Origin: Acidimicrobiaceae bacterium
Lineage (GTDB): Bacteria > Actinomycetota > Acidimicrobiia > Acidimicrobiales > Ilumatobacteraceae
Direction: 5' to 3'
Assembly: GCA_947447175.1 (NCBI GenBank)
Contig: CANFIM010000007.1
Span: forward strand, 1-40,836
DNA: 40,836 bases
In this document: positions 1 through 40,836 of the stretch, piece after piece
Layout of the letters: the number at the start of each line of letters is the position of its first letter
Position numbering within the stretch: the stretch's first letter is position 1
Notes under the pieces: model-generated
Seen by the model: only the letters and a program-made list of their open reading frames with translations
The model's database searches: none
What the model was told of the DNA's origin: nothing
Program-made: the position numbers and the translations under genes

Positions 1-53
1 AGTTCGGAGAGCGCAAGGGCCGCAAGGTTGTTGATGTGAACCCAGCTGAATAA
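1..53 (+). CDS. rpmA: 50S ribosomal protein L27, C-terminal end (partial)
   Basis: Only the last 16 codons are inside the window; they read FGERKGRKVVDVNPAE and then TAA. The pattern of a phenylalanine-glycine, a basic GRK block and a short beta strand to the end fits the C-terminus of bacterial L27, a structural protein of the large ribosomal subunit. The usual order rplU-rpmA-obg supports this, since obg lies about 1.3 kb downstream. Here a minus-strand dGTPase gene separates the two. The identification rests on a short tail plus context, so it is likely but not certain. Confidence 0.7.
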   Translation, partial: FGERKGRKVVDVNPAE

Positions 54-74
54 TTCAGCAACACATAATTTCTG

Positions 75-109
75 AGAAGGCGCACCGCAAGGTGCGCCTT
101 CTGTGTTTT
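75..109 (+). terminator. Intrinsic terminator after rpmA
   Basis: A perfect 12-bp stem (75-86 with 91-102) closes on a GCAA tetraloop and is followed by TGTGTTTT. It lies 21 bases after the rpmA stop and 11 bases beyond the stop of the convergent dGTPase gene. It may act on both transcripts, but the T-run is only good on the plus strand. Confidence 0.85.
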
Positions 110-119
110 CCGAAATGAT

Positions 120-1277
120 TTATTCGGCGGCGAGAAGAGTGTCGATGCCCTGTGGCAACTTCTGCACGGGGTAATCCAAAAGAACCACTGCTTGTTTGCA
201 CGCGAACCTGTCGGTCATGCCGCCGACGTATGTAACAGCCTCGTGAGCGGCTTGCACTGTCTGTGCGTCAAATGGAGTGATCGCAAATGCCGGAAGAAGT
301 GATGGCGTTGCTATGTAGTGGTCTACCAATGAGCGCAAAAGGTCAACCACACTTTGTGCCTGTGCACGAGATGCTGCACGATGATAGATGGCGTCGTAAT
401 TGAATTGACGAAACAGCGCTAGTGCTTCCGCGATTTCGGGAACCATTCCAATACGGCCGGTATGTGCTGTTGCGTCAATCATGCCGGTGATGAATGTAGA
501 AAGTTGCTGTCTACGTGTGGTGCCGCATCGCTTACTCACAATGTCGGGCAAGTCGTTCGGTGTTACTACTCCGGCGTCAACAGCATCTTCAAAGTCGTGA
601 CAGACATATGCAATGCGATCCGCCCAACTTACAACTTCGGCTTCAGGCGTGGAAGGTGCTGGGCGAGACCAACTGTGATTGCGAATTCCGTCGAGAGTTT
701 CGGTGCACAAATTGAGTGGCGAGAGAACTACATCGGCACCCCACACTGCGTGGTCGTACCCACCTTCGATGTAGGGAGACAATGCATCTTCACTGGCATG
801 CCCACCCGGGCCGTGCCCACAATCGTGTCCGAGTGCGATTGCTTCGGTGAGTGCAACGTTCAACCGCAGAACGCGGGCAACAGACACTGCTACCTGCGCT
901 ACTTCAAGAGCATGAGTGAGGCGTGTGCGCTGGTGGTCATCGGGAAAAACAAAGACTTGGGTTTTTCCGGCGAGGCGACGGAACGATGATGCATGCAAAA
1001 GACGATCTCGGTCTCGTTCAAAACATGTGCGGTACGGGTCTGCTTCTTCGGCAGTAGCACGGTGACCAGGACCTACTGCTCTGGTGGCCAATGGCGCAAG
1101 TGAGGTGTCTTCTGTGATTTCGCGACTGAATCGGTCGGCAATATCAGTAGTGCCGATACCTGCCCATGAATTTCCGTGGGCCAGCGTGATGCCAGGCGAA
1201 TTCTCAAACCCCGACATGGTGGACGCCCAGAGGCGATCTCTCGAGTTATCGGGATGATCTTTTGCTGTATTTCCCAC
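120..1277 (-). CDS. dgt: Deoxyguanosinetriphosphate triphosphohydrolase-like HD-domain protein
   Basis: Related to dGTPases, which cleave dNTPs to the nucleoside and triphosphate in the cytoplasm. The metal-binding HD superfamily motifs are visible: an RLTHALEVAQV helix carrying the first His, then GHDCGHGPGGH with the His-Asp pair, and a later SWADRIAY block with the last Asp. FRRLAGKTQVF just before the first motif is typical of dGTPase-like proteins of this group. Start choice: GTG at 1277 has a TATCGT box 6 bases upstream (1284-1289), as at other leaderless genes here, giving 385 residues. ATG at 1217 (365 residues) is the conventional alternative but has no Shine-Dalgarno sequence. The gene interrupts the usual rpmA-obg order in the opposite orientation and is divergent from obg. 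Confidence 0.85.
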   Translation of the reverse strand: MGNTAKDHPDNSRDRLWASTMSGFENSPGITLAHGNSWAGIGTTDIADRFSREITEDTSLAPLATRAVGPGHRATAEEADPYRTCFERDRDRLLHASSFRRLAGKTQVFVFPDDHQRTRLTHALEVAQVAVSVARVLRLNVALTEAIALGHDCGHGPGGHASEDALSPYIEGGYDHAVWGADVVLSPLNLCTETLDGIRNHSWSRPAPSTPEAEVVSWADRIAYVCHDFEDAVDAGVVTPNDLPDIVSKRCGTTRRQQLSTFITGMIDATAHTGRIGMVPEIAEALALFRQFNYDAIYHRAASRAQAQSVVDLLRSLVDHYIATPSLLPAFAITPFDAQTVQAAHEAVTYVGGMTDRFACKQAVVLLDYPVQKLPQGIDTLLAAE

Positions 1278-1329
1278 ATAGACACGATAGGTGAGTGGTG
1301 TGTCGCCGAAGAGGAGTGCCCAACGCCAG

Positions 1330-1335
1330 TAGCCT
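1330..1335 (+). promoter_or_regulatory. Candidate -10 box of the obg-proB transcript
   Basis: TAGCCT lies 11 bases before the obg ATG, in the divergent dgt-obg interval. obg has no clear Shine-Dalgarno sequence, so a very short leader is possible. No convincing -35 box is seen. Confidence 0.4.
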
Positions 1336-1346
1336 TGTGTAGTCCT

Positions 1347-2597
1347 ATGAGTGTGTTTGTCGATGAAGCCCAACTAAATGTGCGCGGCGGCGACGGCGGA
1401 GCTGGTTGCGTGAGCTTCCGCAGAGAGGGCCCAGTGGCTTTTGGTGGCCCCAACGGTGGCGATGGCGGTAAAGGCGGCGACGTGTGGCTAGTAGCCGACC
1501 GTAACGTGGCCTCACTCCTGGCATTTCGTGATCACCCACACAGGCGTGCGGGTAATGGTGTGCATGGCAAAGGAAAAGACCTCCATGGGCGCACAGGCGA
1601 AGACCTCGTGGTTGCTGTCCCAGAGGGCACAGTTGCACGAGACATGTACACAGGCGAAGTGCTTGCTGATCTGCTCAATCATGGCGACCGTTGGTTGGCG
1701 TCACCAGGCGGACGTGGTGGTCGTGGTAACCACAAGTTCATGAGCAACAAGCGACGTGCGCCAACATTTGCAGAACAAGGCGAAGAAGGTCTTGAGCGTT
1801 GGTTAAAGCTAGAACTCAAACTTATGGCGGACGTTGCGTTAGTGGGTTTCCCTAATGCAGGCAAGAGCACGTTCATCAGCACCGTGTCTGCCGCAAAACC
1901 AAAGATTGCGAACTATCCGTTCACCACGCTTGAACCACACCTCGGTGTTGTACGCGTTGACGAACTCACTGAGTTTGTCATGGCAGATATTCCCGGATTG
2001 ATTGAAGGTGCGAGCGAAGGTCGTGGTCTTGGTCATCAATTCCTTCGACACATTGAACGAGCACGCGTGTTGTGTTATCTCATTGACCTTGTTGCTTTAG
2101 ACGGCATTTCCCCAGAAGAGCAGTTGGCTACCTTGCAACATGAAGTGGGCAACTACAGCCCCGAATTGCTTGAGCGCCCTTCCTTAATCATTGGCACCAA
2201 AATCGACAGTGTTGATAGAGATGTTGTTGAAGCATGGCCACATCTTTCGATGTCGTGCATCACAACAGAGAACGTACGTACCGCAGTGAACTTGTTGGCT
2301 GCCCAGGTGGGTCAGGCTCGCCAAGCAGAGCCGGTGAATGAGGCAACCATCATCATGCGTCCTGAGCCAGAGCACGCGTGGGTAGAGAACATTGGTGAGA
2401 AGGAATATCGAGTGCACGGTCGCTCGGCCGAACGCGTGGTGGCCCTCAACGATGTCACTACTCCAGAGGCGCTCACTTATATCGATGAGCGTCTTTCCAA
2501 GCTAGGAGTTACCAAATTGCTCACGCGCGCGGGTGTGCGCGAAGGCGACGTGGTGTGGATTGCACAATTCAGTTTCGAATTCGTGCCAGAAGTGTGA
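1347..2597 (+). CDS. obg: Obg/CgtA family GTPase
   Basis: Ribosome-associated GTPase involved in 50S assembly and stress signalling. It has the three-domain layout: a glycine-rich Obg fold (about residues 1-158, with VRGGDGGAGCVSF), a G domain with P-loop GFPNAGKS (167-174), DIPG (214-217) and TKID (284-287) as the G4 motif (N replaced by T), and a C-terminal OCT domain (about 345-416). The predicted 416 residues is slightly shorter than many actinobacterial Obg proteins. ATG 1347 is chosen because it begins the conserved MSVFVDEA strand; upstream in-frame starts would add non-conserved sequence. proB follows after 10 bases, so the two are probably co-transcribed. Confidence 0.97.
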   Translation: MSVFVDEAQLNVRGGDGGAGCVSFRREGPVAFGGPNGGDGGKGGDVWLVADRNVASLLAFRDHPHRRAGNGVHGKGKDLHGRTGEDLVVAVPEGTVARDMYTGEVLADLLNHGDRWLASPGGRGGRGNHKFMSNKRRAPTFAEQGEEGLERWLKLELKLMADVALVGFPNAGKSTFISTVSAAKPKIANYPFTTLEPHLGVVRVDELTEFVMADIPGLIEGASEGRGLGHQFLRHIERARVLCYLIDLVALDGISPEEQLATLQHEVGNYSPELLERPSLIIGTKIDSVDRDVVEAWPHLSMSCITTENVRTAVNLLAAQVGQARQAEPVNEATIIMRPEPEHAWVENIGEKEYRVHGRSAERVVALNDVTTPEALTYIDERLSKLGVTKLLTRAGVREGDVVWIAQFSFEFVPEV

Positions 2598-2607
2598 ATC
2601 TATAGCC

Positions 2608-3699
2608 ATGCGAATTGTTGTCAAGGTGGGGTCATCCTCGCTCACAGATGATCATGGCCACATCAAAGTTGATGTGATTCAGTCTGTTGCTTCACAGTTG
2701 GCACACGCACGTCGTGAAGGTCACGAAGTGCTGTTGGTAACGTCTGGCGCCGTTGCATCTGGAGTAGCTGGGTTGGGTCTTGTTGATCGGCCCAATGACG
2801 TGTTGTCGCTGCAGGCGTTATCAGCTGTTGGTCAGCCACAGTTAATGGCTGCCTATAACAATGCACTACAGCCTCACGGCTTAGTTGCAGCGCAAGTTCT
2901 CCTTGTGCCTCATGACTTTGTTGATCGCCAGCAATATCTCCATGCCCGCGAAACTTTGGGTCGACTCCTTGAATTGGGTTGCGTGCCCATCATCAACGAG
3001 AACGATGCAATTGCAAACAATGAAATTCGCTATGGAGATAACGATCACCTCGCTGCTTTGCTTGCGCACTTAGTGGCGGCAGACATGCTTGTGCTCTTAA
3101 CCGATACTGCTGGTTTGTACACGGCAGACCCACGCAGTAACCCTGAAGCTGCAGTTATTCCTGTTGTGGCGGCTGATGATCCGTTGTTGTCGGTGTCTAC
3201 ATCTGGAGCGGGAACAGAACGTGGCAGTGGTGGCATGCAATCTAAGTTGGCTGCTGCTCGTATCGCCTCTTGGTCGGGCATCACGGCAGTCATTTCCGCT
3301 GCCATAGATTCTGACGCGGTGATTGCGGCCATCAACGGAGTTGAAAAGGGCACTCGTTTTCTTCCACATAATCGTGAACTATCTGCGCGCAAACTGTGGA
3401 TTGCTTTTGCTTCTGAAGTGGAAGGCACTGTGGTGTTAGACCAAGGCGCCTGTGATGCAATTACTACGCGCGGAACTTCACTGTTGCCTGCCGGGGTGAT
3501 TTCAGTTGATGGCGCCTTTGATGCTGGAGCAACTATTGAATTGGTCACCCAAGGTGGCGTTCTTGTAGCGCGCGGTATGAGCGCAATGTCTTCATCTGAT
3601 GTGAAGCATTCTCAAGGCAAGCGAACAACCGAATTGATTGACCTTGATGTGAAAGAAGTTGTGCACCGCGATGATCTCGTGGTGTTGGGCAACTACTAA
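2608..3699 (+). CDS. proB: Glutamate 5-kinase
   Basis: Phosphorylates L-glutamate to gamma-glutamyl phosphate, the first step of proline synthesis. The 363-residue protein has an N-terminal amino-acid kinase domain (MRIVVKVGSSSLT, the VTSGAVASG loop, NENDAIA, GDNDHLAALLA and GGMQSKLAAARIA) and a C-terminal PUA domain (about 270-363), as in full-length ProB. The ATG at 2608 is chosen because the conserved kinase strand begins there. proA, a frequent neighbour, is absent; the next gene is convergent murJ, whose stop codon overlaps the proB stop (antiparallel overlap at 3696-3699). Confidence 0.96.
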   Translation: MRIVVKVGSSSLTDDHGHIKVDVIQSVASQLAHARREGHEVLLVTSGAVASGVAGLGLVDRPNDVLSLQALSAVGQPQLMAAYNNALQPHGLVAAQVLLVPHDFVDRQQYLHARETLGRLLELGCVPIINENDAIANNEIRYGDNDHLAALLAHLVAADMLVLLTDTAGLYTADPRSNPEAAVIPVVAADDPLLSVSTSGAGTERGSGGMQSKLAAARIASWSGITAVISAAIDSDAVIAAINGVEKGTRFLPHNRELSARKLWIAFASEVEGTVVLDQGACDAITTRGTSLLPAGVISVDGAFDAGATIELVTQGGVLVARGMSAMSSSDVKHSQGKRTTELIDLDVKEVVHRDDLVVLGNY

Positions 3700-5279
3700 A
3701 GCGTGGTGTCAACGTCTGTATTGCGACGCGGCAATAGAGACGACAAGTTGTGAATTTCGGGAACGCGCAATGCGTAGAGACCGAAAATGTAAATCACTAA
3801 GCCTGCGCTAATGCATAGGAAGAGCTCAGCCATCTGGCTGTAGCCCGATTTGGGCTTCATGATGAGTTGCAGAACAAATATGCCCGCACCCATTACTGCG
3901 CTGCAAAGAACGGTGCGCCACACCAGAGACAAGAGGTTGACCCAGTGAATGGCGCGATAGTTCGTGTGCAAGAGCCACAGCACGAGTATCGACGCAACCA
4001 TGTATGCCATGCCGAATGCGAGGCCCAGACCGAAGACCCCGTAGCGGTCTACAAGTACCAGTGCGAACAATACGTTGAGAGCATTCTCAAACACGTTGAT
4101 ATAGAACGGCATGCGTGTGTTTTCGTGAGCGTAAAAACCGCGTAGGCAGAAGATGTACAACGAGAAGCCAGTAAGCCCTACTGAGAATCCCATTAATGCG
4201 CGAGCGGTGTTCGACGATGCTGCAGAGTTGAAGTGGCCGTGCTCGAGAAGCGCAACGATGATGGGGTGCGAGAGAATCACAATGGCAATGCTTGAGGGAA
4301 TAGTGAGAAGGCTGATCCAGCGAACGCCGGAGGTGGTCCACTGTGCGAATCCTTCTTTGTCGCCTGCCCGAACTCGACGCACTAGTTCGGGAACAAATGT
4401 GGTGGCAATTGAAATTGCAAGCAAACCGTGCGGAAGCATGAAGAACGTAAATGCCTTGCTGTAGGCATCTTGATTGCCACTGCCTGGTTCGGCAAGGTTT
4501 TTGATGATGACCAATGCAATTTGATTCGTGACCACATACCCGAATGTCCACGATGAGAGTTTCACCATGGTGCGCACAGCTGGGTGGCGGAAGTTCGGAC
4601 GGAACTTGAGATGTATTTCTGCTCTGCGGAGAGCGGGAACCAAAACAAGTCCCATCGCCATAATTCCGCCTGTAGCTGACAGCGTGAACAGCCAGAAGAA
4701 GGTGTGGTCATTCAAGACGTCTTCCAACGTGGGAGTTCCGTCACGTGTAAACGGAATCACAATGAGCAATGAGATGGTGACGACATTGGAAAGCACAGGC
4801 GCCCATGCAGCAGCAAAGAAGTGGCGACGTGAATTCAGTAGTGCAGAGCCGATAGCGGTGAGGCCATAGAAAAAGATTTGCACCAAGAAGATGCGAGTCA
4901 TTGCTGTGCCCGCTCGACGGAAAAGATCGGCATCAACAAGAGGGCTGGGGTGAAGGGAAAAGAGGTGGAAGATGAGCGGTGCTGCAATGACAGCCAGAAT
5001 CGTGGCGAAGGCAAGCACGATGAGAGAGCTGGTGACTACAGCAAACGTGGCTTCTTCGTCGTCGTCTTCAGCAAATCGAGTGAACAAAGGAACAAGACTG
5101 GCTGCCAATAATCCACCGACAAGCAACTCATAAATTGAGTTCGGAGAGTTATTTGCTCCGTCAAACGCATCAGCAAGCGCAGTTTGACCGATGATGACGC
5201 CAAAAACCACCACTCGCAAGAGGCCTGTGAGTCGTGACATGGCAGTGCCAACGGCCACGATCAAGGTGTCTTTGAACAT
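3696..5279 (-). CDS. murJ: Lipid II flippase MurJ/MviN
   Basis: Polytopic MOP-superfamily membrane protein, expected to move lipid-linked peptidoglycan precursors across the cytoplasmic membrane. The 527 residues contain many hydrophobic segments. The N-terminus (TLIVAVGTAMSRLTGLLRVV, then ADAFDGANNSPNSIYELLVGG) carries the family pattern of Arg/Gly-rich turn and the A-D-A-F motif. No C-terminal pseudokinase extension of the mycobacterial type is present. Transcription appears leaderless, with TAACCT ending 6 bases before the ATG. The 3' end overlaps proB by 4 bases, leaving no room for a dedicated intergenic terminator. Divergent from the MoxR-type gene at 5379. Confidence 0.93.
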   Translation of the reverse strand: MFKDTLIVAVGTAMSRLTGLLRVVVFGVIIGQTALADAFDGANNSPNSIYELLVGGLLAASLVPLFTRFAEDDDEEATFAVVTSSLIVLAFATILAVIAAPLIFHLFSLHPSPLVDADLFRRAGTAMTRIFLVQIFFYGLTAIGSALLNSRRHFFAAAWAPVLSNVVTISLLIVIPFTRDGTPTLEDVLNDHTFFWLFTLSATGGIMAMGLVLVPALRRAEIHLKFRPNFRHPAVRTMVKLSSWTFGYVVTNQIALVIIKNLAEPGSGNQDAYSKAFTFFMLPHGLLAISIATTFVPELVRRVRAGDKEGFAQWTTSGVRWISLLTIPSSIAIVILSHPIIVALLEHGHFNSAASSNTARALMGFSVGLTGFSLYIFCLRGFYAHENTRMPFYINVFENALNVLFALVLVDRYGVFGLGLAFGMAYMVASILVLWLLHTNYRAIHWVNLLSLVWRTVLCSAVMGAGIFVLQLIMKPKSGYSQMAELFLCISAGLVIYIFGLYALRVPEIHNLSSLLPRRNTDVDTTL

Positions 5280-5285
5280 TCACGA

Positions 5286-5291
5286 AGGTTA
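5286..5291 (-). promoter_or_regulatory. -10 box for leaderless murJ
   Basis: On the minus strand TAACCT is followed by six bases and the murJ ATG at 5279. This fits the TANNNT-to-start spacing seen at nine other genes here. The -35 is not obvious. Confidence 0.6.
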
Positions 5292-5363
5292 GGTGCTGCC
5301 GGTGGGGAAGTAGCGGTACGGAAGAGTTTGAGGCCCAATGCTCGGTATCACGGGGTTCGCCAC

Positions 5364-5369
5364 TAGGTT
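5364..5369 (+). promoter_or_regulatory. Candidate -10 box of the moxR-like operon
   Basis: TAGGTT lies 9 bases before the ATG at 5379, which would give a leader of only two or three bases. No Shine-Dalgarno sequence precedes that ATG. Confidence 0.45.
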
Positions 5370-5378
5370 TGAAGCCTT

Positions 5379-6242
5379 ATGGCTCCTCGTTTCGAATCAG
5401 TGCAATCTGTCCGTGACGGCCTCAAAGCTGTCAACTATCTCGCCGACGACGGCATTGCAGGAGTCGCCTTCCTTGCTGACCGTCTCGGTAAGCCAATTCT
5501 TGTTGAAGGTCCAGCCGGTACAGGCAAGACCCAGTTGGCAAAGAGCATTGCTGAAATGACAGGCGCCCGCCTTATTCGTTTGCAGTGCTACGAAGGACTC
5601 GACGAGTCCAAGGCGCTCTACGAGTGGAACTACAAGAAGCAGCTGCTGCGCATTCAGGCTGACAAGAACTCTGATTCTTGGTCAGATGTTCACGACGATA
5701 TTTTCGGTGATGAATTCCTTCTGACACGTCCTTTGCTTGAGGCAATCACTGCAGAAGAGCCAGTGGTGTTGCTCATCGACGAAGTTGACCGCGTTGAAGT
5801 GGAAACAGAAGCGCTGTTGTTGGAAATTCTTTCTGAGTACCAGGTGTCAATTCCTGAACTTGGCACCATCACGGCAAAGCAAATTCCATTGGTGTTCCTT
5901 ACTTCAAACAACACCCGTGAATTGTCAGAAGCGCTCAAGCGTCGTTGCTTGTTCCTTCACGTTGACTACCCACAGATGGACCGCGAGAAGGAAATCGTTC
6001 TCACCAAGGTGGAAGGCATCACTGAGATGCTCGCCGACCAAGTTGCCCGCATTGTGCGAAGCATCCGTCAGCTTGACCTCAAGAAGTCCCCATCAGTGAG
6101 TGAAACCATCGACTGGGCACGCACATTGGTTCTGCTTGGCATCAACAACATTGATGCAGAGCAAGCGAAGGAAACCCTTCACATTCTCTTGAAGTACCAG
6201 TCAGATATCGCAAAGGCAGCCAAAGAGCTGTCGGTCGATTAA
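5379..6242 (+). CDS. MoxR-family AAA+ ATPase (CoxD-like)
   Basis: AAA+ ATPase of the MoxR type; these usually work with a VWA-domain partner in maturing or remodelling metalloenzymes or other complexes. The 287 residues carry Walker A GPAGTGKT (44-51), Walker B VVLLIDEVD (129-137), a sensor 1 FLTSNN and an arginine-rich ALKRRC segment. The DDGIAGVAFLADRLGKPILVEG opening resembles CoxD-like members. The direct downstream gene encodes a CoxE-like VWA protein 17 bases away, the classic pairing. The target of the pair cannot be read from the sequence. A molybdopterin hydroxylase is encoded about 27 kb away at 33406-36003, so a link is conceivable but not shown. Confidence 0.9.
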   Translation: MAPRFESVQSVRDGLKAVNYLADDGIAGVAFLADRLGKPILVEGPAGTGKTQLAKSIAEMTGARLIRLQCYEGLDESKALYEWNYKKQLLRIQADKNSDSWSDVHDDIFGDEFLLTRPLLEAITAEEPVVLLIDEVDRVEVETEALLLEILSEYQVSIPELGTITAKQIPLVFLTSNNTRELSEALKRRCLFLHVDYPQMDREKEIVLTKVEGITEMLADQVARIVRSIRQLDLKKSPSVSETIDWARTLVLLGINNIDAEQAKETLHILLKYQSDIAKAAKELSVD

Positions 6243-6259
6243 TCGCATCGGACTGAGCA

Positions 6260-7702
6260 ATGCTCGATCTTCTGTCAGGGTTCATCATTGAACTGAGAAA
6301 TGCGGGTCTCCCCGTGAGCCTCACGGAGAACCTTGATGCAATGCATGCCATCTCCCATATTCCTTTGGAAGACCGCGAGGCATTCAAATATGCGCTCGGA
6401 GCAACTCTTGTAAAGAACAATGCTCACTGGCGCTCGTTTGAAACAGTGTTCGAGGTGTATTTCAGCCTTCGCGGGCCTGAATACAAGATTGTTGATGGCG
6501 AAGCTGGCGAGGGAAGCCTCGATGACTTCATGCAGCAGTTGCAGAACATGGCTCAGCAAGGGGACGGTTCGGGCGGTGCCGGCGGAATGGATTCACTGAC
6601 TCCCGAAGAGTTAATGAACATTCTCATGAATGCTCTCATGAATGGCGACCAAGCCATGATGCGTGCATTGGCAAAGCAAGCTGTTCAGCGTTTTGCTGGT
6701 ATGGAACCAGGTCGTCCCGTTGGTGGCACTTATTACTTGTACCGCACACTGCGCAACCTTGACCTTGACGGCATGATGGACAAACTCATGGATGCCACCA
6801 AGCAGCAGGTGGGTGGGGAACTCACTGGTTTGGAAGAGCGCCTCGAGCGCGACGAATACAACCACCGCATTGAGCAGTTCAAACAAGAAGTTGAAGCTGA
6901 GATTCGTCGAAAGCTTGTTGCGGATCGCGGTGCAGAGGCAATGGCGAAAACGTTGCGCAAGCCACTTCCTGAAGATGTTGAGTTCATGCACGCAAGCCGT
7001 GATGAAATGCAGAATCTGAAGAAGGCTCTGCAGCCGCTCACTCGCAAACTTGCAGCAAAGCTTGCTCGCAAGCGACGCCATGGTCGCAAAGGTCCGTTGG
7101 ACTTCCGCAATACGGTGCGTCACAGCCTTGCGTACGGTGGTGTGCCTGCAGAGCCAAAGTTCAAGTATCCGCGCCCTGCAAAACCGGAACTCATTGTTGT
7201 TGCCGATATCTCTGGTTCGGTCGCAGCGTTCGCGCGGTTCACCTTGATGTTGGTGTACGCATTGTCGAACCAGTTCTCGAAGGTGCGCGCGTTTGTATTC
7301 ATCGACGGAATTGACGAAGTCACGGATTACTTCAAGAAGACCGAAGATATTTCTGAAGCGATTCACCGCATCAACACCGAAGCCGATGTGATTTGGGTTG
7401 ATGGTCACTCTGACTACGGCCATGCATTTGAAGTGTTCTGGGACAAATTCGGCAGGGAAATTAACCCCAAGTCAACAGTGATGTTCCTGGGCGATGCGCG
7501 TAACAACTACCACGCATCCCAAGCATGGGTCATTAAAGAAGTGAAGCAAAAAGCACGCAAAGTGTTCTGGCTGAATCCAGAGCCCCGTTCCTACTGGAAC
7601 ACGGGTGACTCCATTGTGAGCGAATACGGAACTCATACCGACGGTGTCTATGAATGCCGCAACTTGCGTCAACTTGAGGCCTTCGTAGAGAACTTGGTGT
7701 AG
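6260..7702 (+). CDS. VWA-domain protein, CoxE-like
   Basis: 480-residue protein whose C-terminal part is a von Willebrand factor A domain: ELIVVADISGSVAAF supplies the metal-ion-dependent adhesion site DxSxS (D316-S320), followed by FVFIDGIDEVT and a VMFLGDARNN strand. The N-terminal half has a Gly/Met-rich linker (about 95-130) and a long charged helical region (about 190-280). This arrangement is typical of CoxE/YehP-type partners of MoxR ATPases. No signal peptide is seen, so it is probably cytoplasmic. The phosphatase gene follows after 6 bases. Confidence 0.88.
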   Translation: MLDLLSGFIIELRNAGLPVSLTENLDAMHAISHIPLEDREAFKYALGATLVKNNAHWRSFETVFEVYFSLRGPEYKIVDGEAGEGSLDDFMQQLQNMAQQGDGSGGAGGMDSLTPEELMNILMNALMNGDQAMMRALAKQAVQRFAGMEPGRPVGGTYYLYRTLRNLDLDGMMDKLMDATKQQVGGELTGLEERLERDEYNHRIEQFKQEVEAEIRRKLVADRGAEAMAKTLRKPLPEDVEFMHASRDEMQNLKKALQPLTRKLAAKLARKRRHGRKGPLDFRNTVRHSLAYGGVPAEPKFKYPRPAKPELIVVADISGSVAAFARFTLMLVYALSNQFSKVRAFVFIDGIDEVTDYFKKTEDISEAIHRINTEADVIWVDGHSDYGHAFEVFWDKFGREINPKSTVMFLGDARNNYHASQAWVIKEVKQKARKVFWLNPEPRSYWNTGDSIVSEYGTHTDGVYECRNLRQLEAFVENLV

Positions 7703-7708
7703 CCGTTC

Positions 7709-8353
7709 GTGACTCTCACGAGGTTGCTTCTTATTCGGCACGGAGAATCTCGTGCCACCATCGAACGCTTTGTTGGCGGACCTCGTTCATGTACAGGTCT
7801 CACCGATCATGGTCGTGCGCAAGCTGAAGCATTGCGCAATCGTCTGGTAGCCGGACACGATGTGCAGCCCACAGCGTTGTACGCCAGCCATTTCCCCCGT
7901 GCAATTGAAACCGCTCAAATTATTCAGCCAGCACTTGGCTCGCTTCCTATTTCTGTAGATGCCGGGTGGGGTGAACACGACCCGGGCCCAGACTGCGACG
8001 GGATGACCTATGACGACTTCATCGCCCTGTACGGAATGCCACGATGGGATGGCGACCCGCATGACATCACATACCCAGGTGGAGAAACTATTCATCATTT
8101 CCATATACGAGTGATGGACACATTGAAGAAAATTGTTCGCGCTCACGAGGGCGGTTCAGTTGTGATTGCGTGCCATGCCGGAGTTATTGACGCCGTTTTG
8201 CGAAATACGTTGCACATGCATCAAACGGGCAAGTTTGAATTGTTGACAACGAATACTTCAATCACTGAATTGGTTCATATTCAGGGAAGCAAGTGGCGTC
8301 TCTTGCGCTACAACGATGCCGCACACCTTGCCGGCATGAACTCTCCCCATTAA
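7709..8353 (+). CDS. Histidine phosphatase superfamily protein (phosphoglycerate mutase-like)
   Basis: 214-residue enzyme of the branch-1 histidine phosphatase family. RLLLIRHGES (catalytic RHG near residue 10), an ASHFPRAIETAQI arginine motif, an E-H-D-P loop (GWGEHDPG), and CHAGVIDAVLR supplying the second His. Substrate is unknown; such proteins act on phosphorylated sugars, cofactor intermediates or other small molecules. The start is a GTG six bases after the VWA-protein stop, so it is probably co-translated. The gene lies between the MoxR/VWA pair and the GMC/MBL pair. Confidence 0.85.
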   Translation: MTLTRLLLIRHGESRATIERFVGGPRSCTGLTDHGRAQAEALRNRLVAGHDVQPTALYASHFPRAIETAQIIQPALGSLPISVDAGWGEHDPGPDCDGMTYDDFIALYGMPRWDGDPHDITYPGGETIHHFHIRVMDTLKKIVRAHEGGSVVIACHAGVIDAVLRNTLHMHQTGKFELLTTNTSITELVHIQGSKWRLLRYNDAAHLAGMNSPH

Positions 8354-8373
8354 CGGGTGAAGGGAGTGCTGCA

Positions 8374-9456
8374 ATGAGTTCTCAGCTTCCAGTTGTAGTA
8401 GTGGGTGGAGGAACTGCAGGGTGCATGGTGTCATCTCACCTTGCCAATAACACCAGTCACCCCATTGTGTTGATTGAACCGGGGGAACTTTCTGAACACG
8501 ATGACAATTCTCGTTTCTTTGATGTACTCGCCGATAGTGAACTGACCCAACAAATTCACGATGTGGTGCAGGCCAGGGCTCTGGGTGGTGGCAGCGCAGT
8601 CAATGGAATGTTGCTCACAGGAGAGGAGCCGGATTTTGCGCGCGGACTTACTCGTATGGCGAACGAGGAAGATATCGGGTTCATGGGTTCCTTTCTCTTG
8701 CAAAACGGTGGTCGTTTCACACGGTTGTGGTGGAACGGTGGACGGTGGAATCCTGGGCGCGCGGTGCATCACCTTGAAGAGGAACGACGCATTTCGATCA
8801 TTCGCGAAGAAGTGGTGTCGCTAGAAATTTCTAGTGGTTCAGTGGTGGGTGTTCGCACTGGTTCACAAGTGGTTCCGTGTGCTCGCGTTGTTTTGTGTGC
8901 TGGTGCTCTGGTCTCGCCGCAGATATTGATGCGTTCGCAAGTGATGCCTGAGCAAGAAATTATTCCCCAGAATCATTATTCTGTGTCCGTGGTGGCGGCC
9001 CTGCGTGAGCGCAATAGTTCATTGTTCGATACGGCGGTCATTAAAGAAATTCTCTTGTCCTCCGGAGAGATGTTCATGGTGAATGCGTATGAACGTGTCT
9101 CTGCTGAGCTATCAAATTTTGGCTTGCTAACGGTTTCGCACATGAACCCCTCTCATGGCCTCAAAGACGAAGATGCAATGGCTGTGGCGCGAGACATCGC
9201 TACAGAATTGGCGGATTCTTTGCGTTTATGTAAAGAAGTGGGCGACGTGGTGGTTGACGAGGAGGTTCGCCCGTTATCGCACGTGTCGTCTACTTGCATC
9301 TCTATTACTGATGGCAATGGAAGAGTGCAACATGTCGATGGGTTATGGGTTGCAGATGCGTCGGTCTTGCCACGAGTCCCTCCATGTACCCCTGCCGCAC
9401 CTGTCACAATGGAAGCATTGCGTATCGCACAGATCATCACAAGGGAGTTGACATGA
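8374..9456 (+). CDS. Short GMC-type flavin oxidoreductase
   Basis: FAD-binding protein related to glucose-methanol-choline oxidoreductases, but only 360 residues compared with the usual 480-600. The N-terminus has the dinucleotide motif VVVVGGGTAGCM (7-18). RALGGGSAVNGM (68-79) is the second FAD-contact motif of the family, and LCAGALVSPQIL follows at about 174-185. The C-terminus has HVSSTC (His303) and GLWVADASVLP (323-333). The residue normally His or Asn just after the last motif is a Cys (C338, PPCTPAAP), so the usual catalytic pair may be incomplete. Much of the substrate domain is missing. ATG 8374 has a good AAGGGAG site. The stop overlaps the next start (ATGA). Confidence 0.82.
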   Translation: MSSQLPVVVVGGGTAGCMVSSHLANNTSHPIVLIEPGELSEHDDNSRFFDVLADSELTQQIHDVVQARALGGGSAVNGMLLTGEEPDFARGLTRMANEEDIGFMGSFLLQNGGRFTRLWWNGGRWNPGRAVHHLEEERRISIIREEVVSLEISSGSVVGVRTGSQVVPCARVVLCAGALVSPQILMRSQVMPEQEIIPQNHYSVSVVAALRERNSSLFDTAVIKEILLSSGEMFMVNAYERVSAELSNFGLLTVSHMNPSHGLKDEDAMAVARDIATELADSLRLCKEVGDVVVDEEVRPLSHVSSTCISITDGNGRVQHVDGLWVADASVLPRVPPCTPAAPVTMEALRIAQIITRELT

Positions 9457-10385
9457 GTTACACATTGGGTCTTCATGAGTTGGGCAACGGATGTCATGCC
9501 TATCTGCAACCAGATGGTGGTTGGGGTTGGTCTAATGCCGGACTCATCGTTGGTGACGGTGCCTCGCTTCTGGTGGACACACTGTTTGATCTAAAGATCA
9601 CACAACGAATGCTCGACACGATGGCGCCTCTCACAAACGGCGCGCCCATCTCCACAGTGGTCAACACTCACGCGAATGGTGATCACTGTTACGGCAATCA
9701 GTTGGTCAGAAACTCTGAAATCATTTCTAGTGCGGCTACAGCGCATGAAATGGCCGAGGTGCCACCCGCCATGCTTGCTGCGCTGAATAAAGCGCCTGGT
9801 GAAGTTGGTGAGCTCTTTCGTCACTTCTTTGGGGAATTCGATTTTGAGGGCATCGAGCCTGTTCTGCCCACCAAGACATTCACCGGTCGTCACAATTTCA
9901 ATGTTGGAGGACAAGAAGTAGAACTTGTAGAGGTTGGTCCCGCTCACACGGCCGGTGACACGCTGGTCTTTGTTCCTGGTGCACGCACTGTGTACACCGG
10001 GGACATCCTGTTCATTGGTGGAACTCCCATTGTTTGGGCAGGTCCGTTAGATAATTGGATTGCTGCGTGCGACCTCATTTGCGCCGCAGACGTTGAGCAC
10101 ATTGTGCCAGGTCATGGACCGCTCACAGATAAGCAGGGCGTTACCGCAATTCGGGATTACCTTGCGTACGTTCAATCAGAAGCAACTGAACGTTTCAATG
10201 GCGGTATGGACGCATGGGATGCAGCGCGTGATATCTCGCTCAATGGTTTTAAGAACTGGGGTGAATTCGGTCGTATGGCTGTCAATGTCGACACGGTGTA
10301 CCGCTCGCTGGATGGAACTCACAAGAGCCCCGATGTAGTGGAGCAATTTAAGCGGATGTTTCAGATGGAGCAACACGGTCAATAG
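9453..10385 (+). CDS. Metallo-beta-lactamase-fold hydrolase
   Basis: 310-residue MBL-fold protein. Metal ligands: NTHANGDHCYGN (H73, D77, H78; the second position of HxHxDH is Asn75), PAHTAGD (H165), YTGDILF (D184) and VPGHGPL (H221). The N-for-H change is shared by some actinobacterial MBL proteins I recall, but it should weaken one metal site. Translation is coupled to the GMC gene by an ATGA overlap, with AAGGGAG upstream. The 3' end overlaps convergent SURF1 by 38 bases. The substrate is unknown; the coupling suggests it acts on a product or precursor of the flavoprotein. Confidence 0.88.
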   Translation: MSYTLGLHELGNGCHAYLQPDGGWGWSNAGLIVGDGASLLVDTLFDLKITQRMLDTMAPLTNGAPISTVVNTHANGDHCYGNQLVRNSEIISSAATAHEMAEVPPAMLAALNKAPGEVGELFRHFFGEFDFEGIEPVLPTKTFTGRHNFNVGGQEVELVEVGPAHTAGDTLVFVPGARTVYTGDILFIGGTPIVWAGPLDNWIAACDLICAADVEHIVPGHGPLTDKQGVTAIRDYLAYVQSEATERFNGGMDAWDAARDISLNGFKNWGEFGRMAVNVDTVYRSLDGTHKSPDVVEQFKRMFQMEQHGQ

Positions 10386-11091
10386 CCGTATCGCGCAATC
10401 TGCGCCGCACCACTACCACCCAGGCAGTGAGAGCAATGGTGGTGAAAATAAACCATTGCACCGCATAAGAGAGATGTGGGCCTTCGGATAATTCGGGAAG
10501 CGCCACATGTTGTGGAAGATCCTGATTCGTGGAAGGAGTTTCCTCAATGAGTTGCAAGAACATAGGGAATGGTGCTTCCCCTACGTGTTTCATGATGAGC
10601 GGAATATTAAAACGTTGAAACTCCGTATTTTCTGGATCTGTGTTGTCGATTGCGCCCAACGCACCGCGAGTTTGGGACACGCGCAAGTACCCAACGATTG
10701 AAAGTGAACCGCTAGGTGGTGATGGCGCTTTGGTGGACAATGGCACGAAGCCCCGATTCACCAGCACAGTGGCACCAAAATCAGTAACAAACGGAACAAC
10801 TACGTCGTATCCGGCAGCACCGTTGGTGGATCGATTGATGACGGTGACAGCCTTGGCTGCGTTGTACTTGCCACTGATGTTGACGCGACGCCATTCATCG
10901 TTTGTAGGCACTGGATTAGTAGAGAGTTTTTGAACGGGCTCTTCGCTGCGTGCGGTGACTAACGAATTGAAAGTCTTTTTCTGGTGAAGACGATTCAATT
11001 GCCAAAACCCCAAATTGACCATGGTGAACACCAATAATGCGACGCCTAGATGAATCAGTATCCAGCGGGGTGTAAAAAGCTTGCGCACCAT
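10348..11091 (-). CDS. SURF1 family cytochrome oxidase biogenesis protein
   Basis: 247-residue protein with the SURF1 architecture: a transmembrane helix near the N-terminus (about 11-33, ILIHLGVALLVFTMVNLGFWQLNR), an extracytoplasmic domain, and a second helix near the C-terminus (about 205-227, SYAVQWFIFTTIALTAWVVVV). LGFWQLNRLHQK is the characteristic first motif, and YAVQWF the second. SURF1 proteins help haem insertion into cytochrome c oxidase, so the cell probably has an aa3-type oxidase encoded elsewhere. A TAGCGT box lies 9 bases before the ATG on the minus strand (11101-11106). Confidence 0.93.
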   Translation of the reverse strand: MVRKLFTPRWILIHLGVALLVFTMVNLGFWQLNRLHQKKTFNSLVTARSEEPVQKLSTNPVPTNDEWRRVNISGKYNAAKAVTVINRSTNGAAGYDVVVPFVTDFGATVLVNRGFVPLSTKAPSPPSGSLSIVGYLRVSQTRGALGAIDNTDPENTEFQRFNIPLIMKHVGEAPFPMFLQLIEETPSTNQDLPQHVALPELSEGPHLSYAVQWFIFTTIALTAWVVVVRRRLRDTAIDRVAPSETSA

Positions 11092-11147
11092 GCGCTACGA
11101 ACGCTAGCGGTTCTCGGCGATTGAGTACCGTAGGTCACGGGGGAAAC

Positions 11148-12197
11148 ATGCAATACAACGAAGAAACAATTGACGCGTCCTTTTGGAAGAAGGTGTTCGG
11201 TGTCGAAGTAGTCGCAAGTGCACCGGGTCGAATTGGAGCCGGTCAGGTAGGTATGAACCTGCGCTATGCATTGTCATCGTCAGACCCCTCGGTGCCCTCA
11301 AGTGTTGTTGTGAAGCTGGTGTCTCCTGATGAAACCAGTCGTGCTACCGGAATCGCACTGCGAAACTATGAGCGTGAAGTGAAGTTCTACAACCAACTCG
11401 TTGAATCCATCGATGTGCGATCACCTCACTGTTACTTCGCCGACTGGAACGAAGAAGCAGGGGACATTGCCATCGTTCTTGAAGATATGTCTCCGTGTGA
11501 ACAAGGAGATCAAATTGATGGTTGCGGCATCGAACATGCTCGACTGGCCGTTGATCAGCTTGTGAAGATGCAAGGACCTCGTTGGAATGATCCTGCACTC
11601 GCATCAATTGATTGGTTGCAGCGTCGAGATGCTGATGATGCTGATCGTTTACAGGGGATGTTCAGCCTGTTAAAGCCCGGATTTCTGGCGACGTATGAAG
11701 ACACAATTCGCCAGGAACTGGGAAATGAAGGCGTTGACTTCATCAATGTCCTTGAAACAAAAATCGTGCAATACGTTCATGCAAAAGATGCACCGTTCAC
11801 AGTGACACACGGTGATTATCGGTTGGACAATCTTTTGTTCGCCACCGAGGCCGGCGGCGTTGACTGCGCAGTTGTTGACTGGCAAACGCCTGGACATGGA
11901 AACGGCGTTGGTGACCTTGCCTATTTCATTGGAGCTGGTCTTCTTCCCGAGAACCGTGCGCGCTATGAATGGGAACTGGTTGATCAGTACATTGCGGGTA
12001 TTGAGTCGTATGGCCACACCGTGAATCACGAATGGGTGAAAGACCATTACCGACGTGAAGCAATCTCTGGAGTCATCATGGCGGTCATTGCATCTCAGAT
12101 CGTGGGGCGCACAGAACGTGGCGACAAAATGTTTGAGGTAATGGCTACCCGCCATATTCGTCAGGGCCTTGAAAACGGAGCGCTGTCGCTTCTCTGA
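11148..12197 (+). CDS. Phosphotransferase (aminoglycoside phosphotransferase/choline kinase-like fold)
   Basis: 349-residue kinase-fold protein. VVVKLV (K57) is the likely nucleotide-binding lysine, VTHGDYRLDNLLF (H221, D223, N228) the catalytic loop and VVDWQ (D244) the metal-binding aspartate, as in APH/ecdysteroid-kinase-like families. These proteins are abundant in actinobacteria next to acyl-CoA metabolism genes, as here beside an acyl-CoA synthetase; a role in activating an alcohol substrate is an inference, and antibiotic resistance is not implied. ATG 11148 has a GGGGGA site 5 bases upstream; a TACCGT box lies at 11125-11130, giving a normal leader. Confidence 0.83.
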   Translation: MQYNEETIDASFWKKVFGVEVVASAPGRIGAGQVGMNLRYALSSSDPSVPSSVVVKLVSPDETSRATGIALRNYEREVKFYNQLVESIDVRSPHCYFADWNEEAGDIAIVLEDMSPCEQGDQIDGCGIEHARLAVDQLVKMQGPRWNDPALASIDWLQRRDADDADRLQGMFSLLKPGFLATYEDTIRQELGNEGVDFINVLETKIVQYVHAKDAPFTVTHGDYRLDNLLFATEAGGVDCAVVDWQTPGHGNGVGDLAYFIGAGLLPENRARYEWELVDQYIAGIESYGHTVNHEWVKDHYRREAISGVIMAVIASQIVGRTERGDKMFEVMATRHIRQGLENGALSLL

Positions 12198-12277
12198 GTC
12201 CAGGCATGTGACGTATGTAACGGCTTGATACGGTTCTAGTTGTGGCTCGCGGGGGCGAGACGCAAGGGGGAATTCAT

Positions 12278-13903
12278 ATGTCCGGTTGGAACTACGCCGA
12301 ACTCTGGAAGGGCATTGCGAAAGCTGACCCTTCCCGTCCTGCTCAAATCTTTGGCGACAAGGTGTATTCGTGGGGGGATTTCCACAGTCGTGCGAATGCG
12401 CTCAGTGCAGACATGATCGCTTCGGGCTTAACTCATCAAGCCAAAGTGGCGCATTACTTGTACAACGCGCCGGAATACCTTGAGTCAACGTTTGCTTCTT
12501 GGCTCGGTGGCTTCGTGCCGGTCAACACCAACTATCGCTACGGTCCCGAAGAAATTCTGTACCTGTTCGACAACTCTGACGCAGAGGCTGTGGTTTTCCA
12601 TGCCGTGTTCGTTGATCTTGTCGACACGGTGCGCGAACGTTTGCCAAAAGTGAAGCGTTGGTACATGGTCTCTGATGAATCAGGTAACGCAGTGCCAACA
12701 TGGGCAGTTGACTACGAATCTGTTGTGTCGAAATCAACTCCTGATGTCACTCCAGTTGCACCCTATTCAGGCGACGACATGTTGTTCCTCTACACAGGCG
12801 GCACAACCGGCATGCCCAAAGGTGTGATGTGGCGTCAAGAAGATTTGATGATGGTGCTTGGTCGCGGGGGCAACGCTCTTACCCAGGTGCCACCAGGAGA
12901 CTCTGTTGAAGAACTGATTGCGCGCATCAAGCCAGGTGATGCAGGCATCGTCACACTCGTTGCGTGCCCGCTCATGCACGGCACCGGCGAATTCTCGGCG
13001 TTCATTGCATTGGCAATGGGTGGTTGCATCGTCACCATGCCGAACCGCAACTTCGACCCTGCAAAATTGTGGGACACCGTGGAACAACGCGCCGTCAACA
13101 CAATCGTGATTGTTGGCCAAGCTTTCGCCGGACCGATGCTCGAGTCCCTTGATGCAAACCCCGGAAGGTGGAACACCAGCAGCGTGATCCAAATGGGTTC
13201 ATCGGGTGTGATGTGGAGCCAGGAAAACAAAGATGCGTTGTTGAATCACATTCCGCAAATGCTCATCAGCGACAGCTTCGGTTCCTCCGAAGCCGTGGGT
13301 ATGGGAGTCTCCGTTTCTGCAAAGGGTGCAGCAGTAAAAACTGCACAGTTCGCCATTGGTCCTAACTGCGTGGTTTTCACCGAAGAGGGTGAGCGCGTGA
13401 AGCCAGGTTCTGGTGAGCGCGGACTTGTAGCTGTTGGTGGTGCAATCCCTATGGGCTATTACAAAGACGAAGTGAAGTCGGCACAAACATTTCGCATTTT
13501 TGAGGGTCGTCGTTGGACAGTGCCTGGTGACTGGGCCGAAGTGAATGAAGACGGCACCTTGCATCTGCTTGGTCGTGGCTCAGTGTGTATCAACACTGGC
13601 GGCGAAAAGGTGTTCCCCGAAGAAGTTGAGGAAGTGCTGAAGACGCATGCATCGGTACGCGATGCTGTGGCCGTCGGTATTCCTGATACTCGATTTGGCG
13701 AAACCATCTGTGCAGTGGTTGAACCAGAGCCAGGCCAATCGCCGACACTCGACGAACTGTCTGCGCACGTGAAGACCCGACTTGCTGCATACAAGGCCCC
13801 ACGAAATGTGGTGGTGATTTCCACCATTGGCCGTGCGCCGAACGGCAAGGTGGACTACAAGCGCCTGAAGCAGCACGCCATGGACCACCTTGGGGTCAAG
13901 TAA
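12278..13903 (+). CDS. Acyl-CoA synthetase (FadD-type, AMP-forming)
   Basis: 541-residue member of the ANL superfamily, which activates carboxylic acids to acyl-CoA through an acyl-AMP. Motifs: YTGGTTGMPKG (172-182, P-loop-like) followed by VMWRQEDL, an actinobacterial signature; SDSFGSSEA; the hinge-region GDWAEVNEDGTLHLLGRG; GGEKVFPEEVE; and the C-terminal catalytic lysine in APNGKVDYK. The VMWRQ segment recalls FadD proteins used for steroid or branched side chains, but the substrate is not readable. ATG 12278 has an AAGGGGG site. It lies between the kinase gene and the metX leader, and no terminator was seen on either side. Confidence 0.92.
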   Translation: MSGWNYAELWKGIAKADPSRPAQIFGDKVYSWGDFHSRANALSADMIASGLTHQAKVAHYLYNAPEYLESTFASWLGGFVPVNTNYRYGPEEILYLFDNSDAEAVVFHAVFVDLVDTVRERLPKVKRWYMVSDESGNAVPTWAVDYESVVSKSTPDVTPVAPYSGDDMLFLYTGGTTGMPKGVMWRQEDLMMVLGRGGNALTQVPPGDSVEELIARIKPGDAGIVTLVACPLMHGTGEFSAFIALAMGGCIVTMPNRNFDPAKLWDTVEQRAVNTIVIVGQAFAGPMLESLDANPGRWNTSSVIQMGSSGVMWSQENKDALLNHIPQMLISDSFGSSEAVGMGVSVSAKGAAVKTAQFAIGPNCVVFTEEGERVKPGSGERGLVAVGGAIPMGYYKDEVKSAQTFRIFEGRRWTVPGDWAEVNEDGTLHLLGRGSVCINTGGEKVFPEEVEEVLKTHASVRDAVAVGIPDTRFGETICAVVEPEPGQSPTLDELSAHVKTRLAAYKAPRNVVVISTIGRAPNGKVDYKRLKQHAMDHLGVK

Positions 13904-13941
13904 TCCTCATAAATCTCCCGCATAGCCAGCTTTTCAACCGC

Positions 13942-13947
13942 TAGCCT
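13942..13947 (+). promoter_or_regulatory. Candidate -10 box of the metX riboswitch transcript
   Basis: TAGCCT lies 4 bases before the first base of the predicted riboswitch P1 stem, so transcription would start at or just inside the aptamer. No good -35 box was found. Confidence 0.45.
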
Positions 13948-13951
13948 TTGG

Positions 13952-14036
13952 AATCGCATTAGGAGAGACCGAAAGGTCCGGCAACCGGGGTTACAGCCGC
14001 ACGGTGCCTCCTCATCGAAAGATGAGGGATGTGGTT
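13952..14036 (+). ncRNA. SAM-clan riboswitch aptamer upstream of metX (SAM-I/IV-like)
   Basis: The leader of metX folds as a four-way-junction SAM aptamer. P1 pairs 13952-13959 with 14029-14036 (8 bp with three G-U pairs). J1/2 has the AGGAGA segment. P2 is a short GACC-GAAA-GGTC hairpin (13967-13978). Then comes the clan core CGGCAACCG, with P3 (ACCG with CGGT, 13984-13987 and 14002-14005) and GGTGCC. P4 is a 7-bp hairpin with a GAAA loop (14010-14027) followed by GAT. The very short P2, with no room for a kink-turn and P2 loop pseudoknot, points to the SAM-I/IV-variant type rather than classical SAM-I. The gene downstream is methionine biosynthetic, as expected. Confidence 0.8.
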
Positions 14037-14062
14037 TCGCAGCCAGCGAAACAACAGGTCGC

Positions 14063-14096
14063 CTCCTTTGTGTCAGAACAACACACCGAAAAGGAG
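14063..14096 (+). promoter_or_regulatory. SD-sequestering hairpin, expression platform of the metX riboswitch
   Basis: CTCCTT (14063-14068) pairs with the metX ribosome-binding site AAGGAG (14091-14096), extended by TGTGT with ACACA (14069-14073 with 14081-14085) across a 5-base bulge. This would hide the binding site. The competing pairing is AGGAG/GACC of J1/2-P2 (13961-13970) with GGTC/CTCCT (14057-14067), which cannot coexist with the aptamer. The prediction is that SAM binding blocks translation. Confidence 0.6.
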
Positions 14097-14102
14097 ATGA
14101 AG

Positions 14103-15296
14103 ATGCCGCACATTCCACGTCATGATGCACGTCCGTATCCAGTTTCTGGCGGTTGGCATGACGGTGATGCTTCGGGTCATCGTCAGTTCTACACCTTTGC
14201 TACCGACCGCCCTTTCTCCTTGGAAAGCGGTAGTTCTCTCACCAATGTGACAGTGGCATATGAAACGTGGGGAACGCTTAACGACAGTGCGTCAAATGCG
14301 ATTTTGGTGTGTCACGCGTGGACAGGGGATAGTCACGCAGCAGGTTCTGCCACGAACGGTCACCCCACTCCCGGTTGGTGGGAAGGCGTTGTCGGACCCG
14401 GACACTCCATCGACACAAACAAATACTTTGTGGTCTGTGTGAATGTGCTTGGCGGTTGTCAAGGTTCAACGGGGCCGTCATCTCTGCATCCAGTCGATGG
14501 CAAACCGTACGCACGTCGTTTTCCTGTTGTCACTATTCGAGACATGGTGCGGGCACAGGCACACCTCGCTGATGCGTTGGGAATCAAAACGTGGCGCGCA
14601 GTAGTTGGCGGTTCAATGGGCGGCATGCAGGCGCTGGAGTGGGCCATCACGTTCCCTGATCGTGTTCGTTCACTTGTCGCTATCGCTACAACAATGGAAG
14701 CAAGTGCTCAACAAATTGCGTGGGGTGCAATAGGTCGTCGTGCCCTGGTAATGGATCCTGCCTATAACGACGGCAACTATTACGACGCAGATGATGACAA
14801 TGGCCCTTGGACCGGGCTATCTATTGCTCGCATGATTGCGCAAGTCACGTTTCGCACTGACTCAAAGTTCAACGAAAAATTCGGACGCCGCTTGCGTGAT
14901 CAACACTTTGGACCAGAAGGAATAGATCTCTTTTCTCGTTTCGATGTTGAGGGCTACCTCGATCATCACGGAGACAAATTGGTGCGTCGATTTGACGCAA
15001 ACAGTTACTTGTACATCGGAAAAGCAATGGACTTACATGACGTAGGTCGCGGACGCGGTGGCACTGCTGAAGCAATGAAGCGCATCAAGGCACCCACCCT
15101 CACCATCTCTATTGATTCCGACATCTTGTATCCCGCCTATCAACAAGAAGCCATTCAGGCTGCACTTGTTAACAACGATCCACGAAACAAGCACGTAGAA
15201 ATTCAGAGTGTTGAAGGACATGATGGGTTCTTGCTGGAACTCATTCCCATCAATCTTCATATTTCAGAGTTTTTTGCCTCCACCGAAGGGGTCTAG
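14103..15296 (+). CDS. metX: Homoserine O-acetyltransferase
   Basis: Alpha/beta-hydrolase-fold enzyme transferring an acyl group (acetyl or succinyl) to homoserine in methionine synthesis. 397 residues, the usual length. VGGSMGGMQALEW carries the nucleophile S171; the acid is near SIDSDILYP (D338/D340) and the base in EGHDGFLLE (H373). AYETWGTLN, CHAWTGDSH and WWEGVVGPG are family motifs. ATG 14103 is chosen because AAGGAG sits 6 bases upstream; ATG 14097 would abut the site. Acetyl versus succinyl specificity is not decided here. The SAM riboswitch leader indicates feedback by the end product. A PLP enzyme of the sulfhydrylase family lies at 37861-39018. Confidence 0.95.
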   Translation: MPHIPRHDARPYPVSGGWHDGDASGHRQFYTFATDRPFSLESGSSLTNVTVAYETWGTLNDSASNAILVCHAWTGDSHAAGSATNGHPTPGWWEGVVGPGHSIDTNKYFVVCVNVLGGCQGSTGPSSLHPVDGKPYARRFPVVTIRDMVRAQAHLADALGIKTWRAVVGGSMGGMQALEWAITFPDRVRSLVAIATTMEASAQQIAWGAIGRRALVMDPAYNDGNYYDADDDNGPWTGLSIARMIAQVTFRTDSKFNEKFGRRLRDQHFGPEGIDLFSRFDVEGYLDHHGDKLVRRFDANSYLYIGKAMDLHDVGRGRGGTAEAMKRIKAPTLTISIDSDILYPAYQQEAIQAALVNNDPRNKHVEIQSVEGHDGFLLELIPINLHISEFFASTEGV

Positions 15297-15300
15297 GTGC

Positions 15301-15323
15301 AATTTCGGCGGAAGACCGAAATT
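15301..15323 (+). terminator. Candidate terminator hairpin after metX
   Basis: A perfect 8-bp stem (15301-15308 with 15316-15323) with a 7-base loop starts four bases after the metX stop. There is no U-run, so it may be a weak terminator or a 3'-end stabiliser. Confidence 0.45.
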
Positions 15324-15351
15324 AGTGCTCTAGGCGTGAGAAGATAAAGAA

Positions 15352-15738
15352 ATGTCCGTTGCAGCATTTCTTGCTACCGATATGAAGGTAAATCTTCTTG
15401 GTGGTGGGCTCATTGTGCTTGGCATCGTTCTGTTTGTAGTCACGTTGTCGTTTTGGAGAGCTGCTGTTGAAGACCACAGTGTGTTGGCTCCGCTAGAGGT
15501 AATGGCCGACCGACGATTCGCTCGGGCGAATAATGTCCGTCGCCTAGCAATGTTGAACAAAGTGCGACCCGACGGAGCCGAGCAAGTTACAGAACTGGCG
15601 TCACCTCCGGTTCTCACTCGTGAACCGCTTTCAGAGCCCGCACCTCGATTCAATGATCCGTTCCCGCACGATGATGATGCAGTTGACGTAGTACCCACCA
15701 AAGCTATTGACCCACTCTTGGGTCACAGGTCTGAATAG
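15352..15738 (+). CDS. Hypothetical single-span membrane protein
   Basis: 128 residues, not recognised. One hydrophobic helix spans about residues 14-35 (NLLGGGLIVLGIVLFVVTLSFW); the remainder is a hydrophilic tail rich in Pro, Asp and Arg, probably cytoplasmic. The short first segment, with no signal-peptidase-like site, suggests a membrane anchor rather than secretion. ATG 15352 is preceded by a purine-rich GAGAAG. The following small gene starts 7 bases after its stop, so the two and the EamA transporter form one short operon. Confidence 0.7.
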   Translation: MSVAAFLATDMKVNLLGGGLIVLGIVLFVVTLSFWRAAVEDHSVLAPLEVMADRRFARANNVRRLAMLNKVRPDGAEQVTELASPPVLTREPLSEPAPRFNDPFPHDDDAVDVVPTKAIDPLLGHRSE

Positions 15739-15745
15739 GAGAGTT

Positions 15746-15967
15746 ATGGCCGCTTTTGATCCCAATGAAATGATTGCTCGCTTCAAAGATCGAGCAACAG
15801 CAGTTCGCAAACGTCCTCTTCCCCCAGTTGCTGGTGAAGAACGTCAGTTGTTCATTGCAAACGCCGAAATCGACTTCAGGGATTTTGCAATCATTGGCGA
15901 TGCTGTGGCCTCTATCGACGATGGAGTTCTCACGCTACGCATCGATTTGAACCCGCCACAGAAGTGA
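15746..15967 (+). CDS. Small hypothetical protein
   Basis: 73-residue protein, not assigned to a family with confidence. It has a basic N-terminal half (MIARFKDRATAVRKRPLPPVAGEER) and a C-terminal half of alternating pattern (FRDFAIIGDAVASIDDGVLTLRIDL) suggesting a small beta-rich domain. No membrane segment. ATG 15746 has an AGGAG site just upstream. The stop overlaps the start of the transporter (GTGA), so translation is coupled. Preserved reading frame and the tight spacing argue for a real gene. Confidence 0.7.
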   Translation: MAAFDPNEMIARFKDRATAVRKRPLPPVAGEERQLFIANAEIDFRDFAIIGDAVASIDDGVLTLRIDLNPPQK

Positions 15968-16860
15968 GCACCACGTTCGCGTCTTTTCGCACGTCGTTGC
16001 GTGAACGCGACGACATTTATATTCTCGCTGCGCTCACTGCGGTATCGGCGTGGGGTATCGGCCCGATTTTGAACAAATCGATGTCGGTGTCGTCATCGAC
16101 CATTGTTTTTTATCGCATCTTGATTGGTGCACCGGTGATGACGGTCATGGCGTATCTCAATGGTGGTCGCATTACGAAAGAACTGTTGCGTAAGTCGTCA
16201 GTACCCGGGTTGTTGTTTGGTGCATCGATGATTGCAGGGTTCGCTGCGTTCCAACACACATCAATCGCCAACTCAACACTTGTCACCACTCTGCAACCAG
16301 TGCTCATTATGTTCGTGGCTCCGAAAATGTTTGGCGAGAAACTCAACGCCCGAAAAATTCTCTATTCGGTCACCGCAATGGCAGGAGTTCTGATAGTGGT
16401 ACTTGCTGCGGCTAGCACCAGTGGTGCACATATCAGTGGTGATTTATTGGCAGTCGTCAATGTGGTGATCTGGACTGCATATTTTGTGATGGCCAAAGTA
16501 AGGCGGCTAGACGGAGTTCACTCGTGGGCTTTCTTGGCCTCAGTGTTTATATGGGCTGCAGTTGTGGCGTTGCCATTTGGTCTTGTCACGAGTAACGACC
16601 TCACTGCGATGACAACAAAAGACTGGGTCTTGATTACCACCATGGCTCTCATTCCTGGCGTTGTGGGGCACGGCATGATGACGTGGTCGCAAAGTCATCT
16701 CGATGTATCGCTTGCATCGTTGCTCGGCTTACTGAGCCCTGTTATCAGTGCTGTCTTAGCATGGCTAATTCTTCATCAAACCCTCACACCAATGCAGTTG
16801 GTGGGGGGACTTGTTGTTCTGGTGTCTATGGGTCTTCTTCTTCGTTCGCAGAACACCTAG
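15964..16860 (+). CDS. EamA/DMT-superfamily transporter
   Basis: 298-residue protein with about ten hydrophobic segments in two EamA repeats. The first repeat opens with LAALTAVSAWGIGPILNKSM, and the second with LAVVNVVIWTAYFVMAKVRR. It also has FQHTSIANSTLVTTLQPVLIM, which is typical of drug/metabolite transporters. Probably an exporter of an amino acid or other metabolite; the substrate is not readable. GTG 15964 overlaps the previous stop by four bases. The first membrane helix is at about residues 20-38. No terminator is obvious before the dioxygenase gene, which starts 30 bases downstream. Confidence 0.88.
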   Translation: MSTTFASFRTSLRERDDIYILAALTAVSAWGIGPILNKSMSVSSSTIVFYRILIGAPVMTVMAYLNGGRITKELLRKSSVPGLLFGASMIAGFAAFQHTSIANSTLVTTLQPVLIMFVAPKMFGEKLNARKILYSVTAMAGVLIVVLAAASTSGAHISGDLLAVVNVVIWTAYFVMAKVRRLDGVHSWAFLASVFIWAAVVALPFGLVTSNDLTAMTTKDWVLITTMALIPGVVGHGMMTWSQSHLDVSLASLLGLLSPVISAVLAWLILHQTLTPMQLVGGLVVLVSMGLLLRSQNT

Positions 16861-16890
16861 TGCTAGAAAGGGATGAGAGGAAGGATTGCT

Positions 16891-17922
16891 ATGACCACTG
16901 AGCCAGCACCAACAATTCCCACCATTGATGTTTCGTCGTTAGCCACGGGTCTTCAATATGACACTGCCGACGCAAAAGCCGTTGCTGCCCTCATTGACAA
17001 AACTTGTCGCAACATGGGTTTCTTGTTGGTGAAGGGCCATGGAGTCTCGCCAGAGACCAAAGCGAACTTCCTGGCGAAGATGAAAGAGTTCTTCAACGAG
17101 CCAGCCGAGAAGAAGAATCAGATTGCTATCGGAAAGAGTGCACACCATCGCGGGTATGTCGGCATGGGAATGGAGAATCTCGAGGGCGCACTTGCCAATA
17201 CCGAATTGGGTAAAACGTACGGCGCCGGAGATGTGAAGGAGTCAATCGACTCTGGCACCGAAGATGGTCCCAACCATCCTGAAGTGATGGCCGGAACTCC
17301 ACTGCACGGACCCAACCAGCTTCCCGATTGGATTCCTGGTTTCAGAGAGGCATGGCAGCAGTATTTCGATGAGTGCTACGAGTCTGTGTTGCGCATACAG
17401 CGAGGTCTCGGCATTGCGCTCGGAGTGGGTGCAGGTTTCTTCGAAGATCAGCCTGGTTATCCATTGTTGAACTTGCGCATGTTGCACTATCCGCCAGAGA
17501 GCAGAGTGAACACAGAAGATGGTCGTATCGGTTGCGGTGCTCATACTGACTACGGCAGCATCACCGTTCTTGCAGACGACGGAGTGGGCGGATTGCAGGT
17601 GAAGCCACGCGATGGTGACTGGATTGATATCAGTATTCCTGAAGATCACCTGGTGGTGAATCTTGCAGACCTGTTAGCTATCTGGACCAATGACCGATAC
17701 GTGTCGAACCCGCACCGCGTGATGAACCCACCGAACACTCATCGCTATTCCATCCCGCTCTTCGTGACACCTCCGTACCACCTGAAGGTAGAGGCGTTGC
17801 CAACGTGTCTCGAACCAGGCGCAGCTCCTAAATACCCACCGATGGTGTCGGGTGAGTACTTGCAAAGCCGCTTTAACGGCACGCACACGTACCGCAACGA
17901 ACTCATGGAGGGTGAGGCGTAA
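16891..17922 (+). CDS. 2-oxoglutarate/Fe(II)-dependent dioxygenase (isopenicillin N synthase-like)
   Basis: 343-residue soluble enzyme with DIOX_N and 2OG-Fe(II) oxygenase domains. The iron triad is H218-D220 in GAHTDYGS and H275 in NPHRV; R285 and S287 in RYS are the expected 2-oxoglutarate contacts. The N-terminus (PTIDVSSLATG, GFLLVKGHGV) is typical. It belongs to the large non-haem group that hydroxylates or desaturates small molecules. Antibiotic synthesis is not implied, since such homologues are common in bacteria without that pathway. GAGGAAGG gives a good ribosome-binding site. It is followed by tRNA-Gly. Confidence 0.9.
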   Translation: MTTEPAPTIPTIDVSSLATGLQYDTADAKAVAALIDKTCRNMGFLLVKGHGVSPETKANFLAKMKEFFNEPAEKKNQIAIGKSAHHRGYVGMGMENLEGALANTELGKTYGAGDVKESIDSGTEDGPNHPEVMAGTPLHGPNQLPDWIPGFREAWQQYFDECYESVLRIQRGLGIALGVGAGFFEDQPGYPLLNLRMLHYPPESRVNTEDGRIGCGAHTDYGSITVLADDGVGGLQVKPRDGDWIDISIPEDHLVVNLADLLAIWTNDRYVSNPHRVMNPPNTHRYSIPLFVTPPYHLKVEALPTCLEPGAAPKYPPMVSGEYLQSRFNGTHTYRNELMEGEA

Positions 17923-17940
17923 GCCCTCTGACCCTTTATT

Positions 17941-17957
17941 CATGGGGTTGCCCCGTG
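17941..17957 (+). terminator. Candidate hairpin after the dioxygenase gene
   Basis: A 7-bp stem (17941-17947 with 17951-17957, one G-U) with a TTG loop, 18 bases after the stop. It has no T-run, so it is a weak terminator candidate. Confidence 0.35.
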
Positions 17958-17978
17958 GTGCAAGCGGGGTTTGGTCGC

Positions 17979-17984
17979 TATATT
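17979..17984 (+). promoter_or_regulatory. -10 box of tRNA-Gly
   Basis: TATATT lies 13 bases before the first base of the mature tRNA, leaving a leader of about six bases after a start at +7. No good -35 box is seen. Confidence 0.5.
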
Positions 17985-17997
17985 GGAGCCCACACAT

Positions 17998-18073
17998 GCG
18001 GATGTGGCTCAGTTGGTAGAGCATCACCTTGCCAAGGTGAGGGTCGCGAGTTCGAATCTCGTCATCCGCTCCA
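17998..18073 (+). tRNA. tRNA-Gly (GCC)
   Basis: Cloverleaf by eye: 7-bp acceptor GCGGATG with CATCCGC, D-arm GGCTCAGTTGGTAGAGC, anticodon stem CACCT/AGGTG with loop TTGCCAA (anticodon GCC), T-arm with GTTCGAATC. A discriminator T and the encoded CCA end the gene. It decodes GGC/GGU. Confidence 0.98.
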
Positions 18074-18076
18074 AGA

Positions 18077-18110
18077 AACCCCGGTGCTTAGCGCCGGGGT
18101 TCTTTCTTTT
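18077..18110 (+). terminator. Strong intrinsic terminator after tRNA-Gly
   Basis: An 8-bp AACCCCGG/CCGGGGTT stem, extended by TGC with GCG inside (one G-U), is followed by TCTTTCTTTT. It starts three bases after the CCA end. Confidence 0.9.
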
Positions 18111-18150
18111 CCCGCCTAGTTGGGGTTCGTTCATGGCGCACGTTGCTCTC

Positions 18151-18156
18151 TAATCT
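18151..18156 (+). promoter_or_regulatory. -10 box for leaderless acyl-CoA dehydrogenase gene
   Basis: TAATCT is followed by six bases and the ATG at 18163. This spacing rules out the in-frame GTG at 18157, which would sit directly on the box. Confidence 0.6.
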
Positions 18157-18162
18157 GTGGGA

Positions 18163-19416
18163 ATGGACCTTTCTTACCCACCCGAAGCAGCCGCCTATCG
18201 CGAGAAGGTACGTACCTTCCTTTCTTCAAATCTTCCAAAGGACTGGAAGGGCATTGGCGCAATGAACCATGCCGACGCAGCAGAGTTCACCGAAAAGTGG
18301 CGCGTCATTCTCAGTGAGAACGATTACCTCGCTGTGAACTGGCCAAAGGAATACGGCGGTGCAGGTCTTACTGCACTTGAAAGTGTGATTCTTGCTGAAG
18401 AGTTTGCGAAGGCAGGCGTACCTGCCGGTGGCCCTAACGACGGTTTCGGAATCGGCATGTTGGGTAACACCATTCAGGTGTGGGGAACAGAAGAGCAAAA
18501 GAAGCACTTCCTTCCTCGCGTTCTCTCGGGTGAAGACAGGTGGTGTCAGGGTTATTCAGAACCAGCTGCTGGTTCAGACCTTGGCAACCTGGGTTGTCGC
18601 GCTGAACTCGACGGCGACGAGTGGGTCATCAATGGTCAAAAGATCTGGACATCTGCAGGTCACCTTGCGAACCACATCTTCGTGTTGGCTCGTACCAACG
18701 TGGAAAATGTGAAGCACAAGGGAATTTCATTCTTGTTGGTTGATATGCGCCAGAAGGGCGTGGAAGTTCGTCCTATCAAGATGATGTCGGGTGACTCTGA
18801 GTTCAACGAGGTGTTCTTCTCTGATGCGCGTTGTCCAAAAGAAAATGTCATTGGCGAAGTCAATGGTGGTTGGGCAGTGGCAATGACCTTGCTGGGCAAC
18901 GAGCGTGGTGCAGCAGCTGCAGTGACTGGCATTTCATTCCGCGGTGAGCTCGACAAGTTGCGCTCACTTGCTGAAGCGAAGGGTGCATTCGAAGATCCTT
19001 CAATTCGTCAACGTTTTGCCAAGTGCTATACAAAAGTTGAAATCATGCGCTTCATGGGTTACCAAGCGCTCACTAGTTTCCTTCACGGCACAAAGCCAGG
19101 CGCAGGTGCATCAATCGGCAAGTTGTGGTGGAGTGAGTACCACAAGGAACTCACAGAATTGTCGGTTGACATTCTTGGTGCAGATGCACTTGTTCCTACA
19201 GGTCAAACACCTCACACCGCATTCACCACCGACTCGGTTGGTTCACCTAATGACAGCGCGAACTGGGTGGGCGTTTTCCTAAATGCTCGCGCCGGAACCA
19301 TTTACGCCGGCACCTCTCAGGTGCAAAAGGGCATTGTGGGTGAGCAGATTCTTGGTCTTCCGAAAGAACCACGCGCAGACGGCGGTCCTTGGAACACCAT
19401 TCCTGGCCACGGCTGA
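18163..19416 (+). CDS. Acyl-CoA dehydrogenase
   Basis: 417-residue FAD-dependent dehydrogenase that introduces an alpha-beta double bond in acyl-CoA esters. MDLSYPPEAAAYR is a typical actinobacterial FadE opening. CQGYSEPAAGSDLGNL and VINGQKIWTSAG are the FAD/substrate motifs, and AGTIYAGTSQVQKGIVGEQILGLPKE the C-terminal signature. I did not pin the catalytic base. It is the first gene of a catabolic island and probably forms an operon with the luciferase-like gene 16 bases downstream. A second, similar FadE is at 22816. The substrate could be a fatty, branched or cyclic acyl chain. Confidence 0.93.
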   Translation: MDLSYPPEAAAYREKVRTFLSSNLPKDWKGIGAMNHADAAEFTEKWRVILSENDYLAVNWPKEYGGAGLTALESVILAEEFAKAGVPAGGPNDGFGIGMLGNTIQVWGTEEQKKHFLPRVLSGEDRWCQGYSEPAAGSDLGNLGCRAELDGDEWVINGQKIWTSAGHLANHIFVLARTNVENVKHKGISFLLVDMRQKGVEVRPIKMMSGDSEFNEVFFSDARCPKENVIGEVNGGWAVAMTLLGNERGAAAAVTGISFRGELDKLRSLAEAKGAFEDPSIRQRFAKCYTKVEIMRFMGYQALTSFLHGTKPGAGASIGKLWWSEYHKELTELSVDILGADALVPTGQTPHTAFTTDSVGSPNDSANWVGVFLNARAGTIYAGTSQVQKGIVGEQILGLPKEPRADGGPWNTIPGHG

Positions 19417-19432
19417 TTTCGGAGAAACAACA

Positions 19433-20368
19433 ATGGTGCAGTTCGGCGTTCATCTTGGGGCGCAAAACGCCACTGTTGAGGAACTGAGAACCCTTTGGAA
19501 ATATCTCGATGCACAACGCATCGATTGGATTTCTTTGTGGGATCATCTCTACGAAGCTCCACCCGCAGGTGGAACGCAACCACACTTTGAAGCCTTCTCG
19601 ATGCTCGGGGCTCTTGCTGTTGATACATCGCATGCTCGCTTGGGTTGTTTGGTGTTCTGTTCCCAGTACCGCAACGTTGGTGTTCTGATGAAGGGGGCAA
19701 TCTCGGTTGATCATCTTTCTCGCGGTCGATTTGAACTCGGCATGGGTAGTGGGTGGCATGACCAAGAAGCGCAAGCGTTTGGTTTTGACTTCCCATCTCA
19801 AGGTGAGCGGTTCAAAGTTCTTGAAGGACAAATGCAAGCTGTCAACAAGTGGCGTGCAGGCGAAAGGGTGACGCAGTCGTCTCCCAGTCTTGAACTTCGC
19901 GATGCATCCATGGTTCCTGGTCCGCAAGGAAAGATGCCGTTGTGGATTGGCGGGCTTGGGCCAAAGCAAACGTTGCGCATGGCCGGTGCATATGCAGATG
20001 GTTGGAACGCGGCGTATGCAAGTCCGACGCAATACAAAGAACTTAATGGCATTCTTGATGATTGGTGCGAGAAAGCGGGCCGTGCCCCCTCTGCTGTAGA
20101 GCGAAGCATCAACTTGTCGTTTGGGTTGAGCACTGATGACATCGGTGTTGTGAAGGCTCAATTGCAAACGCAATGGGGCGCAACATCTGAACGCATCATC
20201 TCTGGTTCGTTATTGGGCAGGCCCGAGGATGCAATGGAGCAAATTGCGCCATTCGTTGAAGCTGGTGCACAACTCATCAACATTGCGATTCGTCCACCAT
20301 GGCCTCAAGAGCTTGTGGCTGAGTACGTAGAGACAATCATTCCAATGATGAAAAAGGAATGGTTGTAA
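19433..20368 (+). CDS. Luciferase-like (LLM class) F420-type oxidoreductase
   Basis: 311-residue TIM-barrel protein of the bacterial-luciferase superfamily, probably F420- or flavin-dependent. WISLWDHLYEAP, SRGRFELGMGSGWHDQEAQAFG and KMPLWIGGLGPKQTLRMAGAYADGWNA are family motifs. F420 rather than FMN is inferred from actinobacterial relatives. ATG 19433 has GGAGAA 6 bases upstream. Its close paralogue follows in tandem at 20378; both probably act on a shared catabolic substrate class. The TAA stop of this gene lies inside the -10 box of the paralogue. Confidence 0.9.
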   Translation: MVQFGVHLGAQNATVEELRTLWKYLDAQRIDWISLWDHLYEAPPAGGTQPHFEAFSMLGALAVDTSHARLGCLVFCSQYRNVGVLMKGAISVDHLSRGRFELGMGSGWHDQEAQAFGFDFPSQGERFKVLEGQMQAVNKWRAGERVTQSSPSLELRDASMVPGPQGKMPLWIGGLGPKQTLRMAGAYADGWNAAYASPTQYKELNGILDDWCEKAGRAPSAVERSINLSFGLSTDDIGVVKAQLQTQWGATSERIISGSLLGRPEDAMEQIAPFVEAGAQLINIAIRPPWPQELVAEYVETIIPMMKKEWL

Positions 20369-20371
20369 TCT
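20366..20371 (+). promoter_or_regulatory. -10 box for leaderless LLM gene, overlapping a stop codon
   Basis: TAATCT includes the TAA stop of the preceding gene (20366-20368) and lies 6 bases before the ATG at 20378. The downstream gene could therefore be transcribed separately. No Shine-Dalgarno sequence precedes that ATG. Confidence 0.55.
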
Positions 20372-20377
20372 CCTGAT

Positions 20378-21127
20378 ATGAAAATCGGAGTACAACTTCA
20401 CCCGCAGGCAACAACTCTCAAGGAAATTCGAAACGCATGGCGCGCTGCTGATGCGCTTGGTGTTGACTCAATTTGGGTATGGGATCATTTCTATCCGTTG
20501 TACGGCGACCCCGATGCGCCACATTTCGAGGCATACACACTTCTCGCCGCAATGGCCGCCGATACGTGTCACTCAACAATTGGCGCACTAGTTACCTGCT
20601 TCACCTATCGCAATCCTCAGTTGCTCGCAGACATGTCGCGCACCATTGACCACATCTCCGATGGACGCTTTGTTCTCGGTATTGGCTCAGGTTGGTTCGA
20701 ACGCGATTACACGGAATACGGATACGAATTCGGAACTGCTCCCGAACGCTTGAAGCTTTTGCGCGATGGCATTCCCGTGATCAAAGAACGATTGTCAAAG
20801 TTGAATCCGGGCCCTGTCAACGGCACGATTCCGCTCTTGATAGGTGGAAGCGGAGAGAAAGTGACTCTCAAGCTCACTGCTCAATATGCCGATGCCCACA
20901 ATGCTTTTGGGCCCGTTGACAATTTCAAGCACAAAATGGAAGTACTTGATAAATGGTGCGCAGAATTGGGTCGTAACCCACGAGACATTGAACGCACTGT
21001 TGGCATCAGCGTTGCGGAACTTGAGCAAGCTGATGAATACGCAGCAGCCGGTGCTGATCACCTCATTGTCATGTTGGGGAACCCCTACGACATGACCGCA
21101 GTTGAAAAGTTCATGGCGAAGAAGTAG
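20378..21127 (+). CDS. Luciferase-like (LLM class) F420-type oxidoreductase, shorter paralogue
   Basis: 249-residue paralogue of the preceding protein, sharing the layout IWVWDHFYP, TIDHISDGRFVLGIGSGWFERDY, PLLIGGSGEKVTLKLTAQYADAHN. It is 62 residues shorter, mainly through a shorter loop region after the mid-protein DGIPVIKERLSK and a trimmed C-terminal part, which is below the common 280-340 of the family. No frameshift is needed, so it looks like a compact functional form. Tandem duplication followed by divergence is the simplest origin. It ends 60 bases before the enoyl-CoA hydratase gene. Confidence 0.88.
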   Translation: MKIGVQLHPQATTLKEIRNAWRAADALGVDSIWVWDHFYPLYGDPDAPHFEAYTLLAAMAADTCHSTIGALVTCFTYRNPQLLADMSRTIDHISDGRFVLGIGSGWFERDYTEYGYEFGTAPERLKLLRDGIPVIKERLSKLNPGPVNGTIPLLIGGSGEKVTLKLTAQYADAHNAFGPVDNFKHKMEVLDKWCAELGRNPRDIERTVGISVAELEQADEYAAAGADHLIVMLGNPYDMTAVEKFMAKK

Positions 21128-21156
21128 CTCCGCTTTCTCCTTTCATGAATTGCAGC

Positions 21157-21162
21157 ACTACG
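21157..21162 (+). promoter_or_regulatory. Candidate -10 box before enoyl-CoA hydratase
   Basis: TACGGT lies 25 bases before the ATG at 21188. Together with the GGAAAGG site this would be a normal leadered transcript. Confidence 0.35.
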
Positions 21163-21187
21163 GTGCCGCTAACGGAAAGGTATTCGT

Positions 21188-21991
21188 ATGAACCTAGAAA
21201 CGGTCCTCTATGAAGTGGTCGACGGCGTTGCAGTAGTCACCCTGAATCGTCCTGAGGCGATGAACGCATGGACACCTCAACTCAGTGATGAACTGAATCT
21301 GGCAATGGGTGCCGCCGACGAAGACGACAATGTTCGCGCCGTTGTAGTCACGGGTGCGGGCAAAGCCTTTTGCGCAGGTGCGGACTTGAGCGGTGGCGAA
21401 GGTGGATTTCGTTCTGGCAGTGCAGGCGAACAACCCGGGAAGCGTTTATTGCCATACAAGGTGCGCAAGCCAGTGATTGCTGCCATCAATGGTCATGCAG
21501 TTGGTGTGGGTATTACGTATCCGTTGTTGTGCGACATTCGCATTGCGTCTGACTCAGCGAAAATTCAGTTTGCCATGGTTCGCAGAGGCGTGATTCCAGA
21601 GTTGGGATCTCATGTTCTGTTACCGCGCATTATTGGTTTCTCGAAGGCTGCAGATTTATTACTCACAGGTCGCTTAATGGTGGGTATCGAGGCCAAGGAG
21701 TGGGGAGTCGTATCAGAGGTTTTGCCTGCAGACCAAGTTCTTCCACGAGCCATGGAAATTGCGCGTGACATCGCCGTGAACACAGCGCCGGTTTCGTCAG
21801 CAATCGCTAAACAGTTGATGTGGCGCGGACTCACCATGCCAGTTGACGAGATGATTCAAGAAGAAGGACGACTGCTTCAGCATGTGATCAACGGGCCTGA
21901 TTCCAGTGAAGGAGTACGTGCGTTCTTTGAACGGCGTGACCCTCAGTGGACAATGACTGTCTCGACCGACATGCCGCCATCGCGAGACTAA
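21188..21991 (+). CDS. Enoyl-CoA hydratase/isomerase family protein
   Basis: 267-residue crotonase-fold enzyme that hydrates (or isomerises) enoyl-CoA. TLNRPEAMNAW, VVTGAGKAFCAGADLSGG (57-70, oxyanion loop) and AINGHAVGVGITYPLLCDIRIAS (99-121) are classical motifs. The family's second glutamate is at E138 (GVIPELGS); the first catalytic Glu of classic hydratases is not clear, so an isomerase or hydrolase role is possible. A GGAAAGG site precedes the ATG. It lies between the LLM genes and an alpha/beta hydrolase, in a run consistent with a beta-oxidation-like pathway for an unusual acyl chain. Confidence 0.92.
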   Translation: MNLETVLYEVVDGVAVVTLNRPEAMNAWTPQLSDELNLAMGAADEDDNVRAVVVTGAGKAFCAGADLSGGEGGFRSGSAGEQPGKRLLPYKVRKPVIAAINGHAVGVGITYPLLCDIRIASDSAKIQFAMVRRGVIPELGSHVLLPRIIGFSKAADLLLTGRLMVGIEAKEWGVVSEVLPADQVLPRAMEIARDIAVNTAPVSSAIAKQLMWRGLTMPVDEMIQEEGRLLQHVINGPDSSEGVRAFFERRDPQWTMTVSTDMPPSRD

Positions 21992-21994
21992 GGT
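21989..21994 (+). promoter_or_regulatory. -10-like box overlapping the stop of the hydratase gene
   Basis: TAAGGT contains the hydratase TAA stop (21989-21991) and lies 7 bases before the ATG at 22002. The same sequence could serve as a weak AAGG ribosome-binding site, so the call is ambiguous. Confidence 0.4.
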
Positions 21995-22001
21995 GTCGAA
22001 T

Positions 22002-22778
22002 ATGAATACAGCGCAACTCAACGGAACAACCATCGCTTATGAAGACAACGGCGGTACGGGTCCCGTAGTCATTCTTAGTCACGGATATCTCATGGACCAC
22101 ACCATGTTCGATGAGCAAGTGAAGGCATTGAAGAGCTCGTACAGAGTCATCACGTGGGACGAGCGCGGATTCGGCGGCACAAAAGCCACAGGCGATTTCA
22201 CTTATTGGGATTCAGCAAACGATGTTTTGGCACTTCTCGACCACCTCGGAATTGAGTCAGCCATTGTTGGCGGTATGTCTCAGGGTGGATTCTTGTCATT
22301 GCGCGTTGCACTCACAGCCCCAGAGCGCGTGAAGGCCCTCATACTTCTTGATACGCAAGCAGGCACGGAAGACCCTGCATCGATAGAGCCATACAACGCA
22401 ATGTTGGCAGCGTGGCTTGAGCACGGCGTAGCAGTAGTGCAAGACGTGATTGCAAGCCTCATCCTCGGGCCCGGAGAATGGCCCGAGTGGTTTGCCAAGT
22501 GGGCGGCAATTACACCCGATCAAGTGTTGCCTGCCTTTAATTGCCTCATGCATCGTGACGACATCACTGGTCGCCTCGGCGAAATCACGTGCCCTGCACT
22601 CATCGTGCATGGCACCGCAGATGCATCAATTCCATTCACGAAAGCGGAAGAACTGCGGGACAAGATTGCTGGCACCACCACGCTTGTTGCAATCGAAGGT
22701 GGCCCGCATGCGGCAAACATGACTCACGCAGAACCTGTAAATAAGGCGATTCTCCAGTTCTTGTCCACGCTTGGCTAG
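22002..22778 (+). CDS. Alpha/beta hydrolase
   Basis: 258-residue soluble hydrolase. The nucleophile elbow is GMSQGG, the oxyanion loop LSHGYLMDHTMFD, the acid VHGTADASIP and the base GGPHAANMTH. WDERGFGGT is a typical strand-loop after the second beta strand. No signal peptide, so cytoplasmic. It may hydrolyse an ester, lactone or C-C bond product in the catabolic pathway; substrate not readable. ATG 22002 is preferred over the in-frame GTG 21993, which overlaps the TAAGGT box. The gene is followed by a second acyl-CoA dehydrogenase. Confidence 0.9.
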   Translation: MNTAQLNGTTIAYEDNGGTGPVVILSHGYLMDHTMFDEQVKALKSSYRVITWDERGFGGTKATGDFTYWDSANDVLALLDHLGIESAIVGGMSQGGFLSLRVALTAPERVKALILLDTQAGTEDPASIEPYNAMLAAWLEHGVAVVQDVIASLILGPGEWPEWFAKWAAITPDQVLPAFNCLMHRDDITGRLGEITCPALIVHGTADASIPFTKAEELRDKIAGTTTLVAIEGGPHAANMTHAEPVNKAILQFLSTLG

Positions 22779-22815
22779 ATGAAAGAATGTCACCCAGGAA
22801 TTGTCAGGGGGACAC

Positions 22816-24048
22816 ATGCCATTAGAACTTGATCTCGGTCCAGCAGCGCAAGCTTTCCGTACGGAATTGCGCGAGTGGTTGGAAGTAAACAAGCCAAAAG
22901 AACTCATTGGTGTATCAGCTGATCAGTTGGCGCGCGGTGGCCAAGTAAAGGGCGCAAGTGAGTGGGCAAAGAAGCTCACCGAAGCTGGATACATGTGCGT
23001 GTCATGGCCAAAGGAATACGGCGGCCGCGGACTCACCGGTGTTGAAGTAGCAGTTCTCAATGAAGAGTTCGCGCGTGCTCAGGTTCCCCGCATCACACGA
23101 GGCATGGGCGAATGGCTTGTGGGTCCTTCCATCATCGTGTGGGGTACTGATGAGCAAAAGAAGCGATTCCTTCCGCGCATTATCGACGGCACCGATCGTT
23201 ACTGCCAGGGTTTCTCTGAACCCGATGCTGGTTCCGACCTTGCGGCATTGAAGACCCGCGGCATCATTGATGGCGAAGAAGTTGTTATCACTGGCCAAAA
23301 GGTATGGACCTCTGGTGCAACCGAAGCGAACATGATGTTTTGCTTGGCTCGTACAGACCAAGATGTGCCGAAGCACCAGGGCATCTCGTACGTACTCACA
23401 CCAATGTTCAAAGAAGACGGTTCGTCAAACGGCGTGGAACTTCGCCCCATTAAGCAGCCTCACGGTGGTTCTCACTTCACCGAGACATTCCTCACCGATA
23501 CGCGCGCACCAGTCGCCAACATCATTGGTGGAATGAACAATGGTTGGCGCGTCACCATGACAACACTCGGAAACGAGCGTGGTGGTCATGCAACAACTCA
23601 GCACGTGGAATACACCAAGCAGTTCTGGGAAGGTGTTGAACTTCTCAAGGCAAAGGGTGTTACGAACGACCCCACCATTCGTCAAAATCTTGCATGGGCG
23701 TTCTCGCATGTCGAAATCATGCGCTTCCAAGGTTTGAAGCTGTTGTCCGAAGTGATGGCTCGTAAAGAACCTGGTCCGGCTGCATCAATCAACAAGATGT
23801 TCTGGTCAGAGTACGCACAGAAGTTCACTGCATTCATGATGAATGCCAGGGGTGCTGAGTCGATGCTGATCGAAGATGATCGTGACGGCAAGTACGTTGC
23901 TGACCGCTGGACAAGTTCCTTCTTCCAGCATCGTTCCTCCACCATTTGGGGTGGAACGGCTCAAGTGCAGCGAAACATTGTGGGCGAGCGAGTCTTGGGT
24001 CTTCCAAAAGAGCCAGACCCCAACAAGCCACGCCCCGCTGCCGGCTGA
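22816..24048 (+). CDS. Acyl-CoA dehydrogenase
   Basis: 410-residue FAD-dependent acyl-CoA dehydrogenase, paralogous to the one at 18163. CQGFSEPDAGSDLAALKTR, VITGQKVWTSGA and SSTIWGGTAQVQRNIVGERVLGLPKE are the family motifs. The two share the same domain order and C-terminal QVQ..IVGE..LGLPKEP ending, so they may form the heteromeric FadE type found in actinobacterial steroid catabolism; that is inference, since such pairs are usually adjacent. ATG 22816 has a CAGGGGGA site. It closes the catabolic island, with the envelope-glycan cluster starting 58 bases later. Confidence 0.93.
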   Translation: MPLELDLGPAAQAFRTELREWLEVNKPKELIGVSADQLARGGQVKGASEWAKKLTEAGYMCVSWPKEYGGRGLTGVEVAVLNEEFARAQVPRITRGMGEWLVGPSIIVWGTDEQKKRFLPRIIDGTDRYCQGFSEPDAGSDLAALKTRGIIDGEEVVITGQKVWTSGATEANMMFCLARTDQDVPKHQGISYVLTPMFKEDGSSNGVELRPIKQPHGGSHFTETFLTDTRAPVANIIGGMNNGWRVTMTTLGNERGGHATTQHVEYTKQFWEGVELLKAKGVTNDPTIRQNLAWAFSHVEIMRFQGLKLLSEVMARKEPGPAASINKMFWSEYAQKFTAFMMNARGAESMLIEDDRDGKYVADRWTSSFFQHRSSTIWGGTAQVQRNIVGERVLGLPKEPDPNKPRPAAG

Positions 24049-24094
24049 TTTCCCTCGACTCGTAGGGCTACCTGTTTGACGGGTGGCACGAAAG

Positions 24095-24100
24095 TAGGGT
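24095..24100 (+). promoter_or_regulatory. -10 box for leaderless GT-C gene
   Basis: TAGGGT is followed by TTCCCT and the GTG at 24107, giving the same 6-base spacing as other leaderless genes here. It supports GTG 24107 over ATG 24119. Confidence 0.6.
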
Positions 24101-24106
24101 TTCCCT

Positions 24107-25873
24107 GTGGTTCGTGGCATGCGTGAAAAGGTTCGAGCGCTGTTCTTGCGCTTGTGGGCCCGCCTCGACACCACTCAACAGTTCGTGGTGAGCAAACAGC
24201 TCGCCGTGATCGTCTGTGTCATCTCATTGGCCGTTCTTGCATTCATGGTGTCAGTGGCGGTGCGCATGGCCGGACCCACCGTGCATCCCGATGAGTGGGG
24301 GTCGTTGATCAATGGCCAGGTACTCATCGGGCACAAGGAAGCCACCATTCCCACCGGCAGTTTCTATCCGGCCGGGTACGGAGTGGTGACCGGTCTTGGC
24401 GCCTTGGTCACTGGTTCCATGTCCGGTTCCTACACGTTCTCGCTCATAGCCAATGTGTTGTTTGCAATTGGAACCGCGCTGATGGCGGGATACGTGGCGC
24501 GCACGGCCTTTGGTGCAACGAAAAACACTGGCTGGCTGGTGACAGCTCTGGTGTTGGTGATGCCAGGAACATTGGTGAGTGCCATGTTCTCGTGGCCAGA
24601 AATCGCCATCCGTTTGGCATACATGACCCTCGTACTGACGGTGGTTACCGTCTCTCGCAATCGGTCGACATGGCGAGTGGGTGCACTTGGCTTGTACGTG
24701 GGTGTCTTGCCGGGTCTTCACGGTCGATTCACTCTGTTGGTGCCGGTGATGGGTGCGTTGGTGTTGTGGTGGATCTTTGCGCGGGTCATCACACGATTCA
24801 CTGCCGCGTTCACGCTTCTCACCACCGCATGCGGATACCTTGCCGCTCGTGCGTTGAACCATTACGTGAAGAGCACGGTGTATCTCGAGAGTTACAACCA
24901 GGAGAACCGTCTTCTCGGTCGTCTGTTCCGTCCGTCGGTGTGGCCGGCCTTGATACGCACAATGGTGGGGCAGAGTTGGTATCTGGTGGCCACCACGTTT
25001 GGTCTGGCGGCGGTGGGTGTGGTGTACGCAATCGTCACGTTGAAGAAGTCAGGCTCCGTGCGATCGATTGTGCACGATGCCGAACGAACCGGATTGGCCT
25101 TCGTGGTGGTGGCAACTGCATCGGTCGTGTTCACGGGTGGTTTGCAGTTGTTGTACGGCAATCGTGGTGACCATCTCATTTACGGTCGTTACGTTGAGAT
25201 GCTGGCGCCTGTTCTCGTTGTGCTTGCCTGTGTCGGGCTCGAGAAGCGATACCGGGAATCTCAATTCACGTGGTTCCTCTCGGCTATTTCAATTTTCGTG
25301 TTCGCAGTCTTCTATGTGCTCATCGACGGAGGAGACGGCGTGAAGGCGAGTGCGATGCGCAAGAGCATCGTGTATCCCAACATCGTCGGCTTCGACTTCG
25401 TGCGTTATTTCGTTCACCCCACCTTCTTCACGCTCGGTGGAGTGTTCTGTTTGCTTGCTCTTCTGTTCTGGTTCGTCTCACGCAAGTTGGGTGCTTGGTC
25501 GATCATTGCAATCACTCTCTTGCTGGGAATTGGGGTGGTGTACTCCGGTCAACGAACCATGCTGTCGCGCACCGACTCACTCGAGGCCTCCGGCCAGTCC
25601 ATGTCGTTCGCGTTGAGTGGTTCGCCCACCCTCATCGGATACGACGGCGGTATTCGCAACGACATGGCGTACTACTACCTGCGCTACAAACTTCATCCGG
25701 TGTTGCTCGTGCGGGAGTTCTTCTCGGCTCCTGACGCGGTGATTTCGCAGGACTACAAGTGTGTGTACGGGTTTGGAAATAGAGCGCCAACAGACGGCGA
25801 TTGGGCCATAGTTGCCGATGAGCCAGTGCTCCAACGGGTACTGTGGAAAAGGCTCACAGCAGAACATTGCTAA
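24107..25873 (+). CDS. Polytopic membrane glycosyltransferase, GT-C type (putative)
   Basis: 588 residues with a hydrophobic first helix (about 31-53) and many later segments (about 12-13 in total). Directly after helix 1, GPTVHPDEWG (D62-E63) is the acidic pair in the first external loop typical of GT-C polyprenyl-phosphate-sugar-dependent enzymes. I cannot name the sugar. The GT2 gene downstream, of the DPM type, would make the polyprenyl-phosphate-sugar donor, and the pair fits lipid-linked glycan transfer outside the membrane. Base composition is clearly higher in G+C (about 60% in two sampled 60-base lines) than in the genes downstream. The start is GTG 24107; its stop lies 26 bases before the GT2 start. 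Confidence 0.72.
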   Translation: MVRGMREKVRALFLRLWARLDTTQQFVVSKQLAVIVCVISLAVLAFMVSVAVRMAGPTVHPDEWGSLINGQVLIGHKEATIPTGSFYPAGYGVVTGLGALVTGSMSGSYTFSLIANVLFAIGTALMAGYVARTAFGATKNTGWLVTALVLVMPGTLVSAMFSWPEIAIRLAYMTLVLTVVTVSRNRSTWRVGALGLYVGVLPGLHGRFTLLVPVMGALVLWWIFARVITRFTAAFTLLTTACGYLAARALNHYVKSTVYLESYNQENRLLGRLFRPSVWPALIRTMVGQSWYLVATTFGLAAVGVVYAIVTLKKSGSVRSIVHDAERTGLAFVVVATASVVFTGGLQLLYGNRGDHLIYGRYVEMLAPVLVVLACVGLEKRYRESQFTWFLSAISIFVFAVFYVLIDGGDGVKASAMRKSIVYPNIVGFDFVRYFVHPTFFTLGGVFCLLALLFWFVSRKLGAWSIIAITLLLGIGVVYSGQRTMLSRTDSLEASGQSMSFALSGSPTLIGYDGGIRNDMAYYYLRYKLHPVLLVREFFSAPDAVISQDYKCVYGFGNRAPTDGDWAIVADEPVLQRVLWKRLTAEHC

Positions 25874-25899
25874 ACCCCACACCGATTGAGGACAACTAC

Positions 25900-26805
25900 A
25901 TGGCTGAGTACTACCCGGATCAATGCGACGTGAGCGTGGTGTTGCCCGTCTACAACGAAAAGGGTCACTTACGCACCGAGATCGACCGTATTCGTGAGGC
26001 CCTCGAGGCATCGAAGTACTCGTTTGAAATCATCGTGATCGACGATGGTTCGAATGACGGCAGCGAAACCGAACTTCCCACCATCCCAGGCATCACCCTC
26101 ATTCGTCACCGGCATAATTCGGGTTCAGGTGCTGCACGACGTACGGGTACAACGGCGGCTAGAGGACGAGTAGTGGTGTGGACAGATGTGGATATGACCT
26201 ATCCGAACAATCTCATTCCGGAACTTGTTGACTCAATGGAAGGCGTCGACCACGTGGTGGGGTGGCGTCAAACAGAAGAGGGAACCCACAAGCTTCTGCG
26301 CACGCCCGCAAAATGGATCATCCGCAAGTTGGCGAGCTATTTGTCTGAAACAGACATTAAAGATTTGAACTCGGGATTACGGGCTTTCCGCCGCGATGTT
26401 GCTATGCAGTACGTGCATGAGTTGCCGAAAGGCTTCTCGTGTGTCACTACGCTCACCATGTCGTTCCTGGGTAATGGGTATTCAATTGGGTTTTTCCCCA
26501 TCGAATATTTCCCTCGCGCCGGGCGCTCGAAGTTCCACTGGTTAAAAGACACTCGTCGTTATATCTTGCAGGTCATTCGAATGACCTTGTCCTACAACCC
26601 ATTGAAGGTCTTTCTTCCTGTTGGTCTGCTGTTGCTGGGTCTCGGATTTGTGAAACTCGGATTTGATTGGGCGGGCCGCGATTTCAAACTTGCAGCAAAC
26701 ACGTTGCTTGTATTCTTTGCAGCCTTGCAGGTCATCACCGTTGGTCTCTTGGCCGACCTTGTGGTGAGAGCAACTAAATCGCCTACATCTGTTCCTCCCG
26801 CCTGA
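25900..26805 (+). CDS. GT2-family glycosyltransferase, polyprenyl-phosphate-sugar synthase-like
   Basis: 301-residue enzyme: a soluble GT-A domain (VSVVLPVYNEKGHLR, IIVIDDGSNDGS, the metal-binding DxD in WTDVDMTYP at 96-98, LNSGLRAFRR) followed by two hydrophobic C-terminal helices (about 225-245 and 260-290). This layout matches dolichol/undecaprenyl-phosphate sugar transferases with a membrane anchor. It probably makes a lipid-linked sugar donor for the upstream GT-C protein. ATG 25900 (MAEYYPDQCD) is the start; an upstream in-frame ATG would overlap the previous gene. The pyruvyl transferase gene starts 9 bases downstream. Confidence 0.85.
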   Translation: MAEYYPDQCDVSVVLPVYNEKGHLRTEIDRIREALEASKYSFEIIVIDDGSNDGSETELPTIPGITLIRHRHNSGSGAARRTGTTAARGRVVVWTDVDMTYPNNLIPELVDSMEGVDHVVGWRQTEEGTHKLLRTPAKWIIRKLASYLSETDIKDLNSGLRAFRRDVAMQYVHELPKGFSCVTTLTMSFLGNGYSIGFFPIEYFPRAGRSKFHWLKDTRRYILQVIRMTLSYNPLKVFLPVGLLLLGLGFVKLGFDWAGRDFKLAANTLLVFFAALQVITVGLLADLVVRATKSPTSVPPA

Positions 26806-26814
26806 TCTCATTCC

Positions 26815-28056
26815 GTGACAGCACGAAGCACAACCCGCGTAGCGCTTATTGGAGCAGCATTGTCTGCAAACAAGGGTGCCGCCGCCATGGTGGAAACTGT
26901 TGTTGCTCGACTGCCTGAAGTTGTTGGCTCGTGTGAATTCTCGTTACTCACCACGTATCCAGAAGATGACAAATCTCATCTTCCAACCTCGTCGCCCATT
27001 CACGTGGTGGGACTTGAGCCTCTTCGGTTGGCCATTGTTGAATTCCCCGTAGCGATATTGGCCTTTATTGCGCGCTCAATTCATCTTCCGCTCGGCTGGG
27101 TTCATTCGCGAGGCTGCCGCGCAATGTTGAATTCTGATGTTGTTGTTGATGTTGCTGGCATTAGTTTCGCCGACGGAAGAGGCGTACCCATCACGGTGTA
27201 CAACGCCATCATGACCGGAGTGCCGCTCTTGCTTGGCGTTCCCACGGTTAAAGCTGCACAAGCGATGGGGTCATTCAATTCCCAACCAAACAAGTTCCTG
27301 GCAAAACTGGTGTTGCCTCGTCTTGCAGCGATTTGTGCTCGCGGTGCACGCACGCGACAACACCTCGACTCATTGCACCTTCGAAATGTCACAGACGTTG
27401 CTGACCTGGCATTTTCGTTAGAGGAATCTGCAACATTGCCTGCATCGGTTGCCGCAAAGATGCCCTCTCAAGATCAGCCATTCATTGTGGTGATGCCGAG
27501 TGCAGTTGTGCGCGGATTATTTGAAGCCAACGGAGGCGACTATGTGTCAGCCGTAGCTGCCTTAGTTGGCTCACTTCGCGCAGAAACGCAACGCCCAGTT
27601 GTGGTGGTGCCGCATTCGTATCGCAAGGGTCAAGGTGAAGGTCGCATGAATGACGGACCGGTGTGCCGTGAAGTTGTGGCTGCGTGTTCCGGCGACTCTG
27701 GTGTCATTGGCATTGACGAAGATCTGTCGGCCGGAGAACTTCGTCGCATTGTTGCGTTGTCCGAAGTGATGGTCACTTCACGTTTTCACGCAATGATTTC
27801 TGGCCTGGCCACTTCCACGCCAACAGTGGTGGTGGGTTGGAGCCACAAGTACAAAGAGGTGCTCGACGACTTCGGCTTGGCAGAATTCGGTATGGATTCA
27901 GCCGAACTCTCACATCCGGAGTCGATTGTTGCAAAAGTGAAATTCGCCATTGAAAATCGCCAGGATCTGTCGGCGCAAATCTCGAAGGCACTGCCTGCTG
28001 TTCGTGCAAAGTCCGCAAAGAATTTTGACATCATTGCTCAGGCGGTGGGCGCATGA
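26815..28056 (+). CDS. Polysaccharide pyruvyl transferase family protein
   Basis: 413-residue protein of the CsaB/polysaccharide pyruvyl transferase family, which adds pyruvate ketals to cell-wall or exopolysaccharide sugars. The N-terminus has VALIGAALSANKGAAAMVE (a glycine-rich nucleotide-like loop), and later TSRFHAMISGLA with the conserved Arg-His. VVVPHSYRKGQG and VVVGWSHKYKEVL are also family-like. GTG 26815 is the only start close to the previous stop; there is no clear ribosome-binding site. Its stop overlaps the next ATG (ATGA), so the two are translationally coupled. The substrate sugar is unknown. Confidence 0.88.
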   Translation: MTARSTTRVALIGAALSANKGAAAMVETVVARLPEVVGSCEFSLLTTYPEDDKSHLPTSSPIHVVGLEPLRLAIVEFPVAILAFIARSIHLPLGWVHSRGCRAMLNSDVVVDVAGISFADGRGVPITVYNAIMTGVPLLLGVPTVKAAQAMGSFNSQPNKFLAKLVLPRLAAICARGARTRQHLDSLHLRNVTDVADLAFSLEESATLPASVAAKMPSQDQPFIVVMPSAVVRGLFEANGGDYVSAVAALVGSLRAETQRPVVVVPHSYRKGQGEGRMNDGPVCREVVAACSGDSGVIGIDEDLSAGELRRIVALSEVMVTSRFHAMISGLATSTPTVVVGWSHKYKEVLDDFGLAEFGMDSAELSHPESIVAKVKFAIENRQDLSAQISKALPAVRAKSAKNFDIIAQAVGA

Positions 28057-29408
28057 ACGTAGTTGACAACCTGTCGGGCGTTATTGATGCAGGAATGTGT
28101 ATTGGCTGTGGCGCCTGTGAAATGGTTGATCCAACAGTGCGTGTTTCTCTGAACCCCAAGAGTTTGATTTTTGAACCTGAAACTCCTGGTTCAGTAGATG
28201 CAGCTGCAGTCTGCCCCGCAGTGGCAGTGGATTACGAAGGATTGCAAACGTACCTGTTCCCCGGAGCCGACGTTGGTCCGTTTGGTGTGGTTCGTTCAGT
28301 TCATCTCTCCCAGAGCGTTGATAACCAAAGAAACATGAAGGCCAGTTCTGGTGGCCTCATTAAAGAACTTCTCCGAAGCCTCTTGCAATCTGGCGACATT
28401 GACGGCGTGATTGCACTTGACCACGTTGATGGTATTAATTTTGCAGCTCGTCTTGTCACACATGCTGACGACATCGACAATCTGCCGGGTTCGATTTATC
28501 ACAATCTCAAACAAACGCCAGCGCTCGAACTACTGCGAGACACTCCCGGACGCTTGGCTCTTGTAGCTATTCCATGTGAGCTAGAAGGTTTGTATTCATG
28601 GGTGAAAAACTACGCACCCGAACTTCGCTCCAAAATCACCATCACAATTGGTCTCTTATGCGGTTGGCAATACTCGCACCACAGCATTAATGCGATGGGT
28701 GAGTATTTGGGATACAACCCAGAAGAGATTGCCGATATCTCATACCGCGGCGGTGGACCTGTTGGGAAGTTGACAGTGAACACACGTGACGGCAACACGT
28801 ATACGGCAAGTCGCCGTGTGGATTTTGGGTACCAAGTTGCTTTTGATCGTCACTTCAACACCTCTCGCTGTCACGTATGTATTAACCATTCAAATTTCTT
28901 GGCAGATCTTGTAGTGGGCGATGCTTGGCTGCCGAGCACTGTGTTCACAAAGACTGGAATCAGCCTTGTGATTTGTCGCTCTGAGTTCGCAGAGAATGCT
29001 CATGCACGTCTTGTTCAATCGGGCGCATGTGTCTCTATTGAAGTCGGCGAAGATGAGATTCGTGAATCTCAAACAGAGCGAGTGGTGTTTGGAGAATTCG
29101 CATATGCATATGCCGATTTCCTGCGTTCAATTGGGGTGCACACACCGGCCTTGCACGGACCTAATGAGGGCTTCGGTACCGTCAAGCCACGCCGCCTGGC
29201 AGCAAAGTTCCACAGAGAATTAGTGCGCAAGCAGGCTCTCATGGCCGCGCGTCGATATCGCTATATGAAATGGCGCAAGGGCACTTTGGAATTGCGCGGA
29301 TACATCATGCGCTATGTCCGATGGTTCATGGTTCGTATTCTTCGTGTGAAGAGCATTAGCGGTCAGCGCAAAGAGATTTCGCGAGACCGTTTCTCAGGCT
29401 TCAACTGA
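28053..29408 (+). CDS. FrhB/FdhB-like iron-sulfur protein (coenzyme F420 hydrogenase/dehydrogenase beta subunit family)
   Basis: 451-residue protein. CIGCGAC (C16, C19, C22) and C54-P form a ferredoxin-type [4Fe-4S] ligand set at the N-terminus. Then KASSGGLIKELL, AIPCELEGL, GLLCGW, YRGGGPVGKL and CHVCINHSNFLADLVVGDAW are the FrhB-family motifs, which hold flavin and further cysteines. Known FrhB proteins oxidise or reduce F420, but members in glycan clusters, next to pyruvyl transferases as here, are not assigned that role. A basic C-terminal tail (about 388-430) may associate with the membrane. It is coupled to the upstream gene by ATGA; its 3' end overlaps the convergent flippase gene by 15 bases. 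Confidence 0.87.
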   Translation: MNVVDNLSGVIDAGMCIGCGACEMVDPTVRVSLNPKSLIFEPETPGSVDAAAVCPAVAVDYEGLQTYLFPGADVGPFGVVRSVHLSQSVDNQRNMKASSGGLIKELLRSLLQSGDIDGVIALDHVDGINFAARLVTHADDIDNLPGSIYHNLKQTPALELLRDTPGRLALVAIPCELEGLYSWVKNYAPELRSKITITIGLLCGWQYSHHSINAMGEYLGYNPEEIADISYRGGGPVGKLTVNTRDGNTYTASRRVDFGYQVAFDRHFNTSRCHVCINHSNFLADLVVGDAWLPSTVFTKTGISLVICRSEFAENAHARLVQSGACVSIEVGEDEIRESQTERVVFGEFAYAYADFLRSIGVHTPALHGPNEGFGTVKPRRLAAKFHRELVRKQALMAARRYRYMKWRKGTLELRGYIMRYVRWFMVRILRVKSISGQRKEISRDRFSGFN

Positions 29409-30317
29409 TCGAGCGCCTTGCGCCGCAAGGTTTGACACCAACGCGCCTGTCAAGTCGACTGCAATAAACACCACACGGCTCATGAGGGCTAGCGATACAG
29501 CCAATGGCGTGCCAATTATGCCCCCAGCGAGAGAAGTGAATATTGCTTCACGTACTCCGATTCCGCCGGGTACCCCCACCACTACGAAACCAGCAAGCCA
29601 CGAAGTTGAAGTGATGAACAACATCTGGAAAATACCAATGTGGGCTCCAAACGCCGATGCCGTCACTGATGTTGAGAGCGACATGAGAATCCATGATGGA
29701 AGATGCATGAGTGTCAAAGTTGCTAGTCGTTTGGGCTCTGTAAGCGACTGAGCAGCTGGTGAAATCTTTATTGCGATGGTGATTACTTTCGTGCGCAATT
29801 TTTCGTGCGAGAACACGTAGTAGCCGATGACGAGTGCGCTGGCAATGAGAATTGAGATGGGCCATCGACCAGGGGAGAAAGCCGCTCCAATAGCAATGGC
29901 AACAATTGCTGCCAAGTAGGTGGTGACTAACGAGAGCCCCGTACTGGCATAGGCATCTTTACGTGACACACCATTCCTGGCGGCAAGTTCAGCGCGCCCA
30001 ACGATTGGCCATATGCCACCCGGTACGTATTTCCCGAGCTGACCTGTGAAGTACCAACGCATTGCGCGTCTATGAGCAACAGAGTGTCCCTTAGTGGAGA
30101 TCATGCTCACCCAGATCCATCCAATGGAAGTCATGGCTGAGAGGCCAAGCAACAAACTGAGAATCAGATTCGGGGCATCTACTTGTTGAAAGGCGTTGGA
30201 GACATCGTCCCAGCGAGTGATGAGGGTCTTCGTCACGAAAGCCACGCCTGCAATTCCAATGGCCGCGCCAACGAGCGATATCAGTCGAGCAAGTCCTGGA
30301 CGAGGAGAAGTGGGCAC
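29394..30317 (-). CDS. Flippase-like integral membrane protein (lysylphosphatidylglycerol synthase TM family)
   Basis: 307-residue protein with about eight membrane helices. WYFTGQLGKYVPGGIWPIVGRAELA is the diagnostic motif of the LPG synthase TM/UPF0104 family, and GVPGGIGVREAIFTSLAGG the second one. It lacks the synthetase domain, so the likely role is as a lipid or glycan flippase. GTG 30317 is selected by the TATTGT box six bases upstream; the longer GTG 30356 has no ribosome-binding site at the right distance. Convergent with the glycan cluster, it may supply the transport step for its products. Confidence 0.83.
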   Translation of the reverse strand: MPTSPRPGLARLISLVGAAIGIAGVAFVTKTLITRWDDVSNAFQQVDAPNLILSLLLGLSAMTSIGWIWVSMISTKGHSVAHRRAMRWYFTGQLGKYVPGGIWPIVGRAELAARNGVSRKDAYASTGLSLVTTYLAAIVAIAIGAAFSPGRWPISILIASALVIGYYVFSHEKLRTKVITIAIKISPAAQSLTEPKRLATLTLMHLPSWILMSLSTSVTASAFGAHIGIFQMLFITSTSWLAGFVVVGVPGGIGVREAIFTSLAGGIIGTPLAVSLALMSRVVFIAVDLTGALVSNLAAQGARSVEA

Positions 30318-30323
30318 AAAGAA

Positions 30324-30329
30324 ACAATA
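30324..30329 (-). promoter_or_regulatory. -10 box (with -35) for leaderless flippase-like gene
   Basis: On the minus strand TATTGT lies six bases before GTG 30317, and TTGCCA, a good -35, lies 16 bases upstream of it (30346-30351). It is one of the better promoter matches in the window. Confidence 0.65.
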
Positions 30330-30410
30330 CGAGGTGTGTTGGTGCTGGCAAGCCACCCTTGTTCTATTCTCGAAAATGCGGAAGTATTCAGCAGTTTCGG
30401 GCCGCTTGGT

Positions 30411-31169
30411 CTAGCGGCGATCTTGCAAGAACGGGAATTTCGATCGCGTTGCAACCACAACTTCGGGGTCAATATCGGCGAACAGGATTGTTTGTGAATC
30501 TTCACCCATGGCCAACACCTCGCCCAATGGGTTGATAATCATGCTGTCGCCTGCGTAATGAAGTCCGCCTCCGTCACCTACTCGGTTGCATCCAATCACG
30601 TACGCCTGGTTCTCAATGGCGCGTGCTTTCAGAAGAGCCATCCAATGTTCGCGACGACTGGCGGGCCAATTAGCAGGAACAATGTAAAGGTCGGTGTGCA
30701 GGGCTTGCGCCCAGTATTCATCAGCAAAGCGTAGGTCGTAACACACTGAGAGTGACGTGCGCACCCCATGAACAGTGACTGATTGGTGCGATTCTCCGGC
30801 ACGGAAATGCTTGTCTTCACCGCCGTAGGTGAAGGGGTGAATCTTGCTGTACCGCGTTTCGATGCCGGTGGGTGACGCAACAACAAGCGAGTTGTATGGT
30901 CGAGAATCTCCGGTGCTGATTTCTGGACAACTTCCGGCAATCCACACGTTGTGCTGTTTCGCCATTTCCATGAGAAATTGCGAGGAAGGTCCACCAATCG
31001 GTTCCCCAATGTCATCTCTATCAACGACAAAACCAGTGGAGAACATCTCTGTAAGAACAACGAATTGTGCGCCGACCGCTGCAGCATCAGCAATGAGAAT
31101 GGACAGATCTCGGAAGTTGGCTTCGCGATCTGCCCACGTGATGTCGTGTTGAATAACTGCTACCTTCAT
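30411..31169 (-). CDS. Carbon-nitrogen hydrolase, omega-amidase-like
   Basis: 252-residue nitrilase-superfamily enzyme with the triad E41 (VLTEMF), K109 (YSKIHPF) and C143 (SVCYDLRF). The YSKIHPF motif and overall length match omega-amidases (MtnU/YafV type), which hydrolyse 2-oxoglutaramate to 2-oxoglutarate and ammonia. The upstream aminotransferase supports this: glutamine transaminases make exactly that product. The start ATG 31169 overlaps the aminotransferase stop by ATGA, whereas the longer TTG start at 31175 would not. The gene is the last of the minus-strand cluster. Confidence 0.88.
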   Translation of the reverse strand: MKVAVIQHDITWADREANFRDLSILIADAAAVGAQFVVLTEMFSTGFVVDRDDIGEPIGGPSSQFLMEMAKQHNVWIAGSCPEISTGDSRPYNSLVVASPTGIETRYSKIHPFTYGGEDKHFRAGESHQSVTVHGVRTSLSVCYDLRFADEYWAQALHTDLYIVPANWPASRREHWMALLKARAIENQAYVIGCNRVGDGGGLHYAGDSMIINPLGEVLAMGEDSQTILFADIDPEVVVATRSKFPFLQDRR

Positions 31170-32341
31170 GTCCAATTTCCTAGTCGTTCAGAAGCAGTGT
31201 GAAGTGTTGCATCTTGTTTGCAGAATGCAAACCGAACAAGATGGCGGCCCTCGTGTTCGTTCTCTGGTGAGTACAACACTGAAGCGGGGATTGCCACAAT
31301 GCCGCACTCAGCAGGAAGCGCACGACAAAAGGCCATGCCGTCTCCGTCTGGTCTTCGATGACGGACATCGCAAGTGATGAAGTATGTGCCCTCAGGAGTG
31401 ATGGGTTGCAAATCTGCTGCTTCTAGTGCTGCAGTCAACACGTCGCGTTTTGACTGCAAGTTGCTCGCCAATTCAACGAAGTAGGTATCGGGTAAACGTA
31501 AGCCCGCAGAGATGGCTGGTTGAAATGGTGACCCACCAGCAAATGTGAAGAGTTGCTTCGCCATCAGGGTGGCGTTAATCAATGCTGCGGGCGCACATGC
31601 CCAACCAATCTTCCAACCGGTGGTGTTGAATGATTTGCCTCCCGATGAGATGGTGATTGTTCGTTCACGCATTTCGGGAAGTGTGGCAATGGGAATATGT
31701 TGCGCGTCATCAAAAATGAGATGTTCGTACACTTCATCAGAGATGACAAATACATCGTGAGAAATAGCTTCTCGCGCAATGACATCAAGTTCCGCTTTAT
31801 TGAAAACTGTTCCCGTTGGGTTATGCGGTGAATTGAGAAGAATTGCGCGGGTGTTCGCACTGAAAGCATTCCGAAGTTCTTCTGCATCAAATTCGTAACG
31901 GCCCGAGTCTGATGGTCGAAGTGTGATGGGAACCATGCGCGCACCTGCAAGGGCAATGCATCCGGCGTACGTATCAAAGAGAGGTTCAAACACGATGACT
32001 TCATCGCCAGGGTTCAAGGTGCCCAGCAATGCTCCGGCAAGAGCTTCTGTTGCTCCCATTGTTACGAGAATTTCTTGGTCGGGGTCATATGTCAGGCCCC
32101 AAAAGCGTTGTTGATGTTCAGAGATTGCAAGGCGCAGGTCGGGTAGTCCACGTCCTGGTGGATATTGGTTGTTGCCACTCGCAATTTCTTGTTGCGCGAT
32201 GCGCAGTACTTCATCTGGTCCGTTGTAGTCGGGGAAACCCTGACCGAGATTGACTGAGCCTGTGGCTACAGCGAGAGCAGTCATTTCGCCAAAGATGGAA
32301 GCGCCGAATCCGGCGAGCTTGGCGGCAAGAGGAGACTGCAT
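31166..32341 (-). CDS. Class I/II PLP aminotransferase (glutamine transaminase/methionine-type)
   Basis: 391-residue fold-type I aminotransferase. NSPHNPTG (171-177), SDEVYEHLIFD (201-211) and SSGGKSFNTTGWKIGW (K236 binds PLP) are the family motifs; VNLGQGFPDYNGP is typical of the kynurenine/glutamine transaminase and YbdL group. The following gene is an omega-amidase-like nitrilase that would remove the oxoglutaramate this enzyme would form with glutamine as donor. The keto acid acceptor is unknown. ATG 32341 has a GGAG site just upstream. A perfect 8-bp inverted repeat (32350-32370) lies directly before that site. Confidence 0.92.
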   Translation of the reverse strand: MQSPLAAKLAGFGASIFGEMTALAVATGSVNLGQGFPDYNGPDEVLRIAQQEIASGNNQYPPGRGLPDLRLAISEHQQRFWGLTYDPDQEILVTMGATEALAGALLGTLNPGDEVIVFEPLFDTYAGCIALAGARMVPITLRPSDSGRYEFDAEELRNAFSANTRAILLNSPHNPTGTVFNKAELDVIAREAISHDVFVISDEVYEHLIFDDAQHIPIATLPEMRERTITISSGGKSFNTTGWKIGWACAPAALINATLMAKQLFTFAGGSPFQPAISAGLRLPDTYFVELASNLQSKRDVLTAALEAADLQPITPEGTYFITCDVRHRRPDGDGMAFCRALPAECGIVAIPASVLYSPENEHEGRHLVRFAFCKQDATLHTASERLGNWT

Positions 32342-32349
32342 GGTCACTC

Positions 32350-32370
32350 CATCAGCGTATGTCGCTGATG
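32350..32370. repeat. Perfect 8-bp inverted repeat before the aminotransferase
   Basis: CATCAGCG (32350-32357) and its complement (32363-32370) are separated by 5 bases, in the 47-base interval between the aminotransferase start and the luciferase-like gene stop. On the minus-strand RNA the hairpin ends beside the aminotransferase ribosome-binding site. It could be an operator, an RNA element controlling coupling, or a weak terminator without a U-run. Confidence 0.6.
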
Positions 32371-32388
32371 AGTAGTTCTCGATGTTGG

Positions 32389-33390
32389 TTACGCAGTCCA
32401 GCCAGAGAAGGCATCAATCATTGCCTTCACGTCGCCGAGCGGGTACAAGATGGGGCACGTTGCTCCATCACGCATGTACTCACGAACCTTTGCGCGTGCA
32501 TCATCGGGTGTGCCTGATGCTGTGAGCATCTGCACGATTTCATCTGGCACAAGCTTTGATGCGGCAACGACCTGCTCATGAGTGGCTGGCCATGTGAGCA
32601 CTTCGCCCACTTTGTCGAGAAGTGATTGGGGAACGCCTGAGGCCTTCATGATGTGTGGTTGCTGACCCAAGTACTGGGTCACCATCAGGCGCGCCATATC
32701 AAGTGCTGTCTTGCGATCTTCATGCACTGAGCACACCACCAACTGTGGGCGGTCAATTGATTCCCAATTGCGTCCGGCTTTATCTGCGCCTGTTTTGAGG
32801 TGCTCAAGGGCAGTCTTGTTGTAGTCAGGAGAAACGAGATAGTTCAACACCACGCCGTCTGCAATTTCGCCAGCGAGCTCCATCATTTGCATTCCGGTGG
32901 CGCCAAGATAAATAGGAACATTCTTCGGGCGACGTTCTTGGTACACGTAGTCCAATTCCACGCCGTCAAGATGCACGAACTCGCCGTTCATGGTGACAGT
33001 TTCGTTCGCCAACAAGGCTCGACACGCAGTGATGATCTCGCGCATAGCACGAAGAGGTTTTGTACGCGTCACGCCAACCTTCGATGCAAGAGGTTCCCAC
33101 CATGCACCAATTCCCAGAATCACTCGACCAGGAGCAAGGTCGTCAAGAGTGGAAAACGTGGCAGCCAGGCGCGCTGGATTGCGTGTCCAACAATCAACAA
33201 CACCCGAACCAATTTTTATGGTGTCGGTAACAGCGGCGAAAGCTGACATAGGCACGATTGCATCACGAACAAGGCGACTGTCGGCTTGCCACACTGCTTC
33301 AAAGCCTTTTTCTTCGGCGTACTTTGTGTACTCCATACCTTCGGTAATGGGGTGGGCGTCTTGAAGGTAAATAGCGGCTGGGCTTGACAT
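32389..33390 (-). CDS. Luciferase-like (LLM class) F420-type oxidoreductase
   Basis: 333-residue TIM-barrel protein, the third luciferase-like member here. [59 protein letters not shown] and [27 protein letters not shown] are typical of the F420-dependent methylenetetrahydromethanopterin-reductase-like branch. It does not resemble the pair at 19433-21127 closely. The ATG has an AAGGA site 5 bases upstream. The gene follows the molybdopterin oxidoreductase by 15 bases, so the two are probably one operon. Confidence 0.9.
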
Positions 33391-33405
33391 GGGGTTCCTT
33401 GTTAC

Positions 33406-36003
33406 TTAGTCGTTTGAGTCAGAATTTTTTGGCTTCATTGGAAGTTGAGTACGCCATGTTCCGTCTGCTGCGTGCAAAGCGGCAGCCACGGCAGGAGCTG
33501 TAGGTACAAGGCCAATCTCTCCAACGCCCTTGATGCCGTACGGACTGCGAGGTTGCGGGCACTCAACAAGCGTGACTTCAATATTGGGCACATCTTTCGC
33601 GCGCAAAATTCCCAACGAACGAAGTGTCATATTTGTGGGGAAACCAAGTTCATTGGTGGGGAAGTCTTCAGTGAGTGCGTAGCCAAGACCCATGTGCACG
33701 GCACCTTCAATCTGTCCCTCGCACAGGGTGGGGTTCACTGCTCGCCCAACATCATGAATTGCAACAACCTTTTCGATGTCTTGAGTGGCGGGGTTCATCA
33801 CCACCATCTGCGCTGCATATCCAAATGCAGAGTGAATGGTGGGGTTCTCAACGCCAGGCTCTCCAAGGTGTTGTGTCCAGTCAACGACATATTCGCCCAC
33901 GTAATCACGACCTGTTTTGCAACCGTCTTCAAGGGCGCTGGTACAAGCATTTTTCACGCTTGCTGCGGCCATGAGAGTTCCGCGACTGCCCGTTGTTTGA
34001 CCAAAACCCAATTGGCGAGTGGTATCAACAATGACGCGAATGCGAGATGCATCGATGCCAAGTTCTTCAACGGCTACTTGCAAAGCAACGGTGTGAACAC
34101 CTTGACCCATTTCGGTCCAACCGTGTCGAACTTCAACAATGTTGTCTTCACGGAAATGCACAACAGCTTTTGACACTTCACGGAAGCCATTACCGAGACC
34201 AGAGTTCTTCAATCCAAGCCCCAAACCAACGGCCTTACCTGCAGCCACTGCTTCGTCGTATGCAGGTTTCATCGCGTCGAGACACGCTTCTGCGCCGAGA
34301 CATCCGTCGTCCATGATTTGGCCAGGACCCCACACTTCGCCTGGGTGAATTACATTGCGCTTACGAATTTCCCAACCGCTGATGCCAATTTGTTCGGCGA
34401 GACGGTCAAGGCAACCTTCCATTGCAAACTGAGCCTGATTAGCACCGAAGCCGCGGAAAGCGCCGCACACAGGGTTATTGGTGCGCACTGCGATGGAGGA
34501 GACGTCAACTGAGGGCGTGTGATACGGCCCTGTTGCGTGTCCGGCAGCGCGTTCCAGCACCTTCATACCTACCGATGCATATGAGCCTGAGTCACCCACC
34601 ATGCGCGCACGAACAGCCGTGAGTTTTCCGTTGGCATCACAGCCCACCGTGTACTCCATACGAATGGGGTGACGCTTTGCGTGCATCAGCAAACTCTCTT
34701 CACGTGAGAGGGTGCACTTCACCGGCTTTTGCAAGAGCCACGCAGCAAGGGCCGTTTGACCTTGGTTCGACATGTCTTCCTTGCCGCCAAAGCCGCCGCC
34801 ATTGGAAACAAGTTCAACAGTGACTTTGTCAGTGGAAATTCCCAACATTGCACAGATCTGATCGCGGTCGTCCCACACGCCTTGGCCGCCTGAATACACG
34901 TGCATTGTTCCGTTACGTGTGTCGGGCACTGCCAATGTGCTTTCAGGTTCAAGGAATGCGTGTTCAATTCGTTGCGTTTGAAATGTTTCGTTTACGACAA
35001 ACGCACTAGAGGCGAACTGCGATTCAACATCACCGCGAACATATTCGCTACGTGAAAGCACGTTGCTGTCGGTGCCTGCAACTGCAATCTCTGGGTCGTT
35101 GATTGCGGCCATTGCATCAACAATGGGTCGGTGCACTTCATACTCAACTGAGATCAGTTGAGCTGCTGCGCGAGCCTGACGGCGCGTGTCGGCCACAACA
35201 ACAGCCAATACGTCACCTGCATACGAAGTGCGTTCACCAACACCGATGAACACCGGCCAATCTTTGTAGATGATGCCAACCTTGATATCGCCGGGAACAT
35301 CTGCTGCTGTGTACACCGCATGCACACCAGGTGCAGCAAGCGCGGCAGTTGTGTCGATGTTTTTGATGTCGGCGCGAACATGCGCCGTGAGGTGGAGCGC
35401 CGCGTGCAATGTTCCGGGTACGCGAATGTCGTCGACATAGCCGCGGTCTCCAAGAGCCAAACCTGCAGCTTCATATTTTGTACCTCGTGAGCCAACGCCC
35501 CCAGGGAGAGATACGTCAACAGGCGTTCCTTGTGCAACTGCTTCGATGGCATCGAGCACCTTGACGTAGCCAGTGCACCGACACAAATGCGCACCAAGGT
35601 GTCGCGCCATGTCTTCGCGTTTGAGGTCAGCACCCTTTTTGTCGACTTGCGACTTTGCTCGCATCACGATGCCTGGGATACAGAAACCACATTGAAGTCC
35701 ACCGCACGCAGAGAAGGCGTCGGAATAGGCGGTGCGCTCTTTCTCAGCAACACCTTCCAGAGTGACAATCTCGCGGCCTTCTGCTTTGGCCACCGGATAT
35801 TGACACGACACTTGAGCCTTGCCATCAATCATGATGGTGCAGCAACCACATTGACCAGACGGTGAGCAGCCATCTTTGGGGGAGGTGACATCAAGTTCCT
35901 CGCGCAGCGCACTGAGAAGGTGCGGGTGGTCGGCCGCCACAGACACATCTCGCCCATTGACGCGAAAAGAGACTCGGGAAGCAGTGGCGGGCACGTCAGT
36001 CAT
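33406..36003 (-). CDS. Fused [2Fe-2S]/molybdopterin oxidoreductase (xanthine dehydrogenase/aldehyde oxidoreductase family)
   Basis: 865-residue single chain in the order plant-type [2Fe-2S] (C46, C52, C55, C67), second [2Fe-2S] (C105, C108, C141, C143), then molybdenum-cofactor domain (about 180-865). This is the D. gigas Mop layout, lacking the FAD domain of classical xanthine dehydrogenases. Mo-site motifs are GGQGVWDD (Q374), GGGFGGKED (403-410), GAFRGFGANQ (R517) and GIKGVGEIG (catalytic E829). RIEHAFLEPES resembles the selenium-dependent xanthine dehydrogenase group; there is no in-frame UGA. Substrate (purine, aldehyde or N-heterocycle) is not decidable. The electron acceptor must be external. 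ATG 36003 sits at leaderless spacing behind TAAAGT. Confidence 0.93.
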   Translation of the reverse strand: MTDVPATASRVSFRVNGRDVSVAADHPHLLSALREELDVTSPKDGCSPSGQCGCCTIMIDGKAQVSCQYPVAKAEGREIVTLEGVAEKERTAYSDAFSACGGLQCGFCIPGIVMRAKSQVDKKGADLKREDMARHLGAHLCRCTGYVKVLDAIEAVAQGTPVDVSLPGGVGSRGTKYEAAGLALGDRGYVDDIRVPGTLHAALHLTAHVRADIKNIDTTAALAAPGVHAVYTAADVPGDIKVGIIYKDWPVFIGVGERTSYAGDVLAVVVADTRRQARAAAQLISVEYEVHRPIVDAMAAINDPEIAVAGTDSNVLSRSEYVRGDVESQFASSAFVVNETFQTQRIEHAFLEPESTLAVPDTRNGTMHVYSGGQGVWDDRDQICAMLGISTDKVTVELVSNGGGFGGKEDMSNQGQTALAAWLLQKPVKCTLSREESLLMHAKRHPIRMEYTVGCDANGKLTAVRARMVGDSGSYASVGMKVLERAAGHATGPYHTPSVDVSSIAVRTNNPVCGAFRGFGANQAQFAMEGCLDRLAEQIGISGWEIRKRNVIHPGEVWGPGQIMDDGCLGAEACLDAMKPAYDEAVAAGKAVGLGLGLKNSGLGNGFREVSKAVVHFREDNIVEVRHGWTEMGQGVHTVALQVAVEELGIDASRIRVIVDTTRQLGFGQTTGSRGTLMAAASVKNACTSALEDGCKTGRDYVGEYVVDWTQHLGEPGVENPTIHSAFGYAAQMVVMNPATQDIEKVVAIHDVGRAVNPTLCEGQIEGAVHMGLGYALTEDFPTNELGFPTNMTLRSLGILRAKDVPNIEVTLVECPQPRSPYGIKGVGEIGLVPTAPAVAAALHAADGTWRTQLPMKPKNSDSND

Positions 36004-36010
36004 TCCTCAA

Positions 36011-36016
36011 ACTTTA
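36011..36016 (-). promoter_or_regulatory. -10 box for the molybdopterin oxidoreductase cluster
   Basis: TAAAGT on the minus strand lies 7 bases before ATG 36003, in the divergent interval with the acyltransferase gene. A purine-rich GAGGA directly abuts the ATG, too close to act as a normal Shine-Dalgarno site. Confidence 0.5.
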
Positions 36017-36074
36017 ACGATTTGTAAAAGGCAAAGTCTCATTCCTATTGACGTTTGAGCCAAAGGTTCTGGAA

Positions 36075-36080
36075 TAGGGT
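36075..36080 (+). promoter_or_regulatory. -10 box for leaderless acyltransferase gene
   Basis: TAGGGT is followed by six bases and the ATG at 36087. A TTGACG sequence (36048-36053) lies 21 bases upstream, too far for a standard -35. Confidence 0.55.
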
Positions 36081-36086
36081 TCCGCC

Positions 36087-37070
36087 ATGAGGAAAAGTGC
36101 TGTGCGACGTCCAGTGATGGCAATAGCCATGTTGCTGGGTGCACTTCTCCTGCCTCTGTCGTCGGTGTTGTGGGTGCCCGGAGGTCTTGTGGCCGACCTC
36201 GTTCGGCGACGGTGGCGTATGCCAATTGTGCGGTTGTTGGCATTTCTCACCTGCTGGGCATGGCTCGAGGTATGCGGCATTGTGGCAGCGATTGCCCTGT
36301 GGGCCACCAGGCGAACTCATCGCACTGATTTGTATTACCGCATACAAGAGTGGTGGTGCCGCAGTGTTGTGCGCAGTCTCTCGGTGTGCGTGGGCATGAA
36401 GTTCACTATCGATGGAGCTGACAATGTGGGCGATGGGCCGTTCGTTGTGCTCGCTCGGCATGTGAGTTTGGCCGACGCGGTGATGAGTTCGTGGGTGATC
36501 GGAACTCTCATGAAAAAGAATCCTCGATATGTACTGAAAAATGAATTGAAGATGGACCCATGTCTCGACATCTTCGGTCATCTGCTTCCTAATTACTTCG
36601 TTGACCGTCAGTCATCCAATGTGTCCATCGAGTTGCAGGGCATTCAACAAATGGCCACAAACCTTGGTGTTAATGACGCAGCCGTCATTTTTCCAGAGGG
36701 AAGTCGTGCAAACGATGTGAAGCGAAAGCGTGCACTTCATGCCCTTGCTGAGCGTTCACCTGTTCGTTATGAGCGTCTTCAGAACCTTCGTCATCTCTTG
36801 CCCCCAAAGCCTGCTGGCGCGTCGGCCTTGTTGCAATCGGTTGCAGGTGCCAACGTGATCACTGTTGCTCATAGTGGGTTGGAGGGCCTCGACAGCCTTT
36901 CGGCCATTCTGAAGAATTTTGGCAAACATGTCGTACAAGTTCGCGTGTCCCTCAAGTGGCACGAACGATCAACAGTTCCGTCCGGTGAAGCATTTGTGGC
37001 ATGGCTTGATGAACAATGGCTTCGTATGGACGCAATAGTTCATTCTCAAATCAACGCTTCGGCGCAATAA
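36087..37070 (+). CDS. Lysophospholipid acyltransferase (PlsC-like)
   Basis: 327-residue membrane-associated acyltransferase. The HX4D motif is ARHVSLAD (H125-D130) and the glycerol-phosphate-binding FPEGSR (202-207) is intact. Two N-terminal hydrophobic segments (about 10-35 and 47-73) anchor it. The sequence between the motifs (KNPRYVLKNELKMDPCLDIFGHLLPNYFVDR) fits the eukaryote-like LPLAT branch. It would acylate a lysophospholipid or related acceptor. A DUF1295 membrane protein follows after 13 bases, so the two may be a lipid operon. Confidence 0.9.
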   Translation: MRKSAVRRPVMAIAMLLGALLLPLSSVLWVPGGLVADLVRRRWRMPIVRLLAFLTCWAWLEVCGIVAAIALWATRRTHRTDLYYRIQEWWCRSVVRSLSVCVGMKFTIDGADNVGDGPFVVLARHVSLADAVMSSWVIGTLMKKNPRYVLKNELKMDPCLDIFGHLLPNYFVDRQSSNVSIELQGIQQMATNLGVNDAAVIFPEGSRANDVKRKRALHALAERSPVRYERLQNLRHLLPPKPAGASALLQSVAGANVITVAHSGLEGLDSLSAILKNFGKHVVQVRVSLKWHERSTVPSGEAFVAWLDEQWLRMDAIVHSQINASAQ

Positions 37071-37083
37071 GGAAGTACACACA

Positions 37084-37857
37084 ATGTTCGATGCAATGGC
37101 TGTTTCAGCAATCACAATCGGTCTCGTCATGTTCTGCACCTGGTTGCTGAGTGTTGCAATTAAGAACGCTTCCATAGTTGACATCGTGTGGGGATTCGGA
37201 TTTGCAGTGAATGCCATCGTTTTGGCTGTGGTGCTCGACGGTGATTCATCTCGCCAACGTTTGGTTGCAGTACTGGTTGGTGTCTGGGGATTCCGTTTGG
37301 CCGCGTATCTTGCAAAAAGAAACATTGGTCACGGCGAAGATTGGCGTTACAAGGCAATGCGCAAAAAGAAGGGCGCAGCGTTCCCGCTTGTCAGCCTCAT
37401 CACTGTGTTTGGTCTGCAAGCAGCATTGATGTTCGTTGTGTCGTTGCCCGTCATGTTCGGCAATGCGGATACTTCGCCGAGCGTTGGCCCTATCGCAGTG
37501 ATGGGTGTACTTGCATGGTTTGTGGGCTTCTTCTTCGAAGCAGTGGGCGATGCGCAACTCGCGCGGTTCAAGAAAGACCCTGCCAACGCAGGCAAAGTAA
37601 TGAACAAGGGCTTGTGGAGTCTCACGCGCCATCCGAATTACTTCGGCGACTCATTGATGTGGTGGGGCATTTGGATCATTGCGGCAGAAACTGGTTCTGG
37701 AGTGGTGTCAATCATTGGCCCAGTTGTGATGACCTTTTTCTTGCTGCGCGTTTCGGGCGTACCCATGCTTGAGCGCTCATTGTCGAAGCGGCGTGAAGGC
37801 TGGGATGAATACGTGCGCACCACCAGCGGATTCATTCCGCGGCCACCACGAAAGTGA
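37084..37857 (+). CDS. DUF1295 membrane protein (steroid 5-alpha-reductase-like fold)
   Basis: 257 residues with about six or seven membrane segments. SLTRHPNYFGDSLMWWGIW is the DUF1295 signature, resembling the C-terminal part of steroid reductases and isoprenylcysteine methyltransferases. KNASIVDIVWGFGF near the N-terminus is also characteristic. The function of the family is unknown. GGAAG lies upstream. The gene ends 3 bases before the stop of the convergent PLP-enzyme gene. Confidence 0.9.
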   Translation: MFDAMAVSAITIGLVMFCTWLLSVAIKNASIVDIVWGFGFAVNAIVLAVVLDGDSSRQRLVAVLVGVWGFRLAAYLAKRNIGHGEDWRYKAMRKKKGAAFPLVSLITVFGLQAALMFVVSLPVMFGNADTSPSVGPIAVMGVLAWFVGFFFEAVGDAQLARFKKDPANAGKVMNKGLWSLTRHPNYFGDSLMWWGIWIIAAETGSGVVSIIGPVVMTFFLLRVSGVPMLERSLSKRREGWDEYVRTTSGFIPRPPRK

Positions 37858-37860
37858 TTG

Positions 37861-39018
37861 CTAGATCGCGTTGAGAGCGCGATTGATATCGGCAAGCAAA
37901 TCTTCTGTTGCTTCGAGGCCGATGGAAAAACGCAGTAAGCCCTGTGTGACGCCCATCGATGCAAGAATCTCATCGCCCAACCCGGCTTGCGTGCTCGTTG
38001 CCGGGTGACACACCAGAGTTTCTGGGCCACCAAAAGATGTTGCGGTATGCGCGAGCGTCAAACTTGAAACAAAGCTGTCACAGGTGTTGAAGTCTCCGTG
38101 CAGTTCAACTGCAACCATGGAACCACCATGGCGCATTTGTTCTTTTGCCAGTGAATGTTGCGAGTGCGATTCAAGGAACGGATACGACACAGACGCAACT
38201 TTTGGATGGGATTGCAGATTGCGAGCAATTTCCAGAGCTGAATTCGTTTGACGTTCGAGACGAACTGACAATGTGCGCAATCCGCGCAGTGCATTGAGTG
38301 CATCATGTGGCGATGGGGAAGCACCGTGCAAGACCGAATACGACCAAATGGAATCAATGAGATCTTTCTCACCAGCAATGACTCCGATGAGTGCATCGTT
38401 ATGTCCGCAAATTCCTTTGGTAGCCGAGTGCAAAACAATGTCAACGCCGTAGTCAAGTGGGCGTTGTCCGAGTGGAGTGGCGAGAGTGGAGTCAACAACA
38501 GTGAATGGACCCTTAATGGCGCCGATCTCTGCAAGGTTGGTGATGCCAAGAAGTGGATTCGAAGGGGTTTCTGCAATCACAAGCATGGTCTTGCCGGGAA
38601 TCACTGCTGCGGCAAACGAACCGGGGGTTGCTGGGTCAACAAAAGTGACGTCAATTCCAAAGCGCTTGCAGGGTCCTTGCAAAAAGGACAAGGTGGCACC
38701 GTAGAGATTGTTCTGGGCGACAATGTGGGAGCCCTGGCTGCACAACGACAAGATGACCGTGCTGATCGCTCCCATTCCCGATCCGAACGCAAGAGCCGAT
38801 TCGGCTCCTTCTAGTTCTGCGATGGCGCTCTCAAATTGGGTGACCGTGGGGTTGCCGAATCGGGCATAAAAGCTGTCTGCGCGAAAGCCCGTAGCCCTTT
38901 TGCGGGCCTCATGGAGCCCAGAGGTTTCCCACACCGTGTTGGGCCACAATGTGGGGGAGAGTGCCGCCGAGTCGTCGCGTCCGGCCGTAATGGCTGTGGT
39001 GTCAGGGGTTTGAGGCAC
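37861..39018 (-). CDS. Cys/Met metabolism PLP enzyme (cystathionine gamma-synthase family)
   Basis: 385-residue fold-type I PLP enzyme of the transsulfuration family. YARFGNPT (Y51-R53), ALAFGSGMGAIS, VIAETPSNPLLG and HSATKGICGHND with the PLP lysine K201 are visible; the family usually has HSATKYLGGHSD, so this is slightly divergent. It could be cystathionine gamma-synthase/lyase or a sulfhydrylase; O-acetylhomoserine from MetX (14103-15296) would be a natural substrate, but that is inference. GTG 39018 has a TAGCAT box six bases upstream. No SAM-riboswitch leader is present here. Confidence 0.92.
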   Translation of the reverse strand: MPQTPDTTAITAGRDDSAALSPTLWPNTVWETSGLHEARKRATGFRADSFYARFGNPTVTQFESAIAELEGAESALAFGSGMGAISTVILSLCSQGSHIVAQNNLYGATLSFLQGPCKRFGIDVTFVDPATPGSFAAAVIPGKTMLVIAETPSNPLLGITNLAEIGAIKGPFTVVDSTLATPLGQRPLDYGVDIVLHSATKGICGHNDALIGVIAGEKDLIDSIWSYSVLHGASPSPHDALNALRGLRTLSVRLERQTNSALEIARNLQSHPKVASVSYPFLESHSQHSLAKEQMRHGGSMVAVELHGDFNTCDSFVSSLTLAHTATSFGGPETLVCHPATSTQAGLGDEILASMGVTQGLLRFSIGLEATEDLLADINRALNAI

Positions 39019-39024
39019 AAAGTG

Positions 39025-39030
39025 ATGCTA
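39025..39030 (-). promoter_or_regulatory. -10 box for leaderless PLP-enzyme gene
   Basis: On the minus strand TAGCAT lies six bases before GTG 39018. It supports the GTG start, for which no Shine-Dalgarno site exists. Confidence 0.6.
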
Positions 39031-39096
39031 ACCACGAATTCGGGCGCCACCGATGAGATTTATTGGGTGTTTCAGGGCTGAACAGTTTGGGCAGAG

Positions 39097-39102
39097 TAGC
39101 CT
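39097..39102 (+). promoter_or_regulatory. -10 box for the small membrane protein/methyltransferase operon
   Basis: TAGCCT is followed by seven bases and the ATG at 39110. The -35 is not clear. Confidence 0.55.
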
Positions 39103-39109
39103 TATCGGA

Positions 39110-39286
39110 ATGTTCTCTTATTTGGATGCCGGTACCGGCAGCATGCTTGTCAGCATTTTGGGCAGTGGCCTGGCCGGAATCGGCGTTCTTTGGAAAATGG
39201 CTCGTGGAAAGGTCACCGGCAAGTCCGTGACCAATCTTGAGGATGCTTCTGCCGATGCAGAAGAGTCCGATTCTTCACACGACTGA
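39110..39286 (+). CDS. Small membrane protein with DAGTGS motif
   Basis: 58 residues. MFSYLDAGTGSMLVSILGSGLAGIGVLWKMARGK has the YLDxGTGS opening followed by one hydrophobic helix (about 11-29) and a charged acidic tail. Very small proteins of this shape (usually YLDPGTGS) are found beside polysaccharide or envelope genes in many bacteria; their role is not established. Here Pro is replaced by Ala. The ATG is supported by the TAGCCT box 7 bases upstream. The methyltransferase gene starts 3 bases after its stop, so they form a pair. Confidence 0.72.
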   Translation: MFSYLDAGTGSMLVSILGSGLAGIGVLWKMARGKVTGKSVTNLEDASADAEESDSSHD

Positions 39287-39289
39287 CCC

Positions 39290-40690
39290 ATGACTTCCAT
39301 TCAGCAAGATCCAGGCTCTTTTCGTGACCCCCTTAGCAGGGTGTTTATAGGCGACGGCAAGGTGGTGCGCGCTTTCACAGAAATGGGTGCGAAAGACATC
39401 AAGGCTGTGTGGGAAAAACCATTCATTCAGAAGTCCCTCGCATCTGGCGCTTTGATTGAATCAACCATCGTTGAACCTTCTTCAGTGGGACTCGCAGCGC
39501 CGTGGACCATGGCAATGACCCACCCGTTGGTGCCGTTCATCTCGTACCCGTACGAATGGACATTCTCCATGCTGAAAGATGCCGCACTGCTGCAGCTCGA
39601 TGTCACTCGCGGTGCGCTTGCCGACGGCATTGGCGTGAAAGATGCAACGCCATACAACGTGCAGTTCATCGGATCAAGTGCTCAGTTCATTGATGCTGGC
39701 TCGTTCGAACGACGCCGCAAGGGCGACCCTTGGTACGGATACCGCCAATTTTGTGAAATGTTTCTGTACCCACTCATGATGCAGGGCTATCTCGGCGTTG
39801 GTTTCCAACAGTTCATGCGCGGTGCAGTGAACGGTATTTCTCCTGACACGATGCGCAAGTTGTTGCCCGCCAGCATTCGACGACCACGCAAGGGTCGCAT
39901 GACCCATGTGGTGTTGCACGCAGCTGCTCAGAATCGCTTTGCAAACAGTGAAGTCAATATGAAGAGTGGTGCCGCAAAGGCCGGCATGAACGCATCGGTG
40001 CTCGACGCTACGTTGAAGAAACTCACTGGCATCGTGCAAAAGCTTTCGCTTGGTGACAAGAAATCAACATGGTCTGAATATTCAGAGCGTGGTCACTACA
40101 TCGAATCAAGTCTTGATGAGAAGCAGCGTTTTGTGCGCGATGCGGTTGCGTCGGCACCTCGCAAGCAGGTGTGGGATATCGGTTGTAACGACGGCGTGTT
40201 TAGCCGCATTGCAGCAGCACATGCTGATTATGTCGTGGCAATGGATGCTGATCCGCTTGTTGTTGATCGCTTGTACAACACCTTGAAGGTTGAGCAAAGC
40301 AAGAAGATTCTTCCTTTGTACGTTGACATGTCTGATTCTGGCGGCGGTATCGGTTGGCGCGGACAAGAACGTCCCGGCATCTTCGATCGCGGCAACCCCG
40401 ACATGGTGTTGGTTCTTGCAGTTATTCACCACTTGGCCATCACATTCCATATTCCGTTGGCTGCTCAGCTCGATATGTTCCGTGAACTCACACCAGAAAT
40501 GGTGATTGAGATGCCGCACGCAGACGACCCCATGGTGCAAAAGCTCTTGGTAAACAAGCGCGCTGGCATTCACGATGATTTCAATCTCGATGAGTTTGAG
40601 CGTCTCCTCACAGAGCGATTCGATATCAAGTCGAAAATGCTGTTGTCGAGCGGAACTCGCACGATTTTCCACGTCACTCGCAAGGGATAG
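39290..40690 (+). CDS. SAM-dependent methyltransferase with kinase-like N-terminal segment
   Basis: 466 residues. The C-terminal part (about 275-466) is a class I methyltransferase: VWDIGCNDG (294-302) is motif I and VVAMDADP the following acidic strand. The N-terminal part (about 60-150) has KDATPYNVQF (117-126), a D-x4-N arrangement like a kinase catalytic loop, and FIDAGSF (133-139), like the metal-binding aspartate loop; a degenerate kinase fold is my inference. Similar fusions are found near envelope genes. Substrate unknown. The start is ATG 39290, three bases after the small membrane gene. Confidence 0.82.
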   Translation: MTSIQQDPGSFRDPLSRVFIGDGKVVRAFTEMGAKDIKAVWEKPFIQKSLASGALIESTIVEPSSVGLAAPWTMAMTHPLVPFISYPYEWTFSMLKDAALLQLDVTRGALADGIGVKDATPYNVQFIGSSAQFIDAGSFERRRKGDPWYGYRQFCEMFLYPLMMQGYLGVGFQQFMRGAVNGISPDTMRKLLPASIRRPRKGRMTHVVLHAAAQNRFANSEVNMKSGAAKAGMNASVLDATLKKLTGIVQKLSLGDKKSTWSEYSERGHYIESSLDEKQRFVRDAVASAPRKQVWDIGCNDGVFSRIAAAHADYVVAMDADPLVVDRLYNTLKVEQSKKILPLYVDMSDSGGGIGWRGQERPGIFDRGNPDMVLVLAVIHHLAITFHIPLAAQLDMFRELTPEMVIEMPHADDPMVQKLLVNKRAGIHDDFNLDEFERLLTERFDIKSKMLLSSGTRTIFHVTRKG

Positions 40691-40693
40691 TTC

Positions 40694-40715
40694 GTGCTCT
40701 CTCTATGGAGAGCAC
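40694..40715 (+). terminator. Candidate hairpin terminator after the methyltransferase
   Basis: A perfect 8-bp stem (40694-40701 with 40708-40715) with a 6-base loop begins three bases after the stop. There is no U-run, as at metX; such hairpins may be the common 3'-end form in this genome. Confidence 0.5.
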
Positions 40716-40761
40716 TTCCCGCACCGATAGCATTGTGTTTTGTAGTGCTAACACTGCACAC

Positions 40762-40836
40762 GGCGACGTGGCCGAATGGTTTAGGCAAGGGCCTGCAAAG
40801 CCCTCTATTTGGGTTCGATTCCCAACGTCGCCTCCA
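40762..40836 (+). tRNA. tRNA-Cys (GCA)
   Basis: Acceptor GGCGACG with CGTCGCC, anticodon stem AGGGC/GCCCT with loop CTGCAAA (anticodon GCA), T-arm GGGTTCGATTCCC, discriminator T and the encoded CCA, which is the last base of the window. The 75-base gene is complete. Confidence 0.97.

Follow-up and report, generated by a model that had tools for sequence, protein, structure and literature searches.

The metX leader and its aptamer

The window, by which we mean the whole stretch of 40,836 nucleotides that was analyzed, comes from a freshwater actinobacterium in which the leader of the methionine-synthesis gene metX matches a known type of S-adenosylmethionine (SAM) sensor. The metX product was identified as homoserine O-acetyltransferase by NF001209 (484.8 bits against a cut-off of 331) and by its PDB relatives, and its score with TIGR01392 was 450.6 bits, under the cut-off of 500 for that model. 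The probable start is the ATG at 14103, with AAGGAG (14091-14096) 6 nt before it. The upstream gene (12242-13903) gave a match to an acyl-CoA synthetase model, and 52 nt separate its end from P1; a search of 13850-14200 revealed no sigma-70-like promoter. Among named relatives, the one nearest to the metX protein (89%) belongs to an Ilumatobacteraceae metagenome-assembled genome (MAG), in a list that may omit the records closest to the window genome. MAG records titled Bifidobacterium breve (L151, L152, L194, L209 and L222) also carry metX proteins 61-78% identical to that of the window; these resemble the surrounding Ilumatobacteraceae MAGs, and the titles seem to be mislabelled.

The features of the leader and gene are as follows.

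13956-14033, plus strand: P1, with the 5' strand 13956-13960 paired with 14028-14032 (RF01725 alignment, minimum free energy fold)
13961-13966, plus strand: J1/2 (AGGAGA), which in the alternative fold is paired with the tail
13967-13978, plus strand: P2, 4 bp (GACC/GGUC) with a GAAA loop and without an internal loop (RF01725 alignment, fold)
13980-14008, plus strand: P3 with loop L3 (RF01725 alignment, fold)
14010-14027, plus strand: P4, 7 bp with a GAAA loop (fold)
14034-14052, plus strand: P5 hairpin, 7 bp, 14034-14040 paired with 14046-14052 (P5 of the model, folds)
14057-14073, plus strand: putative switch strand of the tail, whose alternative partner is the aptamer 5' strand; 14063-14073 otherwise pairs in the RBS hairpin
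14063-14096, plus strand: RBS hairpin, anti-SD CUCCUU (14063-14068) paired with AAGGAG (14091-14096) and UGUGU (14069-14073) with ACACA (14081-14085)
14091-14096, plus strand: Shine-Dalgarno (SD) sequence AAGGAG of metX
14103-15296, plus strand: metX, homoserine O-acetyltransferase, 397 aa (NF001209, PDB relatives)

The SAM-I/IV covariance model (RF01725) matched positions 13951-14068 on the plus strand with 46.6 bits, above its gathering score of 41.1. SAM-I/IV was the sole SAM-clan family listed by cmscan, two lower-scoring overlapping matches having been dropped from the output. An earlier note, made from the letters of this stretch, had predicted a compact SAM aptamer at 13952-14036 and had proposed an Rfam search to check it; the aptamer was found where the note placed it, and the search named SAM-I/IV as the family. 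The folding of the aptamer stretch (z of -4.68) was equaled by none of 200 shuffles, and a P2 without an internal loop, P4 and P5 are present, as in SAM-I/IV. P1 could be extended to 13952-13960 paired with 14028-14036 if P5 were unformed. In the SAM clan, J1/2 corresponds to a strand at the ligand pocket.

SAM-IV (RF00634) was ruled out on the plain 4-bp P2 and the presence of P4, and SAM-I (RF00162) on the 4-bp P2 with its tetraloop and the lack of a long kink-turn P2; neither family was among the reported matches, from which lower overlapping clan matches had been dropped. As described in the available text of PMC6890682, SAM-IV shares with the window the SAM-clan core, a P5 hairpin after P1 and occurrence in actinobacteria, but it has no P4, and its P2 is divided, with PK-1. 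The SAM-I/IV aptamer class is already known (Weinberg 2010, PMC2864571). Judged by the accessible parts of that paper and of the report on the solved RNA (4L81, PMC5393176), the window has the same undivided P2, P4, P5 and downstream methionine/SAM-pathway gene, but it has no evident PK-2, and both the aptamer 5' strand and the SD sequence compete for a separate strand of its tail.

PK-2, the pairing of L3 with the tail after P5, is a hallmark of both SAM-I/IV and SAM-IV in the text available from PMC6890682 and in the solved RNA sequence of PMC5393176. The earlier note left this pseudoknot out of its account, and in the window the pairing of L3 with the tail was at chance level (z of 0.04, p of 0.47). 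By eye, three bases (TGT) are missing from the window tail (14053-14068) where the relative L039 forms PK-2 (GACAGC with GCUGUC), and L045, the nearest relative of the window, has a broken version. From these comparisons, PK-2 in the window may be either very short or lost.

Tail pairings and predicted openness of the SD sequence

Two pairings compete for one strand of the window tail. The RBS hairpin has an energy of -8.6 kcal/mol (z of -2.14; 9 of 200 shuffles equaled it), and the longer stretch 14057-14105 had a z of just -1.35 (20 of 200 shuffles). The alternative helix joins AGGAG to CUCCU (13961-13965 with 14063-14067) and GACC to GGUC (13967-13970 with 14057-14060), giving a core of 5 and 4 bp that flank a 1x2 internal loop. 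A further GCAU-GUGU pairing with two G-U pairs (13956-13959 with 14070-14073) lengthens the helix to 13 bp, at -16.6 kcal/mol. The hairpin and this third pairing were both recovered at the positions that the earlier note had proposed for them. The aptamer 5' strand of the window paired with its tail better than with 300 shuffled tails (z of -2.98, p of 0.010); against 120 tails swapped in from other genera, the pairing was not significant alone (p of 0.125). The search for an intrinsic terminator returned a single pattern match, on P4 of the aptamer (14009-14028), against 0.5 matches expected from shuffles. The leader thus has no convincing intrinsic terminator, in agreement with the earlier note.

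In the switch that these pairings suggest, SAM would allow the aptamer to form, and the tail strand 14063-14073 could then close the RBS hairpin, covering AAGGAG and so turning metX down. Without SAM, the tail (14057-14073) would pair with the P1 5' strand, J1/2 and the P2 5' strand (13956-13970); this alternative helix would destroy the SAM site, occupy the anti-SD strand and expose the SD sequence, turning metX on. The expected direction agrees with the role of the gene, since metX is biosynthetic and SAM would be expected to repress it.

In the folding models of the window, the unpaired probability of the SD sequence was 0.09 when the aptamer was forced and 0.61 when the alternative helix was forced. 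None of 12 shuffled tails gave a difference as large as this 0.52 (highest 0.31). The two constrained ensembles were close in energy, -57.3 kcal/mol for the aptamer and -58.6 kcal/mol for the alternative helix; the unconstrained ensemble had -62.6 kcal/mol and left the SD sequence 0.12 unpaired. The window is thus predicted to have the features of a translational platform, in which the SD sequence is hidden by the anti-SD strand in one fold and the anti-SD strand is taken by the aptamer strand in the other. When the chance-level duplex between L3 and the tail was held formed, the SD sequence of the window was 0.60 unpaired in the aptamer state, and the predicted difference vanished. The unconstrained fold also paired GCAUU of the P1 5' strand (13956-13960) with GAUGC (about 14102-14106) over the metX start codon, possibly by chance.

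Control of this kind is ordinary in its mechanism. Translation attenuation by alternative pairing is a standard category in the available text of PMC2258182, in which the ligand likewise determines whether the SD sequence is covered by an anti-SD strand; that text treats a general category, and the survey is older than SAM-I/IV. The SAM-I riboswitch of the Xanthomonas met operon, to judge from the accessible part of PMC7270179, is also a SAM-responsive met-gene leader that acts, mainly, on translation through SD and anti-SD strands, as is predicted here. It differs in having a SAM-I aptamer, in belonging to another phylum and in sensing initiator tRNA as well, and its published model keeps the SD sequence sequestered without SAM.

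Conservation of the shared strand

RF01725 matched 117 of the 150 family genomes (97 above the cut-off) and 29 of the 32 genomes of the genus (23 above the cut-off). Among 146 loci, 133 had metX downstream; the other 13, without a metX match, were dropped (two of these, L062 and L085, stop too soon to judge). The 133 leaders were parsed and 6 duplicates removed, which left 127 distinct leaders from 21 genera. Start codons were assigned automatically, and that of L137 is probably wrong. The 18-nt aptamer 5' strand of each leader was compared with the first 34 nt of its tail, against shuffles.

The pairing of the aptamer 5' strand with the tail had a mean z of -2.16, with p<0.05 in 70 and p<0.01 in 38 of the 127 leaders, and the genus mean was negative in all 21 genera. 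When tails were permuted at the genus level, none of 2000 permutations was as good as the own tails (-17.83 kcal/mol, against -14.90 for exchanged tails). Control pairings gave no such signal: 1321 of 2000 permutations were as good for the 5' strand with the SD sequence, 766 for P5 with the tail and 1067 for P3/P4 with the tail. The pairing of the SD sequence with the tail was conserved (24 of 2000 permutations as good across genera, 2 of 5000 within the genus), and that of L3 with the tail weakly so (71 of 2000 and 44 of 5000). Within the 28 leaders of the window's genus, 159 of 5000 permutations were as good for the aptamer 5' strand. The 18-mer of the aptamer that pairs best with the tail starts at the 5' side in 71 of 127 leaders and elsewhere in 56. 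A swap test on each sequence reached p<=0.05 in just 16 of 127, with own tails better than swapped ones on average in 19 of 21 genera; this test is weak because the tails of other genera retain similar complementarity, and it was superseded by the genus-level permutation and the sub-segment tests.

Division of the strand located the signal. None of 1000 permutations was as good for P1 with J1/2 (7 nt), 5 for P1 alone and 35 for the AxGAG core, whereas 394 were as good for the P2 side tested alone; therefore, P1 and J1/2 carry the signal, and the P2 side by itself does not. Support for the alternative helix is strongest in the P1 5' strand with J1/2, of which the segment in the earlier note, J1/2 with the P2 5' strand, covered half. 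GAG was paired in register in 92 of 127 leaders, which is not above exchange (72% against 67%, highest 76%). Among these 92, the variable J1/2 base formed a Watson-Crick pair with its partner in 56, beyond the mean of 40% and the maximum of 53% in 200 tail exchanges. J1/2 occurs as AGGAG, AAGAG, ACGAG, CAGAG and other variants, and the tail often covaries; within the genus, leaders with AGGAG have CUCCU in the tail and those with AAGAG have CUCUU. The idea that AGGAG mimics the SD sequence thus applies to only some of the members.

In the folding models, the alternative fold opened the SD sequence in 96 of 127 leaders and in 18 of 21 genera, the other three showing the opposite; openness did not rise in genera g6 and g10. 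With PK-2 held, the expected direction was seen in just 63 of 127 leaders and 12 genera, and 8 genera were opposite. With shuffled tails the effect kept its sign but was smaller (0.104, while own tails gave 0.218); own tails had the larger effect in just 12 of 21 genera, and 23 of 2000 nulls reached the genus-mean effect. The alternative helix and the SD pairing shared more tail bases than expected in 20 of the 21 genera (6.67 nt, expectation 4.22 nt), a result that pyrimidine-rich tails would also produce. The direction proposed in the earlier note, with SAM turning the gene off, is thus predicted clearly for the window as long as PK-2 is left out, and only modestly for the genera as a whole; on these models support for the OFF direction is good for the window and moderate for the family, and otherwise comes from the biosynthetic role of metX.

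A class-wide search found RF01725 in 96 of 296 genomes. In g79, a small-genome genus of the same class and a different order, the best 30 loci gave 46 leaders, 43 of them distinct. The 5' strand with the tail had a mean z of -1.93 in these 43 leaders (p<0.05 in 19), and the SD sequence with the tail a mean of -1.12 (p<0.05 in 4). None of 5000 permutations was as good for the 14 metK-like leaders, and 337 of 5000 were as good for the other 29, which have low variation; the sorting used the letters VTAET rather than a family search, and one ITAET leader landed in the other group. In L229, AUGGAGAGAG pairs with CUCUCUCCAU of a tail that is also able to pair with the SD sequence.

Of the 45 matches outside the family and g79, 40 were read by eye only, 23 of them with a metX match; the five left out were partial, secondary or low-scoring (G199, G342, G370 and the second hits of G338 and G188). 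Several of the 40 leaders appear by eye to use other platforms, and therefore the shared-strand design is not universal in the class. L287 and L290, which have weak RF01725 matches and look SAM-I-like by eye, carry the SD sequence GAGGAGG in the P1 3' strand, as for direct occlusion.

The third pairing predicted for the metX leader is accordingly conserved in relatives, negative in z throughout the 21 genera and found again outside the order, while the P2 part that the earlier note had included is unsupported alone. With a SAM-clan model above its threshold and this conservation in relatives, neither of the two outcomes that the earlier note had named as refuting its reading was observed. What was computed here is the aptamer class, two competing pairings of one strand and the conservation of both.

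The genome of the window holds a second SAM-I/IV match of 53.9 bits (L001/L227, G000:C36:1216-1323, minus strand of the contig), which precedes a 110-aa open frame whose protein has no Pfam match. In relatives within the genus, this second match stands before cysteine-containing proteins of 160-166 aa. Its tail GATGTCTCC is, by eye, complementary both to the P1 5' strand GACATC and to the SD region GGAGAC. As to a phage origin of the gene behind it, a viral scan with a translated 55-aa stretch of L004 gave one weak relative, and the remaining open frames on L227 bore no phage sign by eye.

Explanations for the pairing and its meaning

The window leader is probably a SAM-I/IV riboswitch acting on the translation of metX; from the aptamer and its competing pairings we infer that it binds SAM, that it switches, and that SAM turns metX off. 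Most likely, the leader lowers metX when SAM is plentiful. J1/2 is purine-rich like the SD sequence, and therefore the pairing of a real aptamer with the tail could be a by-product of an anti-SD tail, SAM acting through PK-2 or by stabilizing the neighborhood of the RBS hairpin. The purine-rich GAG core would fit this, as would the window duplex not being significant against the tails of other genera (p of 0.125), the unsupported P2 side (394 of 1000) and the unconstrained ensemble, in which the SD sequence is mostly paired (0.12 open). Splitting the strand answers the point in part: the signal lies in P1 with J1/2, outside the SD-like core (0 of 1000, and 5 of 1000 for P1 alone), while the control of the 5' strand with the SD sequence is null (1321 of 2000) and the metK-like leaders of another order show the same pattern. 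We regard a by-product as unlikely.

The 2014 study of the solved SAM-I/IV RNA by Trausch reportedly proposed that PK-2 occludes the SD sequence. Such direct occlusion, with SAM stabilizing a PK-2 that hides the SD sequence, is extremely unlikely for the window, where 38 nt separate P5 from the SD sequence, which puts the latter beyond the PK-2 region, and where L3 pairs with the tail at chance level. In favor of this reading, PK-2 is a feature of the class (in the available text of PMC6890682), the pairing of L3 with the tail is weakly conserved (71 of 2000; within the genus 44 of 5000), and in members of some other families, such as L281, L289, L291 and L293, by eye the SD sequence directly follows the PK-2 strand. 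We judge control at transcription, such as termination by Rho within the leader upon a translation block, to be very unlikely. It is compatible with the sequence, and translational and Rho-dependent control frequently co-occur; against it stand the lack of an intrinsic terminator beyond the pattern match on P4 and the pairing of the SD sequence in the predicted SAM state.

Returning to translational control through the shared strand, it is possible, and we put it forward tentatively, that SAM-I/IV members of the class (in the window's family at metX, in g79 at the metK-like and a second gene) share an undescribed platform. One tail strand would be complementary both to the aptamer 5' strand, including J1/2, and to the SD sequence, so that the pocket and the SD sequence compete for it; the window lineage may rely on this competition alone, having given up PK-2. 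We found no earlier description of this conserved tail design for SAM-I/IV in the part of the open literature that was searched, and its novelty is thus only weakly supported.

The leader offers a compact, testable design for the action of SAM-I/IV on translation, in which the ligand pocket and the ribosome-binding site share one strand, and the natural variants from 21 genera are available as a guide to mutants. Should PK-2 truly be missing from this lineage, the leader would show whether the pseudoknot is needed for SAM sensing.
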